Under the pieces are notes generated by a model. The model was not told where the DNA came from and ran no database searches. It was given only the letters and a program-made list of their open reading frames with translations. The position numbers and the translations under genes were made by a program. Positions 1-64,000 of a DNA stretch of 64,000 nucleotides are shown piece after piece (positions within the stretch are counted from its first letter, which is position 1; every line of letters starts with the position of its first letter). The stretch comes from Collinsella tanakaei. GTDB taxonomy: Bacteria; Actinomycetota; Coriobacteriia; Coriobacteriales; Coriobacteriaceae. The stretch covers positions 186,001-250,000 of the forward strand of contig NZ_JACJKB010000002.1 of NCBI RefSeq assembly GCF_016900375.1, read 5' to 3'.

Positions 1-1188
1 GGCGAGCCCGGCGTAGCGCTCGTCCTCGGCGGCGCGGTCGCGCAGCTCGTCGAGGGCGGTCAGCGGCATGCTGATATGCGTGTAGATGAGCTTCTTGCCG
101 CCAGGGATCTTCGGCAGGGTGAGCGTGGTCTCGGCTGCGGCGTCAAGACCGCCCACGTGGGTGACCATGACGGAGGGGTCGACGCGGTCGGCGGCGGTGA
201 GCTCGAGCGACTCGACCATGTCGGCGGTGTTGCCGCCGGTCGTGCCCATCACGTGGTGGCTGCCGTAGTGGACCTCGTAGAAGTTGATCGGCGCGCTGAA
301 GGCCTTGTCGGTCGGGCCGGCGAAGAAGTTCAGGCAGCCGTCGCGGCCCATGATGGCGTCGGCGAGCGTGACCACGGGCGCCACGGGCGCGTAGCACAGC
401 ACGTCGTCGAAGCCCTCGCCGCCGGCGATGGCGCGCAGCTCGGCCACGGGATCGGCCATCTCGCCGTTGTTCGCGAACACGAGCTCGATGCCCGTCTGCT
501 CCTTGATCTCCGCCGGCGGGAAGAGCTCGGCGGCGCGGTCGAGGCGCTCCTGGTTGATGTCGGCCACGACCACGAGGCTCGGCCTGCGGTCGCAGTGCAG
601 CGCGTAGGTGAGCGCGCCCAGGCCCATCGGGCCCGCGCCGGCAACAATCGCGAGCTTGCCGCCCTCGCGGATGCCCATCTCGTGCGTGTAGACGCCCATC
701 TGGGTGTGGTACGCGGCGTGGAAGGCGCCGATCGAGCAGCTCATCGGCTCGGCGAGCGACGCCTGGTAGTAGGCCTCGCCGGTGTACTCGAGCAGGCAGT
801 CGCACTCCATGACCTCGGCGGGCAGGATGCAATAGGTGGCGTCGCCGCCGCAGAACTCGTAGGAGTAGCCGGGGCTCCACATGGTGCCCTTGTAGTTGAG
901 GGCGGGCTGGATGGTGAACTTCATGCCCGGCTTGAAGCGGTCGGCCCACTTGGCGCCGACCTCAACGATATCGCCGGCGAACTCGTGGCCCATGATGGCC
1001 GGGTGCTCGGCCACATCCTCGTGCACGCGCTTGTGCTCGACGCCCAGCGTGGCGCACTTGTACGTGGACATGCAGATGCTGTCGGACACGACGCGCACCA
1101 GCACCTCGTCGTCCTTGATCTGCGGGAGCTCGAACTCGTCGAGACGCAGGTCGTTGGCGGCATGAAGACGAACGGCTTTGGCTTTCAT
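1..1188 (-). CDS. Zinc-dependent sugar-phosphate dehydrogenase, SorE-like (3' end off the window)
   Basis: Medium-chain zinc dehydrogenase/reductase. The frame stays open from an ATG at 1188 to the left edge (396 codons), so the C-terminus is missing or nearly complete. AGGAAA lies 5 nt before the ATG. Cys39 in the stretch SICMSTYK and the GHE triad at residues 67-69 fit catalytic zinc ligands, and VAGAGPMGLG is the Rossmann turn. The N-terminus (MKAKAVRLHAANDLRL) and the C-terminal IYTHISMPLTALDEL resemble L-sorbose-1-phosphate reductase, which acts on the carbon next to the phosphorylated C1. It lies 126 nt downstream of a PfkB kinase gene on the same strand, probably one operon, and a small hairpin (1208-1229) precedes its ribosome binding site. 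It presumably oxidises the hexitol phosphate delivered by the divergent PTS. The substrate is inferred, not shown. Confidence 0.8.
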   Translation of the reverse strand, partial: MKAKAVRLHAANDLRLDEFELPQIKDDEVLVRVVSDSICMSTYKCATLGVEHKRVHEDVAEHPAIMGHEFAGDIVEVGAKWADRFKPGMKFTIQPALNYKGTMWSPGYSYEFCGGDATYCILPAEVMECDCLLEYTGEAYYQASLAEPMSCSIGAFHAAYHTQMGVYTHEMGIREGGKLAIVAGAGPMGLGALTYALHCDRRPSLVVVADINQERLDRAAELFPPAEIKEQTGIELVFANNGEMADPVAELRAIAGGEGFDDVLCYAPVAPVVTLADAIMGRDGCLNFFAGPTDKAFSAPINFYEVHYGSHHVMGTTGGNTADMVESLELTAADRVDPSVMVTHVGGLDAAAETTLTLPKIPGGKKLIYTHISMPLTALDELRDRAAEDERYAGLA

Positions 1189-1314
1189 GACGTTTCCTTT
1201 CTATTTCGCATCTCGCGGATAGGAGATGCTGGGTTACGGTATGGGGGAGGGGAGGTGGTAGGAGATTTCCCGGTTGCCGCGGCTAGGCGCGGTGATTCTT
1301 CGGGGCTGCGGGCG

Positions 1315-2244
1315 CTAGAGCGCTTCGACGGTGACCTGCTCCAGCAGGCGGTCGATGTCGTCCTTGTGCGCGGGCTCGGTGCCCGGACGCATGACGGTTG
1401 CGGCGCCTACGGCCATGGACAGGCGCGCGGCCTCGTCGAGCGGCAGGGCGCGGTCGGTGGCAAAGGCCAGCGTGGCGACCACGGAGTCGCCGGCGCCCAC
1501 GGTGGACTCGACGTCGACGGTGGGCTGGCGCAGGCGCCACGTGCCCTTCTCGGTGGCGAAAACGGCTCCCTCGCCGCCCATGGACACCATTACCTGACGG
1601 ATACCGCTGGCCACGAGCTCGCGCGCTGCGGCGACGATGTCCTCGACGGTCGAAAGCTCGCGGCCAAGCAGGCGGCCGAGCTCGACGTCGTTGGGCTTCA
1701 CCAGGTACGGCTTGGCGGCGAGGCCCTCGCGCAGGGCGTCGCCATCCGCATCGAGGAACACGCGGGCGCCGGCCTTGCGCAGGGAGCGCGCCCAGGTGGC
1801 GTAGGTGTTCTGGGGGCTGCCCGCGGGCAGGCTGCCCGAGAGCACGACGATGTCGCCCGGGTTGACGCCCAGCGTGACGATGGCGAGCGCGTCGTCGAGC
1901 AGCTCCTGGGTAACGGCCGTGCCCGGCTCGTTGACGTCGGTGTAGGTGCGGTTTGCGAGGTCGACGATCTTGGTGTTGGTGCGCGTCTGCCCCGGTACGT
2001 CGAAGGCCTTGACGGCGATGCCCATCGCCTGCAGCGCCTCCTGGATGAAGATGCCCGTGGCGCCGCCCAAAAAGGCGATCGCGGTGCTTTCGCCGCCGAG
2101 CTCGTGGATGGTCTTCGAGACGTTGATGCCCTTGCCGCCGGCGTCCTGGCGGACCTCGGACGCGCGGTTGACGGCGTCGATGGCAAAGTTGTCCACATAG
2201 ACCGTCTTGTCGACCGCGGGATTCAAAGTAACAGTGTAAATCAC
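1315..2244 (-). CDS. PfkB-family sugar-phosphate kinase, 1-phosphofructokinase type
   Basis: A 309-residue kinase of the 1-phosphofructokinase/tagatose-6-phosphate kinase subfamily. It starts IYTVTLNPAVDKT, carries the GGKGINVS substrate loop near residue 40 and ends with the GAGD anion hole and base, with Asp253 as the expected catalytic residue. I chose the GTG at 2244 because GGAGGG lies exactly 6 nt upstream and the family starts there; longer frames add an unrelated tail. Family members phosphorylate ketohexose phosphates to bisphosphates for aldolase cleavage. It is the first gene of a two-gene operon with the SorE-like dehydrogenase and is divergent from the mannitol-type PTS gene. Fructose 1-phosphate is the favoured substrate; tagatose 6-phosphate cannot be excluded. 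Confidence 0.85.
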   Translation of the reverse strand: MIYTVTLNPAVDKTVYVDNFAIDAVNRASEVRQDAGGKGINVSKTIHELGGESTAIAFLGGATGIFIQEALQAMGIAVKAFDVPGQTRTNTKIVDLANRTYTDVNEPGTAVTQELLDDALAIVTLGVNPGDIVVLSGSLPAGSPQNTYATWARSLRKAGARVFLDADGDALREGLAAKPYLVKPNDVELGRLLGRELSTVEDIVAAARELVASGIRQVMVSMGGEGAVFATEKGTWRLRQPTVDVESTVGAGDSVVATLAFATDRALPLDEAARLSMAVGAATVMRPGTEPAHKDDIDRLLEQVTVEAL

Positions 2245-2472
2245 GGGAAGCCCTCCAAATCTGTTGGAACGAAAGCTGAGTTCATAGTAAAACGCCAAAA
2301 ATGGATGTCAATACAACAGCCAAAAACTTTGGAAACAACAGTGAAAAATGCCGCCTGCCGACGAAAACATGCCGTTAACGGTAGAAAAGTGTCCTTCATT
2401 CGGTAACTGTTGAAACAACAATCTAGGATAACAGCTGTCGAACTGATGGCCTCAAACGAAAGGGAGGACACG
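2245..2472. promoter_or_regulatory. Divergent control region of the hexitol locus with repeated operator-like motif
   Basis: This 228-bp gap separates the kinase/dehydrogenase operon from mtlA and must hold both promoters. The perfect 13-bp palindrome TGTTGAAACAACA is at 2408-2420. Related copies are TTTGGAAACAACA at 2328-2340 and TGTTGGAACGAAA at 2262-2274. Such repeats suggest a local repressor of DeoR or GntR type, but no regulator gene lies in view. The region is clearly more AT-rich than the genes around it. I could not fix a convincing -35/-10 pair. Confidence 0.5.
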
Positions 2473-4353
2473 ATGGCGATCAAAGACAAGGTGTCGTCAT
2501 TCGGAAAGTTCTTGAGCGGTATGGTCATGCCGAACATCGGCGCGTTTATCGCTTGGGGTTTCCTGACGGCTCTGTTCATCGAGACGGGCTGGCTGCCCAA
2601 CGAACAGTTCGCGAGCATCACGGGACCGATGCTGAGCTATCTGATTCCCGTGCTCATCGCCGCCCAGGGCGGCTACCTCACCGGAGGGGACCGCGGCCGC
2701 ATCGTCGGCGCCATCGCGGTCATCGGCTGCATCGCCGGTGCCCCCGACACGACGATGCTCATGGGCGCTATGGTCATGGGCCCGTTCGCTGGCTGGGTCA
2801 TCAAGATGTTCGATAAGTTCATGGAGGGCCGCACGCCCGCGGGCTTCGAGATGCTCATCGACAACTTCTCCGTGGGCATCATCGGCATGCTGCTCGCGAT
2901 GCTCGGCTACATCGCCATCGGCCCGATCATGACCACGATTCTGGCCATCCTCATGGGCGGCGTGCAGATCCTCATCCAGTACAGCCTGATGCCGCTGCTC
3001 GCCATCTTCATCGAGCCCGCCAAGGTGCTCTTCCTCAACAACGCGATCAACCACGGCATCTTCACGCCCATCGGTATCGCGCAGGCCGAGGAGACCGGCC
3101 GCTCCATCATGTACATGCTCGAGGCCAATCCTGGCCCCGGCGTGGGCGTGCTGCTGGCCTACTGCTTCTTCTGCCGCGACAAGAAGACCCGTCAGTCCGC
3201 TCCCGGTGCCGTGATCATCCACTTCTTCGGCGGCATCCACGAGATCTATTTCCCCTATGTCCTCATGAACCCCAAGGTCATCATCGCTCCCATCGTGGGC
3301 AACATGTGCGCCATCGCGTGGTTCAGCTTCACCGGCACCGGCCTGACCTCCGCCGCCTCGCCCGGTTCCATCATCGCCTTCCTGTCCATGACGCCGCCTG
3401 AGTTCATGGTCACGAACATCATCGGCGTCGTGCTTGCCGCCGCTGTGTCGTTCGTCATCGCCGTGCCCCTCGTGCGCTCCATGGCCACCGCCGATATCGA
3501 CCAGGCGAGCGAGCAGATGCGCGAGATGAAGGGCACCTCCGAGGCCGCGGTCATCTCCAACACCGAGGGCGGCAAGATCGTGTTCGCCTGCGATGCCGGT
3601 ATGGGTTCCTCCGCCATGGGCGCCACGCGCTTCCGCAATCGTATCAAGGCCGAGCGCCCCGACCTGACCGTCGAGCACTCCAGCGTGGACACCGTGCCCG
3701 CCGACGCCGCGATCGTCGTCTGCCAGCGCGTCCTGTCAGAGCGTGCCCGCAAGAGCGCCCCAACCGCGCAGATCGTGACCATCGATAACTTCCTGGACGA
3801 CCCCGCGCTCGACGCGCTGTACGACGCCCTGACCAAGCTTTCCAAGGCGCATGAGATCGCGACCGACGAAGTTGTGGCTCCCGCTCTCAAGGAGGAGCCG
3901 AAGGCCGAGGAGCCGGCGAAGTCCGCGCTCAGCGTGACCGCGGCCGACATTCAGGTGGGTTGCGCGACTCTGCCGCGCGAGGACGCCATTCGCGCCTCCG
4001 GCAAGATGCTTGTCGAGAAGGGTTGCGTGGACGCGAGCTACATCGACGCGATGGTCGAGCGCGACAAGCTCACGAGCGTCTACATGGGCATGGGCGTTGC
4101 GATTCCCCACGGCACCGGCGACGCGAAGGATCACGTGGCCAAGACCGGTGTGGTGCTGCAGCAGTACCCCGAGGGCGTCGACTTCGACGGCGAGAAGGCC
4201 TACCTGCTCTTCGGCATCGCTGGCAAGGGCAACGAGCACCTCGAGGTCCTGGCGAGCATCTGCAAGGTGCTCGAGGACGAGAGCGTGCTCGAGAAGATGA
4301 AGACCACCGACGACGTCGCCTGGATTGCCGAGACCCTGAACGCGGCAAAGTAG
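2473..4353 (+). CDS. mtlA: PTS mannitol-type permease, IICBA fusion
   Basis: Membrane permease that imports and phosphorylates a hexitol, expected to be mannitol to mannitol 1-phosphate. It has 626 residues. The IIC domain (about 1-345) contains the MtlA hallmark GGIHEIYFPYVLMNP. The IIB domain has the phosphocysteine loop FACDAGMGSSAMG with Cys373. After an Ala/Glu-rich linker, the IIA domain carries phospho-His546 in MGVAIPHGT. The ATG at 2473 has GGGAGG 5 nt upstream; the frame is open further upstream without a comparable site. It is a complete IICBA fusion as in Escherichia coli, yet no mtlD or mtlR lies nearby, and the divergent genes are a zinc dehydrogenase and a 1-phosphofructokinase-type kinase instead. 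A strong terminator follows. Confidence 0.93.
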   Translation: MAIKDKVSSFGKFLSGMVMPNIGAFIAWGFLTALFIETGWLPNEQFASITGPMLSYLIPVLIAAQGGYLTGGDRGRIVGAIAVIGCIAGAPDTTMLMGAMVMGPFAGWVIKMFDKFMEGRTPAGFEMLIDNFSVGIIGMLLAMLGYIAIGPIMTTILAILMGGVQILIQYSLMPLLAIFIEPAKVLFLNNAINHGIFTPIGIAQAEETGRSIMYMLEANPGPGVGVLLAYCFFCRDKKTRQSAPGAVIIHFFGGIHEIYFPYVLMNPKVIIAPIVGNMCAIAWFSFTGTGLTSAASPGSIIAFLSMTPPEFMVTNIIGVVLAAAVSFVIAVPLVRSMATADIDQASEQMREMKGTSEAAVISNTEGGKIVFACDAGMGSSAMGATRFRNRIKAERPDLTVEHSSVDTVPADAAIVVCQRVLSERARKSAPTAQIVTIDNFLDDPALDALYDALTKLSKAHEIATDEVVAPALKEEPKAEEPAKSALSVTAADIQVGCATLPREDAIRASGKMLVEKGCVDASYIDAMVERDKLTSVYMGMGVAIPHGTGDAKDHVAKTGVVLQQYPEGVDFDGEKAYLLFGIAGKGNEHLEVLASICKVLEDESVLEKMKTTDDVAWIAETLNAAK

Positions 4354-4407
4354 TCTTCAGAGCTAACACTATCCAATCGGCCAAGCAGGGGTGGCCGTCA
4401 CGATAAC

Positions 4408-4446
4408 GCGGGGGAGCGGTACCTGACAGCCGCCCCCCGCTTTTTT
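4408..4446 (+). terminator. Rho-independent terminator of mtlA
   Basis: GCGGGGG-A-GCGG pairs with CCGC-C-CCCCGC across an 8-nt loop and is followed by six T residues (4441-4446), 55 nt after the mtlA stop. Confidence 0.9.
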
Positions 4447-4448
4447 AC

Positions 4449-4518
4449 TGGCACCTCCCGGCTACGTCCCCAATGAGGCCATTGTTGGCCTCATTGGGGA
4501 CGTAGCCGGGAGGTGCCA
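4449..4518. repeat. Family A palindrome, copy A1
   Basis: A perfect inverted repeat with 33-nt arms (4449-4481 and 4486-4518) around a 4-nt loop. The arm core is TCATTGGGGACGTAGCCGGG. Five more loci in this window carry the same GGGGACGTAGCC unit (5164, 10076, 12648, 42870 half, 43129 and 44484). It starts directly after the mtlA terminator. Confidence 0.95.
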
Positions 4519-4535
4519 CTTGTTGGGACTCCGCG

Positions 4536-4572
4536 AATGTCCTGAAACATCTCCGTCCTGAAAGTGGACATT
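4536..4572. repeat. Family C repeat, copy C1
   Basis: AATGTCC ... GGACATT encloses the conserved sequence ACATCTCCGTCCTGAAAGTG. Copies lie at 10217, 12813, 42931 and 43255, always close to a family A palindrome. It sits just upstream of the flavodoxin-like gene and could affect its leader. Confidence 0.85.
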
Positions 4573-4620
4573 TGGGTATAGAGGTGGGTGTTGAGACATC
4601 CCACGCGAAAGGTGGAGGCT

Positions 4621-5157
4621 ATGGCGTACGCAATCGTATACAACAGCAAGGGCGGCAACACCAAGATGGTGGCCAAGGTGCTTCAGCAGGCGCTCACCGG
4701 CGCCGGTGTCGAGGCGACGCTCACCGAGGTGACCCCCGATACCGTGCAAGCAGCCGCGCAGGCGGCGCGGGACGCCGAGGCGGTGCTCGCAGGCTTCTGG
4801 TGCGACAAGGGTTCCTGCACGCCCGAGATGGCAGACTTTTTGGCGGGCCTGGCGGGCACCCGCGTCTTCCTCTTCGGCACCGCCGGTTTCGGCGGCGAGC
4901 CGGCCTACTTCGCCCGCATTCTCGAATCGGTCCGAGCCAAGCTCCCCGAGGCCGCCGACTACCTGGGCGGCGCCATGTGCCAGGGCAAGATGGGTCCCGC
5001 CGTGCGCCAGCGCTACGAAGCCATGCTCGCCGAAAAGCCCGACGACCCCCGCATCCAATCCATGATCGCCAACTTCGACGCCGCCTCGACCCACCCCAAC
5101 GCCGTCGACCTAGAAGCGATCACCACCGCCGCCAAACAATCCCTCAACCTCCAGTAA
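4621..5157 (+). CDS. Flavodoxin-like protein
   Basis: A 178-residue soluble protein. Its N-terminus YAIVYNSKGGNTKMVAKVL is the phosphate-binding strand-loop-helix of the flavodoxin fold (S/T-x-x-GNT), which binds FMN. The middle has a Cys-containing segment, GFWCDKGSCTPEM, and FLFGTAGFGG, as in the flavodoxin family often annotated as Flavodoxin_3 in anaerobes. The likely role is low-potential electron transfer in the cytoplasm. I chose the ATG at 4621 because GGTGGAGG lies just upstream and the flavodoxin strand begins at residue 2. It appears monocistronic, between two family A palindromes. The redox partner is unknown. Confidence 0.75.
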   Translation: MAYAIVYNSKGGNTKMVAKVLQQALTGAGVEATLTEVTPDTVQAAAQAARDAEAVLAGFWCDKGSCTPEMADFLAGLAGTRVFLFGTAGFGGEPAYFARILESVRAKLPEAADYLGGAMCQGKMGPAVRQRYEAMLAEKPDDPRIQSMIANFDAASTHPNAVDLEAITTAAKQSLNLQ

Positions 5158-5163
5158 CCGCCC

Positions 5164-5235
5164 GTGGCCTCATTGGGGACGTAGCCGGGAGAGGCCAGAA
5201 ATGGCCTCTCCCGGCTACGTCCCCAATGAGGCCAC
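5164..5235. repeat. Family A palindrome, copy A2
   Basis: A perfect inverted repeat, arms 5164-5197 and 5202-5235 (34 nt each), loop GAAA. It begins 7 nt after the flavodoxin-like stop codon, so the RNA hairpin could stabilise or end that transcript, although no T-run follows. Confidence 0.95.
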
Positions 5236-5311
5236 AACAACATCCAAGCTACCGGACCCCTCCGAACCCTCGGCACCATCGGCCACAACGAAGATCAACA
5301 ACGTTAACGCA

Positions 5312-5405
5312 GGAAGCCCCGTGTAGCCCCTTGAGCGAATCCGCAGGTTTTTAGGTCTTTGACCTAAAAACCTAGGACCAGCGAAAGGGGCTACATGGGG
5401 CTTCC
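5312..5405. repeat. Nested palindrome between convergent genes
   Basis: Outer arms of 21 nt (5312-5332 and 5385-5405, core AAGCCCCGTGTAGCCCCTT, one mismatch) enclose a separate perfect hairpin with 13-nt arms (5345-5357 and 5361-5373, AGGTTTTTAGGTC). It lies just beyond the end of the LTA-synthase-like gene. The inner arms contain T/A runs, so it may terminate transcription in both directions. Confidence 0.85.
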
Positions 5406-5422
5406 GGTGGGAACAGGAAGGC

Positions 5423-7639
5423 CTACATGATCTTCGTTGTGCCCGGGTCCAGGTTCGGGTCCGTCTCGTTTGCGGCGGACTGCTTGCGCTTGGTGTAGAT
5501 GCTCTTGCCGTCGTAGAAGAGCTCGTAGTACTGCATGGTCGCGTAGTCGTTGCGCGCGTCGATGGCCGCCTGCAGCGACGTGTTGCCGTCAGCCTCGCTC
5601 TGGTTCGACAGGTACCAGCGCATCGTCGAATCCTGGAAGCCCGTTGTGTTGATGGCGGGCAGCGCCTCGCGCAGGCTCAGCAGTGCCTTCTGGTAGGTGG
5701 AAAGCGGCGCGCCGATGACCTCCATGAGCTGGGAGCCCAGGAAGTTGACGGACAGGTTGTCCACCTCACTCGTCTGGCTGTTGCCCGCGACGTCGTAGTT
5801 CGCCCAGATGATGTAGTCGGTCTGCCACAGGCGCTCCTGATGGACCGCCTCGTCCTCGTCGGTGAACCACAGGTCGTTGAAGCGCGACGGGAAGTACGGC
5901 TGATGGTCGCCAAAGAACACGACCACGACCTTGCGGTCGAGCTGGCGCAGCTTGCCGATGAACTCGGCAAGCGCGCGGTCGGACTCCTGGATCAGCGAGA
6001 CGTACTCGTTGACCTCGGCGTCGCTCATGCCGTCGATGGACAGGTTGAGCTGCTTGTCCTGCGGAATCAGGTTCGTGGTGTAGCCGGAGTGATTCTGCAT
6101 CGTCACATCGAAGATGAACTGCGGGCTGCTGTTCGTCTCGAGCTGCTCGAGGATCTCGTCGTAGGTCGCGCGGTCGGTCACGATGTTGCGGAGCCACTCG
6201 GCTCCCGCGAAGTCCTCGATGGCCAGGAACTTATCGAAACCGAAGTCCTCGTACACGTTCTCGCGGTTCCAGTTCGTCGCGTGGTTGGGGTGCATGGCGA
6301 GCGTGTCGTAGCCCAGATCCTTGAACTGCTGGGCGAGGTTGCCCACGTCAGCCAGGTTGTAGATGGTGTAGGGATACACGCCCGAACCGAGGTTGGCCAT
6401 GGAGTTGCCGGTCAAGAACTCGAACTCGGTATTGGCCGTGCCGCCGCCGTAGGCCGACACGAACAGCGATCCGCGCGCAAGGCAGTCCGACATGCTCTTG
6501 AAGTACTCGGGGCCGGTATAGTCGGCGTGGAGCATCTGGTAGATGGAGAGGTCTGAGAACGTCTCATTCATGATGGCGATGACGGTGGGCTTCTCCTCGC
6601 CGAACTGGGCCTCGGCGGCGGCGCGGTCCTCGTTGCCCGCCTCGGCGCTGTCGTAGGCGGCAGCGTACTCCTCGAGCAGGTCTTCAGCCTCGTCGACATC
6701 GTAGCCATCGGGCTTGGGCGGATTGATGGTCTGCGCACCGGAGATGAACGTGGGCAGGAAGCCCTGACGGTAGTAGCTCTCCAGCGGGCGCCAGGTGTAG
6801 ATCTGGATGCCCAGCGTGTGGTAGTAGTCGATGAGGGTCGCATGGCCCGCCACGCCGCCGATGAGCGCGAGGCCCACGAGCAGGTTGATCACAAGGCCGC
6901 GGCGCGTGCGCTGCGCGCGCGCAGGGCGCAGGCGGCCGGCCGCCTGGAGCAGCAGCATGGCCAGCGCGGCGAAGGCGATGCCGTAGAGGCAGTACGCCGA
7001 AAGCATGTAGGTGTAGCCCGACCCCGCGACGGCGGCCGCCGTGGACAGGGCGGACAGGTCGCCCGGCGAGATGGGCATCGACTTGAACAGGATGACGAAG
7101 TACTCCGCAAGGCCGATGAAGAACAGCGCGAACGTCACGACGGCCGCAGCGGCGCCACGGCGCTGGAACAGGAAGAACACGCCTGCGAGCACGCCGCCGA
7201 CGAGGAAGTACTCGAGCAGCAGGCACAGCGGGTACATCCAGGTGAGGTTATGGTTGGAGGGAATCTCGAGCGCGAGCACCGTGAGCGCCGTCGCGATCAG
7301 CAACAGCACGACCGTGACGGCAAACGGGTGGCTCACGCCGAATCCGGTGCCGTCCTCCTGGCGGGTCTCAAGGCGCTGCTTGAGCGCATAGCGGTTGAAG
7401 CTGAGGCCGGCGCAGGCGGTCAGCACCACGTTGGCGATCACCGCCGAGAGCGCGTCGTCCTGAACGAGGCCGATGCCCGACCACACGGCGACAAACGCCT
7501 GCATAAGCATGAAGATGGCGCCCCAGACAATCGCGCCGGCGCTCACGGGGGCCTGGGTGGCGCGTCCGCGGAGGATGCTGGCGACAGCGAGGGCGATCGA
7601 GCAGAGAAGGCCGATGCACGTGATGATAGTGACGGTCAT
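5423..7639 (-). CDS. LTA synthase-like membrane phosphoglycerol transferase/sulfatase-fold enzyme
   Basis: A 738-residue membrane enzyme of the LtaS/alkaline phosphatase superfamily, expected to build or modify a glycerophosphate-type surface polymer outside the membrane. Six to eight hydrophobic helices fill about residues 1-275. The extracellular catalytic domain has the metal ligand Glu358 (NETF), the nucleophile Thr401 in GGGTANTEFEFLTG and the GDH metal ligands at 577-579. The ATG at 7639 has AAAGGAGC upstream, and the protein begins straight into the first helix; the upstream open frame to 7888 is non-coding in character. The length is slightly above typical LtaS (about 650) because of extra helices. 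It is divergent from guanine deaminase. The exact polymer is not known. Confidence 0.85.
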   Translation of the reverse strand: MTVTIITCIGLLCSIALAVASILRGRATQAPVSAGAIVWGAIFMLMQAFVAVWSGIGLVQDDALSAVIANVVLTACAGLSFNRYALKQRLETRQEDGTGFGVSHPFAVTVVLLLIATALTVLALEIPSNHNLTWMYPLCLLLEYFLVGGVLAGVFFLFQRRGAAAAVVTFALFFIGLAEYFVILFKSMPISPGDLSALSTAAAVAGSGYTYMLSAYCLYGIAFAALAMLLLQAAGRLRPARAQRTRRGLVINLLVGLALIGGVAGHATLIDYYHTLGIQIYTWRPLESYYRQGFLPTFISGAQTINPPKPDGYDVDEAEDLLEEYAAAYDSAEAGNEDRAAAEAQFGEEKPTVIAIMNETFSDLSIYQMLHADYTGPEYFKSMSDCLARGSLFVSAYGGGTANTEFEFLTGNSMANLGSGVYPYTIYNLADVGNLAQQFKDLGYDTLAMHPNHATNWNRENVYEDFGFDKFLAIEDFAGAEWLRNIVTDRATYDEILEQLETNSSPQFIFDVTMQNHSGYTTNLIPQDKQLNLSIDGMSDAEVNEYVSLIQESDRALAEFIGKLRQLDRKVVVVFFGDHQPYFPSRFNDLWFTDEDEAVHQERLWQTDYIIWANYDVAGNSQTSEVDNLSVNFLGSQLMEVIGAPLSTYQKALLSLREALPAINTTGFQDSTMRWYLSNQSEADGNTSLQAAIDARNDYATMQYYELFYDGKSIYTKRKQSAANETDPNLDPGTTKIM

Positions 7640-7886
7640 GGAAAGATTGCTCCTTTTGGCCGTGTGGCGGCCGGATGAATCCTGATGCGGGGATGACAAA
7701 TCCCTGATAATGCAAGCCCACATGGTACCGAACGATTGTCGAGATTCTATCGAGTTGACGAGGTGCGCACAGTTAGAACAGCGAAACTGCGAGCCGCGGG
7801 CGCAGTTTCCCGATTTCGCGCGCTGCATGCGCTGGCAATCGTGCCTGCCGTCACATATGCTCTCATCTAGAAGGGAAGGGCAAGTC
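7640..7886. promoter_or_regulatory. Divergent promoter region with a 9-bp perfect hairpin
   Basis: This gap serves the LTA-synthase-like gene and guaD. GAAACTGCG (7783-7791) pairs perfectly with CGCAGTTTC (7801-7809) across a 9-nt spacer, about 80 nt before the guaD start. It may be an operator or a leader hairpin. I found no purine-riboswitch core here. Confidence 0.4.
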
Positions 7887-9167
7887 ATGGATGCAACATC
7901 ATTCGTCCTTAAAGGAAACGTGTGCTACAGCGTGAGCCCGCAGGAGGCATCCTGCACGGCAGGCGGCTACCTGGTCTGCGTCGAGGGCAAAAGCGCCGGT
8001 GTGTTCGCCGAGCTGCCCGAGCGCTTCGCATCGCTTCCCGTGATCGATTGCGGCGACCAGCTGATCGTGCCCGGCATGAGCGATATCCACGTCCACGCCC
8101 CGCAGTACGCGTTCCGCGGCCTCGGCATGGACCTCGAGCTGATCGATTGGCTGAACACCCGCACCTTCCCCGAGGAGGCGCGCTACGCGGACCTCGCCTA
8201 CGCCGAGCGCGCATACAGCATCTTTGCGGACGACCTGCGCCGCTCCGCCACCACGCGGGCTGTGGTCTTCGGTACGCTGCACGTCCCGGCAACCGAGTTG
8301 CTGATGGACAAGCTCGAGGCCACCGGCCTCATCACGTACGTGGGCAAGGTCAATATGGACCGCAACAGCCCGGATAGCCTGGTGGAGACAAGCGAGCAGT
8401 CGGCCGAGGCCACGCGCACCTGGATCGCCGACGTGGCGGGCCGCTACGAGCGCACCCGGCCCATCATCACCCCGCGCTTCACCCCGAGCGTCACCGACGA
8501 TCTGATGGCCGAGCTCTCGCGCATCCGCGCCGAGTTCGACCTGCCGGTGCAAAGCCATCTGTCCGAGAATCTCTCCGAGGTCGAGTGGGTGCACGAGCTA
8601 TGCCCGTGGTCGAGCTGCTATGGCGACGCCTACGACCACTTCGGCATGCTGGGGCCTGCGACCGTCATGGCCCACTGCGTGTATTCCGACAACGAGGAAA
8701 CGGAGCTGCTGCGCCGCACGGGCACCTATGTGGCGCATTGTCCGCAGAGCAACGCCCAGCTTGCGAGCGGTATCGCGCCGATTCGCCGGTATCTGGACCT
8801 TGGCATGAACGTCGGTTTGGGAACCGACGTCGCGGGCGGCGCGGACCTCTCGATGTTCCGCTGCATGGCCGACGCCGTTGCGGTCTCCAAGCTCCGGTGG
8901 CGCCTTGTCGACCAGGAGCTCGCACCCCTTACCACGCAAGAGGCACTGTGGCTCGCCACGGTCGGCGGCGGCTCGTTCTTCGGCAAGGTGGGGTCGTTTG
9001 CCGAGGGCTACGAGCTCGACGCGCTCGTGCTGGACGACTCCGGCATCCGCACCCCGCGCGAGCTGTCGGATTGGGAGCGCGTGGAGCGCTATGTGTACCT
9101 GGCCGAAGAAGGCGGGAGGATCGCTCGCAAGTTCGTCGCCGGCCGTGAGGTCGAGCTCGGCGCGTAG
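7887..9167 (+). CDS. guaD: Guanine deaminase
   Basis: Amidohydrolase that converts guanine to xanthine and ammonia (purine salvage or catabolism, cytoplasm). It has 426 residues. The metal site begins with His68 and His70 in PGMSDIHVHAPQ. The substrate-binding RFTPS, the QSHLSENLSE segment with the third His, the MAHCVYSD segment and the GTDVAGG Asp follow in the order seen in guanine deaminases. The ATG at 7887 follows AAGGGAAGGG; an in-frame upstream extension to 7710 lacks any ribosome binding site. It stands alone, followed by a nitroreductase gene 92 nt downstream. Confidence 0.92.
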   Translation: MDATSFVLKGNVCYSVSPQEASCTAGGYLVCVEGKSAGVFAELPERFASLPVIDCGDQLIVPGMSDIHVHAPQYAFRGLGMDLELIDWLNTRTFPEEARYADLAYAERAYSIFADDLRRSATTRAVVFGTLHVPATELLMDKLEATGLITYVGKVNMDRNSPDSLVETSEQSAEATRTWIADVAGRYERTRPIITPRFTPSVTDDLMAELSRIRAEFDLPVQSHLSENLSEVEWVHELCPWSSCYGDAYDHFGMLGPATVMAHCVYSDNEETELLRRTGTYVAHCPQSNAQLASGIAPIRRYLDLGMNVGLGTDVAGGADLSMFRCMADAVAVSKLRWRLVDQELAPLTTQEALWLATVGGGSFFGKVGSFAEGYELDALVLDDSGIRTPRELSDWERVERYVYLAEEGGRIARKFVAGREVELGA

Positions 9168-9259
9168 GCCGAGCTGCGCATGCCCTCTCCGAGGCGGTGG
9201 GCCGTGCCCGCCCTATACTGGTGCGTGTACGACACGATCTCCAAGAGATGGGAGCCCCT

Positions 9260-10057
9260 ATGACAGCCGAGTCCCCGATGTTTGGGCGCGAGACGCTCGA
9301 CATAATCGAGCAGCGCAGCTCGACCAGGCAGTTCGCGCAGGATGTGGAGATCACCGACGAGCAGCGCGAAGCCGTGCTGCATGCCGCCTCGCGCGCCCCT
9401 TCGGCGGGCGCCATGATGATGTACTCGATCATCGACATCCGCCGTCAGGAGACGCTCGACCGCCTTGCCGTGCTCTGCGACAACCAGCCCATGATCGCCA
9501 AGGCGCCGTGGACGCTCGTCTTCGTGGTCGATTACTGCAAGTGGATCGATCTGTTCGAGCATATCGGCTGCTACGATCACGATTTCATAGCGCGCACGGG
9601 CATCGATCCCAAGCTCACGCCGGGCTTGGGGGAGTTCGCCATCGCAGCGCAGGACGCGGTAATCGCCGCGCAAAACGCTGTGATCGCGGCTGAGGCCGTT
9701 GGCCTGGGCAGCTGCTATATCGGCGACGTGGTCGAGAACGCCGAGGAGATGGGCGACCTGCTGGGCCTGCCCGCGTACACCGTTCCGCTCTCTATGCTCA
9801 TCTTGGGTGCTCCCGCCAAGGATCGCCCCGCCACACCGCATCCCACGGTGAACCTCGTCATGCCCGAGCGCTACCGCCGCGCCGACGAGGCGACCCTCGA
9901 CGCGCAGGTGGCCGAGATGGACGCCATGTTCCGCCCGCATGCCACGCGGCCCGGCGAGCGCGTGCTCGACATCTACATGCGCAAGCACACCTCCGACTTC
10001 ATGGACGAGATGGGCCGCTCCATGGAAATCTGGCTCGACAACTGGATGTACGCCTAA
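9260..10057 (+). CDS. Nitroreductase-family FMN oxidoreductase
   Basis: A 265-residue flavoprotein of the nitroreductase superfamily. The first 50 residues contain RSSTRQFAQDVEITDEQ and SRAPSAGAMMMY, typical of the FMN-phosphate and flavin-binding segments, and GLGSCYIGD in the second half is the conserved flavin loop. A short internal near-repeat, AIAAQDAVIAAQNAVIAAEA, forms one extended helix. The substrate (quinone, nitro compound or other) cannot be predicted. The ATG at 9260 follows GGGAG. The C-terminal extension after about residue 200 is longer than in minimal family members. It is convergent with kup, with a repeat island between them. Confidence 0.82.
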   Translation: MTAESPMFGRETLDIIEQRSSTRQFAQDVEITDEQREAVLHAASRAPSAGAMMMYSIIDIRRQETLDRLAVLCDNQPMIAKAPWTLVFVVDYCKWIDLFEHIGCYDHDFIARTGIDPKLTPGLGEFAIAAQDAVIAAQNAVIAAEAVGLGSCYIGDVVENAEEMGDLLGLPAYTVPLSMLILGAPAKDRPATPHPTVNLVMPERYRRADEATLDAQVAEMDAMFRPHATRPGERVLDIYMRKHTSDFMDEMGRSMEIWLDNWMYA

Positions 10058-10075
10058 TCCAACCCCGCGGCGGCC

Positions 10076-10201
10076 TGGCCTCTCTGGGGACGTAGCCGGA
10101 AGGTGAAATTTAGGGGACAGGTCCCAAACTTGCAGGCGGGCGGGGAGCTTCCAAGCTCCCCGCCCGCCTGCAAGTTTGGGACCTGTCCCCTAAATTTCAC
10201 C
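10076..10201. repeat. Composite repeat: half family A plus family B palindrome
   Basis: The left half of a family A unit (10076-10103) runs into a perfect family B palindrome with 49-nt arms (10102-10150 and 10153-10201) and a 2-nt loop. The family B arm contains GGGGACAGGTCCCAAACTTG. The right half of family A is missing, unlike the complete copy at 12648. This fills the first part of a 463-nt gene-free gap. Confidence 0.95.
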
Positions 10202-10216
10202 TCAGCTGGCCGCGGG

Positions 10217-10249
10217 TGGCCGAAAACATCTCCGTCCTGAAAGTGGACA
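10217..10249. repeat. Family C repeat, copy C2
   Basis: It contains ACATCTCCGTCCTGAAAGTG followed by GGACA, next to the A/B composite as at 12648-12846. The left arm has decayed to GGCC. Confidence 0.8.
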
Positions 10250-10254
10250 CGGGA

Positions 10255-10376
10255 CGGCTGTGCGCTTAGGGAACATCCCCCGCGGTGCCGCTGTGCACTA
10301 TCGGAACATCTCGCGCCCCAAAGCGTACCGATAGCGCACAGTCGGTTGCGGCCCGCGTTCCGAAAGCGCACAGCCG
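10255..10376. repeat. Family D repeat, four units in nested inverted order
   Basis: A unit like CTGTGCGCTTTCGGAACAT occurs four times: direct at 10255-10277 and 10291-10310, inverted at 10325-10341 and 10357-10376. The outer two pair with each other and the inner two with each other, giving two concentric stems. The same layout is at 42983-43100. Confidence 0.85.
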
Positions 10377-10434
10377 TTGTCGGCTAGCGCGTCAGCACCC
10401 GGCCGTCCGGCCCCGACATCTCACCTCAACAAAC

Positions 10435-10467
10435 GAAGGCCGCCGCGAGTCGATCGCGGCGGCCTTC
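10435..10467. terminator. Hairpin at the end of kup
   Basis: GAAGGCCGCCGCGA (10435-10448) pairs perfectly with TCGCGGCGGCCTTC (10454-10467), 54 nt past the kup stop on the minus strand. The T-run is poor, so intrinsic termination is likely but not certain. Confidence 0.65.
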
Positions 10468-10520
10468 TGCCTTACGGATGCGAGATACGAGCTGCGCACA
10501 GCGCGCGGCGCACGCGCTCG

Positions 10521-12563
10521 CTAGTTCTTGTCCGGATAGATGCGCTCCAGGCGCTCGACGGCCTTGAACTTGGTGAACAGGGGCACGTACTCGTAGATGA
10601 CGCTGGAGTTCTCCAGGCCGTACCACTGCACCGGCGAGCCGGCGTGGCGGCGGATCGCGTACTTGAGCGCGATGGCGGTACGCTCGCTCGCCTCGACGTC
10701 AGACTCGGGGGCAAGCGTCTTGTACACCATGCAGAAGCGGAAGCTGCCGATGGGGCCGGGCGTCTTGTACACCGAGTAGTCGCTCCTCTGCGGCGGCAGC
10801 TCGCCGGAGGCCGAAAGCTCGCCGACGACCTGGCGCAGGTAGGCGTTCACACGCTGGTTGACCTTATAGCCCAGGTAGAACGTCACGCGGAACACGTAGT
10901 CGGTGCCGAAGTTCTCCACCGAGTACGCGAAGGTGTGCGGCTCGTCGGTAACCTGAACGTTCAGGAACCAGTAGGCCTGCGCGCGCTTGGGATGCTTGTC
11001 GAAGATCGAGTACAGGATGTCGCGGTCCAGGTAATCGGGGCGCGGGTTGTTGGTCAGGTACACGAGGTTGTCGCACAGCTTGTCGTACGTCTCGTCGTGG
11101 CGCAGGCGATCGAGCTGGTCCAGATAGTCGTGGATGGGCAGCAGGTTGGCCTGACGACGCTCGACACGGCTGCCGTTGTACCAGCTCACCATGATGGCCA
11201 TGATGAGGGCGGCGAGCATGATGGTGAAGTAGCCGCCGTGGAAGAACTTGGTGAGCGACGAGATGAAGAAGAAGCCCTCGAGCGCCACGAAGAACGCCAC
11301 GAAGATGAAGGGGAAGACCTTCACGTGGCGGATCTTATGCAGGTAGAAGAAGAGCAGCAGCGTGGTGCAGAGCATCGTGATGGTGATGGCCAGGCCGTAC
11401 GCCGCCTCCATGTGAGCCGAGGACTGGAACAGCAGCACGACGATGATGCAGCCGACCCACATGACGTTGTTGACCATGGGGATGTAGAGCTGCCCCTTGG
11501 TCTCGGCGGGGTAGAACACCTGCATGTGCGGCATGAGGTCGAGGCCGCTCGCCTCGGACACGAGCGAGAACGCGCCGGTGATGAGCGCCTGAGACGCGAT
11601 GATGGCCGCGCAGGTGGAGAGCACGACGCCGAACGGGCGGATGACGTCGGGCAGCATCTGGAAGAACGGGTTGAGGTCGGAGATGCTCGCGAGGTCGGCG
11701 TTGCCGGCGTTGGCGAGCAGCCAAGCGCCCTGACCCAGGTAGGACAGGACCAGGCAGATCTTGACGAACGGCCAGGTGGCGTAGATGTTGCCGCGGCCCA
11801 CGTGTCCCATGTCGGAGTAGAGCGCCTCGGCGCCGGTCGTGGCGAGGAAGCAGCTGCCCAGGATCATGATGCCCGCGTGGTTGTTGGGCGAGAACAGGAA
11901 CATGATGCCGCGCAGGGGGTTGAATGCCATGAGGACGATGGGGTTGCCCAGCACGTGCATGAGGCCGGAGACGCCCAGGAACAGGAACCAGAACGTCATG
12001 ACCGGGCCGAAGGCGCGACCGATCTTGGACGTGCCGGCGCGCTGCACCAAGAACAGGATGCACACGATGATGAGCGTGATGATGACGACGTTCGTCTGGT
12101 TATCGCCCATGACAGCATGGACCTCGGGAATGGTGCGCAAGCCCTCGATGGCGGTGGTGATGGTGACCGCGGGGGTCAGCACGCCGTCGGCCAGAAGTGC
12201 CGAGCCGCCGAGCATGGCGGGGATGATGAGCCATTTGGCGCCACGGCGCACAATGCTGTAGAGGGCGAAGATGCCGCCTTCGCCGTGGTTGTCGGCGCGA
12301 AGCGACACGAGCACGTACTTGACCGTGGTGAGCAGCGTCACCGTCCAGATGACGAGGGAGAGGGCGCCGAGGATGAACTCCTCGGTGACCGACATGATGC
12401 CACCGTTGCCTGCGAGCAGGGCCTTGGTGACGTACATGGGCGAGGTGCCGATGTCACCGTACACCACGCCCAGGGTGACCAACATCGCACCGATGCCGAT
12501 CGGGATTTCGTGCGACGCGTGTGACGACGAGGCGTCAGCGCCGCACTGAGGGGTTGATCCCAT
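10521..12563 (-). CDS. kup: Potassium uptake protein of the KUP/HAK/KT family
   Basis: A 680-residue secondary K+ transporter. The first membrane helix carries the family signature LGVVYGDIGTSPMYV, about twelve hydrophobic segments fill residues 25-460, and a cytoplasmic C-terminal domain of about 200 residues follows, as is usual for Kup. The ATG at 12563 has AAGGAG 11 nt upstream, slightly far; no better in-frame start exists. The gene is preceded on the same strand by the RlmKL gene, but a 156-bp palindrome separates them, so they are probably independent units. Length and motifs are normal. Confidence 0.92.
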   Translation of the reverse strand: MGSTPQCGADASSSHASHEIPIGIGAMLVTLGVVYGDIGTSPMYVTKALLAGNGGIMSVTEEFILGALSLVIWTVTLLTTVKYVLVSLRADNHGEGGIFALYSIVRRGAKWLIIPAMLGGSALLADGVLTPAVTITTAIEGLRTIPEVHAVMGDNQTNVVIITLIIVCILFLVQRAGTSKIGRAFGPVMTFWFLFLGVSGLMHVLGNPIVLMAFNPLRGIMFLFSPNNHAGIMILGSCFLATTGAEALYSDMGHVGRGNIYATWPFVKICLVLSYLGQGAWLLANAGNADLASISDLNPFFQMLPDVIRPFGVVLSTCAAIIASQALITGAFSLVSEASGLDLMPHMQVFYPAETKGQLYIPMVNNVMWVGCIIVVLLFQSSAHMEAAYGLAITITMLCTTLLLFFYLHKIRHVKVFPFIFVAFFVALEGFFFISSLTKFFHGGYFTIMLAALIMAIMVSWYNGSRVERRQANLLPIHDYLDQLDRLRHDETYDKLCDNLVYLTNNPRPDYLDRDILYSIFDKHPKRAQAYWFLNVQVTDEPHTFAYSVENFGTDYVFRVTFYLGYKVNQRVNAYLRQVVGELSASGELPPQRSDYSVYKTPGPIGSFRFCMVYKTLAPESDVEASERTAIALKYAIRRHAGSPVQWYGLENSSVIYEYVPLFTKFKAVERLERIYPDKN

Positions 12564-12647
12564 GATGTTCGATTCTCCTTGTTGTATACGACGATACTTG
12601 GCAACCAATTATCGTAGCGAATCTGCATAAGGGCAAGCATCCGCATG

Positions 12648-12803
12648 CCTGGCCTCTCTGGGGACGTAGCCGGGAGGTGAAATTTAGGGGACAGGTCCCA
12701 AACTTGCAGGCAGACGGGGAGCTTTCAAGTTCCCCGTCCGCCTGCAAGTTTGGGACCTGTCCCCTAAATTTCACCTCCCGGCTACGTCCCCAGAGAGGCC
12801 AGG
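12648..12803. repeat. Complete composite palindrome, family A enclosing family B
   Basis: A 156-bp palindrome whose outer arms are family A (GGGGACGTAGCCGGGAGG) and whose inner arms are family B (GGGGACAGGTCCCAAACTTG). The two halves match almost completely over about 75 nt, with a few differences near the centre. It fills most of the 294-nt gap between the RlmKL and kup genes. Confidence 0.95.
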
Positions 12804-12812
12804 CCGCGGCGG

Positions 12813-12846
12813 ATGTCCGAAAACATCTCCGTCCCGAAAGTGGACA
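12813..12846. repeat. Family C repeat, copy C3
   Basis: ATGTCC (12813) and GGACA (12842) enclose AACATCTCCGTCCCGAAAG. It lies just after the stop of the RlmKL gene. Confidence 0.85.
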
Positions 12847-12857
12847 CCCAAACGCGG

Positions 12858-15164
12858 TTAGGCGCGGCGTACTAGGTAGCAGTGGTGGATCTTGGCGTTG
12901 CGGGCAAAGTCCTCGGGGATGGTCTCGGCCGTGATGTCCTCGATGGCTACGCCTGCTGCTGCGAGCTCGTCGAGCGAGGGCTTGAACGTGCGCAGGTTGC
13001 ACGAGAAGATGGCCAGGCCGCCGGGTGCAAGCAGGTCGGCCAGGCAGCTGAGCAGCCACACGTGGTCGCGTTGCACGTCCCAGGTGCGTTCGCCCATCTT
13101 GGACGAGTTCGAGAACGTCGGTGGATCGCAGAAGATAAGATCCCAGGTGTGTCCGGCGCGGCGCTGCTCGGCGACCCACGCAAGCACGTCGGCGCGCACG
13201 AAGCGGTGGGCGCGGCCCGTAAAGCCGTTGAGCTCCATATTGCGGCGTGCCCAGTCCAGATAGGTATTGGACAGGTCGACCGTCGTGGTCTGCTGGGCGC
13301 CGCCGTCGGCAGCGTAGCAGGTAGCGGTGCCCGTGTAGGCAAACAGGTTGAGGAAGCGTTTGCATCCCTTGGCGCGCTGGCGAACGAGGTCGCGGGTCAC
13401 GCGGTGGTCTAGGAAGATGCCGGTATCCAGATAGTCGTCGAAGTTGACCGAAAACGTGAGGCCGCCTTCTTCAATCAAAGGTGATGAACCTTTCGTTGAG
13501 GATTGGCGCTTCTGCCCGCGCGATCCCTTCGAGCCCGCTTCCGCATACTGCGAACCGCCGCGCGAGCGAGTGCGCGAACGGGCCGCCACATGGTCGGGCT
13601 CCACATCGAGCACGCGCGGGGCGATGGCGAGCATGTCGAGCATGCGTGCCTGAGCGAGCTCGGGGTCGACGGAGCGCGGCGCGGCGTACTCGGCCAGCAC
13701 GAGCCAGCGGCCCGGCGTGGAGGCCGAGCCCTCGTACAGGTCGATGGAAGCTGCGTAATCGGGGAGGTCGGCGTCGTACACGCGATAGCACGTCACGCCG
13801 GAGCGCTTGGCCCACTTGCGGCGCAGACGGGCGACCTTCTTCAGGCGTGCGGCAAACTGATCCGACTCGGGGACGAGCACGGGGATGGGTGCGCCGTCGC
13901 CCAGGTCCACGGTTGCACGCGGAGCTCGGGCAGCTGCGGCCTCGTCTGCATCGCGGAGCCCGTCCGCGTCGGCCTCGCCGGGGGCGAATACCAGCAGGCG
14001 GGCCGGTTCGTTGTTCGGGCGCACGGCAATCGAGGCACTCATCGGGCGATCGAGCGCGCGTTCGGCCAGCTCGTCGCGCGCAAGCACGGCGATGGGCAGC
14101 GCGTCGAGGCCAGGAGTGTCGCAAAGGTCCTGCACGAGCTGCAGAGTGCGTCCCATCGTGGAGAAACCGGCCTCGGCGATGTCTGCCACCACGGCTCCGC
14201 CGAGTTCGATGCCGGCGACGACTCTGCCCAAGCCCAGCTTGGGCGCGATTTTGTCTACGTCTGCCTGCGCGAAGATGACGCGGCGGTCGAGGCCGGCACC
14301 CTTCAGCACGCGGCGGGCCAGCGAAAGCGCGCGCTGATCGTCATCGGCAGCCACGATGCGGATCGATACCGCCTCGTCGCCATCCGCTGCCTGCTGGCGC
14401 GCCTCGGCCTGAAGATGGGCCCAAGTCAGCGGGTCGTGCTCAACCCAGCTGGTAAAGCCCCAGTAATCGCGATCGATGCCCGGCGCCCGCCCTGCCGCGA
14501 TCGAGGCCGCTTCGAGGGCGATGCCGCCGCCCGCGCAGCAGGCGTCAACCAGCACGCAGGGCGTGCCATCCTGCTCGGCGCGCCTGCAGCTCTTAGCCCA
14601 TCCGACCTGCGCAAGCACGAGCGCCGCGTAGTCGGGGCGCAGCACGTGGGCGGCTCCGGCGTGCGCCGCCTCGCGAGGCAGGCGGCGGAACAGGGCCTCG
14701 CCCGAAAGGTCGAGCTGGATGCTCGCACGCTCGCCGCGCAGCGTGCAGGTGATGTGCGCATCGGGCTGGTCGGTGTCCACATCGGCGCGGCTGCCCGTCT
14801 CGTCCGCCAAGCGGTCGCATACGGCGTCTTTCACGCACAGCGAGATGTAGCGCGAGTTGCGCAGCTCATCGTTGGTGCCGCGCGCCGAAACGGCGATCGT
14901 GGAACCGCGGCGCAGGATGTCCTCCCACGGAATGTCGTAGACACCGTCGTACAGATCGCGCGCATCGCGGCAGTAAAAGCGCCCCACGACAACCAGCACG
15001 CGGCTCGCCAGGCGCGACCACAGGCATACGCGCTCGGCGTCCAGTGCAGTGCCCTCGAACGACACGCGCCCCTTTAGCTTGCGCACGCGCGGCGTACCCA
15101 AACCGCGCAGCTCATCGGCCAAAGCGGTCTCAAAGCCCTCGGGGCAGCTTGCGTAGAACTCCAT
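12858..15164 (-). CDS. rlmL: RlmKL-type fused 23S rRNA methyltransferase with altered N-terminal catalytic motifs
   Basis: A 768-residue protein laid out like the bifunctional RlmKL: an N-terminal THUMP region (MEFYASCPEGFETALADELR), an RlmL-like methyltransferase domain (to about residue 400), and a C-terminal RlmK-like domain that would make m7G2069. The RlmK half is intact, with FLNLFAYTGTAT, TTVDLSNTYLDWA and FCDPPTFSNS. In the RlmL half the SAM loop reads DACCAGGGIALEA where Escherichia coli has DPMCGSGTLLIEA, and the expected NPPYGERL is replaced by AGIELGGAVV. So the m2G2445 activity may be lost. I chose the ATG at 15164 because homology starts there; AAAGG lies upstream and the longer frame to 15437 has no support. 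Confidence 0.85.
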   Translation of the reverse strand: MEFYASCPEGFETALADELRGLGTPRVRKLKGRVSFEGTALDAERVCLWSRLASRVLVVVGRFYCRDARDLYDGVYDIPWEDILRRGSTIAVSARGTNDELRNSRYISLCVKDAVCDRLADETGSRADVDTDQPDAHITCTLRGERASIQLDLSGEALFRRLPREAAHAGAAHVLRPDYAALVLAQVGWAKSCRRAEQDGTPCVLVDACCAGGGIALEAASIAAGRAPGIDRDYWGFTSWVEHDPLTWAHLQAEARQQAADGDEAVSIRIVAADDDQRALSLARRVLKGAGLDRRVIFAQADVDKIAPKLGLGRVVAGIELGGAVVADIAEAGFSTMGRTLQLVQDLCDTPGLDALPIAVLARDELAERALDRPMSASIAVRPNNEPARLLVFAPGEADADGLRDADEAAAARAPRATVDLGDGAPIPVLVPESDQFAARLKKVARLRRKWAKRSGVTCYRVYDADLPDYAASIDLYEGSASTPGRWLVLAEYAAPRSVDPELAQARMLDMLAIAPRVLDVEPDHVAARSRTRSRGGSQYAEAGSKGSRGQKRQSSTKGSSPLIEEGGLTFSVNFDDYLDTGIFLDHRVTRDLVRQRAKGCKRFLNLFAYTGTATCYAADGGAQQTTTVDLSNTYLDWARRNMELNGFTGRAHRFVRADVLAWVAEQRRAGHTWDLIFCDPPTFSNSSKMGERTWDVQRDHVWLLSCLADLLAPGGLAIFSCNLRTFKPSLDELAAAGVAIEDITAETIPEDFARNAKIHHCYLVRRA

Positions 15165-15357
15165 GGGAAACCTTTCGAGATGTCGTCGTTGTCGCACCAT
15201 TATATGCTGGCAGACAGCGTCGATGCCTGCCGCCGCGCGCCCCGCCCCGCCGGCCATGGTGGCTGTGTAGCGCTTACGCGTTGTTTGCAAATGGGGGCAT
15301 CGCGCCAGTATATGATGGTGCCTGTTTGAGACGAATCCCCAGTAAGGACGGAACGGC

Positions 15358-16182
15358 ATGCAGGACACCAACGGTACGGGCGCGGTCATCTTCTTCGACG
15401 TCGACGGTACGCTTATCTGGCACGACCCGTCGAGCAACGCCGCCCAAAACGTTGCTCACGCGCGCCCGTCCGCGGCGACGGCCGACGCCTTCGCGCGCCT
15501 TCGCGAGCGTGGCCACCAGGCGTTTATCTGCACCGGTCGTCCCCTGTGCCTTGTGCAGCAGGCACTGCTTGACCTTGAGCCCGCGGGCCTTGTGCTCTCC
15601 GCCGGCGCCTGTCTGTATATGGATGGCAAGATCGTCGAGGAGCATGTGATCGACGACGCGCTGCTCGAGGAGACCGTGCGCCGCTTTACTGACCTGGGCA
15701 TCGAGGTCGTGTTCGAGGGTACTGACACCTTCGCAGCATTTTTGCCCAACGGCGGCGACTACACCGACATCCCGGGCACGGTGGTCACGCATTCGCTTGA
15801 CGAGCTGCGCTCCAAGACGAACATGCGCTTCAGCAAGTTCTCCTTCACCAACGAGATGCTGCCCAAGCTTGATCAGATCGGCGATTTTCTGGCTAAGCAC
15901 TATGGCCGCTACGACCTCGGTCTGGGCACGGGGGAGTGCACTCTGCTGGGCGTCGACAAGGGGGCCGGCGTCCGTGCCGCCCTGGCGTATCTCGGCCATG
16001 GCATCGAGAACACCTTCGCCTTCGGCGATTCGGAAAACGACCTGCCCATGCTGCGTGCCGTCGAGACGCCGGTCGCCATGGGCAACGCCCTCGATTCGGT
16101 CAAGGCAGAAGCCGTCTACGTGACCGACCGTGCCGAACACGAGGGCGTGTCTACCGGCCTGGCGCACTTCGGGCTGATTTAG
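15358..16182 (+). CDS. HAD-superfamily phosphatase, Cof type (IIB)
   Basis: A 274-residue hydrolase, probably of a sugar phosphate or other phosphometabolite. Motif I is FFDVDGTLIW near residue 15 (nucleophile and acid/base Asp pair), motif II is the Thr in CTGRP, and motif IV is FGDSENDLPML near residue 220, with the conserved Lys shortly before it. The cap domain between motifs II and III is of the Cof/YidA kind. The ATG at 15358 follows AAGGA by 9 nt. It is divergent from the RlmKL gene. The substrate is not predictable. Confidence 0.85.
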   Translation: MQDTNGTGAVIFFDVDGTLIWHDPSSNAAQNVAHARPSAATADAFARLRERGHQAFICTGRPLCLVQQALLDLEPAGLVLSAGACLYMDGKIVEEHVIDDALLEETVRRFTDLGIEVVFEGTDTFAAFLPNGGDYTDIPGTVVTHSLDELRSKTNMRFSKFSFTNEMLPKLDQIGDFLAKHYGRYDLGLGTGECTLLGVDKGAGVRAALAYLGHGIENTFAFGDSENDLPMLRAVETPVAMGNALDSVKAEAVYVTDRAEHEGVSTGLAHFGLI

Positions 16183-16212
16183 ACCCGCTGCGGCTCCAAT
16201 TTCCTGCCGGAA

Positions 16213-16309
16213 TTAGCTGACCCCAGGCGAGACCGCTGTTTCTCTCTCTAACTTGCCGTAAACAGCGGAGTTAGAGAGAGAAACAGCGGTCTCGCCTGGG
16301 GTCAGTTAA
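16213..16309. repeat. Long palindrome with 40-nt arms
   Basis: Arms 16213-16252 and 16270-16309 match with one mismatch and contain the purine/pyrimidine tract GTTTCTCTCTCTAAC. The 17-nt loop repeats part of the arm (AACAGCGGAG). It begins 30 nt after the HAD gene stop. The remaining 16310-16540 shows nothing recognisable. Confidence 0.92.
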
Positions 16310-16540
16310 TGCGCGACGGAGAAGCCAGCTTCATGGAGTTTCGTCAAGCTCTTCAGCATGCGTGTCACGTGTGCTGCGCAGATCGCCGCCGTGCACCGCC
16401 AGGCCACGCCATGAATCAGCCGGTAGGGCGCCCGTGTTTGATTCGGGCCAGATGCATGCCGACAGCGTGCAAGACACGGGCTCGAATCATCAGGATTCCG
16501 ATTCAGCAGCACCGTTTACCGTAGACCTCCCACGAACCAC

Positions 16541-16584
16541 TTGAGCAGCAAGTTCTTTAGTATTACGATAAAGTAATACTAAAG
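16541..16584 (+). promoter_or_regulatory. Promoter and operator of the toxin-antitoxin-like pair
   Basis: A perfect 12-bp inverted repeat, CTTTAGTATTAC (16555-16566) and GTAATACTAAAG (16573-16584), with a 6-bp spacer. It overlaps a possible promoter, TTGAGC (16541-16546), a 17-nt spacer and TACGAT (16564-16569). This is the usual layout for autorepression by a ribbon-helix-helix antitoxin. Confidence 0.65.
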
Positions 16585-16597
16585 GTTGGGAGCGCCT

Positions 16598-16861
16598 ATG
16601 CTATCCAGGCCCTTAGTAGTAAAGCATGCGTACAAGCATGGCCTCAGCAAACGAGACATCTTGCATGTATGGGAGTACGCGTATACAGCAAAATCGCGAG
16701 TTGACGAACGATCATTCGAAAGAATCCTTGTCGGCCCCGATGGAAAGGGCAGAGACATACAGCTGGTAGAGCTGTGGGACGAGCGGAGGCAGCGCATGGC
16801 GATTATCCACGCAATGCCTCTTGCAAGCGGTGGCAAGCAAGAGCTGGGATGGAGGCGATAG
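16598..16861 (+). CDS. Putative toxin, small RelE/BrnT-like basic protein
   Basis: An 87-residue protein that I do not assign firmly. The pattern HAYKHGLSKRDILHVWEYAY, then RILVGPDGKGRDIQLVELWD, then MAIIHAMPLA resembles small single-domain toxins of the RelE/BrnT/DUF4258 kind (helix, then antiparallel strands, with conserved His and Arg). It is followed 2 nt later by a ribbon-helix-helix protein gene, the toxin-first order seen in BrnT-BrnA modules. The ATG at 16598 has GGGAG 7 nt upstream; an in-frame TTG at 16586 is less likely. Base composition is lower in GC than flanking genes, which suggests transfer. An RNase activity is inference only. Confidence 0.6.
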   Translation: MLSRPLVVKHAYKHGLSKRDILHVWEYAYTAKSRVDERSFERILVGPDGKGRDIQLVELWDERRQRMAIIHAMPLASGGKQELGWRR

Positions 16862-16863
16862 CG

Positions 16864-17256
16864 ATGTTCAGAAAGAAGAAGCTGAGTATGGATGAGCTTC
16901 GAAACGACGAAGTCGTCCTCGTCGCCGAAGATGGCACGGAGTATACGAACAGGATGATCGACGACCTTGAGCAGAAGTTCGCAGCGGGCGATTTCGGCGA
17001 AGGCGAATGGGGCCCCATCCAACTCGGCCCAGGCTCCCCAGGAGGCCCCTCCAAACGCGAATGGCGCCGCATAATGTCCGCTCCACCAGGCCGCCCACGC
17101 CTAGCCCCAGAACCAACCGACGTAGTCACCTTCAAGATGCCCCGCTCCCTAGTCGACTACGTCAAGCAAGCAGCCAAAGCCTGCGGCAAGTCGAAGTCCC
17201 AATTCATCCGCGAAGCCGTCCTAGAAAAAGCCCAAGCGATTCTAGATAACCAATAA
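16864..17256 (+). CDS. Ribbon-helix-helix protein, putative antitoxin
   Basis: A 130-residue protein. The C-terminal 45 residues, TDVVTFKMPRSLVDYVKQAA followed by KACGKSKSQFIREAVLEK, form a ribbon-helix-helix (CopG/MetJ-type) DNA-binding unit. The N-terminal 80 residues are acidic and then Gly/Pro-rich, suited to wrapping a toxin. It starts with ATG at 16864, 2 nt after the toxin-like gene stop, with GGAGG inside the upstream coding end, so translation is coupled. It would bind the 12-bp palindrome before the pair. Antitoxins with an RHH domain are normally N-terminal DNA binders; here, as in BrnA, it is at the C-terminus. Confidence 0.65.
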   Translation: MFRKKKLSMDELRNDEVVLVAEDGTEYTNRMIDDLEQKFAAGDFGEGEWGPIQLGPGSPGGPSKREWRRIMSAPPGRPRLAPEPTDVVTFKMPRSLVDYVKQAAKACGKSKSQFIREAVLEKAQAILDNQ

Positions 17257-17277
17257 CGCAACGAGTCAGATAACATA

Positions 17278-17383
17278 GCCGGCCGGCGAAGCCACGCTTC
17301 GCCGGCCGGCGGTCAACAACAAGGGCCCTCCGGCGCATTGCGCCGGAGGGCCCCACAAAACCGAGCCTGCGCTTCGCGCAGGC
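17278..17383. repeat. Three consecutive perfect palindromes
   Basis: GCCGGCCGGCGAAGC pairs with its inverse at 17296-17310. GGGCCCTCCGGCGCA (17323-17337) pairs with 17339-17353. GCCTGCGC (17365-17372) pairs with 17376-17383. All are perfect and lie within 110 bp between the convergent antitoxin-like gene and the ABC exporter operon. Confidence 0.92.
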
Positions 17384-17424
17384 CGGCCAACTTCCCCCCG
17401 CTGCGAGAAAAGCCCGCATGCGTC

Positions 17425-17530
17425 GTCTGGGTCCTGCCCGGGTTGCCGGGTGCGGTCCGGGCGCAATCCCGCAGGCCGCAGGCCGAGGACGCGCCCGGAC
17501 CGCACCCGGCAACCCGGGCAGGACCCAGAC
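17425..17530. repeat. Perfect 40-bp inverted repeat
   Basis: Arms 17425-17464 and 17491-17530 match over all 40 nt (core GGTTGCCGGGTGCGGTCC). The 26-nt loop contains its own direct repeat, CAGGCCG. It ends 17 nt before the ABC gene stop, so it may serve as that operon's terminator, though without a T-run. Confidence 0.93.
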
Positions 17531-17546
17531 GCGTCACGCAAAGAGC

Positions 17547-19514
17547 TTATTCGAGCTCAAACGCGCCCGTGTACAGCTGGTAGTACGTGCCGCGCTTGGC
17601 GATCAGCTCATCGTGGCTGCCGCGCTCGATGATGCGGCCGTGGTCGAGCACGATGATCGCATCGGAGTTGCGGACGGTCGACAGACGGTGCGCGATCACG
17701 AAGGTCGTACGGCCGCTCATCAGGGCGTCCATACCGCGCTGAACGATTGCCTCGGTACGCGTATCGATCGAGGAGGTCGCCTCGTCCAGAATCATGACCG
17801 GCGGGTCGGCCACCGCGGCGCGCGAGATGGACAGCAGCTGGCGCTGACCCTGCGACAGGTTGGAGCCGTTGTCGGTCAGCATCGTGTTGTAGCCCTCGGG
17901 CAGGCGCTCGATGAAGCCGTGCGCGCCGGCCAGCTTGGCCGCGGCGATGCACTCCTCGTCGGTAGCGTCCAGGCGGCCGTAGCGGATGTTGTCCATAACG
18001 GTGCCGGTGAACAGGTTCACGTCCTGCAGGACCATACCCAGCGAGCGGCGCAGGTCGTCCTTGCGGATCTTCTCGACGTTGATGCCGTCGTAGCGGATCT
18101 TGCCGCTCTGGATGTCGTAGAAGCGGTTGATCAGGTTCGTGATCGTGGTCTTGCCGGCGCCGGTCGCGCCCACGAAGGCGATCTTCTGTCCGGGCTTGGC
18201 CCACACGCTCACGTCGTGCAGCACGGTGTGGCCGGGCTTGTAGCCGAAGTCCACGTCGACCAGGCGCACGTCGCCCCGCAGCGGCACGAGCTCGACGGTG
18301 CCGTCCTGGTGCGGGTGCTTCCACGCCCAGCGGCCGGTGTGCTTGCCCTCGACCTCGACGAGCTTGCCGTTCTCCATCTTGGTGTTCACGAGCGTGACGT
18401 AGCCCTCGTCCTGCTCGGGCTCCTCGTCCATGAGCTCGAAGATGCGCGCGGCACCCGCGAGGCCCATGACCACGGCGTTGATCTGCTGCGAGATCTGACC
18501 GATCTGGCCGGCGAACTGCTTGGTCATGTTCAGGAACGGCACGGTCACGGCCACGGAGAAGCCCAGGCCGGAGATGGACAGGTTGGGCACGTTGAGAGCG
18601 ATGAAGACGCCGCCCACGAGCGCCACGATGACATACATCAGGTTGCCGAGGTTCATGAGGATCGGGCCGAGCGTATTGGTGTACATGTTCGCGGCGCGCG
18701 CGGCGCGGAACAGACGCTCGTTGCGGACGTCGAAGTCCTCCTGCGCGGCGTCCTCATGGCAGAACACCTTGACGACGCGCTGGCCGTTCATGATCTCCTC
18801 GACATGGCCCTCGACCACCGAGATCTCGTGCTGCTGCGCGAGGAAGTTGCGCGCGGAGCGGCCGCCGAGCTGCTTGGTCATATAGGCCATGAAGCCCACG
18901 CCGAGGATGACGACGAGCGCCATCCAGACGCTGTAGTACACCATGATGGCGACGACGGAGACGCAGGTGATGACGGTCAGGCAGATGTTGGGCATCGACT
19001 GCGAGATCATCTGACGCAGCGTGTCGATATCGTTGGTGTAGTAGCTCATGATATCGCCGCGCTGGTGCTGGTCGAAGTAGCTGATCGGCAGGTCCTGCAT
19101 GTGGTCGAACAGCTTCTCGCGGAACTTCTCGAGCGAGCCCTGGGTGATGATGGCCATGAGGCGCGTCTGCGTGAAGTTGGCGATGAGCGTGATGGCGTAC
19201 ACGCCGACCAGCGTCAGGCTGAGCGTGGTGACCTGGCCGGACACGGAGTTCCAGTCGCCGGATTCCCAGGTGGCGCCGACGATCTCGAGCGCGCGCTGGA
19301 TGAAGATGGCGGGCACGGCCGACAGGATCGCCTGCACGAGGATGCAGATGCCCACGATCGGCAGCAGCTTGGGATAGAACGAGAAGAGGGTCTTCACGAG
19401 GCGGCCGAGGATGTGGCCGCGGCCGGGGCGACGATCGCCGTCGTCGGTCTGTCGGCCGGCGACGTTCTGGCGGTTGGCCTCGTACTGCTTTTTGGCTTCG
19501 GCGTTAATGCTCAT
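17547..19514 (-). CDS. ABC exporter half-transporter, catalytically canonical subunit
   Basis: A 655-residue fused permease/ATPase: an N-terminal hydrophilic stretch, six membrane helices (about 60-360), then a nucleotide-binding domain with Walker A GATGAGKTT, signature NLSQGQRQLLS, Walker B MILDEATSSID (catalytic Glu present) and H-loop VIAHRLSTV. All catalytic residues are intact, unlike its partner. An insertion of about 40 residues before the NBD (KHTGRWAWKHPHQDG) is unusual. The ATG at 19514 overlaps the end of the partner gene by 11 nt, so the two are translated together. It is expected to pair with the 19504-21348 product as a heterodimeric drug or peptide exporter under the MarR protein. 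Confidence 0.88.
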   Translation of the reverse strand: MSINAEAKKQYEANRQNVAGRQTDDGDRRPGRGHILGRLVKTLFSFYPKLLPIVGICILVQAILSAVPAIFIQRALEIVGATWESGDWNSVSGQVTTLSLTLVGVYAITLIANFTQTRLMAIITQGSLEKFREKLFDHMQDLPISYFDQHQRGDIMSYYTNDIDTLRQMISQSMPNICLTVITCVSVVAIMVYYSVWMALVVILGVGFMAYMTKQLGGRSARNFLAQQHEISVVEGHVEEIMNGQRVVKVFCHEDAAQEDFDVRNERLFRAARAANMYTNTLGPILMNLGNLMYVIVALVGGVFIALNVPNLSISGLGFSVAVTVPFLNMTKQFAGQIGQISQQINAVVMGLAGAARIFELMDEEPEQDEGYVTLVNTKMENGKLVEVEGKHTGRWAWKHPHQDGTVELVPLRGDVRLVDVDFGYKPGHTVLHDVSVWAKPGQKIAFVGATGAGKTTITNLINRFYDIQSGKIRYDGINVEKIRKDDLRRSLGMVLQDVNLFTGTVMDNIRYGRLDATDEECIAAAKLAGAHGFIERLPEGYNTMLTDNGSNLSQGQRQLLSISRAAVADPPVMILDEATSSIDTRTEAIVQRGMDALMSGRTTFVIAHRLSTVRNSDAIIVLDHGRIIERGSHDELIAKRGTYYQLYTGAFELE

Positions 19515-21348
19515 CGGCGACACCCCCTTCCAGGGTCGTGGCTTGCGGTGCGGTAGCGGCGGGCTCGGGCGCGGCAGCCGGCTCGGCTGCGGGCGCAGCC
19601 TCGGCCTCGACATCCTCCTCGCTCGTACGGTTCTGCTGCTCGTACGTGTCGCGGTAGATGTCGCAGGTCTTCATGAGCTCGTCGTGCGTGCCCAGGCCGG
19701 CGATGTGGCCATTGTCCAGCACGAGGATGCGGTCGGCGTGCTCAACGGAGCTCGTGCGCTGGGCGATGATGATCTTGGTGGTCTCGGGCAGGTACTGCGC
19801 CAGACCCTCACGGATAAGGGCGTCGGTCTTGGTGTCAACGGCGGAGGTGGAGTCGTCGAGGATCAGGACCTTGGGGTGCTTGAGCAGCGCGCGGGCGATG
19901 CACAGGCGCTGCTTCTGGCCGCCGGACACGTTGGTGCCGCCCTGCTCGATGTAGGTGTCGTACTTCTGCGGGAAGCCCTGGACGAACTCGTCGGCCTGGG
20001 CCAGCTTGCAGACCTCGACAAGCTCATCGTAGGAGGCGTCGGGGTCGCCCCAGCGCAGGTTCTCCTTGATGGTGCCGGAGAACAGCACGTTCTTCTGGAG
20101 CACGACGGCCACGTTGTTGCGGAGGAACTCGAGGTCGTAGTCGCGCACGTCCACGCCGCCGACCTTCACGGAGCCCTCGGTCACGTCGTACAGACGGCTG
20201 ATCAGGTTCACGAGCGAGGTCTTCGCCGAACCGGTGCCGCCCATGATGCCCAGGGTCTCGCCGCTCTTGATGTGCAGGTCGATCTCGGCGAGCGCGCGGT
20301 GCTCGGCCTTCTCGGAGTACTTGAACGTGACGTTGTCGAAGTCGATGGAGCCGTCCTTCATCTCGGTGACGGGATTCGCCGGGTTCTTGATGGTGGGCTC
20401 GGTCTCGATGACCTCGACGATACGCTCGGCGCTCTCCTGCGCCATGGTGATCATGGCGAAGACCATCGACACCATCATGAGCGCCATGAGGATCATGAAG
20501 CCGTAGGTGGTGAGCGACGAGAACTGACCGACGTTCAGTACGGTGCCGCGGGTGGAGATGATCAGGTAGGAGCCGAACTGGATGATGAAGGTGAACACCG
20601 TGAACACGGCGAGGTTCATCATGGGCGAGTTGAAGGCGAGGATCTTCTCGGCGCGGGTGAAGTCGGCGCACACGTCCTGCGCGGCGCGACCGAACTTCTG
20701 CTTCTCGTAGTCCTGGCGCACGTAGCTCTTCACGTCGCGCATGCCGGTGACGTTCTCCTCGATGGACTCGTTGAGCGCGTCGTACTTGCGGAAGACGGAG
20801 CGGAAGATCGGGTGCACGGTGCGGATGACCTTGAACAGGCCGAAGCCCAGGATGGGCACGACGATCACGAAGACAATGGCCATGGGGCCACCCATGATGA
20901 AGGCCATGACGATGCCGCAGATGAGGATCAGCGGGCAGCGGATGGCCGTGCGGATGATCATCATGTAGGCGAGCTGCACGTTGGTGATGTCCGTGGTGAG
21001 GCGCGTCACCAGCGAGGAGCTCGAGAACTGGTCGATGTTGGCGAAGCTGAAGCGCTGCACCGCGGCGAACACGTCGTGGCGCAGGTTCTTGGCAAAGCCG
21101 CAGCTTGCCTCGGAGCAGGTCAGGCCGGCGCCGATGCCGAAGCACAGCGACGCGAGGGCCATGACGACGAGGACGCCGGCGTACGGCAGCATCTCGGCCA
21201 CGGACGCGCCCTGCTGGATCACGTTGATGAGCTGCGCGGTGACGAACGGGATGGCGACCTCCATCACCACCTCGCCCGACACGATGATGGGGGTGGCGAT
21301 GGCCGCTTTCTTGTATTCGCGGATGCTCCCCATGAGCGTTTTAATCAT
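19504..21348 (-). CDS. ABC exporter half-transporter, degenerate-site subunit
   Basis: A 614-residue permease/ATPase with six helices (about 15-320) and an NBD with Walker A GGTGSAKTS and signature NVSGGQKQRL. Its Walker B reads LILDDSTSAVD, with Asp in place of the catalytic Glu, and its switch region reads IIAQRTSSVE, with Gln in place of the H-loop His. These two changes are what is seen in the non-consensus half of heterodimeric exporters such as BmrCD, TM287/288 or LmrCD. The ATG at 21348 follows GGAGG and overlaps the marR stop by 8 nt. The C-terminal tail is Ala/Pro-rich. Substrates are unknown. Confidence 0.88.
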   Translation of the reverse strand: MIKTLMGSIREYKKAAIATPIIVSGEVVMEVAIPFVTAQLINVIQQGASVAEMLPYAGVLVVMALASLCFGIGAGLTCSEASCGFAKNLRHDVFAAVQRFSFANIDQFSSSSLVTRLTTDITNVQLAYMMIIRTAIRCPLILICGIVMAFIMGGPMAIVFVIVVPILGFGLFKVIRTVHPIFRSVFRKYDALNESIEENVTGMRDVKSYVRQDYEKQKFGRAAQDVCADFTRAEKILAFNSPMMNLAVFTVFTFIIQFGSYLIISTRGTVLNVGQFSSLTTYGFMILMALMMVSMVFAMITMAQESAERIVEVIETEPTIKNPANPVTEMKDGSIDFDNVTFKYSEKAEHRALAEIDLHIKSGETLGIMGGTGSAKTSLVNLISRLYDVTEGSVKVGGVDVRDYDLEFLRNNVAVVLQKNVLFSGTIKENLRWGDPDASYDELVEVCKLAQADEFVQGFPQKYDTYIEQGGTNVSGGQKQRLCIARALLKHPKVLILDDSTSAVDTKTDALIREGLAQYLPETTKIIIAQRTSSVEHADRILVLDNGHIAGLGTHDELMKTCDIYRDTYEQQNRTSEEDVEAEAAPAAEPAAAPEPAATAPQATTLEGGVADEH

Positions 21349-21850
21349 TCAGTTCCTCCCAATGCTTGCGAACGATGTCGAGGGTGTCGGCAAGCTGCTC
21401 CTGCTGCTCGTCGGAAAGGCACGCGAACGCGCGCTGGCGAAAGCGCACCCGCGCCTCCTGCTCGCGCGCCGCCTCCTGCTCGCCCTTCTCGGTGAGGCGG
21501 ATGGACAGCTGACGGCGATCCTCGGGATTGCGCGTGCGCTCGATAAGGCCGGCGTTTTCGATCTTGGCGAGGATCTCGGAAAGCGATCCGGGCTTCAGGT
21601 CGAAATACGCGCCGAGTTCCTGCTGCGACATCTGGCCGTCGTTTTTGGCGATCAGGCAGATGATGGCCGCCCGACCCGAACGGCCGCCGCTATGAAAGTG
21701 CAGGTAGTGGCCAAAGTAGCCGAGATTCCACAGCAGACGTCGCGCACGGGCCTCCTCGGGTGTGTCCGAGGGCTGCGCGGCTTCCGCCGGCGGGCACGAC
21801 CGCGACGCGTCCGCGGCGCCCGGTGTGTCCGACCCACTGATCTCACTCAT
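21341..21850 (-). CDS. MarR-family transcriptional regulator
   Basis: A 169-residue winged-helix regulator. The central part, IICLIAKNDGQMSQQELGAY then LKPGSLSEILAKIENAGLIE and RTRNPEDRRQLSIRLTEKG, is the MarR recognition helix and wing. The first 30 residues are low-complexity, and HYLHFHSGG is His-rich, so metal or ligand sensing is possible. It is the first gene of an operon with both ABC half-transporters (overlap 8 nt) and most likely represses that operon. The ATG at 21850 has GGAG upstream. Confidence 0.88.
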   Translation of the reverse strand: MSEISGSDTPGAADASRSCPPAEAAQPSDTPEEARARRLLWNLGYFGHYLHFHSGGRSGRAAIICLIAKNDGQMSQQELGAYFDLKPGSLSEILAKIENAGLIERTRNPEDRRQLSIRLTEKGEQEAAREQEARVRFRQRAFACLSDEQQEQLADTLDIVRKHWEELND

Positions 21851-21897
21851 GCGGTGCTCCTTCCTTTATTCACGCTGTTTTCGTTTTTGCGGAAAAG

Positions 21898-21925
21898 AGA
21901 TTACTACGCGCTTGGTGAAAGTCAA
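21898..21925 (-). promoter_or_regulatory. Likely promoter of the marR-ABC operon
   Basis: On the minus strand TTGACT (21925-21920), a 16-nt spacer and TAATCT (21903-21898) lie 48 nt before the marR start. The AT-rich stretch just upstream carries two CGAATA copies (21931 and 21949), a possible operator. The promoter call is by eye only. Confidence 0.55.
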
Positions 21926-22050
21926 GGTACCGAATAGTTAGGTGGACGAATAATTTACATATCACGGTTCGCGCCGAGGCAGGAGAGCTGGTTGAGAGGC
22001 CATAACGCGTCTGCTTGGGTAGCTAGTGGCCGGGATCTGTGTGCGTCCGG

Positions 22051-22500
22051 CTATGAGAGCTGATCCAGCAGGGCGGTGCAGCCGGCGAGTACGTCGCGGT
22101 ACGTGGCATCGAAGTTGCCGGTGTACCACGGGTCGGCCACGTCGCCGGGGCGGTCGGTCCAGTCGAGCAGGCGGCTGACCTTGCCGTCGGGATCGCTGCG
22201 CAGGATGCGCTTGAGACCGCGGCGGTTCTCGGCATCCATATAGATGATGTGGTCCCACGAGTCGTATTCGGCAGGGGTGATGATGCGCGCGCGGTGCGGG
22301 ACCAGGGGGATGCCGACCTCGCGCAGCTTGGTCTCGGTGCCCCAATGTGGCGGGTTGCCGATTTCTTCGTAGCTTGTAGCGGCCGAATCGATCTCGAACT
22401 CGGATGCGCGTCCCGCGCGGTGCACGAGTTCGGTCATGACGGACTGCGCCATGGTCGAGCGGCAGATATTGCCGTGGCAGATGAACAGAATGCGATGCAT
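22051..22500 (-). CDS. Low-molecular-weight protein tyrosine phosphatase
   Basis: A 149-residue phosphatase. The P-loop FICHGNICRS holds nucleophile Cys8 and Arg14, and the general acid is Asp123 in ADPWYTG. Length and both motifs match the LMW-PTP family, which dephosphorylates phosphotyrosine on proteins or acts on small phosphoesters. The ATG at 22500 follows AGGAG; the frame stays open to 22836 but the extension is arginine-rich and has no ribosome binding site. No tyrosine kinase or capsule gene lies nearby. It appears monocistronic. Confidence 0.9.
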   Translation of the reverse strand: MHRILFICHGNICRSTMAQSVMTELVHRAGRASEFEIDSAATSYEEIGNPPHWGTETKLREVGIPLVPHRARIITPAEYDSWDHIIYMDAENRRGLKRILRSDPDGKVSRLLDWTDRPGDVADPWYTGNFDATYRDVLAGCTALLDQLS

Positions 22501-22647
22501 GGGCGCTCCTTGCGGTCGGGTTTTCATCATCTTACCTGTGGACGGGCGCGCGGATGGGCGCATTTGCCTTCTGGTGGCCCGATTTGGTGCTGTTGTGCGC
22601 TGGCTTTGCGTTGCGGCGGCGGGTGGAGCCGGGTCTCGGAGGGGCGC

Positions 22648-22814
22648 TTGGATGAAATGGCGACTTTTGTACCGCTGTGGGCGGCGCTGGCGGGACGATA
22701 GGGGCTCTAGGCTATGACGTTTTAGCCGTTTTGCGCGAAATGGCCGCTTTTTGGGGATTGGTCTGCAGGCAGGACGGAGGGCCTGCGGGTACAAAAGTGG
22801 CAATTCTAGCCAGA
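22648..22814. repeat. Family E inverted-repeat element, copy E1
   Basis: A 167-bp element. The left end, TTGGATGAAATGGCGACTTT followed by TGTACC, is partly inverted at the right end (GGTACAAAAGTGGCAATTCT). The interior contains GTTTTAGCCGTTTTGCGCG. It is one of three copies sharing these ends (others at 35822 and 37519). It lies in a 641-nt gene-free gap; 22501-22647 shows nothing else. Confidence 0.8.
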
Positions 22815-22892
22815 AGGGTTGCGCGTGCGCTGCCAATAGCCGTCCGACAGCCCGGCCTGGCGCCAGGGCACAGGGGGTGCTTGGTTATTTTT

Positions 22893-23031
22893 TAACTTGA
22901 GCATTGTTTGAGGGACCGTCGGGCGCTGTTCGGCGGTCTGAGAAAGTGTTGTTATGGCCGCATTGCGCGAATTGTCCGCTATTTTGGCTTGTTTCAGAGC
23001 AAATTACCTAAGGTAAACAGTGCTCAAGTTA
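22893..23031. repeat. Inverted-repeat element E4
   Basis: A 139-bp element with 17-nt terminal inverted repeats, TAACTTGAGCATTGTTT (22893-22909) and its inverse (23015-23031), one mismatch. Its interior, ATGGCCGCATTGCGCGAA, resembles the interior of E1. It lies downstream of the menA-like gene and fills the rest of the gap. Confidence 0.75.
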
Positions 23032-23141
23032 CATTTTCTGCCAGGCGACGGGCAATCGAGGCTTGCTTTGCTCGCAAGTCGGCCTCAAACGGGCGCTCGG
23101 CAGCCGGATTCCGCGCCATGCGCCCAGTAGGCCGCGCGCAG

Positions 23142-24320
23142 CTACCCGATTGCAACTGCGAGCGCGAACACGGCTGCCAGCAAAACGGTTCCCAAGCTCG
23201 TGGGCGCCATGAAGCGGTCGAGCTTCTCGTGATCGAGCTGGCGGCATACGCCCTGCGTCGCGTTTACGAGGGGGTAGGACGCGGCGAGCACCACGGCAGC
23301 GCGAACGAAGGTGAGAAGGCTCACGCCTCGCACCAGGAACAGCGCCACCACGAACAGCGCAAGCGCAGCGTACACGAGCGTCAGGTGGTAGGCGCGCATG
23401 TACGACTCGCCGGCAAGGGCAGCAAGCGTCTCGGGCGACTGCGCGCGCTTCACGGCTGCCGGCCCCGCTGCGGAGACCTCGGCATCAAAAGCGGCAAGAT
23501 CGGCGTGCGGCCCGCGCTCCATCAGTGCGACGAGGCCCGCGATTTCCTCAGGCGAGCGGCCCTGCGCCTGGCGTTCGCCTGTGCGCGCACCCGCGGCGTA
23601 CAGGCGGTTCGCTAGGGTGCGCTTGCCCTTGGCGGCGTCGGCAAGGGAGTCGCGCATGTTGTTGATATTCATGACGGCGGCGACGGGCAGGCCTAGCGCC
23701 ACGCCGGCAACGACGGCGGCGGCATCGGGCTCGTGCGTGTATAGGAACGCCCCCGCAATCACGGCGACGAGCCCGAAAAACACAAAGCTCATGATGTCGC
23801 CCAAGCCCAGATAGCCGTAAGGGTGCGGGCCCACGGTGTACAGTACCGCCGCGGCGATGGCGGCAACGCCGAGCGCAACGAACACGCCGGCGGCCACGGC
23901 AGCATCGGCGCCCATGGCGGGGCCTCCCAAAAAGGCGACGGCAATCAGCAGGCAGCCGAGCACAAAGGTCACGAGGCACAGCGCAATCAGCGCGCGCTTC
24001 ATCTGGGCGGGCGTGATGATTCCGCGCTGCATGCCGCGGCGCGGCCCCACGCGGGTCTCGTCGTCGAGGCCGTGCGAAAGGTCGCCGTAGTCGTCGGCAA
24101 AGTTGGCAATAACCTGCAGCAACAGCGACACGACGAGCATAAGCGCGAACACCTGCGGCCGCCATGCTTCACGCGCGACGGCGAGCCCCGCCGTGACAAA
24201 CGAGCCCGAGGCGGCAAGGGGCAGCGTGCGCAGGCGCGTCGCCTCGATCCAGGCCGCACGTACCTCGTTGGCGCTATGCATGCGGGGGCTTGCGGGGCGG
24301 TTCGGGTTGGTGGATGGCAT
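23142..24320 (-). CDS. menA: UbiA-family prenyltransferase, probable MenA (DHNA polyprenyltransferase) with an insertion
   Basis: An integral membrane prenyltransferase, probably attaching the isoprenoid chain to 1,4-dihydroxy-2-naphthoate in menaquinone synthesis. The two Asp motifs are NFADDYGDLSHGLDD in the first half and NNMRDSLADAAKGKRTLANR in the middle. The latter and its GKRTLA ending are typical of MenA. At 392 residues it is about 80-90 longer than usual. The extra length is a hydrophilic stretch of about 65 residues (from GARTGERQAQG to LAGESYM) before the last three helices. I used the ATG at 24320; an ATG at 24278 is also possible, as neither has a clear ribosome binding site. 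No other men genes are in view. Confidence 0.8.
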   Translation of the reverse strand: MPSTNPNRPASPRMHSANEVRAAWIEATRLRTLPLAASGSFVTAGLAVAREAWRPQVFALMLVVSLLLQVIANFADDYGDLSHGLDDETRVGPRRGMQRGIITPAQMKRALIALCLVTFVLGCLLIAVAFLGGPAMGADAAVAAGVFVALGVAAIAAAVLYTVGPHPYGYLGLGDIMSFVFFGLVAVIAGAFLYTHEPDAAAVVAGVALGLPVAAVMNINNMRDSLADAAKGKRTLANRLYAAGARTGERQAQGRSPEEIAGLVALMERGPHADLAAFDAEVSAAGPAAVKRAQSPETLAALAGESYMRAYHLTLVYAALALFVVALFLVRGVSLLTFVRAAVVLAASYPLVNATQGVCRQLDHEKLDRFMAPTSLGTVLLAAVFALAVAIG

Positions 24321-24538
24321 GGGGTCAGCTTTCTGTATGCGGTCGAGTTTGTCCGCAGGCCATTATAGCGAGCGCGCGATGGGCTTGCGCACGCCCCCGC
24401 ATCGGGGCCGTCCGCCCTTGCTGCCAGCTCTCCACATGCGGCGCGCGCTGTGCCGGGCGGTACAATGGGCGCGTCTTCAACCTGAGGCTTCAGCCGGTCC
24501 GACCGCTTCGCGAAGGGCGGCACGTAAAGGAGGCTGCG

Positions 24539-25978
24539 ATGATCTGTCCGTTCTGCCACGCCGAAATCGCCGACGGATCGGCGTTTTGCACCTCATGCGG
24601 ATCGAAGATCCCGGCGCCGCGGACCGTGTGTCCCGCCTGTGGGGCTGCGGTCGAACCCGGCACCGCCTTCTGCGCGCATTGCGGCGCCAGCTTGAATGGC
24701 GCGACGGGCACGGCGACGGCGGGGAGCGCGTCGCCGGGCGAGACGGTGGTCGACTTGGCGCGCGACGCGGTCATGCCCAAGGCGGCCGGTCCCATGCCGC
24801 TGTCGAGCAGCTACCAGGCGCAGCGGCAATTCCAGCCCGGGCAAGCGCCCGCAACAAAGAAGAAGATGAGCGGCGGTAAGATCGCTGCGATCGCGGCGGG
24901 CGTGCTGGTCGTCGCCGGGCTTATCGGTGCGGGCGTCGGGTACACCATCGACCAGCAAAACAAGCGCGAGGCCGCCGAGCAAGCTGCCCAAGCCGCCGAA
25001 GATGTGGCGAACGCGCAGCACGAGGTGGCCATCAGCGTGTCGGGCGACGGCTGGGACACCGATGCCGGGGCGTCGCGCCTGCCTGTGCACGTGGTGGGTG
25101 CCGAGTCGACGGGCCTTTCGGTGAACGAGGTCCAGTACGTCGATTCCGCCGGTCAGGGACTCAGGCTGCGCCAGGGGACGTACAGCCTGAACGTATCGGC
25201 ATCGCCTATCGCTGCCGACGGCACGGTGTTCACGGTGCCGAGCAACACCGTCTCGGTAAGCTTTACCTCGTCGGATGTCGACGAGCGTATCGACGCCACG
25301 TCTGCCGGCTCGTTCACGCTCGCGCCCATTGCAGCCCTCGACGTGACCGACGACGTCATCAGCGCCGCCTACGATGCCGCGCTTGCAGACACAACCGACG
25401 GCGCCCCCGACGCCGATGCTCTCAAGGATGCCGCCGTCAAGCGCCGCGACGACGCTGCTGCGAAGAAGGCCGCCGAGGAGCAGGCCGCTGCCGAGGAGGC
25501 CGCCCGCGAGGCGCGCCACGTGGTTGTCGCGAGCTACGAGCTCGACCTGCCCGAGTATTGGGATGGCCGCGTGACCGTGCAGGTCAACGGCGACGACGTG
25601 TATATCTACTCGAAGGCATATCCCGACTTGGAGGTCTGCCACATCTTCGTGCAGGACGGCCCGAGCGAGGTGATGGGCGACATCGGTAACGCCTGCCTGG
25701 GCGACGTGTCCTTGGGCGGCGGTAAGTACGCGACCGCCTGGGTGACGAACTGGGCCTATGTGATCGGCGAGGCCTACTTCCGGGATTCGTCCGATCCCGA
25801 CGACTACTACACCATGAGCGAGGCGCGGGAGATCGTGGACATCCAATCGGGAGGTGCCGCTTCGTACGACAAGATCGTCGAGGACATCGACGCCTCCGGC
25901 GAGCCGTACTCCGACGATATGCTGCCGCTTCACAACTACCTGTACCACAACGTTATCGAGGCCATTCGGGCTCGGTAG
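24539..25978 (+). CDS. Double zinc-ribbon single-pass membrane protein
   Basis: A 479-residue protein of unknown function. Two zinc ribbons open it (Cys3, Cys6, Cys17, Cys20; then Cys31, Cys34, Cys45, Cys48). A flexible linker, one membrane helix (about 114-137), a short Ala/Glu coiled coil, a beta-rich domain (about 160-310), an Ala/Glu/Lys helix (about 325-360) and a C-terminal domain of about 120 residues follow. The ribbons should be cytoplasmic and the rest outside. Similar cytoplasmic zinc-ribbon plus membrane-anchor layouts occur in surface or stress proteins of Gram-positives. ATG at 24539 follows AAAGGAGG. A TACAAT box (24461-24466) may be its -10. Confidence 0.75.
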   Translation: MICPFCHAEIADGSAFCTSCGSKIPAPRTVCPACGAAVEPGTAFCAHCGASLNGATGTATAGSASPGETVVDLARDAVMPKAAGPMPLSSSYQAQRQFQPGQAPATKKKMSGGKIAAIAAGVLVVAGLIGAGVGYTIDQQNKREAAEQAAQAAEDVANAQHEVAISVSGDGWDTDAGASRLPVHVVGAESTGLSVNEVQYVDSAGQGLRLRQGTYSLNVSASPIAADGTVFTVPSNTVSVSFTSSDVDERIDATSAGSFTLAPIAALDVTDDVISAAYDAALADTTDGAPDADALKDAAVKRRDDAAAKKAAEEQAAAEEAAREARHVVVASYELDLPEYWDGRVTVQVNGDDVYIYSKAYPDLEVCHIFVQDGPSEVMGDIGNACLGDVSLGGGKYATAWVTNWAYVIGEAYFRDSSDPDDYYTMSEAREIVDIQSGGAASYDKIVEDIDASGEPYSDDMLPLHNYLYHNVIEAIRAR

Positions 25979-26019
25979 GCTGCGGGGCGGGTGGCGCCCT
26001 GATGCCTCACGGCACAAAA

Positions 26020-26052
26020 GGGGGGCGGGCCTCGGTTCGAGGCCCGCCCCCC
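26020..26052. terminator. Bidirectional terminator hairpin
   Basis: GGGGGGCGGGCCTCG (26020-26034) pairs perfectly with CGAGGCCCGCCCCCC (26038-26052). It lies between the convergent zinc-ribbon and DUF1385 genes. AAAAG precedes it on the plus strand, which gives a T-tract for the minus-strand transcript. Confidence 0.8.
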
Positions 26053-26074
26053 ATGATGGTGTGATGGCGTGTGC

Positions 26075-27157
26075 TTACTCCGCTACTGCGGCCTCGGCGG
26101 CCGCGGCGCGCTCGCGCGCATCCACGCGCTTCAGTGCCTCGATGGCGCACTCGAGCATGCCCGGATCGGCTTTGCGTGTCGTCAGGCGCTGCATCTGCAG
26201 GCCGGGCCACAGGGCGATCTTGACGATGGGGTTGTCGGGATGCGATCCCGCCCACTTGACGGTGACCTCGTAGGACACGCCGGCGACGATCGGCAGCATG
26301 GCGAGGCGCGTCGCGAACACGAAGAGCGAGCGCACGATGCCCTCGAGCCCGAGTGCATCGGCCCAGGCACCGACGGGCAGCACCGCATGAAGGATCAGGG
26401 CCACCGCAATCGTCATGACCAGAAACGCGGTGCCGCAGCGCACGTGCAGGCGCGAGAACTTGGCGGCGTTTTCCGGCGTGAGCGGCAGGCCGTGCTCGAA
26501 GCAGTGGATGGACTGGTGCTCGGCACCGTGGTAGCCGTACATGCGCGCCATATCGGGGATGAGCCCCACGCCGCCCACGTACGCGATGAGCACGACGATA
26601 CGCAGCAACGCCTCGACGAGGTTCCACACGAGCGAGTTGTCGGCCGTCAGCTCACCTACGATGAGGTTCGTGAGCAGCAACGGCACGGCGACGAAGATGC
26701 CAACGCCCAGCAGTACGCCGACGCACGCGGAAATGGCCATGGCGATGCCCATGCCCGAGCCGTCCTGCTCGTCGGCGTCGGCCTTGTCGGAAGTCGCGTC
26801 GGCATCGGGGGCGTCTGCGGAGTCGGCGCCCCCAGCGCCGGAGCCACTCTCGTCTTCGTCCTCGTCGAACACGAAGGCATGCTCGGACGCGATGTCCAGC
26901 GCGCGATACGCAAGCATCATCGACTCGGCGAACGATACGCAGCCGCGCACGATGGGCCAGCGCATCCAGCCGGGGCGTGTCGAGGGGTCCGGAAGGTCGT
27001 GTTCCTCGACGTACATGGTGCCGTCTTCGCAGCGTACGGCAACGGCCCAGTTGAGCTTGCCGCGCATCATGACGCCCTCGAGCGTGGCCGATCCTCCGAT
27101 ATGCGTGCAGAACAGTTCGCCCTCTTCGGCGATGTCCCGCTGCTGTTGCTTTGCCAT
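26075..27157 (-). CDS. DUF1385 membrane protein (YqhQ-like)
   Basis: A 360-residue member of the DUF1385 family, function unknown. It starts with a soluble part that includes the family motif GGSATLEGVMMRGK near residue 21, then an acidic linker (FDEDEDESGSG) and about five membrane helices, with MYGYHGAEHQSIHCFEHG in between carrying clustered His and Glu that could bind metal. The length fits the family apart from the longer acidic linker. The ATG at 27157 follows GGGAG. In many Firmicutes this gene sits beside rpmE, prmC and prfA; here prfA lies 5 kb away with unrelated genes between. Confidence 0.85.
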   Translation of the reverse strand: MAKQQQRDIAEEGELFCTHIGGSATLEGVMMRGKLNWAVAVRCEDGTMYVEEHDLPDPSTRPGWMRWPIVRGCVSFAESMMLAYRALDIASEHAFVFDEDEDESGSGAGGADSADAPDADATSDKADADEQDGSGMGIAMAISACVGVLLGVGIFVAVPLLLTNLIVGELTADNSLVWNLVEALLRIVVLIAYVGGVGLIPDMARMYGYHGAEHQSIHCFEHGLPLTPENAAKFSRLHVRCGTAFLVMTIAVALILHAVLPVGAWADALGLEGIVRSLFVFATRLAMLPIVAGVSYEVTVKWAGSHPDNPIVKIALWPGLQMQRLTTRKADPGMLECAIEALKRVDARERAAAAEAAVAE

Positions 27158-27310
27158 GGGTTTCTCCCGGTCGGTTGGTTTCTGGAGTAGTAGCTTACCG
27201 CGCCTTGCCGCAAACGCGGTGCAGGCGACGTGTTTGCCCGATTAACCACATGCTCCGGGGTCGTGGCGGGCGGCATTCGACCTCAATCAGAGCCAAAAAC
27301 TGTCCGAGAT

Positions 27311-27512
27311 TAAAGTTAGTTCAGATATGCGTAACCCGAGCAAAACGGTCGGGTTTCGTTTTGGCCGTTTTGAGCCACACAGGACGCCAGCTAGGCAAGA
27401 AGCTGAGCCCGGATTAATACAAAACATAACATCAGCGTCTAAGCCGCGCGTCCAGCCCATCGAAAATCAACCCATAAAATCAGTGTACTTACGCATATCT
27501 GAACTAACTTTA
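27311..27512. repeat. Inverted-repeat element E5 with perfect ends
   Basis: A 202-bp element with perfect 24-nt terminal inverted repeats (27311-27334 and 27489-27512, containing GTTAGTTCAGATATGCG). The interior is AT-richer than the neighbourhood and carries GTTTTGGCCGTTTTGAGCC near the left end. It has no coding potential that I can see. It lies in the 549-nt gap between the divergent DUF1385 and epimerase genes; the rest of that gap holds only the epimerase leader. Confidence 0.85.
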
Positions 27513-27706
27513 CAAAACAAACCCCCTTCCATTAAAAACGGGGCCAAATCCGATTCGCAAAGCCCCTCCCACGGCCTCGCGAGGGCCATTTTGCGCTGTC
27601 TCGTCGGCCAGAATCGCCGCCCGCTGCCGCGCAGGACGATCCACAAAGCTCTCGCGCTATAGTGAAGGTGCATGTTCGCTCTATTCCCTTACCGCAAGGA
27701 GAAGCC

Positions 27707-28600
27707 ATGTCCATCACCACTATCTCGCGCGGCGGCCTGACCTCCAGCATCGACAGCATGGGCGCCCAGCTCTGCAGCCTGGCGCTCGACGGCAAGGAAT
27801 ATCTCTGGCAGGCAGATCCCGCTTTCTGGGGCAAGCACGCTCCCGTGCTGTTCCCGATCGTGGGCAACCTGCGCAATGACGAGGCGACATCGGTCGCCGG
27901 CCCCTGCCATATGGGCCGTCACGGCGTCGCGCGCATCAACGAGCACGCCATAGCCCAGATAGCCGATGATGGTTCGTCGGTAACCTTCGAGCTCACGGAC
28001 ACCGCTGAGACCCTTGAGGCCTACCCGTACCGCTTCAAGCTCAACATGACCTACGCGCTCACGGGTCCCGCGTCGCTTACGCAGACCTTCACGGTCACTA
28101 ATACGGGCGACGTCGACCTGCCGTTCTCGGTGGGCGGCCATCCGGCATTCAACATCCCCGCGCCCGGCGGTGCCGAGGCGGGCGAAGTCTTCGAGGACTA
28201 CGAGTTCCGCTTCGCGGAGCCCTGGACGGCCACCTGTCCCAAGATCGTGGCCGGCGGTCTCGCCGACCCCACCGACACCTTCACGCCGCTTGAGCAGTCC
28301 GACACGCTCCAGCTCACGCGCGACTGCTTCGCGTACGACACCATGGTGCTCGACCATGTGCCCGCAAACACCGTGTCGCTCGTGGGCACCAAGTCCGGCC
28401 ACGGCATCAAGGTCGACTTCCCCGGATTCGACTTTTTGGGCGTGTGGTCGGCGCCCGGAGCGCCCTTCGTGGCGATCGAGCCTTGGACGGGCCACGCGAC
28501 CCTCACCACCGAGGACGACGTCCTGGAGCACAAGGAGGGCATCACCATCCTGCCGCCGGGTGCCATAGACGAGCGCTCCTTCACGATCACGCTGCTGTAA
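27707..28600 (+). CDS. Aldose 1-epimerase-family protein (GalM/LacX-like)
   Basis: A 297-residue beta-sandwich protein of the aldose epimerase superfamily. It has the GGL...SIDSMGAQLCSL opening, PVLFPIVGNLRND near residue 45, the HMGRHGVAR segment, VGGHPAFNIP (conserved His of the active site) near residue 144 and EPWTGH with the conserved Glu region near residue 260. This matches the LacX/YphB-type subgroup rather than classical GalM, so it may act on a sugar phosphate or be non-specific. The ATG at 27707 follows AAGGAG. It is monocistronic, followed by a GC-rich hairpin. Confidence 0.82.
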   Translation: MSITTISRGGLTSSIDSMGAQLCSLALDGKEYLWQADPAFWGKHAPVLFPIVGNLRNDEATSVAGPCHMGRHGVARINEHAIAQIADDGSSVTFELTDTAETLEAYPYRFKLNMTYALTGPASLTQTFTVTNTGDVDLPFSVGGHPAFNIPAPGGAEAGEVFEDYEFRFAEPWTATCPKIVAGGLADPTDTFTPLEQSDTLQLTRDCFAYDTMVLDHVPANTVSLVGTKSGHGIKVDFPGFDFLGVWSAPGAPFVAIEPWTGHATLTTEDDVLEHKEGITILPPGAIDERSFTITLL

Positions 28601-28624
28601 CGCCGCTGCATACGAACCGTGGAC

Positions 28625-28653
28625 GCGGGCCGTACCCACAGGGTGCGGCCCGC
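28625..28653 (+). terminator. Hairpin after the epimerase gene
   Basis: GCGGGCCGTACCC pairs with GGGTGCGGCCCGC (one G-T pair) around ACA, 25 nt after the stop. It lacks a T-run. The rest of the gap up to 28936 shows no further structure that I can support. Confidence 0.6.
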
Positions 28654-28936
28654 TCGCGTTCCCGCACGCTGGGCAACGCTTCCGCAGGCCCATCGAGATC
28701 TGCCTGCACCTCGATGCCGCACGAGAGCTGTTTTGGCATACCGTTTGCTGCGATTATTCGGTTACATGCGTGTTTCGTCGGCTTTCACTCTAGCCTTTCG
28801 TATACGCGCGCGGTATGCTGCCAGCTTGTACGCGTAACTTTCTCGCATTAAGTTGCAAGGGGGAGGGGAATGGGTCCCCTCCGGTTGCGCCGTACGGAAG
28901 GGGTCATACACAAAACTTTTTGGAAGGGAAACCATC

Positions 28937-29866
28937 ATGACCAAGAATTCCTTTGCAAACGCGCAACCTGGGCAGTGCTCTCGTCGCGACTTCCTCAAGC
29001 TCTCCGGGCTCACGGCGTTCAGCGTGGGAGGCATGATGTTCCTGACCGGATGCGGCCCCGCCGCGCAGGATTCCGGTGACGCCGACGACACCGATGCCGC
29101 TGCGGACGACGCCGCCGGCGAGGCTACGCTCGGCGATGGCACCACGCTGCGCGTCGGCATGGAGGCCGCCTACGCCCCGTATAACTGGCAGGTCACCGAG
29201 GCCAGCGACTACACCATCCCCATCGACAACGTCGACGGTGCCTATGCCGACGGCTACGACGTGCAGGTCGCCAAGATCATCGCCGAGGGCCTGGGCATGG
29301 AGGCCGTCGCGGTCAAGCTCGACTTCGCTGCGCTTATCGACTCGCTCAACAACGGCCAGATCGACATCGTCTGCGCCGGCATGTCCGTCACCCCGGAGCG
29401 CGAGGAGTCCGCGGACTTCACCGATTCCTATGTTGACGACGACATCGTCATGATTACCAAGAAGGACTCCGCTTACGCCGGCGCCACCACGTTCGCCGAG
29501 CTCGCGGGCGCGTCCATCCTGGGCCAGGCCGCCACGATGTACGACGACGTTATCGAGCAGATCCCCGACGTCAACCACATGACGCCTGCCGAGACCGTGC
29601 CCCTGGTCGTCGAGAACCTGTCAAGCGGCACCTGCGACATCATCACCTACTCCATGCTGTCGGTGCCCAAGCTGCTCGAGACCTACCCCGATTTCGTCGA
29701 GCTCGAGATGACCGACAAGTTCGAGGGCTCCGTCATGCCCGACAACGCGGCCATTGCCAAGGGCAACGACGCCGTGCTCGAGCAGATCAACGAGATCATC
29801 GCCGGCATCTCCGAGGAGGACCGCCAGACGATGTGGAACGAGTGCATGGATCGCCAGCCCGCCTAA
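28937..29866 (+). CDS. Amino-acid ABC transporter, solute-binding lipoprotein (system 1)
   Basis: A 309-residue family-3 extracellular solute-binding protein. The twin-arginine signal SRRDFLKLSG (about residues 16-25) is followed by a lipobox LTGC, so it is probably Tat-exported and lipid-anchored. The mature part has an acidic linker, then LRVGMEAAYAPYNW and GYDVQVAKIIAEGL, the ligand-cleft segments typical of polar amino-acid binders, and CAGMSVTPEREESADFT. The ATG at 28937 follows GAAGGG. Permease and ATPase genes follow directly, so this is a three-gene importer. Ligand probably a polar amino acid; identity unknown. Confidence 0.88.
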   Translation: MTKNSFANAQPGQCSRRDFLKLSGLTAFSVGGMMFLTGCGPAAQDSGDADDTDAAADDAAGEATLGDGTTLRVGMEAAYAPYNWQVTEASDYTIPIDNVDGAYADGYDVQVAKIIAEGLGMEAVAVKLDFAALIDSLNNGQIDIVCAGMSVTPEREESADFTDSYVDDDIVMITKKDSAYAGATTFAELAGASILGQAATMYDDVIEQIPDVNHMTPAETVPLVVENLSSGTCDIITYSMLSVPKLLETYPDFVELEMTDKFEGSVMPDNAAIAKGNDAVLEQINEIIAGISEEDRQTMWNECMDRQPA

Positions 29867-30015
29867 TGCGCAGGTAGAGCACCCATTAGCTCCATGTCAT
29901 ATACCGTTTGAACGGGGCGCGCAACGGCTGTGTAAGCCGCTGCGCGCCTTAGGCGTATCAGAACCGCTGTTATGGGCCGAACCGTATCGGCCGGCATCTA
30001 CTAAAGGAGAGAACC

Positions 30016-31281
30016 ATGAGCTCAGCCCTATCAGGCGAGCAGCGGGCAGCAACCAAGCGGGGCCGTGTGGCCTCGTTTGTGCTCGACGACCATCGCTACG
30101 TGCTGCTGGGCACGGGCGTCGTTGCCTTTATCGGCATGATGCTTTCGAGTCAGCCCCGCCCCGCCCTGAGCTTCCTTGCCAACGCCTTCACCGTCGAGCT
30201 GGTGATGTACTACCTGCTCGCGGCATGGCTCGTCGTGAGCGCCGTTGCGCTCGTGTTCAAGCTCACCCACTGGAAGAACTACGCCGCCACCGCGCCGTTC
30301 ACCAAGCCGGCCGTCGCCCGCGTGCTGCGGTATGCGTCCTACGTCGTGTGGGCGATGACGCTCGTGCTCATCGTGGACCGCGTGGTCATGGGCATCGCGT
30401 CGGCGTGGCAGGTCGCCGTGGCCGCCGAGTCGCGCCCGACCGACGACATGCTCCAGAGCATGTGCTACATCCTGTGGAACGGCCGCGCCACCTTTGCCAC
30501 TGGCCTCATGACCACCATCGAGCTTGCGGTGTTCGGCACGGTGATCGCGTTCTTCCTGGCGCTTTTGCTCGTGTTCTGCCGCATCCAGACTATCGACCGC
30601 CCCGATAACGACTTCGTGCGTTTCCTCAAGGTCGTGGGTTGCGGCTTTGCCAAGGTCTACTCCACCGTCGTGCGCGGCACGCCGATGATGGTGCAGGCGA
30701 TGATCATCTACTTCGGCATCTTCGGCATCCTGCGCACCACCGACCTCACCACCACGCAGATCAACACCATCTGGTCGGCGTTCGTAGCGGGTCTCGTGAC
30801 CATCACGCTCAACTCGACCGCCTACATGATGGAGGTCCTGCGCGGCGGCATCGAGTCGGTCGACCTCGGCCAGACCGAGGCGGCGCGCTCGCTCGGCCTC
30901 TCGCAGTGGCAGGCCATGCGTAAGGTCGTGTTCCCGCAGGGCGTCAAGTACGCCATCCCGGGCCTGTCCAACGAGCTCATCATCAACATCAAGGACTCGT
31001 CGGTGCTCTCGGTTATCGGCACGTTCGACCTCATGTTTGCCAACACGACCGTATCGGGCATCTACTACCAGCAGTTCCAGACGAGCCTGATCGTCACCGT
31101 GGTGTACCTTATCTTGACGCTCGTGGCGTCGTGGCTGCTCGGCCGCTTCGCGCATCACTTCGACGTCAAGCCCGAGCCGTTCGGCAGCTCGTCCGACCAG
31201 AACATCGTTATCGAAGAGATTGAGCCCGTTCCCGTTCGCGATGGCGAGAACCATCGCCGCGGCTGGGGTCAGGGGAGGTAG
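30016..31281 (+). CDS. Amino-acid ABC transporter, long permease (system 1)
   Basis: A 421-residue His/Glu/Gln/Arg-type permease. The conserved domain (about residues 160-385) contains TFATGLMTTIELAVFGTVIA, VVRGTPMMVQAMIIYFGIFG and the EAA loop EAARSLGLSQWQAMRKVVFP. Before it are about 150 extra residues with two or three additional helices, longer than the usual 220-250 residue permease. Only one permease gene is present, so it likely forms a homodimer. The ATG at 30016 follows AAAGGAGAG. It is translationally close (3 nt) to the ATPase gene. Confidence 0.88.
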   Translation: MSSALSGEQRAATKRGRVASFVLDDHRYVLLGTGVVAFIGMMLSSQPRPALSFLANAFTVELVMYYLLAAWLVVSAVALVFKLTHWKNYAATAPFTKPAVARVLRYASYVVWAMTLVLIVDRVVMGIASAWQVAVAAESRPTDDMLQSMCYILWNGRATFATGLMTTIELAVFGTVIAFFLALLLVFCRIQTIDRPDNDFVRFLKVVGCGFAKVYSTVVRGTPMMVQAMIIYFGIFGILRTTDLTTTQINTIWSAFVAGLVTITLNSTAYMMEVLRGGIESVDLGQTEAARSLGLSQWQAMRKVVFPQGVKYAIPGLSNELIINIKDSSVLSVIGTFDLMFANTTVSGIYYQQFQTSLIVTVVYLILTLVASWLLGRFAHHFDVKPEPFGSSSDQNIVIEEIEPVPVRDGENHRRGWGQGR

Positions 31282-31284
31282 CCC

Positions 31285-32040
<756 letters not shown>

Positions 32041-32073
32041 CGCCTGGCGGGGATACACCGTTTTGGATTGTTG

Positions 32074-32110
32074 CGCTCCGGCGTCGCGTGTGCGGCCCGG
32101 AGCGTTTTTT
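32074..32110 (+). terminator. Rho-independent terminator of ABC system 1
   Basis: CGCTCCGG (32074-32081) pairs with CCGGAGCG (32097-32104) and is followed by TTTTTT, 34 nt after the ATPase stop. Confidence 0.88.
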
Positions 32111-32263
32111 GCGACAAGATTGAACCCGGCACCATCTTGTCGGCATGCCTGGTCTGTGAACGTTTTGCGCACGTCAGGACCCCCAACGGCCCCGACGCAT
32201 CGCCCGCGCTTGCCCCACGCGCCAAGGCGGGTATGATAGATGGCCGAGAGAAAGGAATCGCGC

Positions 32264-32290
32264 GTGTATCTTAAATTCGACATGTTCTAG
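32264..32290 (+). other. Possible 8-codon leader ORF before prfA, ending in TAG
   Basis: AAAGGA (32251-32256) is spaced 7 nt from a GTG that opens an eight-codon frame, MYLKFDMF, ending in TAG at 32288-32290. TATGAT at 32232-32237 could be the -10 of the prfA promoter. Two hairpins (GCTCG/CGAGC near 32305, and GCGGGC/GCCCGC at 32343-32358) lie between this frame and the prfA ribosome binding site. RF1 reads UAG, so termination speed here could report RF1 level. It may also be chance; the frame is very short. Confidence 0.3.
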
Positions 32291-32378
32291 CTGGGCTCAT
32301 ATGCTGCTCGCCTGCCGAGCGACCCCGTTTCATGTTCATGCTGCGGGCGCGTGCCCGCCGACTGCAAAGGATTTCATC

Positions 32379-33449
32379 ATGCGCGACAAGCTGGAAAAAC
32401 TCATCATCGCCTACGAGGAGCTCGAGCGTAAGCTCTCCGACCCCTCGGTGGCCTCCGATATCAAGGAGTTCACGCGCCTCAACAAGGAGTACGCGCATCA
32501 GACGCCGCTGGTAACGGCAGCTCGCGAGTACCTCAGCGCGCTCGACGACATCGAGGCCGCCAAGGAGATGCAGCGCGACACGTCCGATCCGGATGAGAAG
32601 GCCATGCTGCAGGAGGACATCGCCGCCAACGAGGCCAAGCTGCCGCAGCTCGAGGAAGACATCAAGTTCATGCTCATCCCCGGCGACCCTAACGACGAGA
32701 AGAACACCATCGTCGAGATCCGCTCCGCCGCTGGTGGCGACGAGGCGGCTATCTTCGCGGGTGACCTGTTCAAGATGTACCAGCGCTTCTGCGACCACCA
32801 GGGTTGGAAGCTCGAGGTGCTCGACTCCAGCCCCAGCGACGCGGGCGGCTTCAAGAGCATCGAGTTCAAGGTCAACGGCGACAAGGTCTACTCCGTCATG
32901 AAGTACGAGTCTGGCGTGCACCGCGTGCAGCGCGTGCCCAAGACCGAGAGCCAGGGCCGTATCCAGACCTCGACGGCCACCGTCGCCGTGCTGCCCGAGG
33001 CCGACGAGATCGACGTGCAGATCAACCAGTCCGACCTGCGCATCGACACGTACTGCGCCTCCGGCCCCGGCGGCCAGTGCGTGAACACCACGTACTCCGC
33101 GGTGCGCATCACCCACCTGCCCACCAACACCGTCGTGCAGTCGCAGGAGCAGCGCTCGCAGATCCAGAACCGCGAAGTCTGCATGCAGATGCTGCGCGCT
33201 CGTCTGTACGAGATGGAGCTCGAGAAGCAGCAGGCTGAGCTTGGCGCCGAGCGTCAGAGCCAGATCGGCCATGGCAACCGTTCGGAGAAGATCCGCACGT
33301 ACAACCAGCCGCAGGACCGCGTGACCGACCACCGCATCGGCTTCAACTCCACCTACAACGGCGTGCTGCTGGGCGACCAGCTGAGCGCCGTGATCGAGGC
33401 GCTTGCCGCCGCCGATCGTGCGGAGAAGCTCGCGGAGGCCGTGGACTAA
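32379..33449 (+). CDS. prfA: Peptide chain release factor 1
   Basis: RF1 releases nascent peptides at UAA and UAG codons. It has 356 residues, the normal length. The anticodon-like element is [10 protein letters not shown] (P-x-T type, as in RF1 and not the SPF of RF2), and the catalytic GGQ loop is [10 protein letters not shown] with Gln233, the residue that is N5-methylated by PrmC. The ATG at 32379 follows AAAGGA. No prmC gene follows, unlike the frequent prfA-prmC pair. A terminator lies 43 nt downstream. Confidence 0.95.
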
Positions 33450-33491
33450 GCTTCTGAATGCCGTAAACGGCAGGGAGAGATATCGCCAGGG

Positions 33492-33530
33492 AAACGGGCG
33501 AGGGGAGAGCGACGCCCCTCGCCCGTTTTC
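33492..33530 (+). terminator. Rho-independent terminator of prfA
   Basis: AAACGGGCGAGGGG (33492-33505) pairs perfectly with CCCCTCGCCCGTTT (33515-33528), with a short T-run. Confidence 0.88.
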
Positions 33531-33679
33531 GTGAAAGCTACAGCGAGTTCGTGGGCGAGGGCGGCAGCTTCGTTTTCGCCGCCAATGCCGAAGCGGTTCA
33601 GTCCAAGAACAGCGAAGATGCCGCTTTGCCCGACAAGGGATGGCCGACCGCTGAGGCATCCGGTAACAACCGGATGCAA

Positions 33680-34276
33680 ATGAAGGCACGACTACGTTCG
33701 ACGGGGAGTAGTAGATACGGGAAATCGAAGCAGAGGATTCTTTGGGCGACTTGGGCTTTCCGTTATGGTGCTCGTCATGGCGCTTGCGGTCGGTGATGGT
33801 TGCTGCTCCTGTACGGGTAAGAGCGGCTGAAGACGGCGCTGGAGATAAGGTAACCGTCAAGGTTGATGATACGTCCGCTAACGGTTGGTATACCGGATCG
33901 GCAACTATCGAGGTCCCCTTTGGTGACTATACGGCGACCGAGGATGAGGGTTGGGCGTGGCGCTACGACCCGACCGTCGAGGTCTGGTCGAGCAGCACCG
34001 ATGACGGAGCACGAGGACGAGGAGCCCGAGCCCGGCCCCGGTCCCGACGAGCCGGACACCCCGGATGCGCCTGATACGCCCGACACCCCGGACACCCCGG
34101 ACGACGGCGGCAAGCCTGGCCCCGGCGACGCCCCGGTCGACAAGACCGACAAGCCGCACGCCGACGCTCTCGCCCAAACCGGCGACAACACCCTGCTCAT
34201 CGTGGGCGGCATCGGCATCGCCGCCGTGATCGTCATCATCGCCGGCATCGCCCTGCGCCGCCGCCAGCGCTCCTAG
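33680..34276 (+). pseudogene. Broken gene of a sortase-anchored surface protein
   Basis: Fragments of one secreted protein lie in different frames. From ATG 33680 a basic start, MKARLRSTGSSRYGKSKQRI, leads to a hydrophobic core that continues only in another frame (VMVLVMALAV), then VRAAEDGAGDKVTVKVDD with a signal-peptidase-like AXA site. That frame (open 33742-34074) runs through a beta-rich stretch ending in EVWSSSTDD. The sequel EHEDEEPEPGPGPDEPDTP, a Pro/Asp/Thr repeat wall-spanning region, and the anchor LAQTGDNTLLIVGGIGIA with RRRQRS tail are in the third frame up to 34276. At least two frameshifts are needed. The anchor LAQTG is an LPXTG variant. Sequencing error is possible but two independent shifts make decay more likely. 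Confidence 0.65.
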
Positions 34277-34288
34277 CCCTTGCCTTGT

Positions 34289-34326
34289 GGGGGCGGTGTG
34301 AACGGAAGGCCGTTCGCACCGCCCCC
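34289..34326 (+). terminator. Hairpin after the surface-protein remnant
   Basis: GGGGGCGGTGTGAACGG (34289-34305) pairs with CCGTTCGCACCGCCCCC (34310-34326), one G-T pair, 13 nt after the stop. Confidence 0.75.
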
Positions 34327-34480
34327 ATTGCGTATGCGCTCTGTGGTTATCGCGAGCTGCCATGGCAGCTCCAAGCTCCCTGTGCGAAAATACTGAGAGT
34401 TTTGCACGTAGAACCATGCGCCGCTGCAGGGCGCCCGCGTCGCGCCCGAGCGCGAACAGCATAGCCGGAAAGGGTTACAC

Positions 34481-35692
34481 ATGTTGAACAAGAGTCCGCG
34501 CATCAAGCGCGACAACGAGCCTAAGCCCGAGGAGGCCCCGACCTCCAAAAAGGAGCGCAAGACGACCCATAAGGAGAAGGTCCACAAGGGCGTCATGATC
34601 GTGGTCGTGGCCATCGGCTGCGCCGCCATGCTGCTCTCCGTGACCGCCATGGCGTGCTCCGGCGTTCTCAACCAGGTGACCACGCAGGAGAGCTACCAGC
34701 TCACCGGCGGTGTGGCCGCTACGGTCAAGGGCGTGAACATCACCGAGGACACCATCACCAAGCAGATCATGTCCATCCGCAACGCCTACGGCCACGGCAG
34801 CGACGGCAGCTGGGCCCAGTACCTCGTCGACAACGACCTGACCCCCGAGAGCTACCGCGAGCAGACCATCGAGTCCTACGCCGACCAGTATCTCCAGCAG
34901 GCCGCCATCAACGAGAACGACATCACCGTCTCCGACGAGGAGGTCGAGGAGGCCTGGCAGAATGCCTGCTCGAGCTACGGCGGCGAGGACGAGTTCATCG
35001 AGCAGCTGTCCACCTACGGCTACACCGAGGACACCTACAAATCCAGCCTCAAGAACAGCCTGGCCCAGGACAAGCTCAAGGAGGCCGTCGCCCCCACCGA
35101 GAACCCGACCGATCAGGACATCATCGACTACCTGAACGAGAACCTCGACACCTACAACGACGCCCGCCGCTCCTCCAACCTGCTGATTTCGGTTGCCTCC
35201 GACGCCACCGACGAGGAGAAGGAGGAGGCCCGCGCCAAGGCGCAGGAGGCCCTCGACAAGATCAACTCCGGCGAGCTCTCCTTCGAGGACGCCGTCGAGC
35301 AGTACTCCGACGATACCGGCTCCAAGGATGACGGCGGCGACGTGGGCTGGGACAAGCTCACGAGCTTCGTGACCGAGTACCAGGACGCCCTGTCGCAGAT
35401 GTCCGTCGGCCAGGTGAGCGACATCGTCGAGACCACCTACGGCTACCACATCATCAAGTGCACCGACTACTTCCACGTGGACGACCAGGTCACCTCGATC
35501 GACCAGGTGCCCGAGGAGATGCGCGACTACATCTCCAACATCGTGAAGACCCAGGCGCAGAGCGAGGCCTACACCAACTGGTGGAACGACTACAAGGAGA
35601 AGGCCGACCTGCAGATCAACCCCATGCCCGAGAACGTTCCCTACAACGTGAGTCTCGACGGCGTGACGAAGTCCACCGGCAGCGCCGAGTAG
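34481..35692 (+). CDS. Membrane-anchored PpiC-type peptidyl-prolyl isomerase (PrsA/SurA-like)
   Basis: A 403-residue extracytoplasmic foldase. A basic N-terminus of about 37 residues precedes one hydrophobic segment (VMIVVVAIGCAAMLLSV), which ends in MACSG and could act as a lipobox-like signal or an uncleaved anchor. A SurA-type helical chaperone region (about 75-220) is followed by the parvulin domain (about 225-340) with GELSFEDAVEQYSDDTGSK and GYHIIKC motifs. The long basic pre-sequence is unusual for PrsA. The likely role is folding of exported proteins at the membrane surface. ATG at 34481 follows AAGGG. It is monocistronic with its own terminator. Confidence 0.85.
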   Translation: MLNKSPRIKRDNEPKPEEAPTSKKERKTTHKEKVHKGVMIVVVAIGCAAMLLSVTAMACSGVLNQVTTQESYQLTGGVAATVKGVNITEDTITKQIMSIRNAYGHGSDGSWAQYLVDNDLTPESYREQTIESYADQYLQQAAINENDITVSDEEVEEAWQNACSSYGGEDEFIEQLSTYGYTEDTYKSSLKNSLAQDKLKEAVAPTENPTDQDIIDYLNENLDTYNDARRSSNLLISVASDATDEEKEEARAKAQEALDKINSGELSFEDAVEQYSDDTGSKDDGGDVGWDKLTSFVTEYQDALSQMSVGQVSDIVETTYGYHIIKCTDYFHVDDQVTSIDQVPEEMRDYISNIVKTQAQSEAYTNWWNDYKEKADLQINPMPENVPYNVSLDGVTKSTGSAE

Positions 35693-35719
35693 CGCGAGCC
35701 GTACATATCCCGCACGTAA

Positions 35720-35751
35720 GGGCCGAGAGGAGCGATCCTCTCGGCCCTTTT
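35720..35751 (+). terminator. Rho-independent terminator of the PpiC gene
   Basis: GGGCCGAGAGGA (35720-35731) pairs perfectly with TCCTCTCGGCCC (35736-35747), followed by TTTT. Confidence 0.9.
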
Positions 35752-35821
35752 GCAGTATTGGTCACGAGTAAAGGGTTCTGAAAGGTTAGACGGTTGTTCG
35801 TTGAGTTGCCGTTCGACTCTC

Positions 35822-35997
35822 TTGGATGAAATCGCCACTTTTGTACCGCTGGATGCAGGGTGTAGGGGCTGTATAAGGCAAATAAAGTTGCCAAATCATA
35901 CATAGCTGACAAAACGGACTTACCGATAGATCCTTTTTGGCCTATGAGAAAGACCCGTTCGTACCCTGCCGGGTACAAAAGTGGCGATTTCATCCAA
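35822..35997. repeat. Family E inverted-repeat element, copy E2 (perfect ends)
   Basis: A 176-bp element with perfect 26-nt terminal inverted repeats (35822-35847 and 35972-35997; the left one begins TTGGATGAAATCGCCACTTT). The interior is AT-richer than the genome and contains CAAAACGGACTTACC. It lies 184 bp beyond the 3' end of the nuclease-like gene; copy E3 lies beyond that gene's 5' end. The remaining 35998-36181 shows nothing I recognise. Confidence 0.9.
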
Positions 35998-36181
35998 ACA
36001 GGGGGTTATTTACTCTCGAATGATTGTCCTACGGCTAGTTTTTACAGCGCGCCGGCAAAGCCGAGCCTGGTGGGTCACCCGCATATGCGTTCAATTTCTA
36101 AAAACAAGGTACAAGTTCCAGACGCAAACGCCCCGCGTGAATGCAATGTAGGGCGCCTCTTCTTCGCGCCATGCTCAACGG

Positions 36182-37357
36182 CTACACCGGCGGCATGCCT
36201 ACAGCTTTTCTCAAATCGTTGAGCAGCCTGTCTTGTAGTTTGCGATACTCTTTGACCTGGTAGCGATACCTGACTCCCGCGAACCTGTGTATCGTTTCGG
36301 CAATGGCTTCGAGTGCCGTTATGCTTGCCATTTGCTTCCTGTCGATCACGATAACGCGCACTCCCATTCCCTGAAGTCCGTTGTTGCGATTGGCATCGTG
36401 TATGCGCGAATTAACCAGTTCATGCCCGATGCCGTTGTACTCGATGTCGGATTTTGCCGCCGGGATGTATAGGTCACAGTCCGCATATGGCATGCCGTCG
36501 GCCATGGCTACCGCGTTGTCGTTGAAGTCGAGGCGAAAGTTGAGCAGCACTCCCTGGGGAAGCGCCGCGCAATTGAATCCACCGTATCGATGCGGGAGGC
36601 CGAACATGCCGTACTGAACCGATTCGGCCGGGGAGCGCGATCCCTCCGCCGCATAGCGAACGGCGCGTCGGAACGTTTCATCAATCCCTCTAGTCGTCCA
36701 AGCGGCAAGCGCTTCGAGTTCTTCGAGCGTCGTCGCCGCTTCACAACCGTTATGGATTTGATCGACAACAGCTGCGACTATCTTGGTCTCTCGAGTCTGC
36801 GAATCAGCAAGCACGTCTTCGTCCGATATATGTGGTGGGTCATCGTCTTCTGACTTTCCCTCGGTCTGTTGTTCTGAGCTTGTATCGCTGCCGTCTAGGT
36901 TGGGCCATGTTTTGCCATTCTCGAGGGGAAATGTCGCCTCCGGCGGAAGCGTGTAGGCGCCTAGCAGCTCCATAATCAGCATGAACGTCTGCGCAAACGT
37001 ATGGCTGCGCGCGTAGAGCAGCGCCGTGAACGCAGGCGAGGTGCAGCATATATCTGGCTCGATCTGCATGAGTGCATGATGCGGGAGCGTACCAGAGAAG
37101 ACCGTGCAACGAATGCCTCCCTTGTTCCTGCGGTGCGAGGCATCGGCCACGAGGACCCATAGGTCGCCATCGTCGGCTTCCTCATAAAACCCTTTGCGAG
37201 ACAAAGAGGCAAAGTCAATCTGGCTCTGGTTGGGCAGGCAGCGCCTGAAAGCCTCTTCCTGTTGTTGATCACCGAGTGGGTGCCATGTCAGGGCAGAATA
37301 CGACCGTCGTGCGGCTCGGATGCCGCGGACGGAAGATATGCCAGTAATAATAATCAT
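36182..37357 (-). CDS. Predicted PD-(D/E)XK (Vsr/DUF559-like) protein flanked by family E elements
   Basis: A 391-residue protein of unknown function. The C-terminal third reads ADCDLYIPAAKSDIEYNGIG, then HELVNSRIHDANRNNGLQGM and GVRVIVIDRKQM. An Asp, then E-x-N/D-G, a His, and an R-(H)-D-x-x-R-N-N helix match the Vsr/DUF559-type endonuclease fold. The N-terminal 160 residues contain CCTSPAFTALLYARSHT and MELLGAYTLPPE. From memory, proteins of this layout are numerous in Coriobacteriia; that is unverified. The base composition is clearly lower in GC than neighbours. The ATG at 37357 has no ribosome binding site, and an imperfect inverted repeat covers it. Other options include an abortive-infection or AbiEi-like regulator. 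Confidence 0.6.
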   Translation of the reverse strand: MIIITGISSVRGIRAARRSYSALTWHPLGDQQQEEAFRRCLPNQSQIDFASLSRKGFYEEADDGDLWVLVADASHRRNKGGIRCTVFSGTLPHHALMQIEPDICCTSPAFTALLYARSHTFAQTFMLIMELLGAYTLPPEATFPLENGKTWPNLDGSDTSSEQQTEGKSEDDDPPHISDEDVLADSQTRETKIVAAVVDQIHNGCEAATTLEELEALAAWTTRGIDETFRRAVRYAAEGSRSPAESVQYGMFGLPHRYGGFNCAALPQGVLLNFRLDFNDNAVAMADGMPYADCDLYIPAAKSDIEYNGIGHELVNSRIHDANRNNGLQGMGVRVIVIDRKQMASITALEAIAETIHRFAGVRYRYQVKEYRKLQDRLLNDLRKAVGMPPV

Positions 37358-37406
37358 ACAAATGATAATAACATCCGGACATTAATAAAGTATGTGAAAA
37401 CATACT
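37345..37406 (-). promoter_or_regulatory. AT-rich control region of the nuclease-like gene
   Basis: Two inverted repeats sit here: AGTATGT/ACATACT (37389-37395 and 37400-37406, perfect) and TAATAATAATCAT/ATGATAATAA around the start codon (8 of 10 match in the inner arms). With the lack of a ribosome binding site this suggests tight or leaderless control. Promoter boxes are not clear. Confidence 0.4.
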
Positions 37407-37518
37407 AAATGATACAAGGCGACAAAGAATCACTTCATGATGGTTCATGATTCGTCAGAGGTCACTCTCCTGTACCCGTCGCTCCTTTTTGGGTTTGAAG
37501 GCAGTGGCTTGAGAGGCG

Positions 37519-37724
37519 TGGATGGAATTGCGACTTTTGTACCGCAGAGCCCTGCTGTCCGCGGTTCCATTCCGATGTTCGAAGGCCACAGGCTACGCGC
37601 GATGTCCTGCTTCTGTGGCAGAACTGACGTTTTGACCGCTTTGGGCAGATGAATTGACGGGCGTGTCGAAGCGTCTCTGACCTAGGTGAGGTAATTCGGG
37701 TACATAACTCACGATTTCATCCAA
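37519..37724. repeat. Family E inverted-repeat element, copy E3
   Basis: A 206-bp element. The left end TGGATGGAATTGCGACTTTT and the right end (37699-37724, ending ACGATTTCATCCAA) are diverged copies of the E2 ends. The interior holds GTTTTGACCGCTTTGGGC. It lies in a 491-nt gap between the nuclease-like gene and yqeY; the rest of that gap holds no recognisable structure. Confidence 0.8.
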
Positions 37725-37848
37725 GGAGGTTGCTTGAGCACGCGCGAGGCAGCCGCTGCCCCCTGATCGGCGCCCGTCAGCCCGCGGCGGGCAGGTAGAA
37801 TGGAGGGCGCACAGAAGCAAGGTCACCAACCGAGAAACGGAGCACGAT

Positions 37849-38292
37849 ATGACAAGCGAAGAGCTGCACAACGAGATGGTCGCGGCCATGAAGGCCAAGG
37901 ACAAGACCCGCCTGTCCATCATCCGCCAGGTGATTGGCGAGGTGAAGAACCTCGAGGTCAACGAGCGTCGCGACGCCACCGAGGAGGACGTCAACAGCAT
38001 GATCAAGCGCCTGATCAAGCAGACGGGCGAGACGCTCGAGATGTCCATCAAGGCTGCCAACAACCAGGAGCGCACCGACACCCTGACCGAGCAGGTCAAG
38101 ATCCTCGAGAGCCTGCTGCCTGCCCAGGTGACCGGCGATACCCTGATCGAGCTCATCGAGAGCACCATCGCCGAGCTGGGCGCCAGCAGCAAGAAGGACA
38201 TGGGCCGCGTGATGGGCGCACTCGGCAAGGCCACGGGCGGCAACTTCGACAAGCCCATGGCCGCCAAGGAGGTCGGCGCCCGCCTGGCATAG
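37849..38292 (+). CDS. GatB/YqeY-domain protein
   Basis: A 147-residue all-helical protein of the YqeY family, which resembles the C-terminal tail domain of the amidotransferase subunit GatB and may bind tRNA; its precise role is not known. It has MKAKDKTRLSIIRQVIGEVK near the N-terminus, the ESLLPAQVTGDTLIELIE segment, and KKDMGRVMGALGKATGGNFD near the end, the most conserved family stretch. Length is normal. The ATG at 37849 has GGAGC upstream. A terminator follows at 38327. Confidence 0.9.
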   Translation: MTSEELHNEMVAAMKAKDKTRLSIIRQVIGEVKNLEVNERRDATEEDVNSMIKRLIKQTGETLEMSIKAANNQERTDTLTEQVKILESLLPAQVTGDTLIELIESTIAELGASSKKDMGRVMGALGKATGGNFDKPMAAKEVGARLA

Positions 38293-38326
38293 CGCCGCGC
38301 CCCGCAGCCATCAAAGCGAAAGCAAA

Positions 38327-38364
38327 CGAAGGCCCGTCCCGGCAAAGTCCGGGGCGGGCCTTCG
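38327..38364 (+). terminator. Hairpin after yqeY
   Basis: CGAAGGCCCGTCCCGG (38327-38342) pairs with CCGGGGCGGGCCTTCG (38349-38364), one mismatch, without a long T-run. Confidence 0.75.
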
Positions 38365-38826
38365 CGTGACCGCGCGAACCGCTTGCGGGCCGCCGCGGCA
38401 GCGCCGCCACCAGCCGTCTACCTGCGCCATCGCCGATGCGTGCATATTATGTGCCGCATCGCCCGACATCATGTTAAATCGGTGAGCCGCCCCGCCAACC
38501 TGCGCCCCGACAACGGCGCAGGTAACCAAACTGTTTCGGAATCCTCCCAGCAAACACTCCATCAAAGCGATGCGTATAATGGGACTCCCCAAGGGTAAAA
38601 GGATGCGCAACTGCTGCATTCGCACGCTCTTTTATCGAATAATCCGTATGCGCTACACTGTTGGCCATATGTAACCGTTCGATTACCGACTCGTTGCGGG
38701 AGCTCGGAACTACCGAAGCCCGCCCGCACACGACCGTACAATATGTGAGCCGCGCTGATCCGCACCACCCGCTCGGCAGGTGGTTGGTGCATCGCGCGCC
38801 CGGCGAAGAAGGAAGGAACCGCGTAC
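38365..38826 (+). promoter_or_regulatory. Upstream region of ABC system 2
   Basis: This 462-nt gap before the second amino-acid importer holds no gene I can support. A good -10 box, TATAAT, is at 38575-38580, but the -35 position is poor. TACACT (38654-38659), with TTTATC 17 nt upstream, is a second candidate. No riboswitch or T-box core was recognised in the long leader. Confidence 0.4.
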
Positions 38827-39558
38827 ATGGCCGATATGATCGAAATCCGCGGGCTGAACAAGTACTTCGGCGATCTGCATGTCCTGAAGGACATCAACCT
38901 GACCGTCAAGGCGGGCGAGAAGCTCGTTGTCATCGGACCCTCCGGCTCCGGCAAGTCCACGCTCATCCGCTGCATCGACTACCTCGAGGAGCCCACGAGC
39001 GGCGACGTCGTCATCGACGGCATCCCGCTGACCAAGAAGAACCACCTGGAGATGGCCCGCAAGTACAGCTCCATGGTGTTCCAGCAGTTCAACCTGTATC
39101 CCAACATGACGGTGCTGGGCAACCTGACCCTCGCGCCGATCAAGCTGCAGAAGAAGAGCAAAGAGGAGGCCACCCGCGCCGCCATGGCCGCGCTCGAGCG
39201 CGTCGGCTTGGCTGCAAAAGCGGGTGAGTATCCTCAGAACCTCTCCGGCGGCCAGCAGCAGCGCGTCGCCATCGCGCGCGCCATGTGCACCAAGCAGCCC
39301 ATCATCCTGTTCGACGAGCCCACCTCGGCGCTTGACCCGGAGATGATCCAGGAGGTGCTCGACGTCATGATCGAGCTCGCCCAGGAGAACATCACCATGG
39401 TCTGCGTGACCCACGAGATGAACTTCGCCAAGCAGGTGGCCGACCGCGTCATCTTCATGGACGACGGCCAGATTCTCGAGGAGGGCACGCCGGAGCACTT
39501 CTTCACCAACCCGCAGAACCCTCGCTGCAAGGACTTCCTCAACAAGATCCTGCACTAA
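38827..39558 (+). CDS. Amino-acid ABC transporter, ATPase (system 2, GlnQ-like)
   Basis: A 243-residue ATPase of the polar amino-acid group: Walker [11 protein letters not shown] near residue 39, Q-loop [14 protein letters not shown], signature LSGGQQQR, Walker [13 protein letters not shown], and switch His in CVTHEM. All catalytic residues are present. It is the first gene of a five-gene run that continues with a binding protein, two permeases and a kinase-like gene, all on the plus strand. The ATG at 38827 follows GAAGGA. Confidence 0.92.
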
Positions 39559-39672
39559 CCGCGGCACCGCGCGGGCGCAGATGTCGCCCGCCAGCTGCCC
39601 ATATCTTGGAGCCCCTGCGACCTTTCGTCGCAGCTGGCCATATCCGTACCGAATTTGGAAGGGGTACCGATT

Positions 39673-40545
39673 ATGAAGAACATCTCTCGTCGCAATTTCC
39701 TGCAGGTCTGTGGACTCGGCATCGTCGCGGCTGCTGGCGCAAGCGCGCTCACTGGCTGCGGTGGCAGCGATTCCGGTAGCGGCTCCACCGCTGGCGATTC
39801 CGGCTCCAAGGTCGAGGCCATCAAGGCCCGCGGCAAGCTCAACTGCGGCGTCAAGGCTGACGTTCTGGGCTATGGCTACCTGAACACCGAGACCAACGAG
39901 TACGAGGGCCTCGAGATCGACCTATGCTACCAGGTCGCCGCGGCGGTCCTGGGTGTTTCCTACGACGAGGCCAAGGAGAAGAAGCTCTGCGAGTTTACGA
40001 CCGTGACGCCCAAGACCCGCGGCCCGCTCATCGACAACGACTCCCTCGACATCGTCTGCGCGACCTACACCATCACGCCCGAGCGTGAGGAGGACTGGGA
40101 CTTCTCCACGTCCTACCGTACCGACTCCGTCGGCATCATGGTCATGAAGTCCTCCGGCATCGCCGAGATGGCCGACTTCGACGGCAAGATCATCGGCGTG
40201 TCCCAGGGTTCCACCACCAAGGACGCTATCCTCACCATGTTCGAGGAGAAGGGCATCGGCGCCACGCCCGAGTTCAAGGAGTACCCGGACTACCCGTCCA
40301 TCAACTCCGCGCTCGAGTCTGGCAACATCGACGCCTTCGCCATGGACCGCTCCACGCTGAACACCTACATGAACGACCAGAAGGAGCTCGTCCAGCCCGA
40401 CATCGAGTTCGGTACGCAGGATTACGGCATCGCCTCCAAGAAGGGCTCCGACCTGTCCGACGTCGTCGATGAGACCGTTACCGAGCTGCTCGACAACGGC
40501 TGGATGGATGAGGAGATCACCACCTGGCTGGGCGCGAGCGCGTAA
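39673..40545 (+). CDS. Amino-acid ABC transporter, solute-binding lipoprotein (system 2)
   Basis: A 290-residue family-3 binding protein. Twin-arginine signal SRRNFLQVCG and lipobox LTGC predict Tat export and lipid anchoring, as in system 1. Ligand-domain segments are KLNCGVKADVLGYGYLN, EYEGLEIDLCYQVAAAVLG, CATYTITPEREEDWDFS and VSQGSTTKDA, resembling glutamate/glutamine/aspartate binders (PEB1-like). I chose the ATG at 39673 because GGAAGGGG precedes it and the Tat motif follows at once; the in-frame TTG at 39655 is less likely. Confidence 0.88.
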   Translation: MKNISRRNFLQVCGLGIVAAAGASALTGCGGSDSGSGSTAGDSGSKVEAIKARGKLNCGVKADVLGYGYLNTETNEYEGLEIDLCYQVAAAVLGVSYDEAKEKKLCEFTTVTPKTRGPLIDNDSLDIVCATYTITPEREEDWDFSTSYRTDSVGIMVMKSSGIAEMADFDGKIIGVSQGSTTKDAILTMFEEKGIGATPEFKEYPDYPSINSALESGNIDAFAMDRSTLNTYMNDQKELVQPDIEFGTQDYGIASKKGSDLSDVVDETVTELLDNGWMDEEITTWLGASA

Positions 40546-40695
40546 CCGTAGCCGATAGCTACCTGCGGGGCGGACGCCAGATACGGACGTCCGCCCCTGT
40601 GTTGTCTTCAGATAAGGCTGGTTCGTGAGAATCATGGGCCGCGCGGCCTTCGCTGCGCACCGGTCTCATCTTGAGACAGATTGGAAAGGAGAGAT

Positions 40696-41448
40696 ATGCT
40701 CGACGGGCTGTTTGACGCCAAGCGTTGGGAGATCACGATGGCGGAGATGCCTGCGCTGTGGGAGGGCTTTGCCTTCACGCTGCAGGTGGTTGTCGCCGGT
40801 CTGCTGATCTCGCTCGTGCTGGGCACCATCTTGGGCGTCTTCTCGACGACGCGTTCGCGCGTGCTGCGACTGATCAGCCGCATCTACGTTGAGTTCTTCC
40901 AGAACACGCCCCTGCCGGTGCAGGTGTTCTTCTACTACATGGCCGGTCCGCGCGTGCTGCAGATGATCACGGGCGCCGAGAGCCCCGTGCGCCTTTCGGC
41001 CTTCGCCATCGGTGCGCTCGGCGTGGGCCTGTACCATGCCGCGTACATTTCCGAGGTCATCCGCACGGGCATCGAGTCCGTGCCGCGCGGTCAGATGGAG
41101 GCGGCGCTTTCGCAGGGCTTCACCCGCGTGCAGTCCTACATCTACATCATCCTGCCGCAGACCTTCAAGGTCATCCTGCCCCCGCTGTGCAACCAGGCGT
41201 TGAACCTGGTCAAGAACACCTCGGTGCTCGCGCTCATCGCCGGCGGCGACCTCATGTACAACGCGGACAACTTCGTGTCGACTTACGGCTACCTGCAGGG
41301 CTACATCATGGCCTGTGTGCTGTACTTCATCATCTGCTTCCCGCTGGCCATTCTGGTCCAGTGGCTCGAGCGCCGCTCCAAGCGCCGTCCGCGCGCCAAG
41401 AACATCCCGGGCATCACCCCCGCCCCCGAGCCCGCAAAGGAGGCGTAA
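40696..41448 (+). CDS. Amino-acid ABC transporter, permease A (system 2)
   Basis: A 250-residue polar amino-acid permease. GFAFTLQVVVAGLLISLVLG is the first helix of the domain, YVEFFQNTPLPVQVFFYYM the conserved inner segment, and EAALSQGFTRVQSYIYIILP the EAA loop. The basic C-terminus (KRRPRAKNIPG) is cytoplasmic. The ATG at 40696 follows AAAGGAGAG. It lies 3 nt before the second permease gene, so the two form a heterodimer. Confidence 0.9.
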   Translation: MLDGLFDAKRWEITMAEMPALWEGFAFTLQVVVAGLLISLVLGTILGVFSTTRSRVLRLISRIYVEFFQNTPLPVQVFFYYMAGPRVLQMITGAESPVRLSAFAIGALGVGLYHAAYISEVIRTGIESVPRGQMEAALSQGFTRVQSYIYIILPQTFKVILPPLCNQALNLVKNTSVLALIAGGDLMYNADNFVSTYGYLQGYIMACVLYFIICFPLAILVQWLERRSKRRPRAKNIPGITPAPEPAKEA

Positions 41449-41451
41449 CGC

Positions 41452-42099
41452 ATGGAGATCTTCACCCCGGCAAACGTTTCCTTCATCATGGCCGGCTTCC
41501 TCAAGACCATCGAGATCTCGGTTCTGGCCATCATCTTCTCGGTGATCCTGGGCACGGTGCTCGCGCTCGTCAAGCAGTACTGCGTGGGCAAGCTGAGCCC
41601 GTTCAAGTGGCTCGTGAGCGCCTATATCGAGCTGTTCCGCTGCACGCCTAACCTGCTGTGGATCCTGTTTATCTACTTCACGGTCAAGGGCAGCGACATC
41701 TTCATCTCGGTGCTCGCGTTCACGATCTTCACCTCCGCGGTCATGGCCGAGATCATCCGCGGCGGCCTGAACTCCATTCCTAAAAGCCAGTTTGAGGCGG
41801 CCAAGTCGCAGGGCTTCGGCTTCTTTGCCAGCATGCGCCTGATCATCCTGCCGCAGACGTTCAAGACGATCATCCCCGCGCTGTTCTCGCAGTGCACGAC
41901 GGTCATCAAGGACTCCTCGTATCTGGCCGGCATCAACGTGATGGAGTTCATGTTCTCCGCCAAGGTCGTCATGGGTTACACCAGCGACCTCAGCCAGGTG
42001 TTGCTGCTGTACGGTTTCGTGTTCTTGCTATACTTCGTGTTGAACTTCGGCATCTCGCTGATCGTGCGCGCCTACCAGCGCCGCGTGGTGGCTGCGTAG
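41452..42099 (+). CDS. Amino-acid ABC transporter, permease B (system 2)
   Basis: A 215-residue permease with FIMAGFLKTIEISVLAIIFS, YIELFRCTPNLLWILFIYF and the EAA loop EAAKSQGFGFFASMRLIILP. AAAGGAGG lies within the end of permease A, so the genes are translationally coupled. It is slightly short for the family but has all expected helices. Confidence 0.9.
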   Translation: MEIFTPANVSFIMAGFLKTIEISVLAIIFSVILGTVLALVKQYCVGKLSPFKWLVSAYIELFRCTPNLLWILFIYFTVKGSDIFISVLAFTIFTSAVMAEIIRGGLNSIPKSQFEAAKSQGFGFFASMRLIILPQTFKTIIPALFSQCTTVIKDSSYLAGINVMEFMFSAKVVMGYTSDLSQVLLLYGFVFLLYFVLNFGISLIVRAYQRRVVAA

Positions 42100-42151
42100 C
42101 GATTGAAACGAGTGGCCGGGCGCGTGGCGTCCGGCGGATTGGAAGGCTGCT

Positions 42152-42859
42152 ATGGCGGATTCGAGCAAGAAGCATCGCGACGTCTCCAAGCTGTTGGCTC
42201 AGGACCTGTACAGCAACACGAACCTGGGCGCCCCCACCGAGGAGGGCGATCCGGAGTACCCCGTGGTGATCACCATCGCGCGCGAGTACGGCACCGATGC
42301 CCACGAGATCGGCATCGCGCTGCAGGAGCGCCTGGGGATTCCCCTGTACGACAACGAGCTGCTCATCCGTGCGGCACGCCGTTCCGATACGGTCGTCGAC
42401 ATGGTGGCGCCCTACGACGAGAGCGTCGCCGCCGAGATGATGGCGTTTCTGCCGGATCGCTTCGATTCGCGCACCATGGCCGACCAGCTCTTCGAGAGCC
42501 TGAAGCAGGTCATTCTCGACGTGGGCTCCAGCGAGTCGTGCATCATCATCGGGCGCCTGTCCGACTACATCCTGCGCGACAACCCGAACCTCATCAACGT
42601 GTACGTGACGGCGCCGCTCGAGGAGCGCGTCGAGATCGTGTGCAAGCGCCGCGGCATCACCGAGGCGCAGGCCATGAAGCGCATCAAGCGCATGCAGCGC
42701 AACCGCGAGCTGTTCTACAAGCGCTATTCCGCGGGCAAGACCAAGCTGCGTGCGCACAAGGACCTGACCGTGAACCGCGCCCTGTTCGGCGTGGAGGGCA
42801 CTGCGGACATCATCGCCGCCGCCTACAACGTCAAGATGCGCGAGCTCGGCCGCCTCTAA
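42152..42859 (+). CDS. Cytidylate kinase-like protein with altered P-loop
   Basis: A 235-residue protein of the cytidylate kinase-like family. VITIAREYGTDAHEIGIALQ matches the family opening, except that the usual GSGGR phosphate-binding loop is GTDAH. ERLGIPLYDNELLIRAARRS, CIIIGRLSDYIL and VYVTAPLEERVEIVCKRRGI are the other family segments; the lid Arg residues follow. The function of this family is poorly known and distinct from true Cmk. It starts 53 nt after permease B and shares the transcript, so a link to nutrient uptake is possible. The changed P-loop could weaken ATP binding. The ATG at 42152 follows GGAAGG. Confidence 0.75.
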   Translation: MADSSKKHRDVSKLLAQDLYSNTNLGAPTEEGDPEYPVVITIAREYGTDAHEIGIALQERLGIPLYDNELLIRAARRSDTVVDMVAPYDESVAAEMMAFLPDRFDSRTMADQLFESLKQVILDVGSSESCIIIGRLSDYILRDNPNLINVYVTAPLEERVEIVCKRRGITEAQAMKRIKRMQRNRELFYKRYSAGKTKLRAHKDLTVNRALFGVEGTADIIAAAYNVKMRELGRL

Positions 42860-42893
42860 CTTACTACTTGGTCTCATTGGGGACGTAGCCAAT

Positions 42894-42931
42894 ACGCGCC
42901 ATCCTGGGTTCTCCCGGGGTGGCGCGTTTTT
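42894..42931 (+). terminator. Terminator of ABC system 2 operon, next to half a family A repeat
   Basis: ACGCGCCATCCTGGG (42894-42908) pairs with CCCGGGGTGGCGCGT (42913-42927), two wobbles, and ends in TTTTT. A half family A unit, TCATTGGGGACGTAGCC (42873-42889), lies just before it, as if the terminator replaced the other half. Confidence 0.8.
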
Positions 42932-42963
42932 GTCCACTTTCAGGACGGAGATGAAAGTGGACA
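42931..42963. repeat. Family C repeat, copy C4 (perfect ends)
   Basis: TGTCCACTTTC (42931-42941) and GAAAGTGGACA (42953-42963) enclose AGGACGGAGAT. It is in inverse orientation relative to the other copies and overlaps the T-run of the terminator. Confidence 0.85.
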
Positions 42964-42982
42964 TTGTCGGCCGACGGATGCC

Positions 42983-43100
42983 CTGTGCGCTTTGGGAACA
43001 TCCCTCGCCGTCTGACTGTGCGGTTTGGGAACATATCGTGGCCGGAGACGTTCCTTACGCGCACAGCCAAGTGCGGCCAGTGTTCCCAAAGCGCACAGTC
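42983..43100. repeat. Family D repeat, second copy of the four-unit nested array
   Basis: Units like CTGTGCGCTTTGGGAACA are at 42983-43000 and 43014-43033 (direct), and 43050-43066 and 43081-43100 (inverted). The outer pair matches perfectly over 18 nt. Same order and spacing as at 10255-10376. Confidence 0.88.
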
Positions 43101-43128
43101 AGATGCCCGGAACGTGCGCGCGCAGCGG

Positions 43129-43240
43129 GCTGGCCTCTCTGGGGACGTAGCCGGGAGGCGCCACGCCGGGGGTCCCAGGCAGCAGCTTCACCGCGGTGGC
43201 CGGCTTGGCGCCTCCCGGCTACGTCCCCAGAGAGGCCAGC
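43129..43240. repeat. Family A palindrome, copy A5, with a 42-nt loop
   Basis: Arms 43129-43163 and 43206-43240 are perfect over 35 nt and include GGGGACGTAGCCGGGAGG. The loop is long (42 nt) and GC-rich, unlike the 4-nt loops of A1, A2 and A6. Confidence 0.95.
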
Positions 43241-43254
43241 CGGCTTGCGTCGCC

Positions 43255-43291
43255 GATGTCCGGAAACGTCTCCGTCCTGAAAGTGGACATC
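43255..43291. repeat. Family C repeat, copy C5
   Basis: GATGTCC (43255-43261) and GGACATC (43285-43291) enclose GTCTCCGTCCTGAAAGT. Its right edge lies 2 nt from the stop codon of the AbrB-family gene. Confidence 0.85.
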
Positions 43292-43292
43292 C

Positions 43293-44363
43293 TCACGCGT
43301 CGAGCAGGTGGACGACGAGGAGGGCGACTTGCGGCATGATGCCGGCGGCGTAGGCGGCGCGGAAGATCTGCAGCACGGCGATCTTCGTCAGGTCGGCGCC
43401 CAGGTCGGCGGCGATGAGCGCCATGTCGCTCGCGCCTCCGGGCGATGAGGCGAACAGCGCGCTGCGCATGTCGAGCATGCCGGTCCTGCTCGCGATAAGC
43501 GAGAACAGAAAGTTCAGCAGCATATACATCGCGAACATGATGACGAGCGGGCCGACGAGCGTGCCGAGATGCGAGATGGTCTCCGGCGTCACCGTTGAGC
43601 CCACAAGGCTGCCGGCAAGCACCTGTGCCATGCGCTTGATGGACATGGGCATGTGCGTGGCGTCGGTCGTCAGGTTGAGTACGGCCACGCCGATCAGCGA
43701 GAACAGCAGGGCACCGGCGGGAACACCGGACAGATAGCCCGCTGCACCGCAGGCCACGCTGACGGTCAGCGTGAACACGGTGCGCTTGCGGTCGGTGTCG
43801 ATCAGCCGATCGAGGAACGTATCGCTGCCGTGGAGCGTCATGTCGAGTGGGTCGTGCTCGATTTCGGGCTGGTCGCGCGTCATGAACTTGATCCACGTGG
43901 GAAAGATGGCGAGCACGCTGGCCAGGCGCACCGTCTGCATGATGGCGACGGTGCTGGCGTCGGCGTCCATATCCATGGCGATGAGCGAGACGTCGGCAAT
44001 GCCGCCGGCCACGGTGGAGAGCAGGCCGGTCATGAGATCCCAGCCGAAGACGACGTGAAACACGATGCCGAGCACGATGGTGTTGGTTGTGAGCATGACG
44101 AGCAGCATGATGAGCGGCTTGATCATGAGTGGGATGTTGCGGACATCGCGCCGGGTGACGGACATGCCGATGAACGCACCCGAGATGCCCTGCGAGAACA
44201 TCTTGATGGGCGTCGGCATGAGGGCGAAGCCCGTGAACGCGCTGAAGATGCCCACGGCGAGCATGCTGCCGATCATGGCAGGTACGGGGATGCCGATGCG
44301 CCGGCCGATAAGAAAGCCGGCAACGGCTATAAGCAGGGTGACGAGAATATGCAGCGGTTCCAT
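43293..44363 (-). CDS. AbrB-family integral membrane protein
   Basis: A 356-residue protein of the AbrB (PF05145-type) membrane family, with about ten helices in two related halves. Each half has the family GG-x-x-D segment: VAGGIADVSLIAMDM in the first and SPGGASDMALIAADLGAD in the second. These proteins look like transporters and were once labelled putative ammonia monooxygenases; no substrate is established. The ATG at 44363 has GAGG upstream. It stands between a dense repeat island and the citrate cluster, with no operon partner. Confidence 0.82.
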   Translation of the reverse strand: MEPLHILVTLLIAVAGFLIGRRIGIPVPAMIGSMLAVGIFSAFTGFALMPTPIKMFSQGISGAFIGMSVTRRDVRNIPLMIKPLIMLLVMLTTNTIVLGIVFHVVFGWDLMTGLLSTVAGGIADVSLIAMDMDADASTVAIMQTVRLASVLAIFPTWIKFMTRDQPEIEHDPLDMTLHGSDTFLDRLIDTDRKRTVFTLTVSVACGAAGYLSGVPAGALLFSLIGVAVLNLTTDATHMPMSIKRMAQVLAGSLVGSTVTPETISHLGTLVGPLVIMFAMYMLLNFLFSLIASRTGMLDMRSALFASSPGGASDMALIAADLGADLTKIAVLQIFRAAYAAGIMPQVALLVVHLLDA

Positions 44364-44483
44364 GGGCCTCAGGTGGTCGAATCAGATAGTTGACATATCA
44401 ATCATTCTAACCACAAAGCCCAGCCCTGCGCAACCGCAGCGGAAAAGGCATGACAGTGGACCCCATCCTAACTGTCATATGGT

Positions 44484-44555
44484 CTGGCCCCTGTGGGGAC
44501 GTAGCCGGGAGAGGCCATTTTTGGCCTCCCCCGGCTACGTCCCCACAGAGGCCAG
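44484..44555. repeat. Family A palindrome, copy A6
   Basis: Arms 44484-44517 and 44522-44555, few mismatches, core TGTGGGGACGTAGCCGGG. A smaller inverted repeat, ATGACAGT/ACTGTCAT (44450-44478), lies beside it. Confidence 0.92.
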
Positions 44556-44560
44556 CCGCA

Positions 44561-44609
44561 GGCCAGACCGGAGGCCGGGGCCGGGGCCCGGCCGGGGCCA
44601 GACCGGAGG
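44561..44609. repeat. 14-bp direct repeat next to A6
   Basis: GGCCAGACCGGAGG occurs at 44561-44574 and 44596-44609, separated by a G/C run made of CCGGGG units. It lies just past the citC stop codon. Confidence 0.8.
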
Positions 44610-44643
44610 GCGAGCATCTGCAGAAGACGGGGCGCTATCGCTA

Positions 44644-45687
44644 TCAGTAATGAACCACGTTGCCGGCAGCGCGGATGCGTTCGATCACCGGCGCCGCCTC
44701 GTCGCTCGCGAAGTAGCGGTAGGTGCTCTCGGGCGTGAGGGCGCGCACGGTGTCTAGGTCGCCCTCCTGCAGGGCCCGGCGCACGGTCGAGGCGCTCACG
44801 ACGGCGCCATCGACCTCCAGGCGCGGCACGACCGTCACCTCGACGCCGGCGCGCGGCAGCTCCTCGAGCATCACGCGGTTGTACACGCCGGTCACCTGGC
44901 TTGTGGGCTCCTCGCCTACAAATCGGTGCGTGATGCCCAGCTCGGCGGCAATGCGGCAGAACACGGCGATGTCCAGCTTGGCGTGCCCCTCGTTCACCGC
45001 GGCGTCATCCTTCAAGAAGTAGCTCGGGAACGTCGCGGACGAGATGATATACGGCCCCGACTCATGCACGACGACGTTGTCCAGATCGGCCACGCCCTCG
45101 CACACGAGCTTCTTGCGCACCGAAAACGGCACGAGGCTCGCGTCCTCGCTGACCACGAACAGATGCAGCGTGTCGACCGCCGCCGCGGCGACCTCAACTA
45201 GGTGCCGGTGCCCGAGCGTAAACGGGTTGGCGTTCATGATGACGGCGCCCGCCGTGCCATCCCGGCGCGTGGTGGCAAGCCCGCGCAGGTACGACGAGAA
45301 TCCGTCCGGACAGTTCTCCAAAAACACGAGCATGCCGTCGACGCGGGCGATCTCACGGAAGCCCAGGTCGCAGAAGAACTTGGCCGACGACACCTTCGTG
45401 TACACGAACAGGTGGATGTTCCCGCGCTGGTACTGAACGTCGACCAGATGCGTGATGAGCTTGTTCATGAGCCCTTCGCCCTGGTAGCGGCTGTCGACCG
45501 CCAGGCAGCGCAGCGTGTTGCCGAAGCAGCTGCCCGTGGCGATCACGTTCAGGTCGTCGTCCTGGATGGCGCAGGTGTAGTCGAGGTTGCCGTCGCGCTG
45601 GATGCCCTCGCGCTCCAGCAGCGCGTCGACGCGGGCCATCGTGCTCTTATCCTGCGGCCAAACCTTCGAAACGATGTAGTCGTCCAT
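44644..45687 (-). CDS. citC: [Citrate (pro-3S)-lyase] ligase
   Basis: CitC acetylates the thiol of the CitD prosthetic group with ATP and acetate, which switches citrate lyase on. It has 347 residues. The N-terminal GNAT-like part contains LAVDSRYQGEGLMNKLITHL, and the C-terminal nucleotidyltransferase part contains GAVIMNANPFTLGHRHLVE and EEPTSQVTGVYNRVM, all characteristic of CitC. The ATG at 45687 follows GGGAGAG. It is the only citC in the window and must serve both CitDEF sets. It lies 86 nt downstream of the LysR gene on the same strand, probably as one operon, divergent from citDEF set 1. Confidence 0.92.
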   Translation of the reverse strand: MDDYIVSKVWPQDKSTMARVDALLEREGIQRDGNLDYTCAIQDDDLNVIATGSCFGNTLRCLAVDSRYQGEGLMNKLITHLVDVQYQRGNIHLFVYTKVSSAKFFCDLGFREIARVDGMLVFLENCPDGFSSYLRGLATTRRDGTAGAVIMNANPFTLGHRHLVEVAAAAVDTLHLFVVSEDASLVPFSVRKKLVCEGVADLDNVVVHESGPYIISSATFPSYFLKDDAAVNEGHAKLDIAVFCRIAAELGITHRFVGEEPTSQVTGVYNRVMLEELPRAGVEVTVVPRLEVDGAVVSASTVRRALQEGDLDTVRALTPESTYRYFASDEAAPVIERIRAAGNVVHY

Positions 45688-45773
45688 TGCTCTCCCATCT
45701 CGGCGGCGGGCCGTCATGCCTTGCAGCGGCCTGCCTCCGTTGTCATCCCATGCGCGCAAATCCCCAGCCTGCG

Positions 45774-46637
45774 CTACCGCTCGCCGTGCAGCTCCTTCAC
45801 GAGCTCGATCAGCGCCTGTACCTGCGGCAGCTGCTCGGATTCCTTCTGGCAGTCGATATACATGCGGCGCACGAAGGGCTCACCGTTCGCAAAGCTGCAG
45901 GGGCGCTTGCAGCCGTCGAAACCATCGAGTGCGATCTCGGGCAGCAGGGCCCAACCCAGCCCCAAGCGCACAAGCCGCTGGCAGGTGTTGAGGTCGGTCA
46001 CGTTGATCTGGTTTGCCGCAGGCGAGAGGTCGTTCTCGTGCAGCCAGCGCATCATGAGCGTCGACTGCACGGAATCGGTCGTGTGGTTGATGTACGTGAG
46101 CTCCGACAGGGGCGTGTCGGCAAGCTCCGCCGTGCACACGGCGTACACGCGCTCCTGCGCAAGCAGGTACTGCATGCCGTCCCAGGGAAACTCGCCGCGC
46201 AGCACGGCCACGTCGAGCGAGCCGGCCTGGAGGCTGCGAATCAGGTCGCGGCTCTGCCCGGTGACGATGTCCAGCTGCACGCGCGGATAGCGCTCGTGGT
46301 AGGTGGCCAGAAGATCGGGCAGGTAGACATAGGCGTAGTTGGTCGAAAACCCGGCGCGCAGCGTGCCGCAGATCTCGCCCTGCACGTCGTTGATCTCGCG
46401 CCGCAGCTGCTCGAGCTCGCGCTGGGCCGCTTCGGTGCGCGTGAGCACGATCTCGCCGGCGGGGGTGAAGCGCACGCCCTTGCGCGTGCGGATGATGATC
46501 TCGGAGCCCAGCTCGCGCTCCATCGCCTTGATGCGCTTCGAAAGCGCCGACTGCGTGAGGTACAGCCGGTCGGCGGCATGCGTGATGTTCCCGCTGTCCT
46601 TGAGGGCGCGAAGCAGCGCGAAGTCCTTCTCGTCCAC
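45774..46637 (-). CDS. LysR-family transcriptional regulator
   Basis: An N-terminal winged helix (ALLRALKDSGNITHAADRLY then LTQSALSKRIKAMERELGSE) and a periplasmic-binding-like effector domain (about residues 85-287) define a LysR regulator. I favour the GTG at 46637 (287 residues) because GGGAGAG lies just upstream and the HTH starts at once; ATGs at 46649 and 46694 lack a good site. It lies upstream of citC and divergent from citD1E1F1, the classical arrangement for a LysR protein that activates its neighbour in response to a pathway compound. Citrate or a related acid as effector is inferred. Confidence 0.88.
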   Translation of the reverse strand: MDEKDFALLRALKDSGNITHAADRLYLTQSALSKRIKAMERELGSEIIIRTRKGVRFTPAGEIVLTRTEAAQRELEQLRREINDVQGEICGTLRAGFSTNYAYVYLPDLLATYHERYPRVQLDIVTGQSRDLIRSLQAGSLDVAVLRGEFPWDGMQYLLAQERVYAVCTAELADTPLSELTYINHTTDSVQSTLMMRWLHENDLSPAANQINVTDLNTCQRLVRLGLGWALLPEIALDGFDGCKRPCSFANGEPFVRRMYIDCQKESEQLPQVQALIELVKELHGER

Positions 46638-46769
46638 GGTCTCTCCCATCGGCCCGGGGCCTGCGTCTGGACGCGCCGTCCCGCGGGACGGCATGGCAGC
46701 ATTCCATTAGGTCATGCCGATAATAGCGTGCTTTGTGAAGGCAATCATGACGAAATATCGTGTTAATCG

Positions 46770-46784
46770 AGTCCTATAAGGACT
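46770..46784. promoter_or_regulatory. 15-bp palindrome in the LysR-citDEF1 divergent region
   Basis: AGTCCT-ATA-AGGACT is perfect and lies in an AT-rich stretch about 135 nt from the LysR start and 250 nt before citD1. It is the best operator candidate in the 395-nt gap. TATAAC at 46784-46789 might be a -10. The remaining 46800-47032 is a long leader with no recognisable RNA motif. Confidence 0.45.
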
Positions 46785-47032
46785 ATAACCGCGAAAAACA
46801 GCAGAAATACAGCCGAATGGCGTGCGAACCGCGGCGAATGGCTCAAAACGGTGCAATTAAAAACACCGCAAGAACCATTACCAAATGGAATGGCACACCG
46901 CGCTTATATTGCAGCAACGCGCATGACCAAACGCCCATACGATGTACGAGAGAGAACGGCGCGCAGTCGCGCCGCTGCACGTGCCGGCGGCTACGGAAAA
47001 CGCCGGCGCGAGGAAATCGGAGAGGAGTGCGA

Positions 47033-47332
47033 ATGGTTATCGAAAAGACCGCGATGGCCGGCACGCTCGAATCGAGCGATGCCCAGGTGACCGTATCGCC
47101 GGCGGACACGCTGGAGATCGTCATCGAGAGCAGCGTCATCAACCAGTACGGTCGCCAGATCAAGCAGACCGTCGTCGAGACGCTTGGGCGCCTGGGTGTC
47201 GAGAGCGGCCTGGTGTCCGTTGTCGACAAGGGCGCGCTCGACTGCACGCTCAAGGCGCGCGTGGAGTGCGCGGTGTTCCGCAGCTGCGACGCGTCGATGG
47301 AGAACATTCCCTGGGGAGGTGTCATCCAGTAA
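47033..47332 (+). CDS. citD: Citrate lyase acyl carrier protein, set 1
   Basis: The gamma subunit carries the 2'-(5''-triphosphoribosyl)-3'-dephospho-CoA group. It has 99 residues. AGTLESSDAQVTV near residue 10 contains the Ser that is modified, and [20 protein letters not shown] is the conserved C-terminal part. The ATG at 47033 follows AGAGGAG. Its stop overlaps the citE1 start by one base (TAATG), so the operon citD1-citE1-citF1 is tightly coupled. Confidence 0.9.
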   Translation: MVIEKTAMAGTLESSDAQVTVSPADTLEIVIESSVINQYGRQIKQTVVETLGRLGVESGLVSVVDKGALDCTLKARVECAVFRSCDASMENIPWGGVIQ

Positions 47333-48252
47333 TGGCAGGTAAGATTCATCGCCCGCGCCCGAACAAGGACCGTCTGCGCCGCACCATGATGTTCATGAAC
47401 GCGCAGCGCCCGGGTCTCATCAAGGACGCCTACATCTACGGCTGCGACTCGATCATGCTCGACCTCGAGGACGCCGTCGCCGTCAACCAGAAGGACGCCG
47501 CGCGCTTCAGCCTCTATCACGCGCTGACCACTGTCGACTACGGCGACACCGAGGTCATCGTGCGCATCAACGGCACCGATACCGAGTACTGGCGCGAGGA
47601 CGTCCGCGTGTGCGTGGCCGGCGGCGCCGACGGCATCCGCATCCCCAAGTGCGAGAGCGCCGAGCAGGTCAAGGAGGTCGAGGCCGCCGTCGAGGAAGCC
47701 GAGCGCGAGTTCGGCGTCGAGGTCGGCTGGACCCTGCTCATGGCCGCGCTCGAGAGCCCGCTGGGCATCATGAACGCCTACGAGATCTGCACCGCGTCCG
47801 ACCGCATGCTCGGCTGCGCCATCTCCGGCGGCGACTTCCGCACGTCCATGCGCGTGCAGATCGAGCCCGATGGCATCGAGATCAACACCGCCCGCTCCAT
47901 GATGCTGCTCGCGGCCCGCGCCGCCGGCGTGCAGTGCCTCGACACCATGTACCCCAACCTGGACGACGAGGAGGGCTTCCGCCGCGAGGTCGACCTCATC
48001 GTGCGCATGGGCTTCGACGGCAAGTCCCTCATCAACCCCAAGCAGATCGCCTACGTCCACGAGCGCCTGGCGCCCACGCCCAAGCAGATCGCGCACTCCG
48101 AGAAGATCGTGCGCAGCTGCCGCGAGCAGGCCGACGCCGGTGTCGGCGTGTACGTCGTCGACGGCAAGATGGTCGATCCCCCGTTCTTCCGCGAGGCCGA
48201 GCGCATCATCGAGCTGGCCAAGAAGTGCGGCGTCTACCACGGCGATCTGTAG
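47332..48252 (+). CDS. citE: CitE-like lyase beta subunit, set 1 (divergent active site)
   Basis: A 306-residue CitE-type TIM barrel (citryl-CoA lyase in true citrate lyase). [28 protein letters not shown] (metal-binding Glu) and GFDGKSLINPKQI are conserved. Two active-site segments differ from CitE of set 2 and from Klebsiella CitE: FVPGANPAM is replaced by FMNAQRPGL, and the metal-binding ALGAEDYV is replaced by AISGGDFR, losing a Glu. So the substrate could be another 3-hydroxy acid such as citramalate, or the enzyme could be impaired. GGGAGG lies 13 nt before the ATG. Confidence 0.85.
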   Translation: MAGKIHRPRPNKDRLRRTMMFMNAQRPGLIKDAYIYGCDSIMLDLEDAVAVNQKDAARFSLYHALTTVDYGDTEVIVRINGTDTEYWREDVRVCVAGGADGIRIPKCESAEQVKEVEAAVEEAEREFGVEVGWTLLMAALESPLGIMNAYEICTASDRMLGCAISGGDFRTSMRVQIEPDGIEINTARSMMLLAARAAGVQCLDTMYPNLDDEEGFRREVDLIVRMGFDGKSLINPKQIAYVHERLAPTPKQIAHSEKIVRSCREQADAGVGVYVVDGKMVDPPFFREAERIIELAKKCGVYHGDL

Positions 48253-48267
48253 GAGAGGAGAGCAACC

Positions 48268-49827
48268 ATGATCAATGCGGTTGGAAGGGATATCCCCGAT
48301 TACCTGCTTGTTGACGGAAAAGAAGTCTATCAGGGCCGCTTCGCCAAGGATGGCCAGGTCATGAAGCGCGATGCGCCGACCTGCGTCATGAACGAGAAGC
48401 CCGTGGCCGATAAGCTGTGCGCGAGCATCCGCGAGGCCTGCGAGAAGTGCGGCGCCCACGACGGCATGACCATCAGCTTCCACCACGCGTTCCGCAACGG
48501 CGACTATACCGCCTCGATGGTCTGCAAGGTGCTCGTCGAGGAGATGGGCATCAAGGATCTGCGCGTGGCCGCCACCTCGCTGGGCGACGCCCACAACCTG
48601 CTGGCCGACTACATCGAGCAGGGCATCATCGTGCAGGTGCAGGCCTCCGGCGTGCGCGGCCGCATCGGCGATGCCATCTCGCACGGCAAGCTGAAGGAGC
48701 CGGCGATCATCCGCTCCCACGGTGGCCGTCCCCGTGCCATGATGGCCGGCGAGCTGCACATCGACATCGCGTTTCTGGCTGCGGCGTCCTCCGACAAGGT
48801 GGGCAACGCCAGCGGCAACGGCGGCAAGAACAACTGCGGCTCCATGGGCTACGCCATGCCCGATTCGCGCTATGCGGACAAGGTCGTCGTCATCACCGAC
48901 ACCCTGGCGCCGTTCCCCAACGTGCCTGCGTCCATCAAGTGCGAGGACGTGGATTGCGTCGTCGTGGTCGACGAGATCGGCGACCCCAAGCGCATCGGCA
49001 CCAAGGAGGCCCGCGTCACGCAGGATCCGCGCGACCTCATGATGGCCGAGCGCGCGGCCGATATCATCGCCGCCACCCCGTGGTTCGTCGACGGCTTCTC
49101 CTATCAGACCGGCGCCGGCGGCCCGTCGCTCGCCGTGACCCGCTTCCTCGAGGAGCGCATGGACGCCAAGGAGATCAAGATGGGCGTCGCCTTCGGCGGC
49201 ATCACCGGCAACATGTGCGACCTGCAGGACCGCGGCTACGTGCGCAAGATCGTCGACACGCAGGACTTCGACACCAAGGCGATCGCGCACCTGCACGACT
49301 GCCCCGATCACGTCGAGATGACCGTGAGCGACTACGCCAACCCGGCTTCCAAGGGCGCCTACGTCAACTACCTCGACTACATGATTCTGGCGGCGCTCGA
49401 GGTCGACACCAAGTTCAACGTCAACGTCATCACCGGCTCCGACGGCGTGGTCCGCGGCGCGCCCGGCGGTCACCCCGATACCGCCGCCGGCTCCAAGTGC
49501 TGCATCATCGTGACGCCGCTCGTGCGCGGTCGCATGCCGACCATCTGCAAGGACGTCACCACGGTGACGACCCCCGGCGAGTGCATCGACGTCGTCGTGA
49601 CCGACTACGGCACCGCGGTCAACCCGGCCCGCCGGGACATCATTGACTGCCTGGACGCCGCCGGCATCCCGCACGTGAGCATCGAGTACCTGCAGGAGAA
49701 GGCCTACTCCATCGTGGGCGAGCCCGACCCGCTGAAGTGGGAGGACAAGGTCGTGGCCATCGTCGAGGCCCGCGACGGCACGATCCTCGACGTCATCCGT
49801 CAGATCAAGCCCTATACTTTCGACTAG
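48268..49827 (+). CDS. citF: Citrate lyase alpha-type subunit (acyl-ACP transferase), set 1
   Basis: A 519-residue CoA-transferase-fold subunit that in citrate lyase moves citrate onto the acetylated ACP. GMTISFHHAFRNGDYTASMV, IIRSHGGRPRAMMAGELHID, GAGGPSLAVTRFLEERM and FNVNVITGSDGVVRGAPGGH are the conserved segments. It is 9 residues longer than the set 2 paralogue and shares its order of motifs, but differs in many positions around NCGSMGYAMPDSRYAD. The ATG at 48268 follows AGGAGAGGAGAG. A terminator inside a family B repeat ends the operon. Confidence 0.9.
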   Translation: MINAVGRDIPDYLLVDGKEVYQGRFAKDGQVMKRDAPTCVMNEKPVADKLCASIREACEKCGAHDGMTISFHHAFRNGDYTASMVCKVLVEEMGIKDLRVAATSLGDAHNLLADYIEQGIIVQVQASGVRGRIGDAISHGKLKEPAIIRSHGGRPRAMMAGELHIDIAFLAAASSDKVGNASGNGGKNNCGSMGYAMPDSRYADKVVVITDTLAPFPNVPASIKCEDVDCVVVVDEIGDPKRIGTKEARVTQDPRDLMMAERAADIIAATPWFVDGFSYQTGAGGPSLAVTRFLEERMDAKEIKMGVAFGGITGNMCDLQDRGYVRKIVDTQDFDTKAIAHLHDCPDHVEMTVSDYANPASKGAYVNYLDYMILAALEVDTKFNVNVITGSDGVVRGAPGGHPDTAAGSKCCIIVTPLVRGRMPTICKDVTTVTTPGECIDVVVTDYGTAVNPARRDIIDCLDAAGIPHVSIEYLQEKAYSIVGEPDPLKWEDKVVAIVEARDGTILDVIRQIKPYTFD

Positions 49828-49837
49828 CTGCAAGATT

Positions 49838-49937
49838 GGGGACAGGTCCCAAACTTTCACACAAGGCCCTGCGCACAGCGCGCAGGGCCTTTTTATATAT
49901 GTCCTATTTATATGCATGAAAGTTCGGGGCCTGTCCC
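49838..49937. repeat. Family B repeat enclosing a terminator; overlaps the citG stop
   Basis: The left arm has GGGGACAGGTCCCAAACTTT (from 49838), and the right arm (49917-49937) is its inverse with a few changes. Between them AAGGCCCTGCGC (49863-49874) pairs with GCGCAGGGCCTT (49880-49891) and ends in TTTTT, a typical terminator for citDEF1. The right arm runs into the citG stop codon at 49937-49939. Confidence 0.88.
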
Positions 49938-50887
49938 TAAACTTTCATCAGGCCTTCTGCTTGGGAGAAGAAGACGCCGAGCGAGATGAGGTCGGCGGCG
50001 CCGCCGGGGCTCACGTTGCGGGCGATCAGCAGGTCGTCGTAGGCGATGAGCGTGGCGATGAGCTCGTCGTGCGAAAGGTCCCGTTCGTCGAGGTCACGGC
50101 AGAAGGCGCGGTGCTCGACGAGCGCCTGCATACCGCCGCGGTGGACGACGTTGGTGTCCTCAAGCTGCGCCATCAGCTTCACGAGCGCGCGCAGCAGCGT
50201 GTCACGGGCGTCTGCGCTCACGGCGCTGCGCTCCCGCAGGTAGGGGAGGAGCACCTCGCGCAGCAGCGGATAGCCCTGGGCGGCCTCGCCACGCGCCCCT
50301 TTGAGTCCCTGTTCCAGGTAGACCGCCTCGCCGTGCGTCAGCTGGGCGCCGCCCGTGCGGACGCTCGAGAGCAACGCGCGCACATCGCGGCCGAGCAGGC
50401 TCTCGCCCATGGCGGAAACGAGCTCGAGCGTGCGAGTGGTGTCGCGGGCGGCAAAGGTACACGAAGAATCGCCCCGCTCGCGCAAGACGGCGCCTGCGGC
50501 GCCCAGTACCAGCGCGAACATGAAGTTCGCGCCCTTATGCGTGTTGATGCCGTCCGTGGCGGCGAACATGGCGCCCTCAGCGCGGATGCCGATGCGTCGC
50601 AGGGCGTCGGCTAGCTCGGCGGCGTCGCCCGCGCCCTGATTCCAGCCTGCCTGCACGTACTCCGCGAACAGCGGTTCCAGCGCGGCGGCGCTCGCCATGA
50701 AGGTGGAGAGGTCCATGTCGGTGTGCGCGCCCGTGTTGCGCTGGTCCACGAGCCCGGGCTTGGGCGTCAGGCGCGCTTCGGTCACGAGCGACACCGCGGC
50801 CATGTGCGCGAGCTCGCGGGCGAAGTCGGCATGTGCGTCGCGGCCGCGATCACAGCCGCATGCATTCAGATTGTCAGACGATGCCAC
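49937..50887 (-). CDS. citG: Triphosphoribosyl-dephospho-CoA synthase
   Basis: CitG makes 2'-(5''-triphosphoribosyl)-3'-dephospho-CoA, the precursor of the CitD prosthetic group, from ATP and dephospho-CoA. It has 316 residues. LTPKPGLVDQRNTGAHTDMD, GINTHKGANFMFALVLGAAG and DTNVVHRGGMQALV are the conserved segments. The start is a GTG at 50887 that overlaps the end of the GntR gene by 14 nt, so expression is coupled to the regulator. The last codons and the TAG lie inside a family B repeat, so that repeat probably set the present C-terminus. Confidence 0.9.
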   Translation of the reverse strand: MASSDNLNACGCDRGRDAHADFARELAHMAAVSLVTEARLTPKPGLVDQRNTGAHTDMDLSTFMASAAALEPLFAEYVQAGWNQGAGDAAELADALRRIGIRAEGAMFAATDGINTHKGANFMFALVLGAAGAVLRERGDSSCTFAARDTTRTLELVSAMGESLLGRDVRALLSSVRTGGAQLTHGEAVYLEQGLKGARGEAAQGYPLLREVLLPYLRERSAVSADARDTLLRALVKLMAQLEDTNVVHRGGMQALVEHRAFCRDLDERDLSHDELIATLIAYDDLLIARNVSPGGAADLISLGVFFSQAEGLMKV

Positions 50888-51575
50888 AGTCCGTCATTTC
50901 CTCGTTGACCAGGCCATAGGAGTTCCTGAGGTGCGCGCGCACGACCTGCTCGATCTTTTTCTCGGGGCCGAAGCGCATGGCCAGATAGATGCCCCAATGC
51001 TCCTCGAGCGCCTGGTTGCGGCGCAGTTCGGGCTTCGCGGACACGTTGCGGAAGTAGCGCGTGTACGCCTGAAGGGGCTCAATGATGCTTTGAAGCCGCG
51101 GGCTGTTCGCCTTGGCGAAGATGAACTGGTTGAACTCGTCCCAGTTGTTCACGACGCCGTCCACATCGTTGGCGGCGTTCAGGCGCTGGCCCTCCTCGAG
51201 CAGCTGGCGCATCTCCTCGAAGTCCTCGTCGGTCATGTTGTGAGCCGCCTTGGTGGTGGCGAGCACCTCCAGGACCACGCGGATCTCGTAGACCTCCTCG
51301 GCGTCGCGCTTGCTGATGCCGCGCACGATGACGCCGCTGCCGGGCTTGCGGTCGACCAACCGGTCGGCGGCAAGCATATCCAGAGCTGCACGAATGGGGG
51401 TGCGGCTGATGTGAAGCGATTGGGCGAGCTGCTTCTCGTTGATGGAGGTTCCAGCGGGAACGCGTCCGAGCGTGATGGCCTGCTTGAATGCATCGAACAG
51501 CACGTCCTTGATGGGTGCGTTCTTGGACAGGTCCAGAAACTCGCATAGGGTAAGCATCAATTGCTCAGTGTCCAT
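50874..51575 (-). CDS. GntR-family regulator, FCD type (CitO-like)
   Basis: A 233-residue regulator. The winged helix is ITLGRVPAGTSINEKQLAQS then LHISRTPIRAALDMLAADRL and GSGVIVRGI. The C-terminal helical FCD domain (about residues 85-225) has the metal-binding Asp/His pattern, including DEFNQFIFAKANSP and the final VRAHLRNSYG. In Enterococcus a GntR/FCD protein, CitO, activates citrate fermentation in response to citrate; the overlap with citG suggests the same role here. The ATG at 51575 follows GGAGGTG. The longer frame to 51647 runs through the operator region. Confidence 0.85.
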   Translation of the reverse strand: MDTEQLMLTLCEFLDLSKNAPIKDVLFDAFKQAITLGRVPAGTSINEKQLAQSLHISRTPIRAALDMLAADRLVDRKPGSGVIVRGISKRDAEEVYEIRVVLEVLATTKAAHNMTDEDFEEMRQLLEEGQRLNAANDVDGVVNNWDEFNQFIFAKANSPRLQSIIEPLQAYTRYFRNVSAKPELRRNQALEEHWGIYLAMRFGPEKKIEQVVRAHLRNSYGLVNEEMTDCGIV

Positions 51576-51615
51576 GCCCACCTCCAACGGCCAATCGATT
51601 GTAACGGGAGTAAGT

Positions 51616-51627
51616 ATACACGTGTAT
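51616..51627. promoter_or_regulatory. 12-bp palindrome, probable GntR operator
   Basis: ATACACGTGTAT is perfect and lies 41 nt before the GntR start. GTAAC ... GTTAC (51601 and 51634) frame it. TACACGTG recurs at 53626-53633 upstream of the decarboxylase genes. Autoregulation and joint control are inferred. Confidence 0.5.
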
Positions 51628-51716
51628 CTGCCTGTTACTGCGAACAACGCCCCACATCAAGGACCGCAAATCTGCAGGTGGTCAATTGTCGACCCCCATC
51701 GGGCGGCTTTCGCTTT

Positions 51717-51753
51717 GTCCGCTTCCGGGGGCGTCTGCGGCCCGGAAGCGGAC
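51717..51753. repeat. Inverted repeat between GntR and the citrate carrier gene
   Basis: GTCCGCTTCCGGG (51717-51729) pairs perfectly with CCCGGAAGCGGAC (51741-51753). It lies between the GntR promoter and the terminator of the carrier gene and may insulate the two. Confidence 0.8.
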
Positions 51754-51754
51754 A

Positions 51755-51787
51755 GAAAAAGCCGCGGCCACCGAAGTGGTCGCGGCT
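51755..51787 (-). terminator. Rho-independent terminator of the citrate carrier gene
   Basis: On the minus strand AGCCGCGACCAC pairs with GTGGCCGCGGCT around TTCG and runs into TTTTTC, 40 nt after the stop. Confidence 0.88.
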
Positions 51788-51826
51788 CGGAAAGAGGGAG
51801 CTAGATTAGCTCGTGTCCAGCGGTGA

Positions 51827-53197
51827 CTAGACCTGCGGGATGTACAGCGGGATGGCGCCCGTGGCCATGATCGTGACGACGAAGATCACGAAGATGCAGG
51901 CGGCCCACTTGCCAGCGGCGCGCTGCCACTCGCCCAGATCCTGGCCGGTAAGGCGCAGGAGCAGGTAGATGAAGGCGGTCAGCGGGGACAGCAGGTGGAA
52001 GGCCTGGCCCATGAGGGAGGCGAGAGCCATCTGCAGGTTGGTGAAGCCGTAGGCATAGCCGGCCTCGGCGATGGCGGGCATAACGCCAAAGTAGAAGCCG
52101 TCGTTGGAGATGAAGAACGTACCAGGAGCGGAGATGAGGCAGACGATGAGACCCCAGAAGCCGGCGAGCTGCTGCGGGATGATGTAGATCAGCGACTGCG
52201 CAACCGCGTCGGACATGGACAGACCGAGCTCAGAGTCGCCCTGGAACAGGCCCATGAAGATACCGGCGCCGAAGATCAGGATGACGACCTGCACCGCGTC
52301 GCCGCCGTTGGCGCCGATACGAGCGTTCTGGTCCTTGATCTTGGGGTAGTTCACGAGCAGCGCGATGATGGTGCCGAGCATGAAGAGCATCTGGTTGGGC
52401 AGCGAGATGGCCTCGATGAAGGAGCCGGCAACGAGCCAGGCGATCAGAACGACCGTCATGATGGCGTTGAACAGCCAGTTCTGGGGACGACGAAGCTCGA
52501 GGGTCTCGGGATCGTCGACAGCGCAGAGCTCGTCGATCTCGGCCTGCGTGAACTCGGTCACGCCAAGGCGCTCGCGCTCCTTCTTACCCATGTAGCGGGC
52601 AACGACCACGATGTTGAAGATCACGGAGATGATCATGCCGGGCATGAGGTAGGACAGGATGTCGCCGCCGACCTCGCAGACGGCCATGGCGCGCGCCGTG
52701 GGGCCGCCCCAGGGCAGCAGGTTCATAACCGTGTTCTGAAGGATGACCAGGACAGCCAGGTTCATCTTCTTCATGCCGAGCTTCTCGTAGATCGGCAGGA
52801 AGGCCGCGCAGCACACGAGCGTGGTGGTGGTGCCGTCGCCGTTCAGCGAGATGGCGGCAGCCACGACCGCGGTGGCGATGAGGACCTTCATGGGGTCGCC
52901 CTTGGCGAACTCGATCATCTTCTTGGTGATGGGGTCGAACAGACCGGCATCAAGCATGATCGAGAAGTACAGGATGGCGAACAGCAGCAGGATGCCGGTG
53001 TTGGCCGTGGTGCCCAGGCCGTTCATGACCCAGTCGCCGATAAGCGTCCACTTATCGATGTTGCCGGTGACGATCAGCACGAGGAACGCGAATACCATAG
53101 GTACCGTGCACAGTGCGACCAGCGGCGACAGTTTCTTGGTCATGACGCAGAACATGAAGACTGCGATCATGAGCCAGCCGAGAATGGTAATAGCCAT
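51827..53197 (-). CDS. CitMHS-family citrate (metal-citrate or H+-citrate) transporter
   Basis: A 456-residue secondary carrier with about twelve helices. ISLNGDGTTTTLVCCAAFLP and LLPWGGPTARAMAVC are the family's conserved re-entrant segments, and the C-terminal half has FISNDGFYFGVMPAIAEAGY followed by HLLSPLTAFIYLL. CitMHS members (CitM, CitH of Bacillus) bring in citrate, often as a complex with Mg2+ or Ca2+. This differs from CitS (2HCT family), the usual partner of Na+-pumping decarboxylases. The ATG at 53197 follows GGGAAGGG. It is transcribed away from the decarboxylase genes, from a shared 528-nt region. Confidence 0.9.
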   Translation of the reverse strand: MAITILGWLMIAVFMFCVMTKKLSPLVALCTVPMVFAFLVLIVTGNIDKWTLIGDWVMNGLGTTANTGILLLFAILYFSIMLDAGLFDPITKKMIEFAKGDPMKVLIATAVVAAAISLNGDGTTTTLVCCAAFLPIYEKLGMKKMNLAVLVILQNTVMNLLPWGGPTARAMAVCEVGGDILSYLMPGMIISVIFNIVVVARYMGKKERERLGVTEFTQAEIDELCAVDDPETLELRRPQNWLFNAIMTVVLIAWLVAGSFIEAISLPNQMLFMLGTIIALLVNYPKIKDQNARIGANGGDAVQVVILIFGAGIFMGLFQGDSELGLSMSDAVAQSLIYIIPQQLAGFWGLIVCLISAPGTFFISNDGFYFGVMPAIAEAGYAYGFTNLQMALASLMGQAFHLLSPLTAFIYLLLRLTGQDLGEWQRAAGKWAACIFVIFVVTIMATGAIPLYIPQV

Positions 53198-53725
53198 TAC
53201 ATCACCCTTCCCTTTCCCTTTTCCGTTAATTCCGTTGTCCTACAGATACGGTGGCAGCATGCGACATGTGCAGCGTTCGCAGGCGGCCGATGCTCGGGAG
53301 AGAAAATAACGGTTTGAGGGTGTTGGGATTGCCGACTTGGGCGATTCGGAACAACAGAAAAACAACCGGTATCTGCGAAAATGTCAAAACCCCAGCTAGA
53401 TGGCCAAATACACAAAGCGGACACCCTGCAGTTCGCAGAACACCTACCGTTCGCCACGGGATTCACTACCGTTCGCCGGTCGAGAGACAGAAAAAAAGCA
53501 TGACAAACCGGCATACGTTTGCATGCGCTTCTAGAATATAACGTGCGAAAAAGCGAGGTAGACAGGGGTGATACAGCAAAAGCGCACGTAGCCGGCTGGC
53601 CGAACAGCTAAAGTGCAATCGCCCGTACACGTGCGACTATAAAGTAGAAGCCGGTAATCGCAAGGCACGCATATATGAGGCAATTGACTCATGATTGCCG
53701 AGGAAAACCGAGGGGAAGTGAATAC
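53198..53725. promoter_or_regulatory. Divergent control region, citrate carrier and decarboxylase genes
   Basis: This 528-nt gap has no gene I can support. It is AT-richer than the genes. CTACCGTTCGCC occurs twice in direct orientation (53444-53455 and 53466-53477), 22 bp apart or two helical turns. TACACGTG (53626-53633) matches the core of the GntR palindrome at 51616. Promoter boxes are not clear. Confidence 0.45.
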
Positions 53726-54094
53726 ATGGGCTTCTTTGATTGGCTAAGGCACAAAAACGACGAGCCCGCTGCGGCGCCATCCGCTCCGGCTGCATCGCCA
53801 GCCCCCGCCCCCGCCGCCCCTGCGGCACCGAAGGAGGAATGGGAGCCGGTCCCGGCTTTCCTGCCGGTCGATGCAGCAGAGCATCGCACGGTCGTCGTCG
53901 CCGCCACGGCCATCGCCGCGGGCGACCGGCCCGACAGCCAGATGGTTGTTCGTCGGGTGAGCGTCGCGAACCCCGAGCACCGTCTCGTGTCGACCATCGC
54001 ATCGGCACTTGCCGCCGGGGCCTTGGAAACCAGCAAGTTCGTAGTCAAAGGTGTCTACAAAAAGAAAGTGATGGAGGAGGACCATGCTTCGTAA
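53726..54094 (+). CDS. Soluble gamma/delta-like subunit of a Na+-pumping decarboxylase
   Basis: A 122-residue protein with no membrane helix. MGFFDWLRHKN is followed by an Ala/Pro linker (about 15-40) and a C-terminal domain with ATAIAAGDRPDSQMVVRRVS and LVSTIASALAAGALETSKFV. The linker plus this kind of C-terminus resembles the part of OadG/MmdD that follows the single membrane helix and binds the carboxyltransferase. The missing helix may be supplied by the 43-residue product at 55727. The ATG at 53726 follows GAGGGGAAG. It overlaps the biotin carrier gene by 11 nt. The assignment rests on context as much as on sequence. Confidence 0.6.
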   Translation: MGFFDWLRHKNDEPAAAPSAPAASPAPAPAAPAAPKEEWEPVPAFLPVDAAEHRTVVVAATAIAAGDRPDSQMVVRRVSVANPEHRLVSTIASALAAGALETSKFVVKGVYKKKVMEEDHAS

Positions 54095-54509
54095 GTTCAA
54101 GATCTCGATCGACGGGACCCAGTACATGGTGGAGATGGAGGAGATCGGCGCGCCGGTCCCGACGCCCGCCGACGCCGTTGCCGCCCCTGTTGCCGCTCCG
54201 GCTCCCGCCCCGGCGCCTGCCGCCGCTCCCGCTCCGGCCGCTGAGCCCGAGCCCGCGCCTGCCGCTCCCGCCGCGACCGCCTCGGCTCCCGCCGGCGCCA
54301 ACGTGCAGACCGCTCCCATGCCCGGCAAGATCGTCGACGTCCAGGTCAACGTGGGCGACAAGGTCTCCAAGGGCGACGCCATCATGGTGCTCGAGGCCAT
54401 GAAGATGGAGAACCAGATCATCGCCGAGTACGACGGCACCGTGGCCTCCATCGCCGTTGCCAAGGGCGATATGGTGAACCCCGGCGACGAGCTGATCGGC
54501 ATCGCCTAA
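54084..54509 (+). CDS. Biotin carboxyl carrier protein of the decarboxylase
   Basis: A 141-residue biotin carrier. The N-terminal 25 residues (MLRKFKISIDGTQYMVEMEE) form the usual leading strand, a long Ala/Pro linker spans about 28-72, and the biotinyl domain has the attachment Lys107 in EAMKMEN. It ends with DMVNPGDELIGIA. In Klebsiella this domain is the C-terminus of OadA; here it is a separate gene as in MmdC or GcdC systems. The biotin would carry CO2 from OadA at 59655 to OadB. GGAGGAGG precedes the ATG, which lies inside the previous gene. Confidence 0.92.
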   Translation: MLRKFKISIDGTQYMVEMEEIGAPVPTPADAVAAPVAAPAPAPAPAAAPAPAAEPEPAPAAPAATASAPAGANVQTAPMPGKIVDVQVNVGDKVSKGDAIMVLEAMKMENQIIAEYDGTVASIAVAKGDMVNPGDELIGIA

Positions 54510-54563
54510 ATCGGGCGCAGCGCAGGCGGGTGCCTGCGCATTTCTATAGGAGAGGAATGACCA

Positions 54564-55709
54564 TTGGAAGTACTGACTACCGCCGTTGACGTGCTCACCG
54601 CCGGCGTGCTCGGTCTCGCTGCCGAGCCCGGCCGCATCGTGATGATGCTCGTCGGCATGATCCTTATGTATCTGGGCATCAAGAAGGAGTACGAGCCCAC
54701 GCTGCTCGTCCCCATGGGTCTGGGCACCATCCTGGTGAACATTCCCGACTCCGGCGTCCTCGCCTTCGGTGGCGAGCCCGGCCCGTTCCAGATCCTGTTC
54801 GATATGGGTATCGACACCGAGCTCTTCCCGTTGCTGCTGTTCATCGGCATCGGCGCGATGATTGACTTCGGCCCGCTGCTGGCGAGCCCCTTCCTGCTGC
54901 TGTTCGGCGCCGCTGCGCAGTTCGGCATCTTCTTCGTCATCATCGTGGCCGGCCTGCTCGGCTTCAACCTGGCCGACTCCGCCTCCGCCGGCATCATCGC
55001 CGCGGCCGACGGCCCCACGTCGATCTTCGTAGCGAACTCGCTGCAATCTAAATACCTCGGCGCCATCATGGTGGCGGCCTACTCCTACATGGCGCTCGTG
55101 CCCATCATCCAGCCGATCGCCATCAAGGCCGTGACCACCAAGAAGGAGCGCCAGATCCGCATGGTCTACAAGCCGGGTTCGGTTTCGCAGACCGCCAAGA
55201 TCATCTTCCCGATCGTCATCTGCATCGTGGCCGGCCTCATCGCCCCCGCGTCGCTGCCGCTCGTCGGCTTCCTGATGTTCGGTAACCTGCTGCGCGAGTG
55301 CGGCGTTCTGGACAACCTGTCCATGTCCGCTCAGAACGAGCTCGTCAACCTCATCTCCATCCTGCTGGGCCTCTGCGTGTCCGTCCGTATGCAGGCTGGC
55401 GAGTTCCTGCAGGTCGACACCCTCATCATCATGGGCCTCGGTCTGCTCGGCTTCGTGATGGACACCGTCGGCGGCATCATGTTCGCCAAGGTGCTCAACA
55501 TCTTCCGCAAGGAGAAGATCAACCCCATGATCGGCGCGTCGGGCATCTCGGCGTTCCCGATGAGCTCCCGCGTTATCCAGAAGCTCGCCACCGAGGAGGA
55601 CCCCGGCAACTTCATCCTCATGCAGGCTGCCGGCTCCAACGTGGCAGGCCAGATCGCTTCGGTCGTCGCCGGTGGTCTTATCCTCGGCATCGTCCCGGGC
55701 CTTATGTAG
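54564..55709 (+). CDS. oadB: Na+-transporting decarboxylase beta subunit
   Basis: The membrane subunit decarboxylates carboxybiotin and exports Na+. It has 381 residues and about nine helices. The key segment is IIAAADGPTSIFVANS with Asp149 (equivalent to the essential Asp of Klebsiella OadB), and GSNVAGQIASVVAGG near residue 360 holds the conserved Asn and Ser of the ion path. The start is TTG at 54564 after AGGAGAGG; the nearby ATG at 54558 is out of frame. OadB, MmdB and GcdB are too alike to separate by eye; citrate context favours oxaloacetate. Confidence 0.92.
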   Translation: MEVLTTAVDVLTAGVLGLAAEPGRIVMMLVGMILMYLGIKKEYEPTLLVPMGLGTILVNIPDSGVLAFGGEPGPFQILFDMGIDTELFPLLLFIGIGAMIDFGPLLASPFLLLFGAAAQFGIFFVIIVAGLLGFNLADSASAGIIAAADGPTSIFVANSLQSKYLGAIMVAAYSYMALVPIIQPIAIKAVTTKKERQIRMVYKPGSVSQTAKIIFPIVICIVAGLIAPASLPLVGFLMFGNLLRECGVLDNLSMSAQNELVNLISILLGLCVSVRMQAGEFLQVDTLIIMGLGLLGFVMDTVGGIMFAKVLNIFRKEKINPMIGASGISAFPMSSRVIQKLATEEDPGNFILMQAAGSNVAGQIASVVAGGLILGIVPGLM

Positions 55710-55726
55710 AAAGGGGGATCTGTTAG

Positions 55727-55858
55727 ATGACTACCGCGATTCTGAGCGAGTCCCTGCTGATCCTCGCCCTCGGTTGGGGCGGTATCTTCGTCGTCATGAT
55801 CATCATCTACCTGGTGTCCATGGCGCTCATGAAGATGTTCCCGGCAGACAAGAAGTAG
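55727..55858 (+). CDS. Small 43-residue single-pass membrane peptide (OadG N-terminus-like)
   Basis: ATG at 55727 after AGGGGG opens a 43-residue frame: a short polar start, one helix GGIFVVMIIIYLVSMALMK, and PADKK at the end. It begins 17 nt after oadB, on the same strand, with an optimal ribosome binding site and clean codon usage. A lone helix of this sort matches the N-terminal anchor of OadG or the small epsilon subunit of methylmalonyl-CoA decarboxylase. It likely stabilises the complex of OadB with the soluble subunit at 53726. It is easily missed because of its size. Confidence 0.75.
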   Translation: MTTAILSESLLILALGWGGIFVVMIIIYLVSMALMKMFPADKK

Positions 55859-56247
55859 GGCGCACGCCCGTTTTCACCGCATGAGCCGGCCGCGCGCCGG
55901 CTCATGTTCCCGACGGCCCCGCCGTCGGCACCTTGACACCCTCGCGTCCGATGCAAGGTTCGGACGCGTCGTGTAGGCAGGTATCTGAATCTGGCCCATG
56001 CGGGTGCAGCCGCGAAGCCAGGTTTTGGTTCCCTGCGTCATGGGAGTCGCTCGACTCCGGCCCGCATCCGGCGCGCCAACCCGGATGCATGGCACTGCAG
56101 CGCATTCGCACGGCGGCCGATGCTCACGCGAGCCGTGTTCGCGCGTTTTGTGCCACACAGCTCGCAACAACCTGACGGAAAAGGGTTCATGGCATGGGTC
56201 GGGAGGAAGTGCCCTTCCTCCCGACCGGGATTGGAGTGATCCGAAAC
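55859..56247 (+). promoter_or_regulatory. Region between the decarboxylase genes and citDEF set 2, with several hairpins
   Basis: ATGAGCCGGC/GCCGGCTCAT (55881-55905) and CGACGGC/GCCGTCG (55911-55927) follow the small membrane gene and may end or protect its transcript. GCGTCCGA/TCGGACGC (55944-55967) is an operator-sized inverted repeat. TTGACA (55933-55938) has no convincing -10. GGTCGGGAGGAA/TTCCTCCCGACC (56197-56226) is a perfect 12-bp hairpin ending 6 nt before the GGAG of citD2. Confidence 0.5.
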
Positions 56248-56559
56248 ATGGAACTGAAGCAACAGGCCGTTGCGGGAACTGCGGAGTCGAGTGACATCAT
56301 GATCACCATCGACCCCGTCGGCGGCGACGCCGTCGACATCTCGCTCGACAGCAGTGTCGAGAAGGCGTTTGGCGATCGCATCCGCGAGGTCATCGCCGAG
56401 ACCTTGAAGAATCTCGGTGTCACGGGCGTGAAGGTCACGGCCGTCGACAAGGGCGCGCTGGACTGCACCGTCCAGGCCCGCACCATCGCGGCCGTGTACC
56501 GCGCTGCGGGCAATGCCGGCGAGTTTGACTGGAAGGAGATCGACGCATGGAACGCCTAA
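56248..56559 (+). CDS. citD: Citrate lyase acyl carrier protein, set 2
   Basis: A 103-residue gamma subunit. [17 protein letters not shown] contains the Ser for the dephospho-CoA-derived group, and [20 protein letters not shown] is the conserved C-terminal part. I chose the ATG at 56248 (GGAG 11 nt upstream); in-frame codons from 56194 belong to the hairpin region. It overlaps citE2 by 13 nt. It differs from the set 1 copy at many positions, so the two are old paralogues. Confidence 0.9.
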
Positions 56560-57437
56560 GGAGAACCATGATGTTCATGCCGGGTGCCAACCCGGCGATG
56601 CTCCGCGATGCCGGTCTGTACGGCGCCGACTCGCTCATGTTCGACCTCGAGGACGCCGTGTCCATCGCCGAGAAGGACACCGCCCGCGCCCTCGTGCACT
56701 TCGCCCTCAAGACCTTCGATTACGGCGACACCGAGACCATCGTCCGCATCAACGACCTCAACACGGTCGGCAAGCTCGATATCGACGCGGTCGTCCGCGC
56801 CGGCGTCGACGTGGTCCGTCTGCCCAAGACCGAGACCGCGCAGGACGTCATCGACGCCGACGAGGTCATCACCGAGGTCGAGAAGGCCTGTGGCCGCGAG
56901 GTCGGCTCCACCGGCATCTTCGCGGCTATCGAGTCCGCTGAGGGAGTGCTGAACGCGCTCTCCATCGCGAAGGCCTCCCCGCGCGTCCGCGGCATCGCCC
57001 TGGGCGCCGAGGACTACGTCACCAACCTCAAGACCCAGCGCGCCTACGGCGACAACATGCAGCTCTACTTCGCTCGCGAGATGATCCTGCACGCCGCCCG
57101 CACCGCTGGCGTCGCCGCCGTCGACACCGTGTACTCCGATGTCGACAACATGGACGGCTTCCGCGAGGAGGTCGCCCACATCAAGACCCTCGGTTTCGAT
57201 GGCAAGTCCGTCATCAACCCGCGTCAGATCCCCGTGGTCAACGAGGTCTACGCGCCCACCGAGAAGGAGATCCAGAAGGCCAAGGAGATCGTCTGGGCCG
57301 CCCGCGAGGCCGAAGAGAAGGGCCTCGGCGTCATCTCCGTGCGCGGCAAGATGGTCGACAAGCCGGTCATCATGCGCGCCGAGCGCACCATCATGCTCGC
57401 TAAGGCTTCCGGTCTCATCGGGGAGGAGGATCTCTAA
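56547..57437 (+). CDS. citE: Citrate lyase beta subunit, citryl-ACP lyase, set 2
   Basis: A 296-residue canonical CitE that cleaves citryl-ACP to oxaloacetate and acetyl-ACP. [56 protein letters not shown] and [15 protein letters not shown] (metal-binding Glu and Asp) match Klebsiella CitE closely, as does [13 protein letters not shown]. All expected residues are present, in contrast to set 1. It overlaps citD2 by 13 nt and citF2 by 1 nt. Confidence 0.93.
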
Positions 57438-58969
57438 TGGCTATCAACAAGATCGGTCGGGAGATCCCCGACGCTTTCGCCGAGCAGTTCGGCACCTACG
57501 GTTCCGAGTTCGAGAACATCAAGCCCTACCAGGCGGCGGTCCACGCCGTGTGCCCCCGCAAGCCCGGTGAGTCCAAGCTTCTCGATTCCATCCACGACGC
57601 CATCGTCAAGACCGGCATCAAGGACGGCATGACCATCTCGTTCCACCATCACTTCCGCGAGGGTGACTACGTGATGAACATGGTGCTCGACGAGATCGCC
57701 CGCATGGGCATCAAGGACATCTCCATCGCCCCGAGCTCCATCGCCAACGTGCACGAGCCGCTCATCGACCACATCAAGAACGGCGTCGTGACCCATATCA
57801 CCTCGTCCGGTCTGCGCGACAAGCTGGGTGCCGCCATCTCTTCCGGCATCATGGACGAGCCCGTCATCATCCGCAGCCACGGCGGCCGCGCCCGCGCCAT
57901 CGAGCGCGGTGACATCCACATCGATGTCGCCTTCCTGGGCGCCCCCTGCTGCGACGAGTACGGCAACGCCAACGGCTTCGAGGGCCCCTCTGCGTGCGGC
58001 TCGCTGGGCTATGCGCTCATGGACGCCAAGTACGCCGACCAGGTCGTGCTCGTGACCGACAACCTGGTGCCCTACATCAACACCAAGATCTCCATCCCGC
58101 AGTCCGACGTGGACTACGTGGTGAAGGTCGACGCCATCGGCGACCCCAAGGGCATCGCGAAGGGCGCCACGCGCTTCACGAAGAACCCCAAGGAGCTCAT
58201 CATCGCCGAGTACGCGGCCAAGGTCATGATGGCCTCGCCGTACTTCAAGCCGGGCTTCTCGTTCCAGACCGGCACCGGCGGCGCCTCGCTCGCCGTCACG
58301 CGCTTTTTGCGCGAGGGCATGATCGAGAAGGATGTGAAGGCCTCCTTCGCGCTCGGCGGCATCACCAACTCCATGGTCGAGCTGCTCGATGAGGGTCTCG
58401 TGGGCGCCATCACCGACGTTCAGGACTTCGACACGCCCTCCGGCGCGTCGCTGGCCCGCAACGCCAACCATCTTGAGATCAACGCGTCCATGTACGCCTC
58501 GCCGCTGTCCAAGGGCGCTATGGTCAACCGCCTCGACATGGTCATCCTGTCGGCGCTCGAGATCGACACCGACTTCAACGTCAACGTCATCACCGGCTCC
58601 GACGGCGTCATCCGCGGCGCCTCCGGCGGCCACTGCGATGCCGCTGCCGGCTCCAAGATGGCCATCATCTGCGCGCCGCTCATCCGCGGCCGCATCCCGA
58701 CCGTCGTGGACAAGGTCACCACGGTCGTCACGCCCGGCTCGAGCATCGACGTGCTCGTGACCGAGGTCGGTATCGCCGTCAACCCGGCCCGCACCGACCT
58801 CATCGAGGCCTTCCGCGGCCTCAACGTCCCGCAGTTCACCATCGAGGAGCTGCGCGATCGCGCCTACGCCATCGTCGGCGAGCCGAAGCCCATCGAGTTC
58901 GGCGACAAGACCGTCGCCCTCATCGAGTATCGCGACGGCACGCTGATCGACGCGGTGCGCAACTGCTAG
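57437..58969 (+). CDS. citF: Citrate lyase alpha subunit, citrate:acetyl-ACP transferase, set 2
   Basis: A 510-residue CitF. GMTISFHHHFREGDYVMNMV, IIRSHGGRARAIERGDIHID, GTGGASLAVTRFLREGM and FNVNVITGSDGVIRGASGGH follow the family order and agree closely with known CitF. The ATG shares its first base with the citE2 stop (TAATG). It is followed 75 nt later by citX, with two small GC hairpins between. Confidence 0.93.
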   Translation: MAINKIGREIPDAFAEQFGTYGSEFENIKPYQAAVHAVCPRKPGESKLLDSIHDAIVKTGIKDGMTISFHHHFREGDYVMNMVLDEIARMGIKDISIAPSSIANVHEPLIDHIKNGVVTHITSSGLRDKLGAAISSGIMDEPVIIRSHGGRARAIERGDIHIDVAFLGAPCCDEYGNANGFEGPSACGSLGYALMDAKYADQVVLVTDNLVPYINTKISIPQSDVDYVVKVDAIGDPKGIAKGATRFTKNPKELIIAEYAAKVMMASPYFKPGFSFQTGTGGASLAVTRFLREGMIEKDVKASFALGGITNSMVELLDEGLVGAITDVQDFDTPSGASLARNANHLEINASMYASPLSKGAMVNRLDMVILSALEIDTDFNVNVITGSDGVIRGASGGHCDAAAGSKMAIICAPLIRGRIPTVVDKVTTVVTPGSSIDVLVTEVGIAVNPARTDLIEAFRGLNVPQFTIEELRDRAYAIVGEPKPIEFGDKTVALIEYRDGTLIDAVRNC

Positions 58970-59044
58970 TGCCTTCGGCGGCGTGAAGCCGCCGAGCCGA
59001 GCCCCCGCCCTCGCGGCGGGCTGGATATCAGAAAGGGGGAGCGT

Positions 59045-59653
59045 ATGCCCGAGAACGTGAACGAGACCGCCAGCGCCGGCGCCACCACCACGCCTGCGCT
59101 GAGCGAGGCCGCGCGCCGCGTGTTCTGCGGTCCCGAGGCCGCGCTCCCCGATATGCTCGACGCCCGCGAGCGCCGCGCTGCCTGCCAGCGCCGGCTGCTC
59201 GCGGAGGCCGAGGCGGGGGAGTCGCTGCTATCCATCACGCTGTCCATCCCCGGGCCGCACAAGACCTCCGACGTGCTCGAGGCCGTCTTCGACGAGCTCT
59301 GCGCGCGCGCCGAGGAGGCGCTCGACGGCGCCCCCGTGCGCGAGTGCACGCGCCTGGGCGGCGTGTCGGGCCCCGAGCTGCTCATGCTCGTGGGTCTCGA
59401 GCCGCTCGAGCTCAAGCGCCGGGTATCGGCTGTGGAGGAAACGCACCCGCTGGGGAGGCTGGCAGACCTCGATGTGCTCGGACGAACGGGCGATACGCTA
59501 TATTCGGTGCAAAGGACCGAGATCGGCCTTCAGCCGCGCAGGTGCCTCATCTGCGACGGCGAGGCCAAGGCGTGTGCCCGTTCGCGCGCGCACACCGTAA
59601 GCGACATGCAGGAAAGAATTGCCGAAATCATAAGCCAAGGGGGTTGTATCTAA
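59045..59653 (+). CDS. citX: Apo-citrate lyase phosphoribosyl-dephospho-CoA transferase
   Basis: CitX attaches the CitG product to CitD. It has 202 residues. MLDARERRAACQRRLL near the N-terminus, THPLGRLADLDVL near residue 138 and RRCLICDGEAKACARSRAH near the C-terminus are all diagnostic. The first 25 residues are a low-complexity extension. The ATG at 59045 follows AAAGGGGGAG. Only one citX exists here, so it presumably loads both CitD proteins. Its stop lies 1 nt before the oadA start. Confidence 0.93.
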   Translation: MPENVNETASAGATTTPALSEAARRVFCGPEAALPDMLDARERRAACQRRLLAEAEAGESLLSITLSIPGPHKTSDVLEAVFDELCARAEEALDGAPVRECTRLGGVSGPELLMLVGLEPLELKRRVSAVEETHPLGRLADLDVLGRTGDTLYSVQRTEIGLQPRRCLICDGEAKACARSRAHTVSDMQERIAEIISQGGCI

Positions 59654-59654
59654 C

Positions 59655-61046
59655 ATGAGCAAGCAGATCAAGTTCACCGAGACCGCGCTGCGCGACGGTC
59701 AGCAGAGCCAGATCGCGACCCGCATGCCCATCGAGGACATGCTGCCGATTCTGGAGACGATGGACCAGGCCGGCTATTACTCCATGGAGGTCTGGGGCGG
59801 CGCCACGTTCGACTCGTGCCTGCGCTACCTCAACGAGGATCCGTGGGAGCGCCTGCGCACCTTCCGCGCCCACGTCAAGAACACCAAGCTTCAGATGCTG
59901 CTGCGCGGCCAGAACCTGCTCGGTTACCGCAACTACGCCGACGATATCGTCGAGAGCATGGTCAAGAAGTCCGTGGAGAACGGCATCGACGTCATCCGCA
60001 TCTTCGACGCCCTGAACGACGTTCGCAACCTGCAGACCTCCATCCGCGCTGCCAAGGAGGCCGGCGGCGAGGTCCAGGCTGCCATCTGCTACACCACGAG
60101 CGACGTGCACACCGTGCCCTACTTCGTGAACCTCGCCAAGGAGATGGCCAAGGCCGGCGCCGACACCATTTGCATCAAGGACATGGCCGGCGTGCTCGAG
60201 CCGGGCGTCGCCACCGAGCTCGTGGGCGAGATCAAGGCCGCCGTCGACCTGCCGCTCGAGGTCCACACCCACTGCACCGCGGGCATCGCCGAGATGACGC
60301 TGCTGAACTCCGTTGCGGCCGGCGCCGACATCATCGACACCGCCATCTCCGCCTTCGCCGGCGGCACCTCGCAGCCCTGCACCGAGTCCATGGCCATCGC
60401 GCTCGAGGGCATGGGCTACACCACGGGCCTCAAGATGGACAAGCTCGAGGAGATCGCCCAGCACTTCGCGCCCGTGCGCACCAAGTTCAAGGAGAACGGC
60501 ACGCTCAACCCCAAGGTCATGGAGGTCGAGCCCAAGGCCCTGCTGTACAAGGTGCCCGGCGGCATGCTGTCCAACCTCATCTCCAACCTGAAGGACCTCG
60601 GCGTGTCCGACAAGTACAACGAGGTTCTGGCTGAGGTTCCGCGCGTCCGCGCCGACCTCGGCTATCCGCCGCTGGTGACCCCGCTGTCCCAGATGGTCGG
60701 CTCCCAGGCCATGATGAACGTCGTGACCGGCGAGCGCTACAAGGTCGTCCCGAAGGAGATCAAGGACTACGTCCACGGCCAGTACGGCAAGTCGCCCGCG
60801 CCGATCGACCCCGAGGTCCAGAAGCTGATCATCGGCGACGACGAGCCCATCACCTGCCGTCCGGCCGACCTCATCGAGCCCGCGCTGCCGCAGCTGCGCG
60901 AGGAGATCGCCCAGTACGCCAAGACGGAGGAGGACGTGCTCGATTACGCCCTGTTCCCCGAGCAGGCGCGCGACTTCCTCGGCCGTCGCGAGGACCCCTT
61001 CTACGACGTTCCCGTCCAGGAGGTCGAGGTCTCCATCGAGGCCTAA
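59655..61046 (+). CDS. oadA: Oxaloacetate decarboxylase alpha-type carboxyltransferase without biotin domain
   Basis: A 463-residue carboxyltransferase. TETALRDGQQSQIATRM holds the catalytic metal-site Asp, GGATFDSCLRYLNEDPWERL and LRGQNLLGYRNYADD the substrate site, CIKDMAGVLEP the Lys that becomes carbamylated, and EVHTHCTAGIAEM the metal-binding His pair. The conserved C-terminal PYC/OADA domain (about 310-440) follows. The usual Ala/Pro linker and biotinyl domain are absent; the carrier is the separate gene at 54084. A pyruvate carboxylase B subunit is possible by sequence, but the citrate context favours oxaloacetate decarboxylation. It is coupled to citX. Confidence 0.9.
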   Translation: MSKQIKFTETALRDGQQSQIATRMPIEDMLPILETMDQAGYYSMEVWGGATFDSCLRYLNEDPWERLRTFRAHVKNTKLQMLLRGQNLLGYRNYADDIVESMVKKSVENGIDVIRIFDALNDVRNLQTSIRAAKEAGGEVQAAICYTTSDVHTVPYFVNLAKEMAKAGADTICIKDMAGVLEPGVATELVGEIKAAVDLPLEVHTHCTAGIAEMTLLNSVAAGADIIDTAISAFAGGTSQPCTESMAIALEGMGYTTGLKMDKLEEIAQHFAPVRTKFKENGTLNPKVMEVEPKALLYKVPGGMLSNLISNLKDLGVSDKYNEVLAEVPRVRADLGYPPLVTPLSQMVGSQAMMNVVTGERYKVVPKEIKDYVHGQYGKSPAPIDPEVQKLIIGDDEPITCRPADLIEPALPQLREEIAQYAKTEEDVLDYALFPEQARDFLGRREDPFYDVPVQEVEVSIEA

Positions 61047-61082
61047 CCGACAAGATGGGGCCAGGTACAAACCTGTCGCTTG

Positions 61083-61121
61083 CGGGCGGTATCCGGGGCA
61101 ACCCGGGTGCCGCCCGTTTTT
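61083..61121 (+). terminator. Rho-independent terminator of the citDEF2-citX-oadA operon
   Basis: CGGGCGGTATCCGGG (61083-61097) pairs with CCCGGGTGCCGCCCG (61102-61116) with two wobbles and runs into TTTTT. Just before it GGGGCCAGGTACAAACCTGT (61056 on) resembles half of a family B repeat. Confidence 0.88.
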
Positions 61122-61232
61122 CCGTGTGTGGCGCGTCCCGGAGACCGAGAGAGAAAACGCCCGCCGGCCGCGGGGCCGACGGGCGCGCATGCTCAGACGT
61201 ATGACAGCTTGGCGTGCGAGCAGGTTGGCGGG

Positions 61233-62636
61233 TTACTCCTCGCCGAGGAGCGTCTTCTTGATGGACGCAGCGGCGGTCTTGCCGGCGCCCATGGCCAGGA
61301 TGACGGTTGCGGCACCGGTGACGATGTCGCCGCCGGCCCAGACCTTGGGGTTGCTCGTGCGGCCCTCCTCATCGGTCTCGATGAGGCCCCAGCGGTTGAG
61401 CTCGACGTCGGCGCAGAGCTTCGCGAACGGGTTCGCGCGCGTGCCGATAGCGGTGATGGCGACGTCGCAGGGGATGGCGAACTCGGAGTCCTGAACCGGA
61501 ATCGGGCGACGACGGCCGGAGGCGTCGGGCTCGCCGAGCTCCATGCGCTCAAGCTCGATGGTGGACACGAAGCCGTCCGGGCCGGGCAGGAAGCGCAGCG
61601 GGCTGCAGAGCTCGAGGATCTCGACGCCCTCTTCCTTGGCGTGGTGGATCTCGGCGCGGCGCGCGGGCATCTCGGCCTCGGTGCGGCGGTAGGCCAGGGT
61701 GACCTTCTCGGCGCCCAGGCGAAGCGCGGTGCGCGCGGCGTCCATGGCCACGTTGCCGCCGCCGAACACGACGACGTTCTTGCCGTGGCGGATAGGCGTG
61801 TCGTACTCGGGGAACTCGTAGGCCTTCATGAGATTCGTACGGGTGAGGTACTCGTTGGCGCAGTACACGCCGGGCAGGTTCTCGCCCTTGACGTGCAGGA
61901 AGCGCGGCAGGCCGGCGCCGACGGCGAGGTACAGGGCATCGAAGCCCTCCTCGAACAGCTCCTCGGCGTCGAACAGGCGGCCGGCGACCGAGTTGTACTC
62001 GAAGTGGACGCCCAGCTCCTCCAGGCCCTTGATCTCGCGCTTGACGATGGCCTTGGGCAGACGGAACTCGGGAATGCCGTAGGTCAGCACGCCGCCGCCG
62101 GTGAAGAAGGCCTCGAACACGGTGACGTCGAAGCCCTCGCGCGCGAGCTCGCCGGCGCAGGCGATGCCGGAGGGGCCGGAGCCCACGATGGCGACCTTGT
62201 GGCCGTTGGCGGGCTTGCACTCGGGAGCCTCGCCGACCTCGTCGGCCATGTCGCCGAGCATGCGCTCGAGCTGGCCGATGGACACGGGGTCACCCTTCTT
62301 GCCGAGGATGCACTTGCCCTCGCACTGGTTCTCCTGCGGGCACACGCGGCCGCAGACGGACGGCAGCAGGTTGTCGGCCTTGATGGTCGAAAGCGCGCCG
62401 GCCCAGTCCTCCTCGCGGATCTTCTCGATGAACTGCGGGATGTGGACGCCGACGGGGCAGCCCTCCATGCACAGGGGCTTCTTGCAGTCGAGGCAGCGGT
62501 TGGCCTCGGTGATGGCATCGGCCTTGGTGTAACCGGTGTCGACCGGGCGGAAATCGTGCGCGCGCTCAGCGGCCGGCTCCTCGTTGGCGGGAGTGCGGGG
62601 CGCGCCGATGTTGGGGCGATACTTTACTTCTGGCAT
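61233..62636 (-). CDS. nfnB: NfnB / GltA-type NADPH-dependent flavoprotein with two iron-sulfur clusters
   Basis: A 467-residue protein of the GltD/NfnB family. The N-terminal cluster domain has CLDCKKPLCMEGCPVGVHIP and SVCGRVCPQENQCEGKC (two [4Fe-4S] sites), followed by the FAD motif VAIVGSGPSGIACAGEL, the NADPH motif VVVFGGGNVAMDAARTAL and a C-terminal WAGGDIVTGAATVILAMGAG. With the adjacent small subunit it fits NfnAB, the NADH-dependent ferredoxin:NADP+ oxidoreductase that makes NADPH by electron bifurcation. It was often annotated as glutamate synthase. I chose ATG 62636, 7 nt after GAGGAGG. Confidence 0.88.
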   Translation of the reverse strand: MPEVKYRPNIGAPRTPANEEPAAERAHDFRPVDTGYTKADAITEANRCLDCKKPLCMEGCPVGVHIPQFIEKIREEDWAGALSTIKADNLLPSVCGRVCPQENQCEGKCILGKKGDPVSIGQLERMLGDMADEVGEAPECKPANGHKVAIVGSGPSGIACAGELAREGFDVTVFEAFFTGGGVLTYGIPEFRLPKAIVKREIKGLEELGVHFEYNSVAGRLFDAEELFEEGFDALYLAVGAGLPRFLHVKGENLPGVYCANEYLTRTNLMKAYEFPEYDTPIRHGKNVVVFGGGNVAMDAARTALRLGAEKVTLAYRRTEAEMPARRAEIHHAKEEGVEILELCSPLRFLPGPDGFVSTIELERMELGEPDASGRRRPIPVQDSEFAIPCDVAITAIGTRANPFAKLCADVELNRWGLIETDEEGRTSNPKVWAGGDIVTGAATVILAMGAGKTAAASIKKTLLGEE

Positions 62637-63460
62637 GCGCAATCCTCCTCATAGTGCTTCTTGGAAGCGGCCTCCTCGGCGCGGTAGCTGGCCTGACGAT
62701 GGGCAAGGTCGTCCCAGTCGACCAGGTCGGCGTTGAAGTCGGGGCCGTCGACGCAGGCGAACATCGTCTCGCCGCCGACCTCCACGCGGCAGCAGCCGCA
62801 CATGCCGGTGCCGTCGACCATGATAGGGTTCAGGCTCGCGACGATAGGAATCTTGTGCTCGCGGCAGGTGCGCGCGGAGAACTTCATCATCGGCACGGGG
62901 CCAACAGCAAAGGCGGAGTCGATCGCGTCGGTCTCGCACAGGCGCGAAAGCGGCAGCGTGACGACGCCCTTCTCGCCCATGGAGCCGTCGTCGGTGGTGA
63001 CGAAGAGCTCCTCGAGCGGCAGCGCGGCGAACTGCTCAAAGAGGATCAGCAGGTCCTTGGAGCGGGCGCCCATGATGGCGTAGACCTTCTTGCCCTGCTC
63101 GCACAGCATGCGGGCGACCGGGTAGGCGATGGCCAAGCCGACGCCGCCGCCGATGACGGCGACGCTGTCGCCCTCGATCTCGGTCGGCTTGCCCAGCGGG
63201 CCGGTGATGTCCTGGATCTCGTCGCCCTCTTCGAGCTTGGAGAGGCACTCCGTGGTCTTGCCGACCACCATGAAGATGAACTCAATCCAGCCCTCTTCGG
63301 GATTCCAGTTCGCAAACGTGAACGGAACGCGCTCGCCCGTCTCGTCGATGCGCACCATGAGGAACTGGCCGGCGTGAGCCTTCTTGGCCATCCTCGGGGC
63401 GTGGACGCGGAACTCGAAGACCTTCTCCGAGAACTGCGTCTTCTTCAGAATCTTGTACAT
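62624..63460 (-). CDS. nfnA: NfnA-type FAD/[2Fe-2S] subunit
   Basis: A 278-residue ferredoxin reductase-like subunit. The FAD-binding barrel has VPFTFANWNPEEGWIEFIF, the NAD domain begins SVAVIGGGVGLAIAYPVA, and the C-terminal [2Fe-2S] loop is GTGMCGCCRVEVGGETMFAC. This matches NfnA and sulfide/dihydroorotate-dehydrogenase electron-transfer subunits. It overlaps nfnB by 13 nt, in the usual nfnA-nfnB order, so the two form the bifurcating complex. The ATG at 63460 follows AGGGG. In a citrate- and amino-acid-fermenting cell it would balance NADH, NADPH and ferredoxin. Confidence 0.88.
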   Translation of the reverse strand: MYKILKKTQFSEKVFEFRVHAPRMAKKAHAGQFLMVRIDETGERVPFTFANWNPEEGWIEFIFMVVGKTTECLSKLEEGDEIQDITGPLGKPTEIEGDSVAVIGGGVGLAIAYPVARMLCEQGKKVYAIMGARSKDLLILFEQFAALPLEELFVTTDDGSMGEKGVVTLPLSRLCETDAIDSAFAVGPVPMMKFSARTCREHKIPIVASLNPIMVDGTGMCGCCRVEVGGETMFACVDGPDFNADLVDWDDLAHRQASYRAEEAASKKHYEEDCACQK

Positions 63461-63603
63461 AAATCCCCTCTCTGAACGGTGGAGACGCCGTAGCGACAAG
63501 GCGCTTTGGGCATACAGGCTAAGTATACCCTCGCATGTTTGCCTGCAAGCTCCCAACCCGGTCAAAGTGGTCGCATCTGGGGCGTGTGGCGCGCAACGCA
63601 AGG

Positions 63604-63634
63604 GGCCGCCCCGGCGACATGCGCCAGGGCGGCC
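63604..63634. terminator. Hairpin between pth and nfnA
   Basis: GGCCGCCC-C-GGCG pairs with CGCC-A-GGGCGGCC, 27 nt past the pth stop on the minus strand. There is no good T-run. Confidence 0.55.
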
Positions 63635-63660
63635 ACTTTCACCAGCTTGAGCTGCGGTTT

Positions 63661-64000
63661 CTAATGCTTTCCGTTGCCCGAGGCCCCGCCGTTCACGTGA
63701 TCGCGCGCAAAGATCACGCCGCGCGTGAGCGCAAGCGCGGCCGCCTCCGCCGCGCGGAACGCGGCGTCATCGAACTCTTCGGCCTCCTTGGCGCGCAGCT
63801 GCTTCAGGACGAAGTCGGCCACCTGCATGCGTCCCGGAGGCTCGCCGATGCCTACGCGGATGCGCGAGAAATCGCGACTTCCGAGTTTGTCGATAATCGA
63901 GCGCAAGCCGTTGTGGCCGGCGTGTCCGCCGCCCACCTTGATGCGCACATCGCCGGCGGGAATGTCGAGCTCGTCGTGGATCACGAGCAGCTCCTCGGCC
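63661..64000 (-). CDS. pth: Peptidyl-tRNA hydrolase (5' end off the window)
   Basis: The C-terminal 112 codons of Pth, which frees tRNA from peptidyl-tRNA. The frame is open to the right edge, beginning [27 protein letters not shown] holds the conserved catalytic Asp, [15 protein letters not shown] the tRNA-binding His/Asn loop, and [10 protein letters not shown] the last conserved segment. The C-terminal tail is Gly/Asn/His-rich. The nucleophilic N-terminal part is outside the window. Confidence 0.93.

Follow-up and report, generated by a model that had tools for sequence, protein, structure and literature searches.

A Vsr-like nuclease gene and its cognate inverted-repeat units in Collinsella tanakaei: a candidate REPIN/RAYT-like enzyme-repeat system

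RESULTS

A nuclease-like gene between two inverted-repeat units

The window analyzed here is a stretch of 64,000 nucleotides from a Collinsella tanakaei contig (NZ_JACJKB010000002.1), and coordinates given without a genome or locus label refer to it. Its block at 35822-37724 contains an open reading frame for a nuclease-like protein bracketed by two units of one inverted-repeat family, E2 and E3 (Table 1). An initial annotation had described this layout, and its elements were all recovered: the open frame, E2 with its perfect inverted ends (0 such matches are expected by chance), E3 with diverged versions of the same ends, and a further copy, E1, that stands without the gene, the genome total being about 15 units rather than three. 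The 1.9-kb block has a GC content of 53.4%, compared with 63.4% and 62.4% in its flanks and 63.9% in the whole window, which places it in the lowest 0.1% among windows of the same size. No Shine-Dalgarno-like sequence was found before the ATG of the gene, again as annotated, and of the inverted repeats reported around its promoter and start, one perfect copy is present in the presumed promoter.

In 29 related genomes examined, the genes for a PPIC foldase and GatB/YqeY adjoin with little between them and the block is absent; the block is therefore extra in the window's genome. The nuclease-like gene is alone between PPIC and GatB/YqeY in the window, and no adjacent AbiEii (DUF1814) toxin gene was found.

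Table 1 Features of the block at 35822-37724 and related inverted-repeat units in the window
Feature	Position	Strand	Remarks
Nuclease-like gene, 391 aa	36182-37357	-	Open frame; AbiEi-like N-terminal domain (suggestive), linker, Vsr/EDxHD-type nuclease domain
N-terminal domain, residues 1-156	36890-37357	-	AbiEi antitoxin is the top structural match; in relatives this part varies together with the unit ends
Vsr-like nuclease core, residues 240-362	36272-36640	-	Invariant residues in homologs
Unit E2, 176 bp	35822-35997		3' side of gene; perfect 26-nt inverted ends at 35822-35847 and 35972-35997
Unit E3, 207 bp	37518-37724		5' side of gene; diverged ends, 4 mismatches each to E consensus
Perfect inverted repeat, 7-bp arms	37389-37406		AGTATGT gaaa ACATACT; upstream of start codon, possible operator
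Unit E1, 166 bp	22648-22813		Solo copy; inner motif begins 74 bp from one end
Family F unit	22893-23031		Ends TAACTTGAGCAYTGTTT; 80 bp from E1, inner motif in common with E1
Other-family unit	27311-27512		Ends TAAAGTTAGTTCAGATATGCGTAA / TTAGTTCAGATATG..., resembling the ends found with the nuclease module in C. aerofaciens

The window also contains repeats of other kinds. Palindromic repeats with AAATTTAGGGGACAGGTCCC lie at 10065-10203, 12647-12812, and 49840-49936 and resemble RAYT-type REP elements, and another dispersed family is made of long perfect or near-perfect palindromes around TGGCCTCATTGGGGACGTAGCCGGGAGG (4445-5235, 43124-43245, and 44484-44557). A Corio-PBP RNA (RF02945), scoring well over its gathering threshold, lies at 28828-28901.

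Domains of the encoded protein

The AlphaFold2 model of the 391-amino-acid protein is good (mean pLDDT, 85.7). By structure, the C-terminal domain matches the EDxHD homing endonuclease I-Bth0305I (Z score, 8.6), NGO0050 (8.3), and Vsr (7.5), and by profile it matches I-Bth0305I (E value, 5e-4), so the annotation's guess of a Vsr/DUF559-type fold was right; DUF559 matches are weak across the homologs. Residues D295, E306, H312, D321, and R324 are invariant in 21 homologs, including paralogs that are only 20-27% identical, and the predicted nuclease active site therefore looks intact.

The N-terminal 136 residues align with AbiEi (6y8q residues 68-168) with a Z score of 5.9 over 91 residues, the next match scoring 3.2. 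AbiEi was ranked first by VIA-align only, with a middling Z score, and Foldseek searches with this domain alone returned nothing; the likeness to AbiEi is suggestive, not secure. The part of AbiEi that it resembles is the C-terminal, antitoxicity domain, not the winged helix, and no winged-helix domain was matched in the protein. Searches of Pfam, NCBIfam, and PADLOC with the single protein found no significant family, and Pfam gave no match to a Y1 transposase. The suggestion that the gene might belong to a defense or toxin-antitoxin system is partly upheld, through the AbiEi-like domain only.

Family E units share ends but not interiors

Ends of family E occur 22 times in the genome (at most 2 mismatches in a 19-nt core), all in units of 155-229 bp, and 15 distinct units were recovered, about 13 of them beyond E2 and E3. 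The ends are conserved, with 9 of the 26 positions identical across all 30 ends. The interiors are unrelated among copies, their alignment scores equaling the shuffled background, except for a short inner motif built of 9-bp repeats (TTGNCCGNT). The motif is enriched in E units (23 versus 2 expected), and most of the units of 165 or 166 bp have it beginning 74 bp from one end. No transposase lies between E ends at any occurrence in the genome. E1 and the neighboring family F unit are in a stretch missing from a close relative; a sister of the family F unit is found at G000:C2:24144-24278. No gene cognate to the unit at 27311-27512 was found in the window's genome.

Unit lengths are in phase with the DNA helix

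The lengths of the E units are 155, 165, 165, 166 (three units), 175, 176, 185, 197, 199, 206, 207, 207, and 229 bp. At a period of 10.5 bp these values give a Rayleigh R of 0.88, and 0 of 20,000 random sets were as high (p < 5e-5). The corresponding family of another Collinsella genome (G035), which is independent of E, comprises 11 paired units whose ends hardly vary and whose lengths are 163, 174, 175, 184, 184, 185, 197, 205, 206, 206, and 206 bp (R = 0.91, p = 1e-4 at 10.5 bp). Similarly, the ten units of family X1 (TTTCAACTTTTGGGCACTTC; loci L217-L235) in the Enorma massiliensis genome G060 are only 132-133 or 144 bp long. The phasing signal survives the collapse of identical lengths.

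A hairpin is not the explanation, because single-stranded interiors fold no better than shuffled sequence (z about 0 and -0.6). No fold was obtained for the E end itself, and only weak ones for the other ends examined (-0.2 to -2.8 kcal/mol). An RNA explanation of the units was rejected, given the unfolded interiors and the absence of any Rfam match to the units. Phasing of length on duplex DNA argues that a unit's two ends work jointly from the same face of the helix.

Homologs are flanked by cognate units

Homologs of the gene are present in 66 of 67 Coriobacteriaceae genomes, mostly as several diverged paralogs in each. The initial annotation had asked whether E ends flank such homologs elsewhere, and they do not: E ends occur in 0 of the 66 other genomes. 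The homologs are bounded by units with ends of their own, a signal that appeared only when their surroundings were scanned for paired inverted arms of any sequence. Such units consist of two inverted ends of 20-28 bp and span 130-230 bp as a whole. They flank most homologs, in many cases with matching ends on either side, and the ends vary from gene to gene; paired units are rare at control loci. Among the 13 paralogs from the window's genome and E. massiliensis, which are all of those found there, 10 have a unit within 400 bp and 3 have none nearby, compared with 8.8% of random placements (p = 6e-9). At the named loci (30, many of them close relatives), units were present upstream in 20/28, downstream in 22/28, and on both sides in 15/28.

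In the sampled parts of the window's genome and of E. massiliensis, solo units with the ends of the gene flanks are also present at distant sites. One G060 family (GGCTCGAGTCGGAAGG) was found blind and was then seen on both sides of a paralog located afterward, as predicted. Distances between proteins and distances between their ends correlate (Mantel r = 0.65, p = 2e-4). For X1, the commonest family in the E. massiliensis sample, no nuclease could be assigned among the six paralogs found. A phage or plasmid origin was considered and rejected, with no relatives found in viral contigs or phages; in the plasmid set, one Collinsella record of 900 kb, possibly chromosomal, contained a relative.

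Two module alleles in the Collinsella aerofaciens complex

The unit-gene-unit module has two alleles in the C. aerofaciens complex, the ACG and TTTG types, whose ends are ...CAGATACGTAT and ...CAGATTTGTAT. Positions fixed differently in the two alleles run from the outer tip of the upstream unit to near that of the downstream unit, and none lie beyond. A grouping of the three TTTG-type genomes is fully supported by either unit and by the N-terminal coding half, and at 0.98 by the C-terminal half; it is absent in the flanks. Genomes G011 and G031 are almost identical outside the module, over 450 bp to the left and 1 kb to the right, whereas inside it their units and N-terminal halves are 15-50% different. 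The left edge of this cassette falls no more than about 6 bp from the unit tip and the right edge about 65 bp outside the tip; an independent pair, G040 and G036, has the left edge in common with G011 and G031. Nearly identical flanks around a divergent module point to cassette exchange, or to divergent alleles kept while their flanks were homogenized, since recombination that homogenizes the flanks up to a divergent balanced allele could also produce sharp edges.

All 28 fixed residues specific to end type lie within the first 177 of the protein, and the nuclease half has 0 (Fisher p = 2e-5); variation within each type is present in both halves. Because every residue separating the types is in the N-terminal half, the N-terminal domain is most simply taken as the part that recognizes the ends. 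The ends themselves change little: in a solo unit that is orthologous in seven genomes they are almost invariant, and the interior diverges faster than the flanking DNA. In G026, the solo unit at locus C has switched at both ends to the TTTG type, along with the hypF unit and both flanks of the gene. Ends and gene do not keep strictly in step, however, as single dispersed units in G011, G040, and G015 carry the other end type than the gene.

Units come and go between relatives

Among the mapped units of G035, 14 of the 15 E units have no counterpart. One E unit of 207 bp in the window's genome (L119:1318-1524) lies in frame within a variable linker of hypF, and at the same place in G035 the linker contains a unit with G035-type ends. 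Several members of the C. aerofaciens complex have an in-frame hypF unit and others have none, so units are evidently gained and lost, and a coding frame can tolerate them. The linker is possibly an insertion hot spot; the position common to G000 and G035 could go back to a single ancestral unit whose ends later changed, or units could have inserted more than once into a linker that tolerates them.

In two pairs of filled and empty sites, no clean target duplication was visible and the junctions were imprecise. The unrelated interiors within one genome are not what simple copying and pasting of a master element would give. With no target duplication seen and no shared interiors, cut-and-paste or copy-and-paste transposition of the DDE type is a poor fit, and homing-like, repair-driven exchange is a better one. 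The mobility proposed in the initial annotation is thus supported by the empty sites, the turnover of positions, and the cassette exchange, and the nuclease may take part in it.

DISCUSSION

A proposed enzyme-repeat system

The block is probably one module of an enzyme-repeat system that resembles REPIN/RAYT and has a Vsr-like nuclease as its enzyme. We give about an even chance to a further reading in which such modules form a new mobile or domesticated class, with a Vsr-fold nuclease, a recognition domain derived from AbiEi, and no known transposase, that synapses ends on the same face of the helix. Under the same reading, and with equal reserve, the nuclease would drive the spread, exchange, and concerted evolution of the units, and the N-terminal domain would set an end code specific to each paralog. 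As we picture the mechanism, the N-terminal domain would recognize and bind a unit end, and proteins at the two ends would meet across a DNA loop, for which both ends would have to be on the same helical face. The nuclease domain would then nick or cut at or near the unit tips, which are often TGGA or TGGC, and host repair would move or copy the unit or the whole unit-gene-unit cassette. Solo units would be nonautonomous partners that the enzyme, or else some host function, maintains, as with REPINs and their RAYTs. The initial annotation had interpreted the locus as a mobile element and its derivative; the idea that the nuclease gene and the inverted-repeat element belong to one mobile system is supported, in a more general form than it had proposed, but an origin of the solo units by deletion from a nuclease-bearing element is not.

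The main rival, which we disfavor and consider unlikely, makes the protein a looping regulator, that is, an AbiEi-like autoregulator that binds its flanking units together with a dispersed regulon of operator pairs, the units being regulatory sites of the host and mobility being incidental. Antitoxins of the AbiEi family are DNA-bending proteins that recognize paired 23-bp inverted repeats by binding them (PMC7319586), and conserved ends, free interiors, and helical phasing would all be expected of looping operator pairs. The N-terminal resemblance to AbiEi counts for this explanation, yet it concerns the antitoxicity domain in place of the winged helix, and the invariance of the nuclease residues across the family counts against it. 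Promoters would not be expected between convergent genes, the setting of about 3 of the 15 E units, or inside hypF, which has one, and positions turn over between species while modules are swapped as cassettes.

A second explanation, very unlikely in our judgment, is that the gene is a free-standing EDxHD homing endonuclease, so that the exchange is homing into the allelic site and the dispersed units represent degenerate sites of landing or recognition. The closest solved structure is indeed that of I-Bth0305I, and nearly identical strains exchange the cassette at a fixed locus. A homing gene, however, is normally found without intact target sites beside it. Here two intact cognate units flank the gene, and the solo units are complete, phased pairs, not single target sites. 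It is extremely unlikely that the units are miniature inverted-repeat transposable elements (MITEs) of an unrelated transposase, among which the nuclease genes settled by chance or as cargo: inverted ends, empty sites, and clustering in intergenic space are MITE-like, but each nuclease has its own end family recurring in the same genome, at the association with units reported above, E units show unrelated interiors and no transposase between their ends, and no target duplication was seen.

Comparison with known systems

REPINs are doublets of REP sequences associated with REP-associated tyrosine transposases, or RAYTs (PMC3116915, PMC2817692). In both systems, conserved inverted ends with a spacer are dispersed as doublets, different flavors of ends accompany different copies of the enzyme gene, and the enzyme gene is not multiplied along with the units. 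The layout is like that of REPIN/RAYT and not that of MITEs or insertion sequences, because each flank of the gene is a complete unit and the interiors are unrelated. In contrast to the Y1/HUH transposase of RAYTs, the enzyme here combines a Vsr/EDxHD-type nuclease with an AbiEi-like domain. REP ends are palindromic and the doublet forms a hairpin, whereas the ends and interiors described here barely fold or do not fold at all, and the units are phased and 130-230 bp long, compared with 71 bp between the end 16-mers in the GI REPINs of SBW25 (PMC3116915). Because the enzyme, the structure of the ends, and the spacing rule differ, the system appears to work like REPIN/RAYT without being a member of it.

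The C-terminal domain has the fold and the conserved D/E/H/D residues of I-Bth0305I and Vsr. Unlike EDxHD homing endonucleases, the gene is not in an intron and is flanked by its own recognition-like units, and it differs from both those enzymes and Vsr in belonging to an expanded family of paralogs with another N-terminal domain. AbiEi, to which that domain shows its resemblance, also acts on paired inverted repeats, but here no toxin gene is adjacent, no winged helix was matched, and the domain is fused to a nuclease. MITEs and insertion sequences have in common with these units the inverted ends and the empty sites in relatives; they differ in that the units have phased lengths and no shared interiors or DDE transposase, with no target duplication seen. 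No description of such a system in Coriobacteriia was found in the literature, which for a search of open-license papers is weak evidence of absence. In Collinsella and its relatives, the system appears to be a selfish or domesticated DNA element of a kind not described before.

If this interpretation is correct, REPIN-like dispersed repeats linked to an enzyme arose at least two times with unrelated enzymes, and the strategy would be a general one. The 10.5-bp phasing of unit lengths in wild genomes would be a direct readout of synapsis geometry, and the series of paralogs with matching sites of 20-28 bp would serve to work out a recognition code. With the ACG/TTTG allele pair and 28 candidate specificity residues in one domain, recognition is directly testable. 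The system would also account for many of the species-specific repeats in an abundant gut genus.
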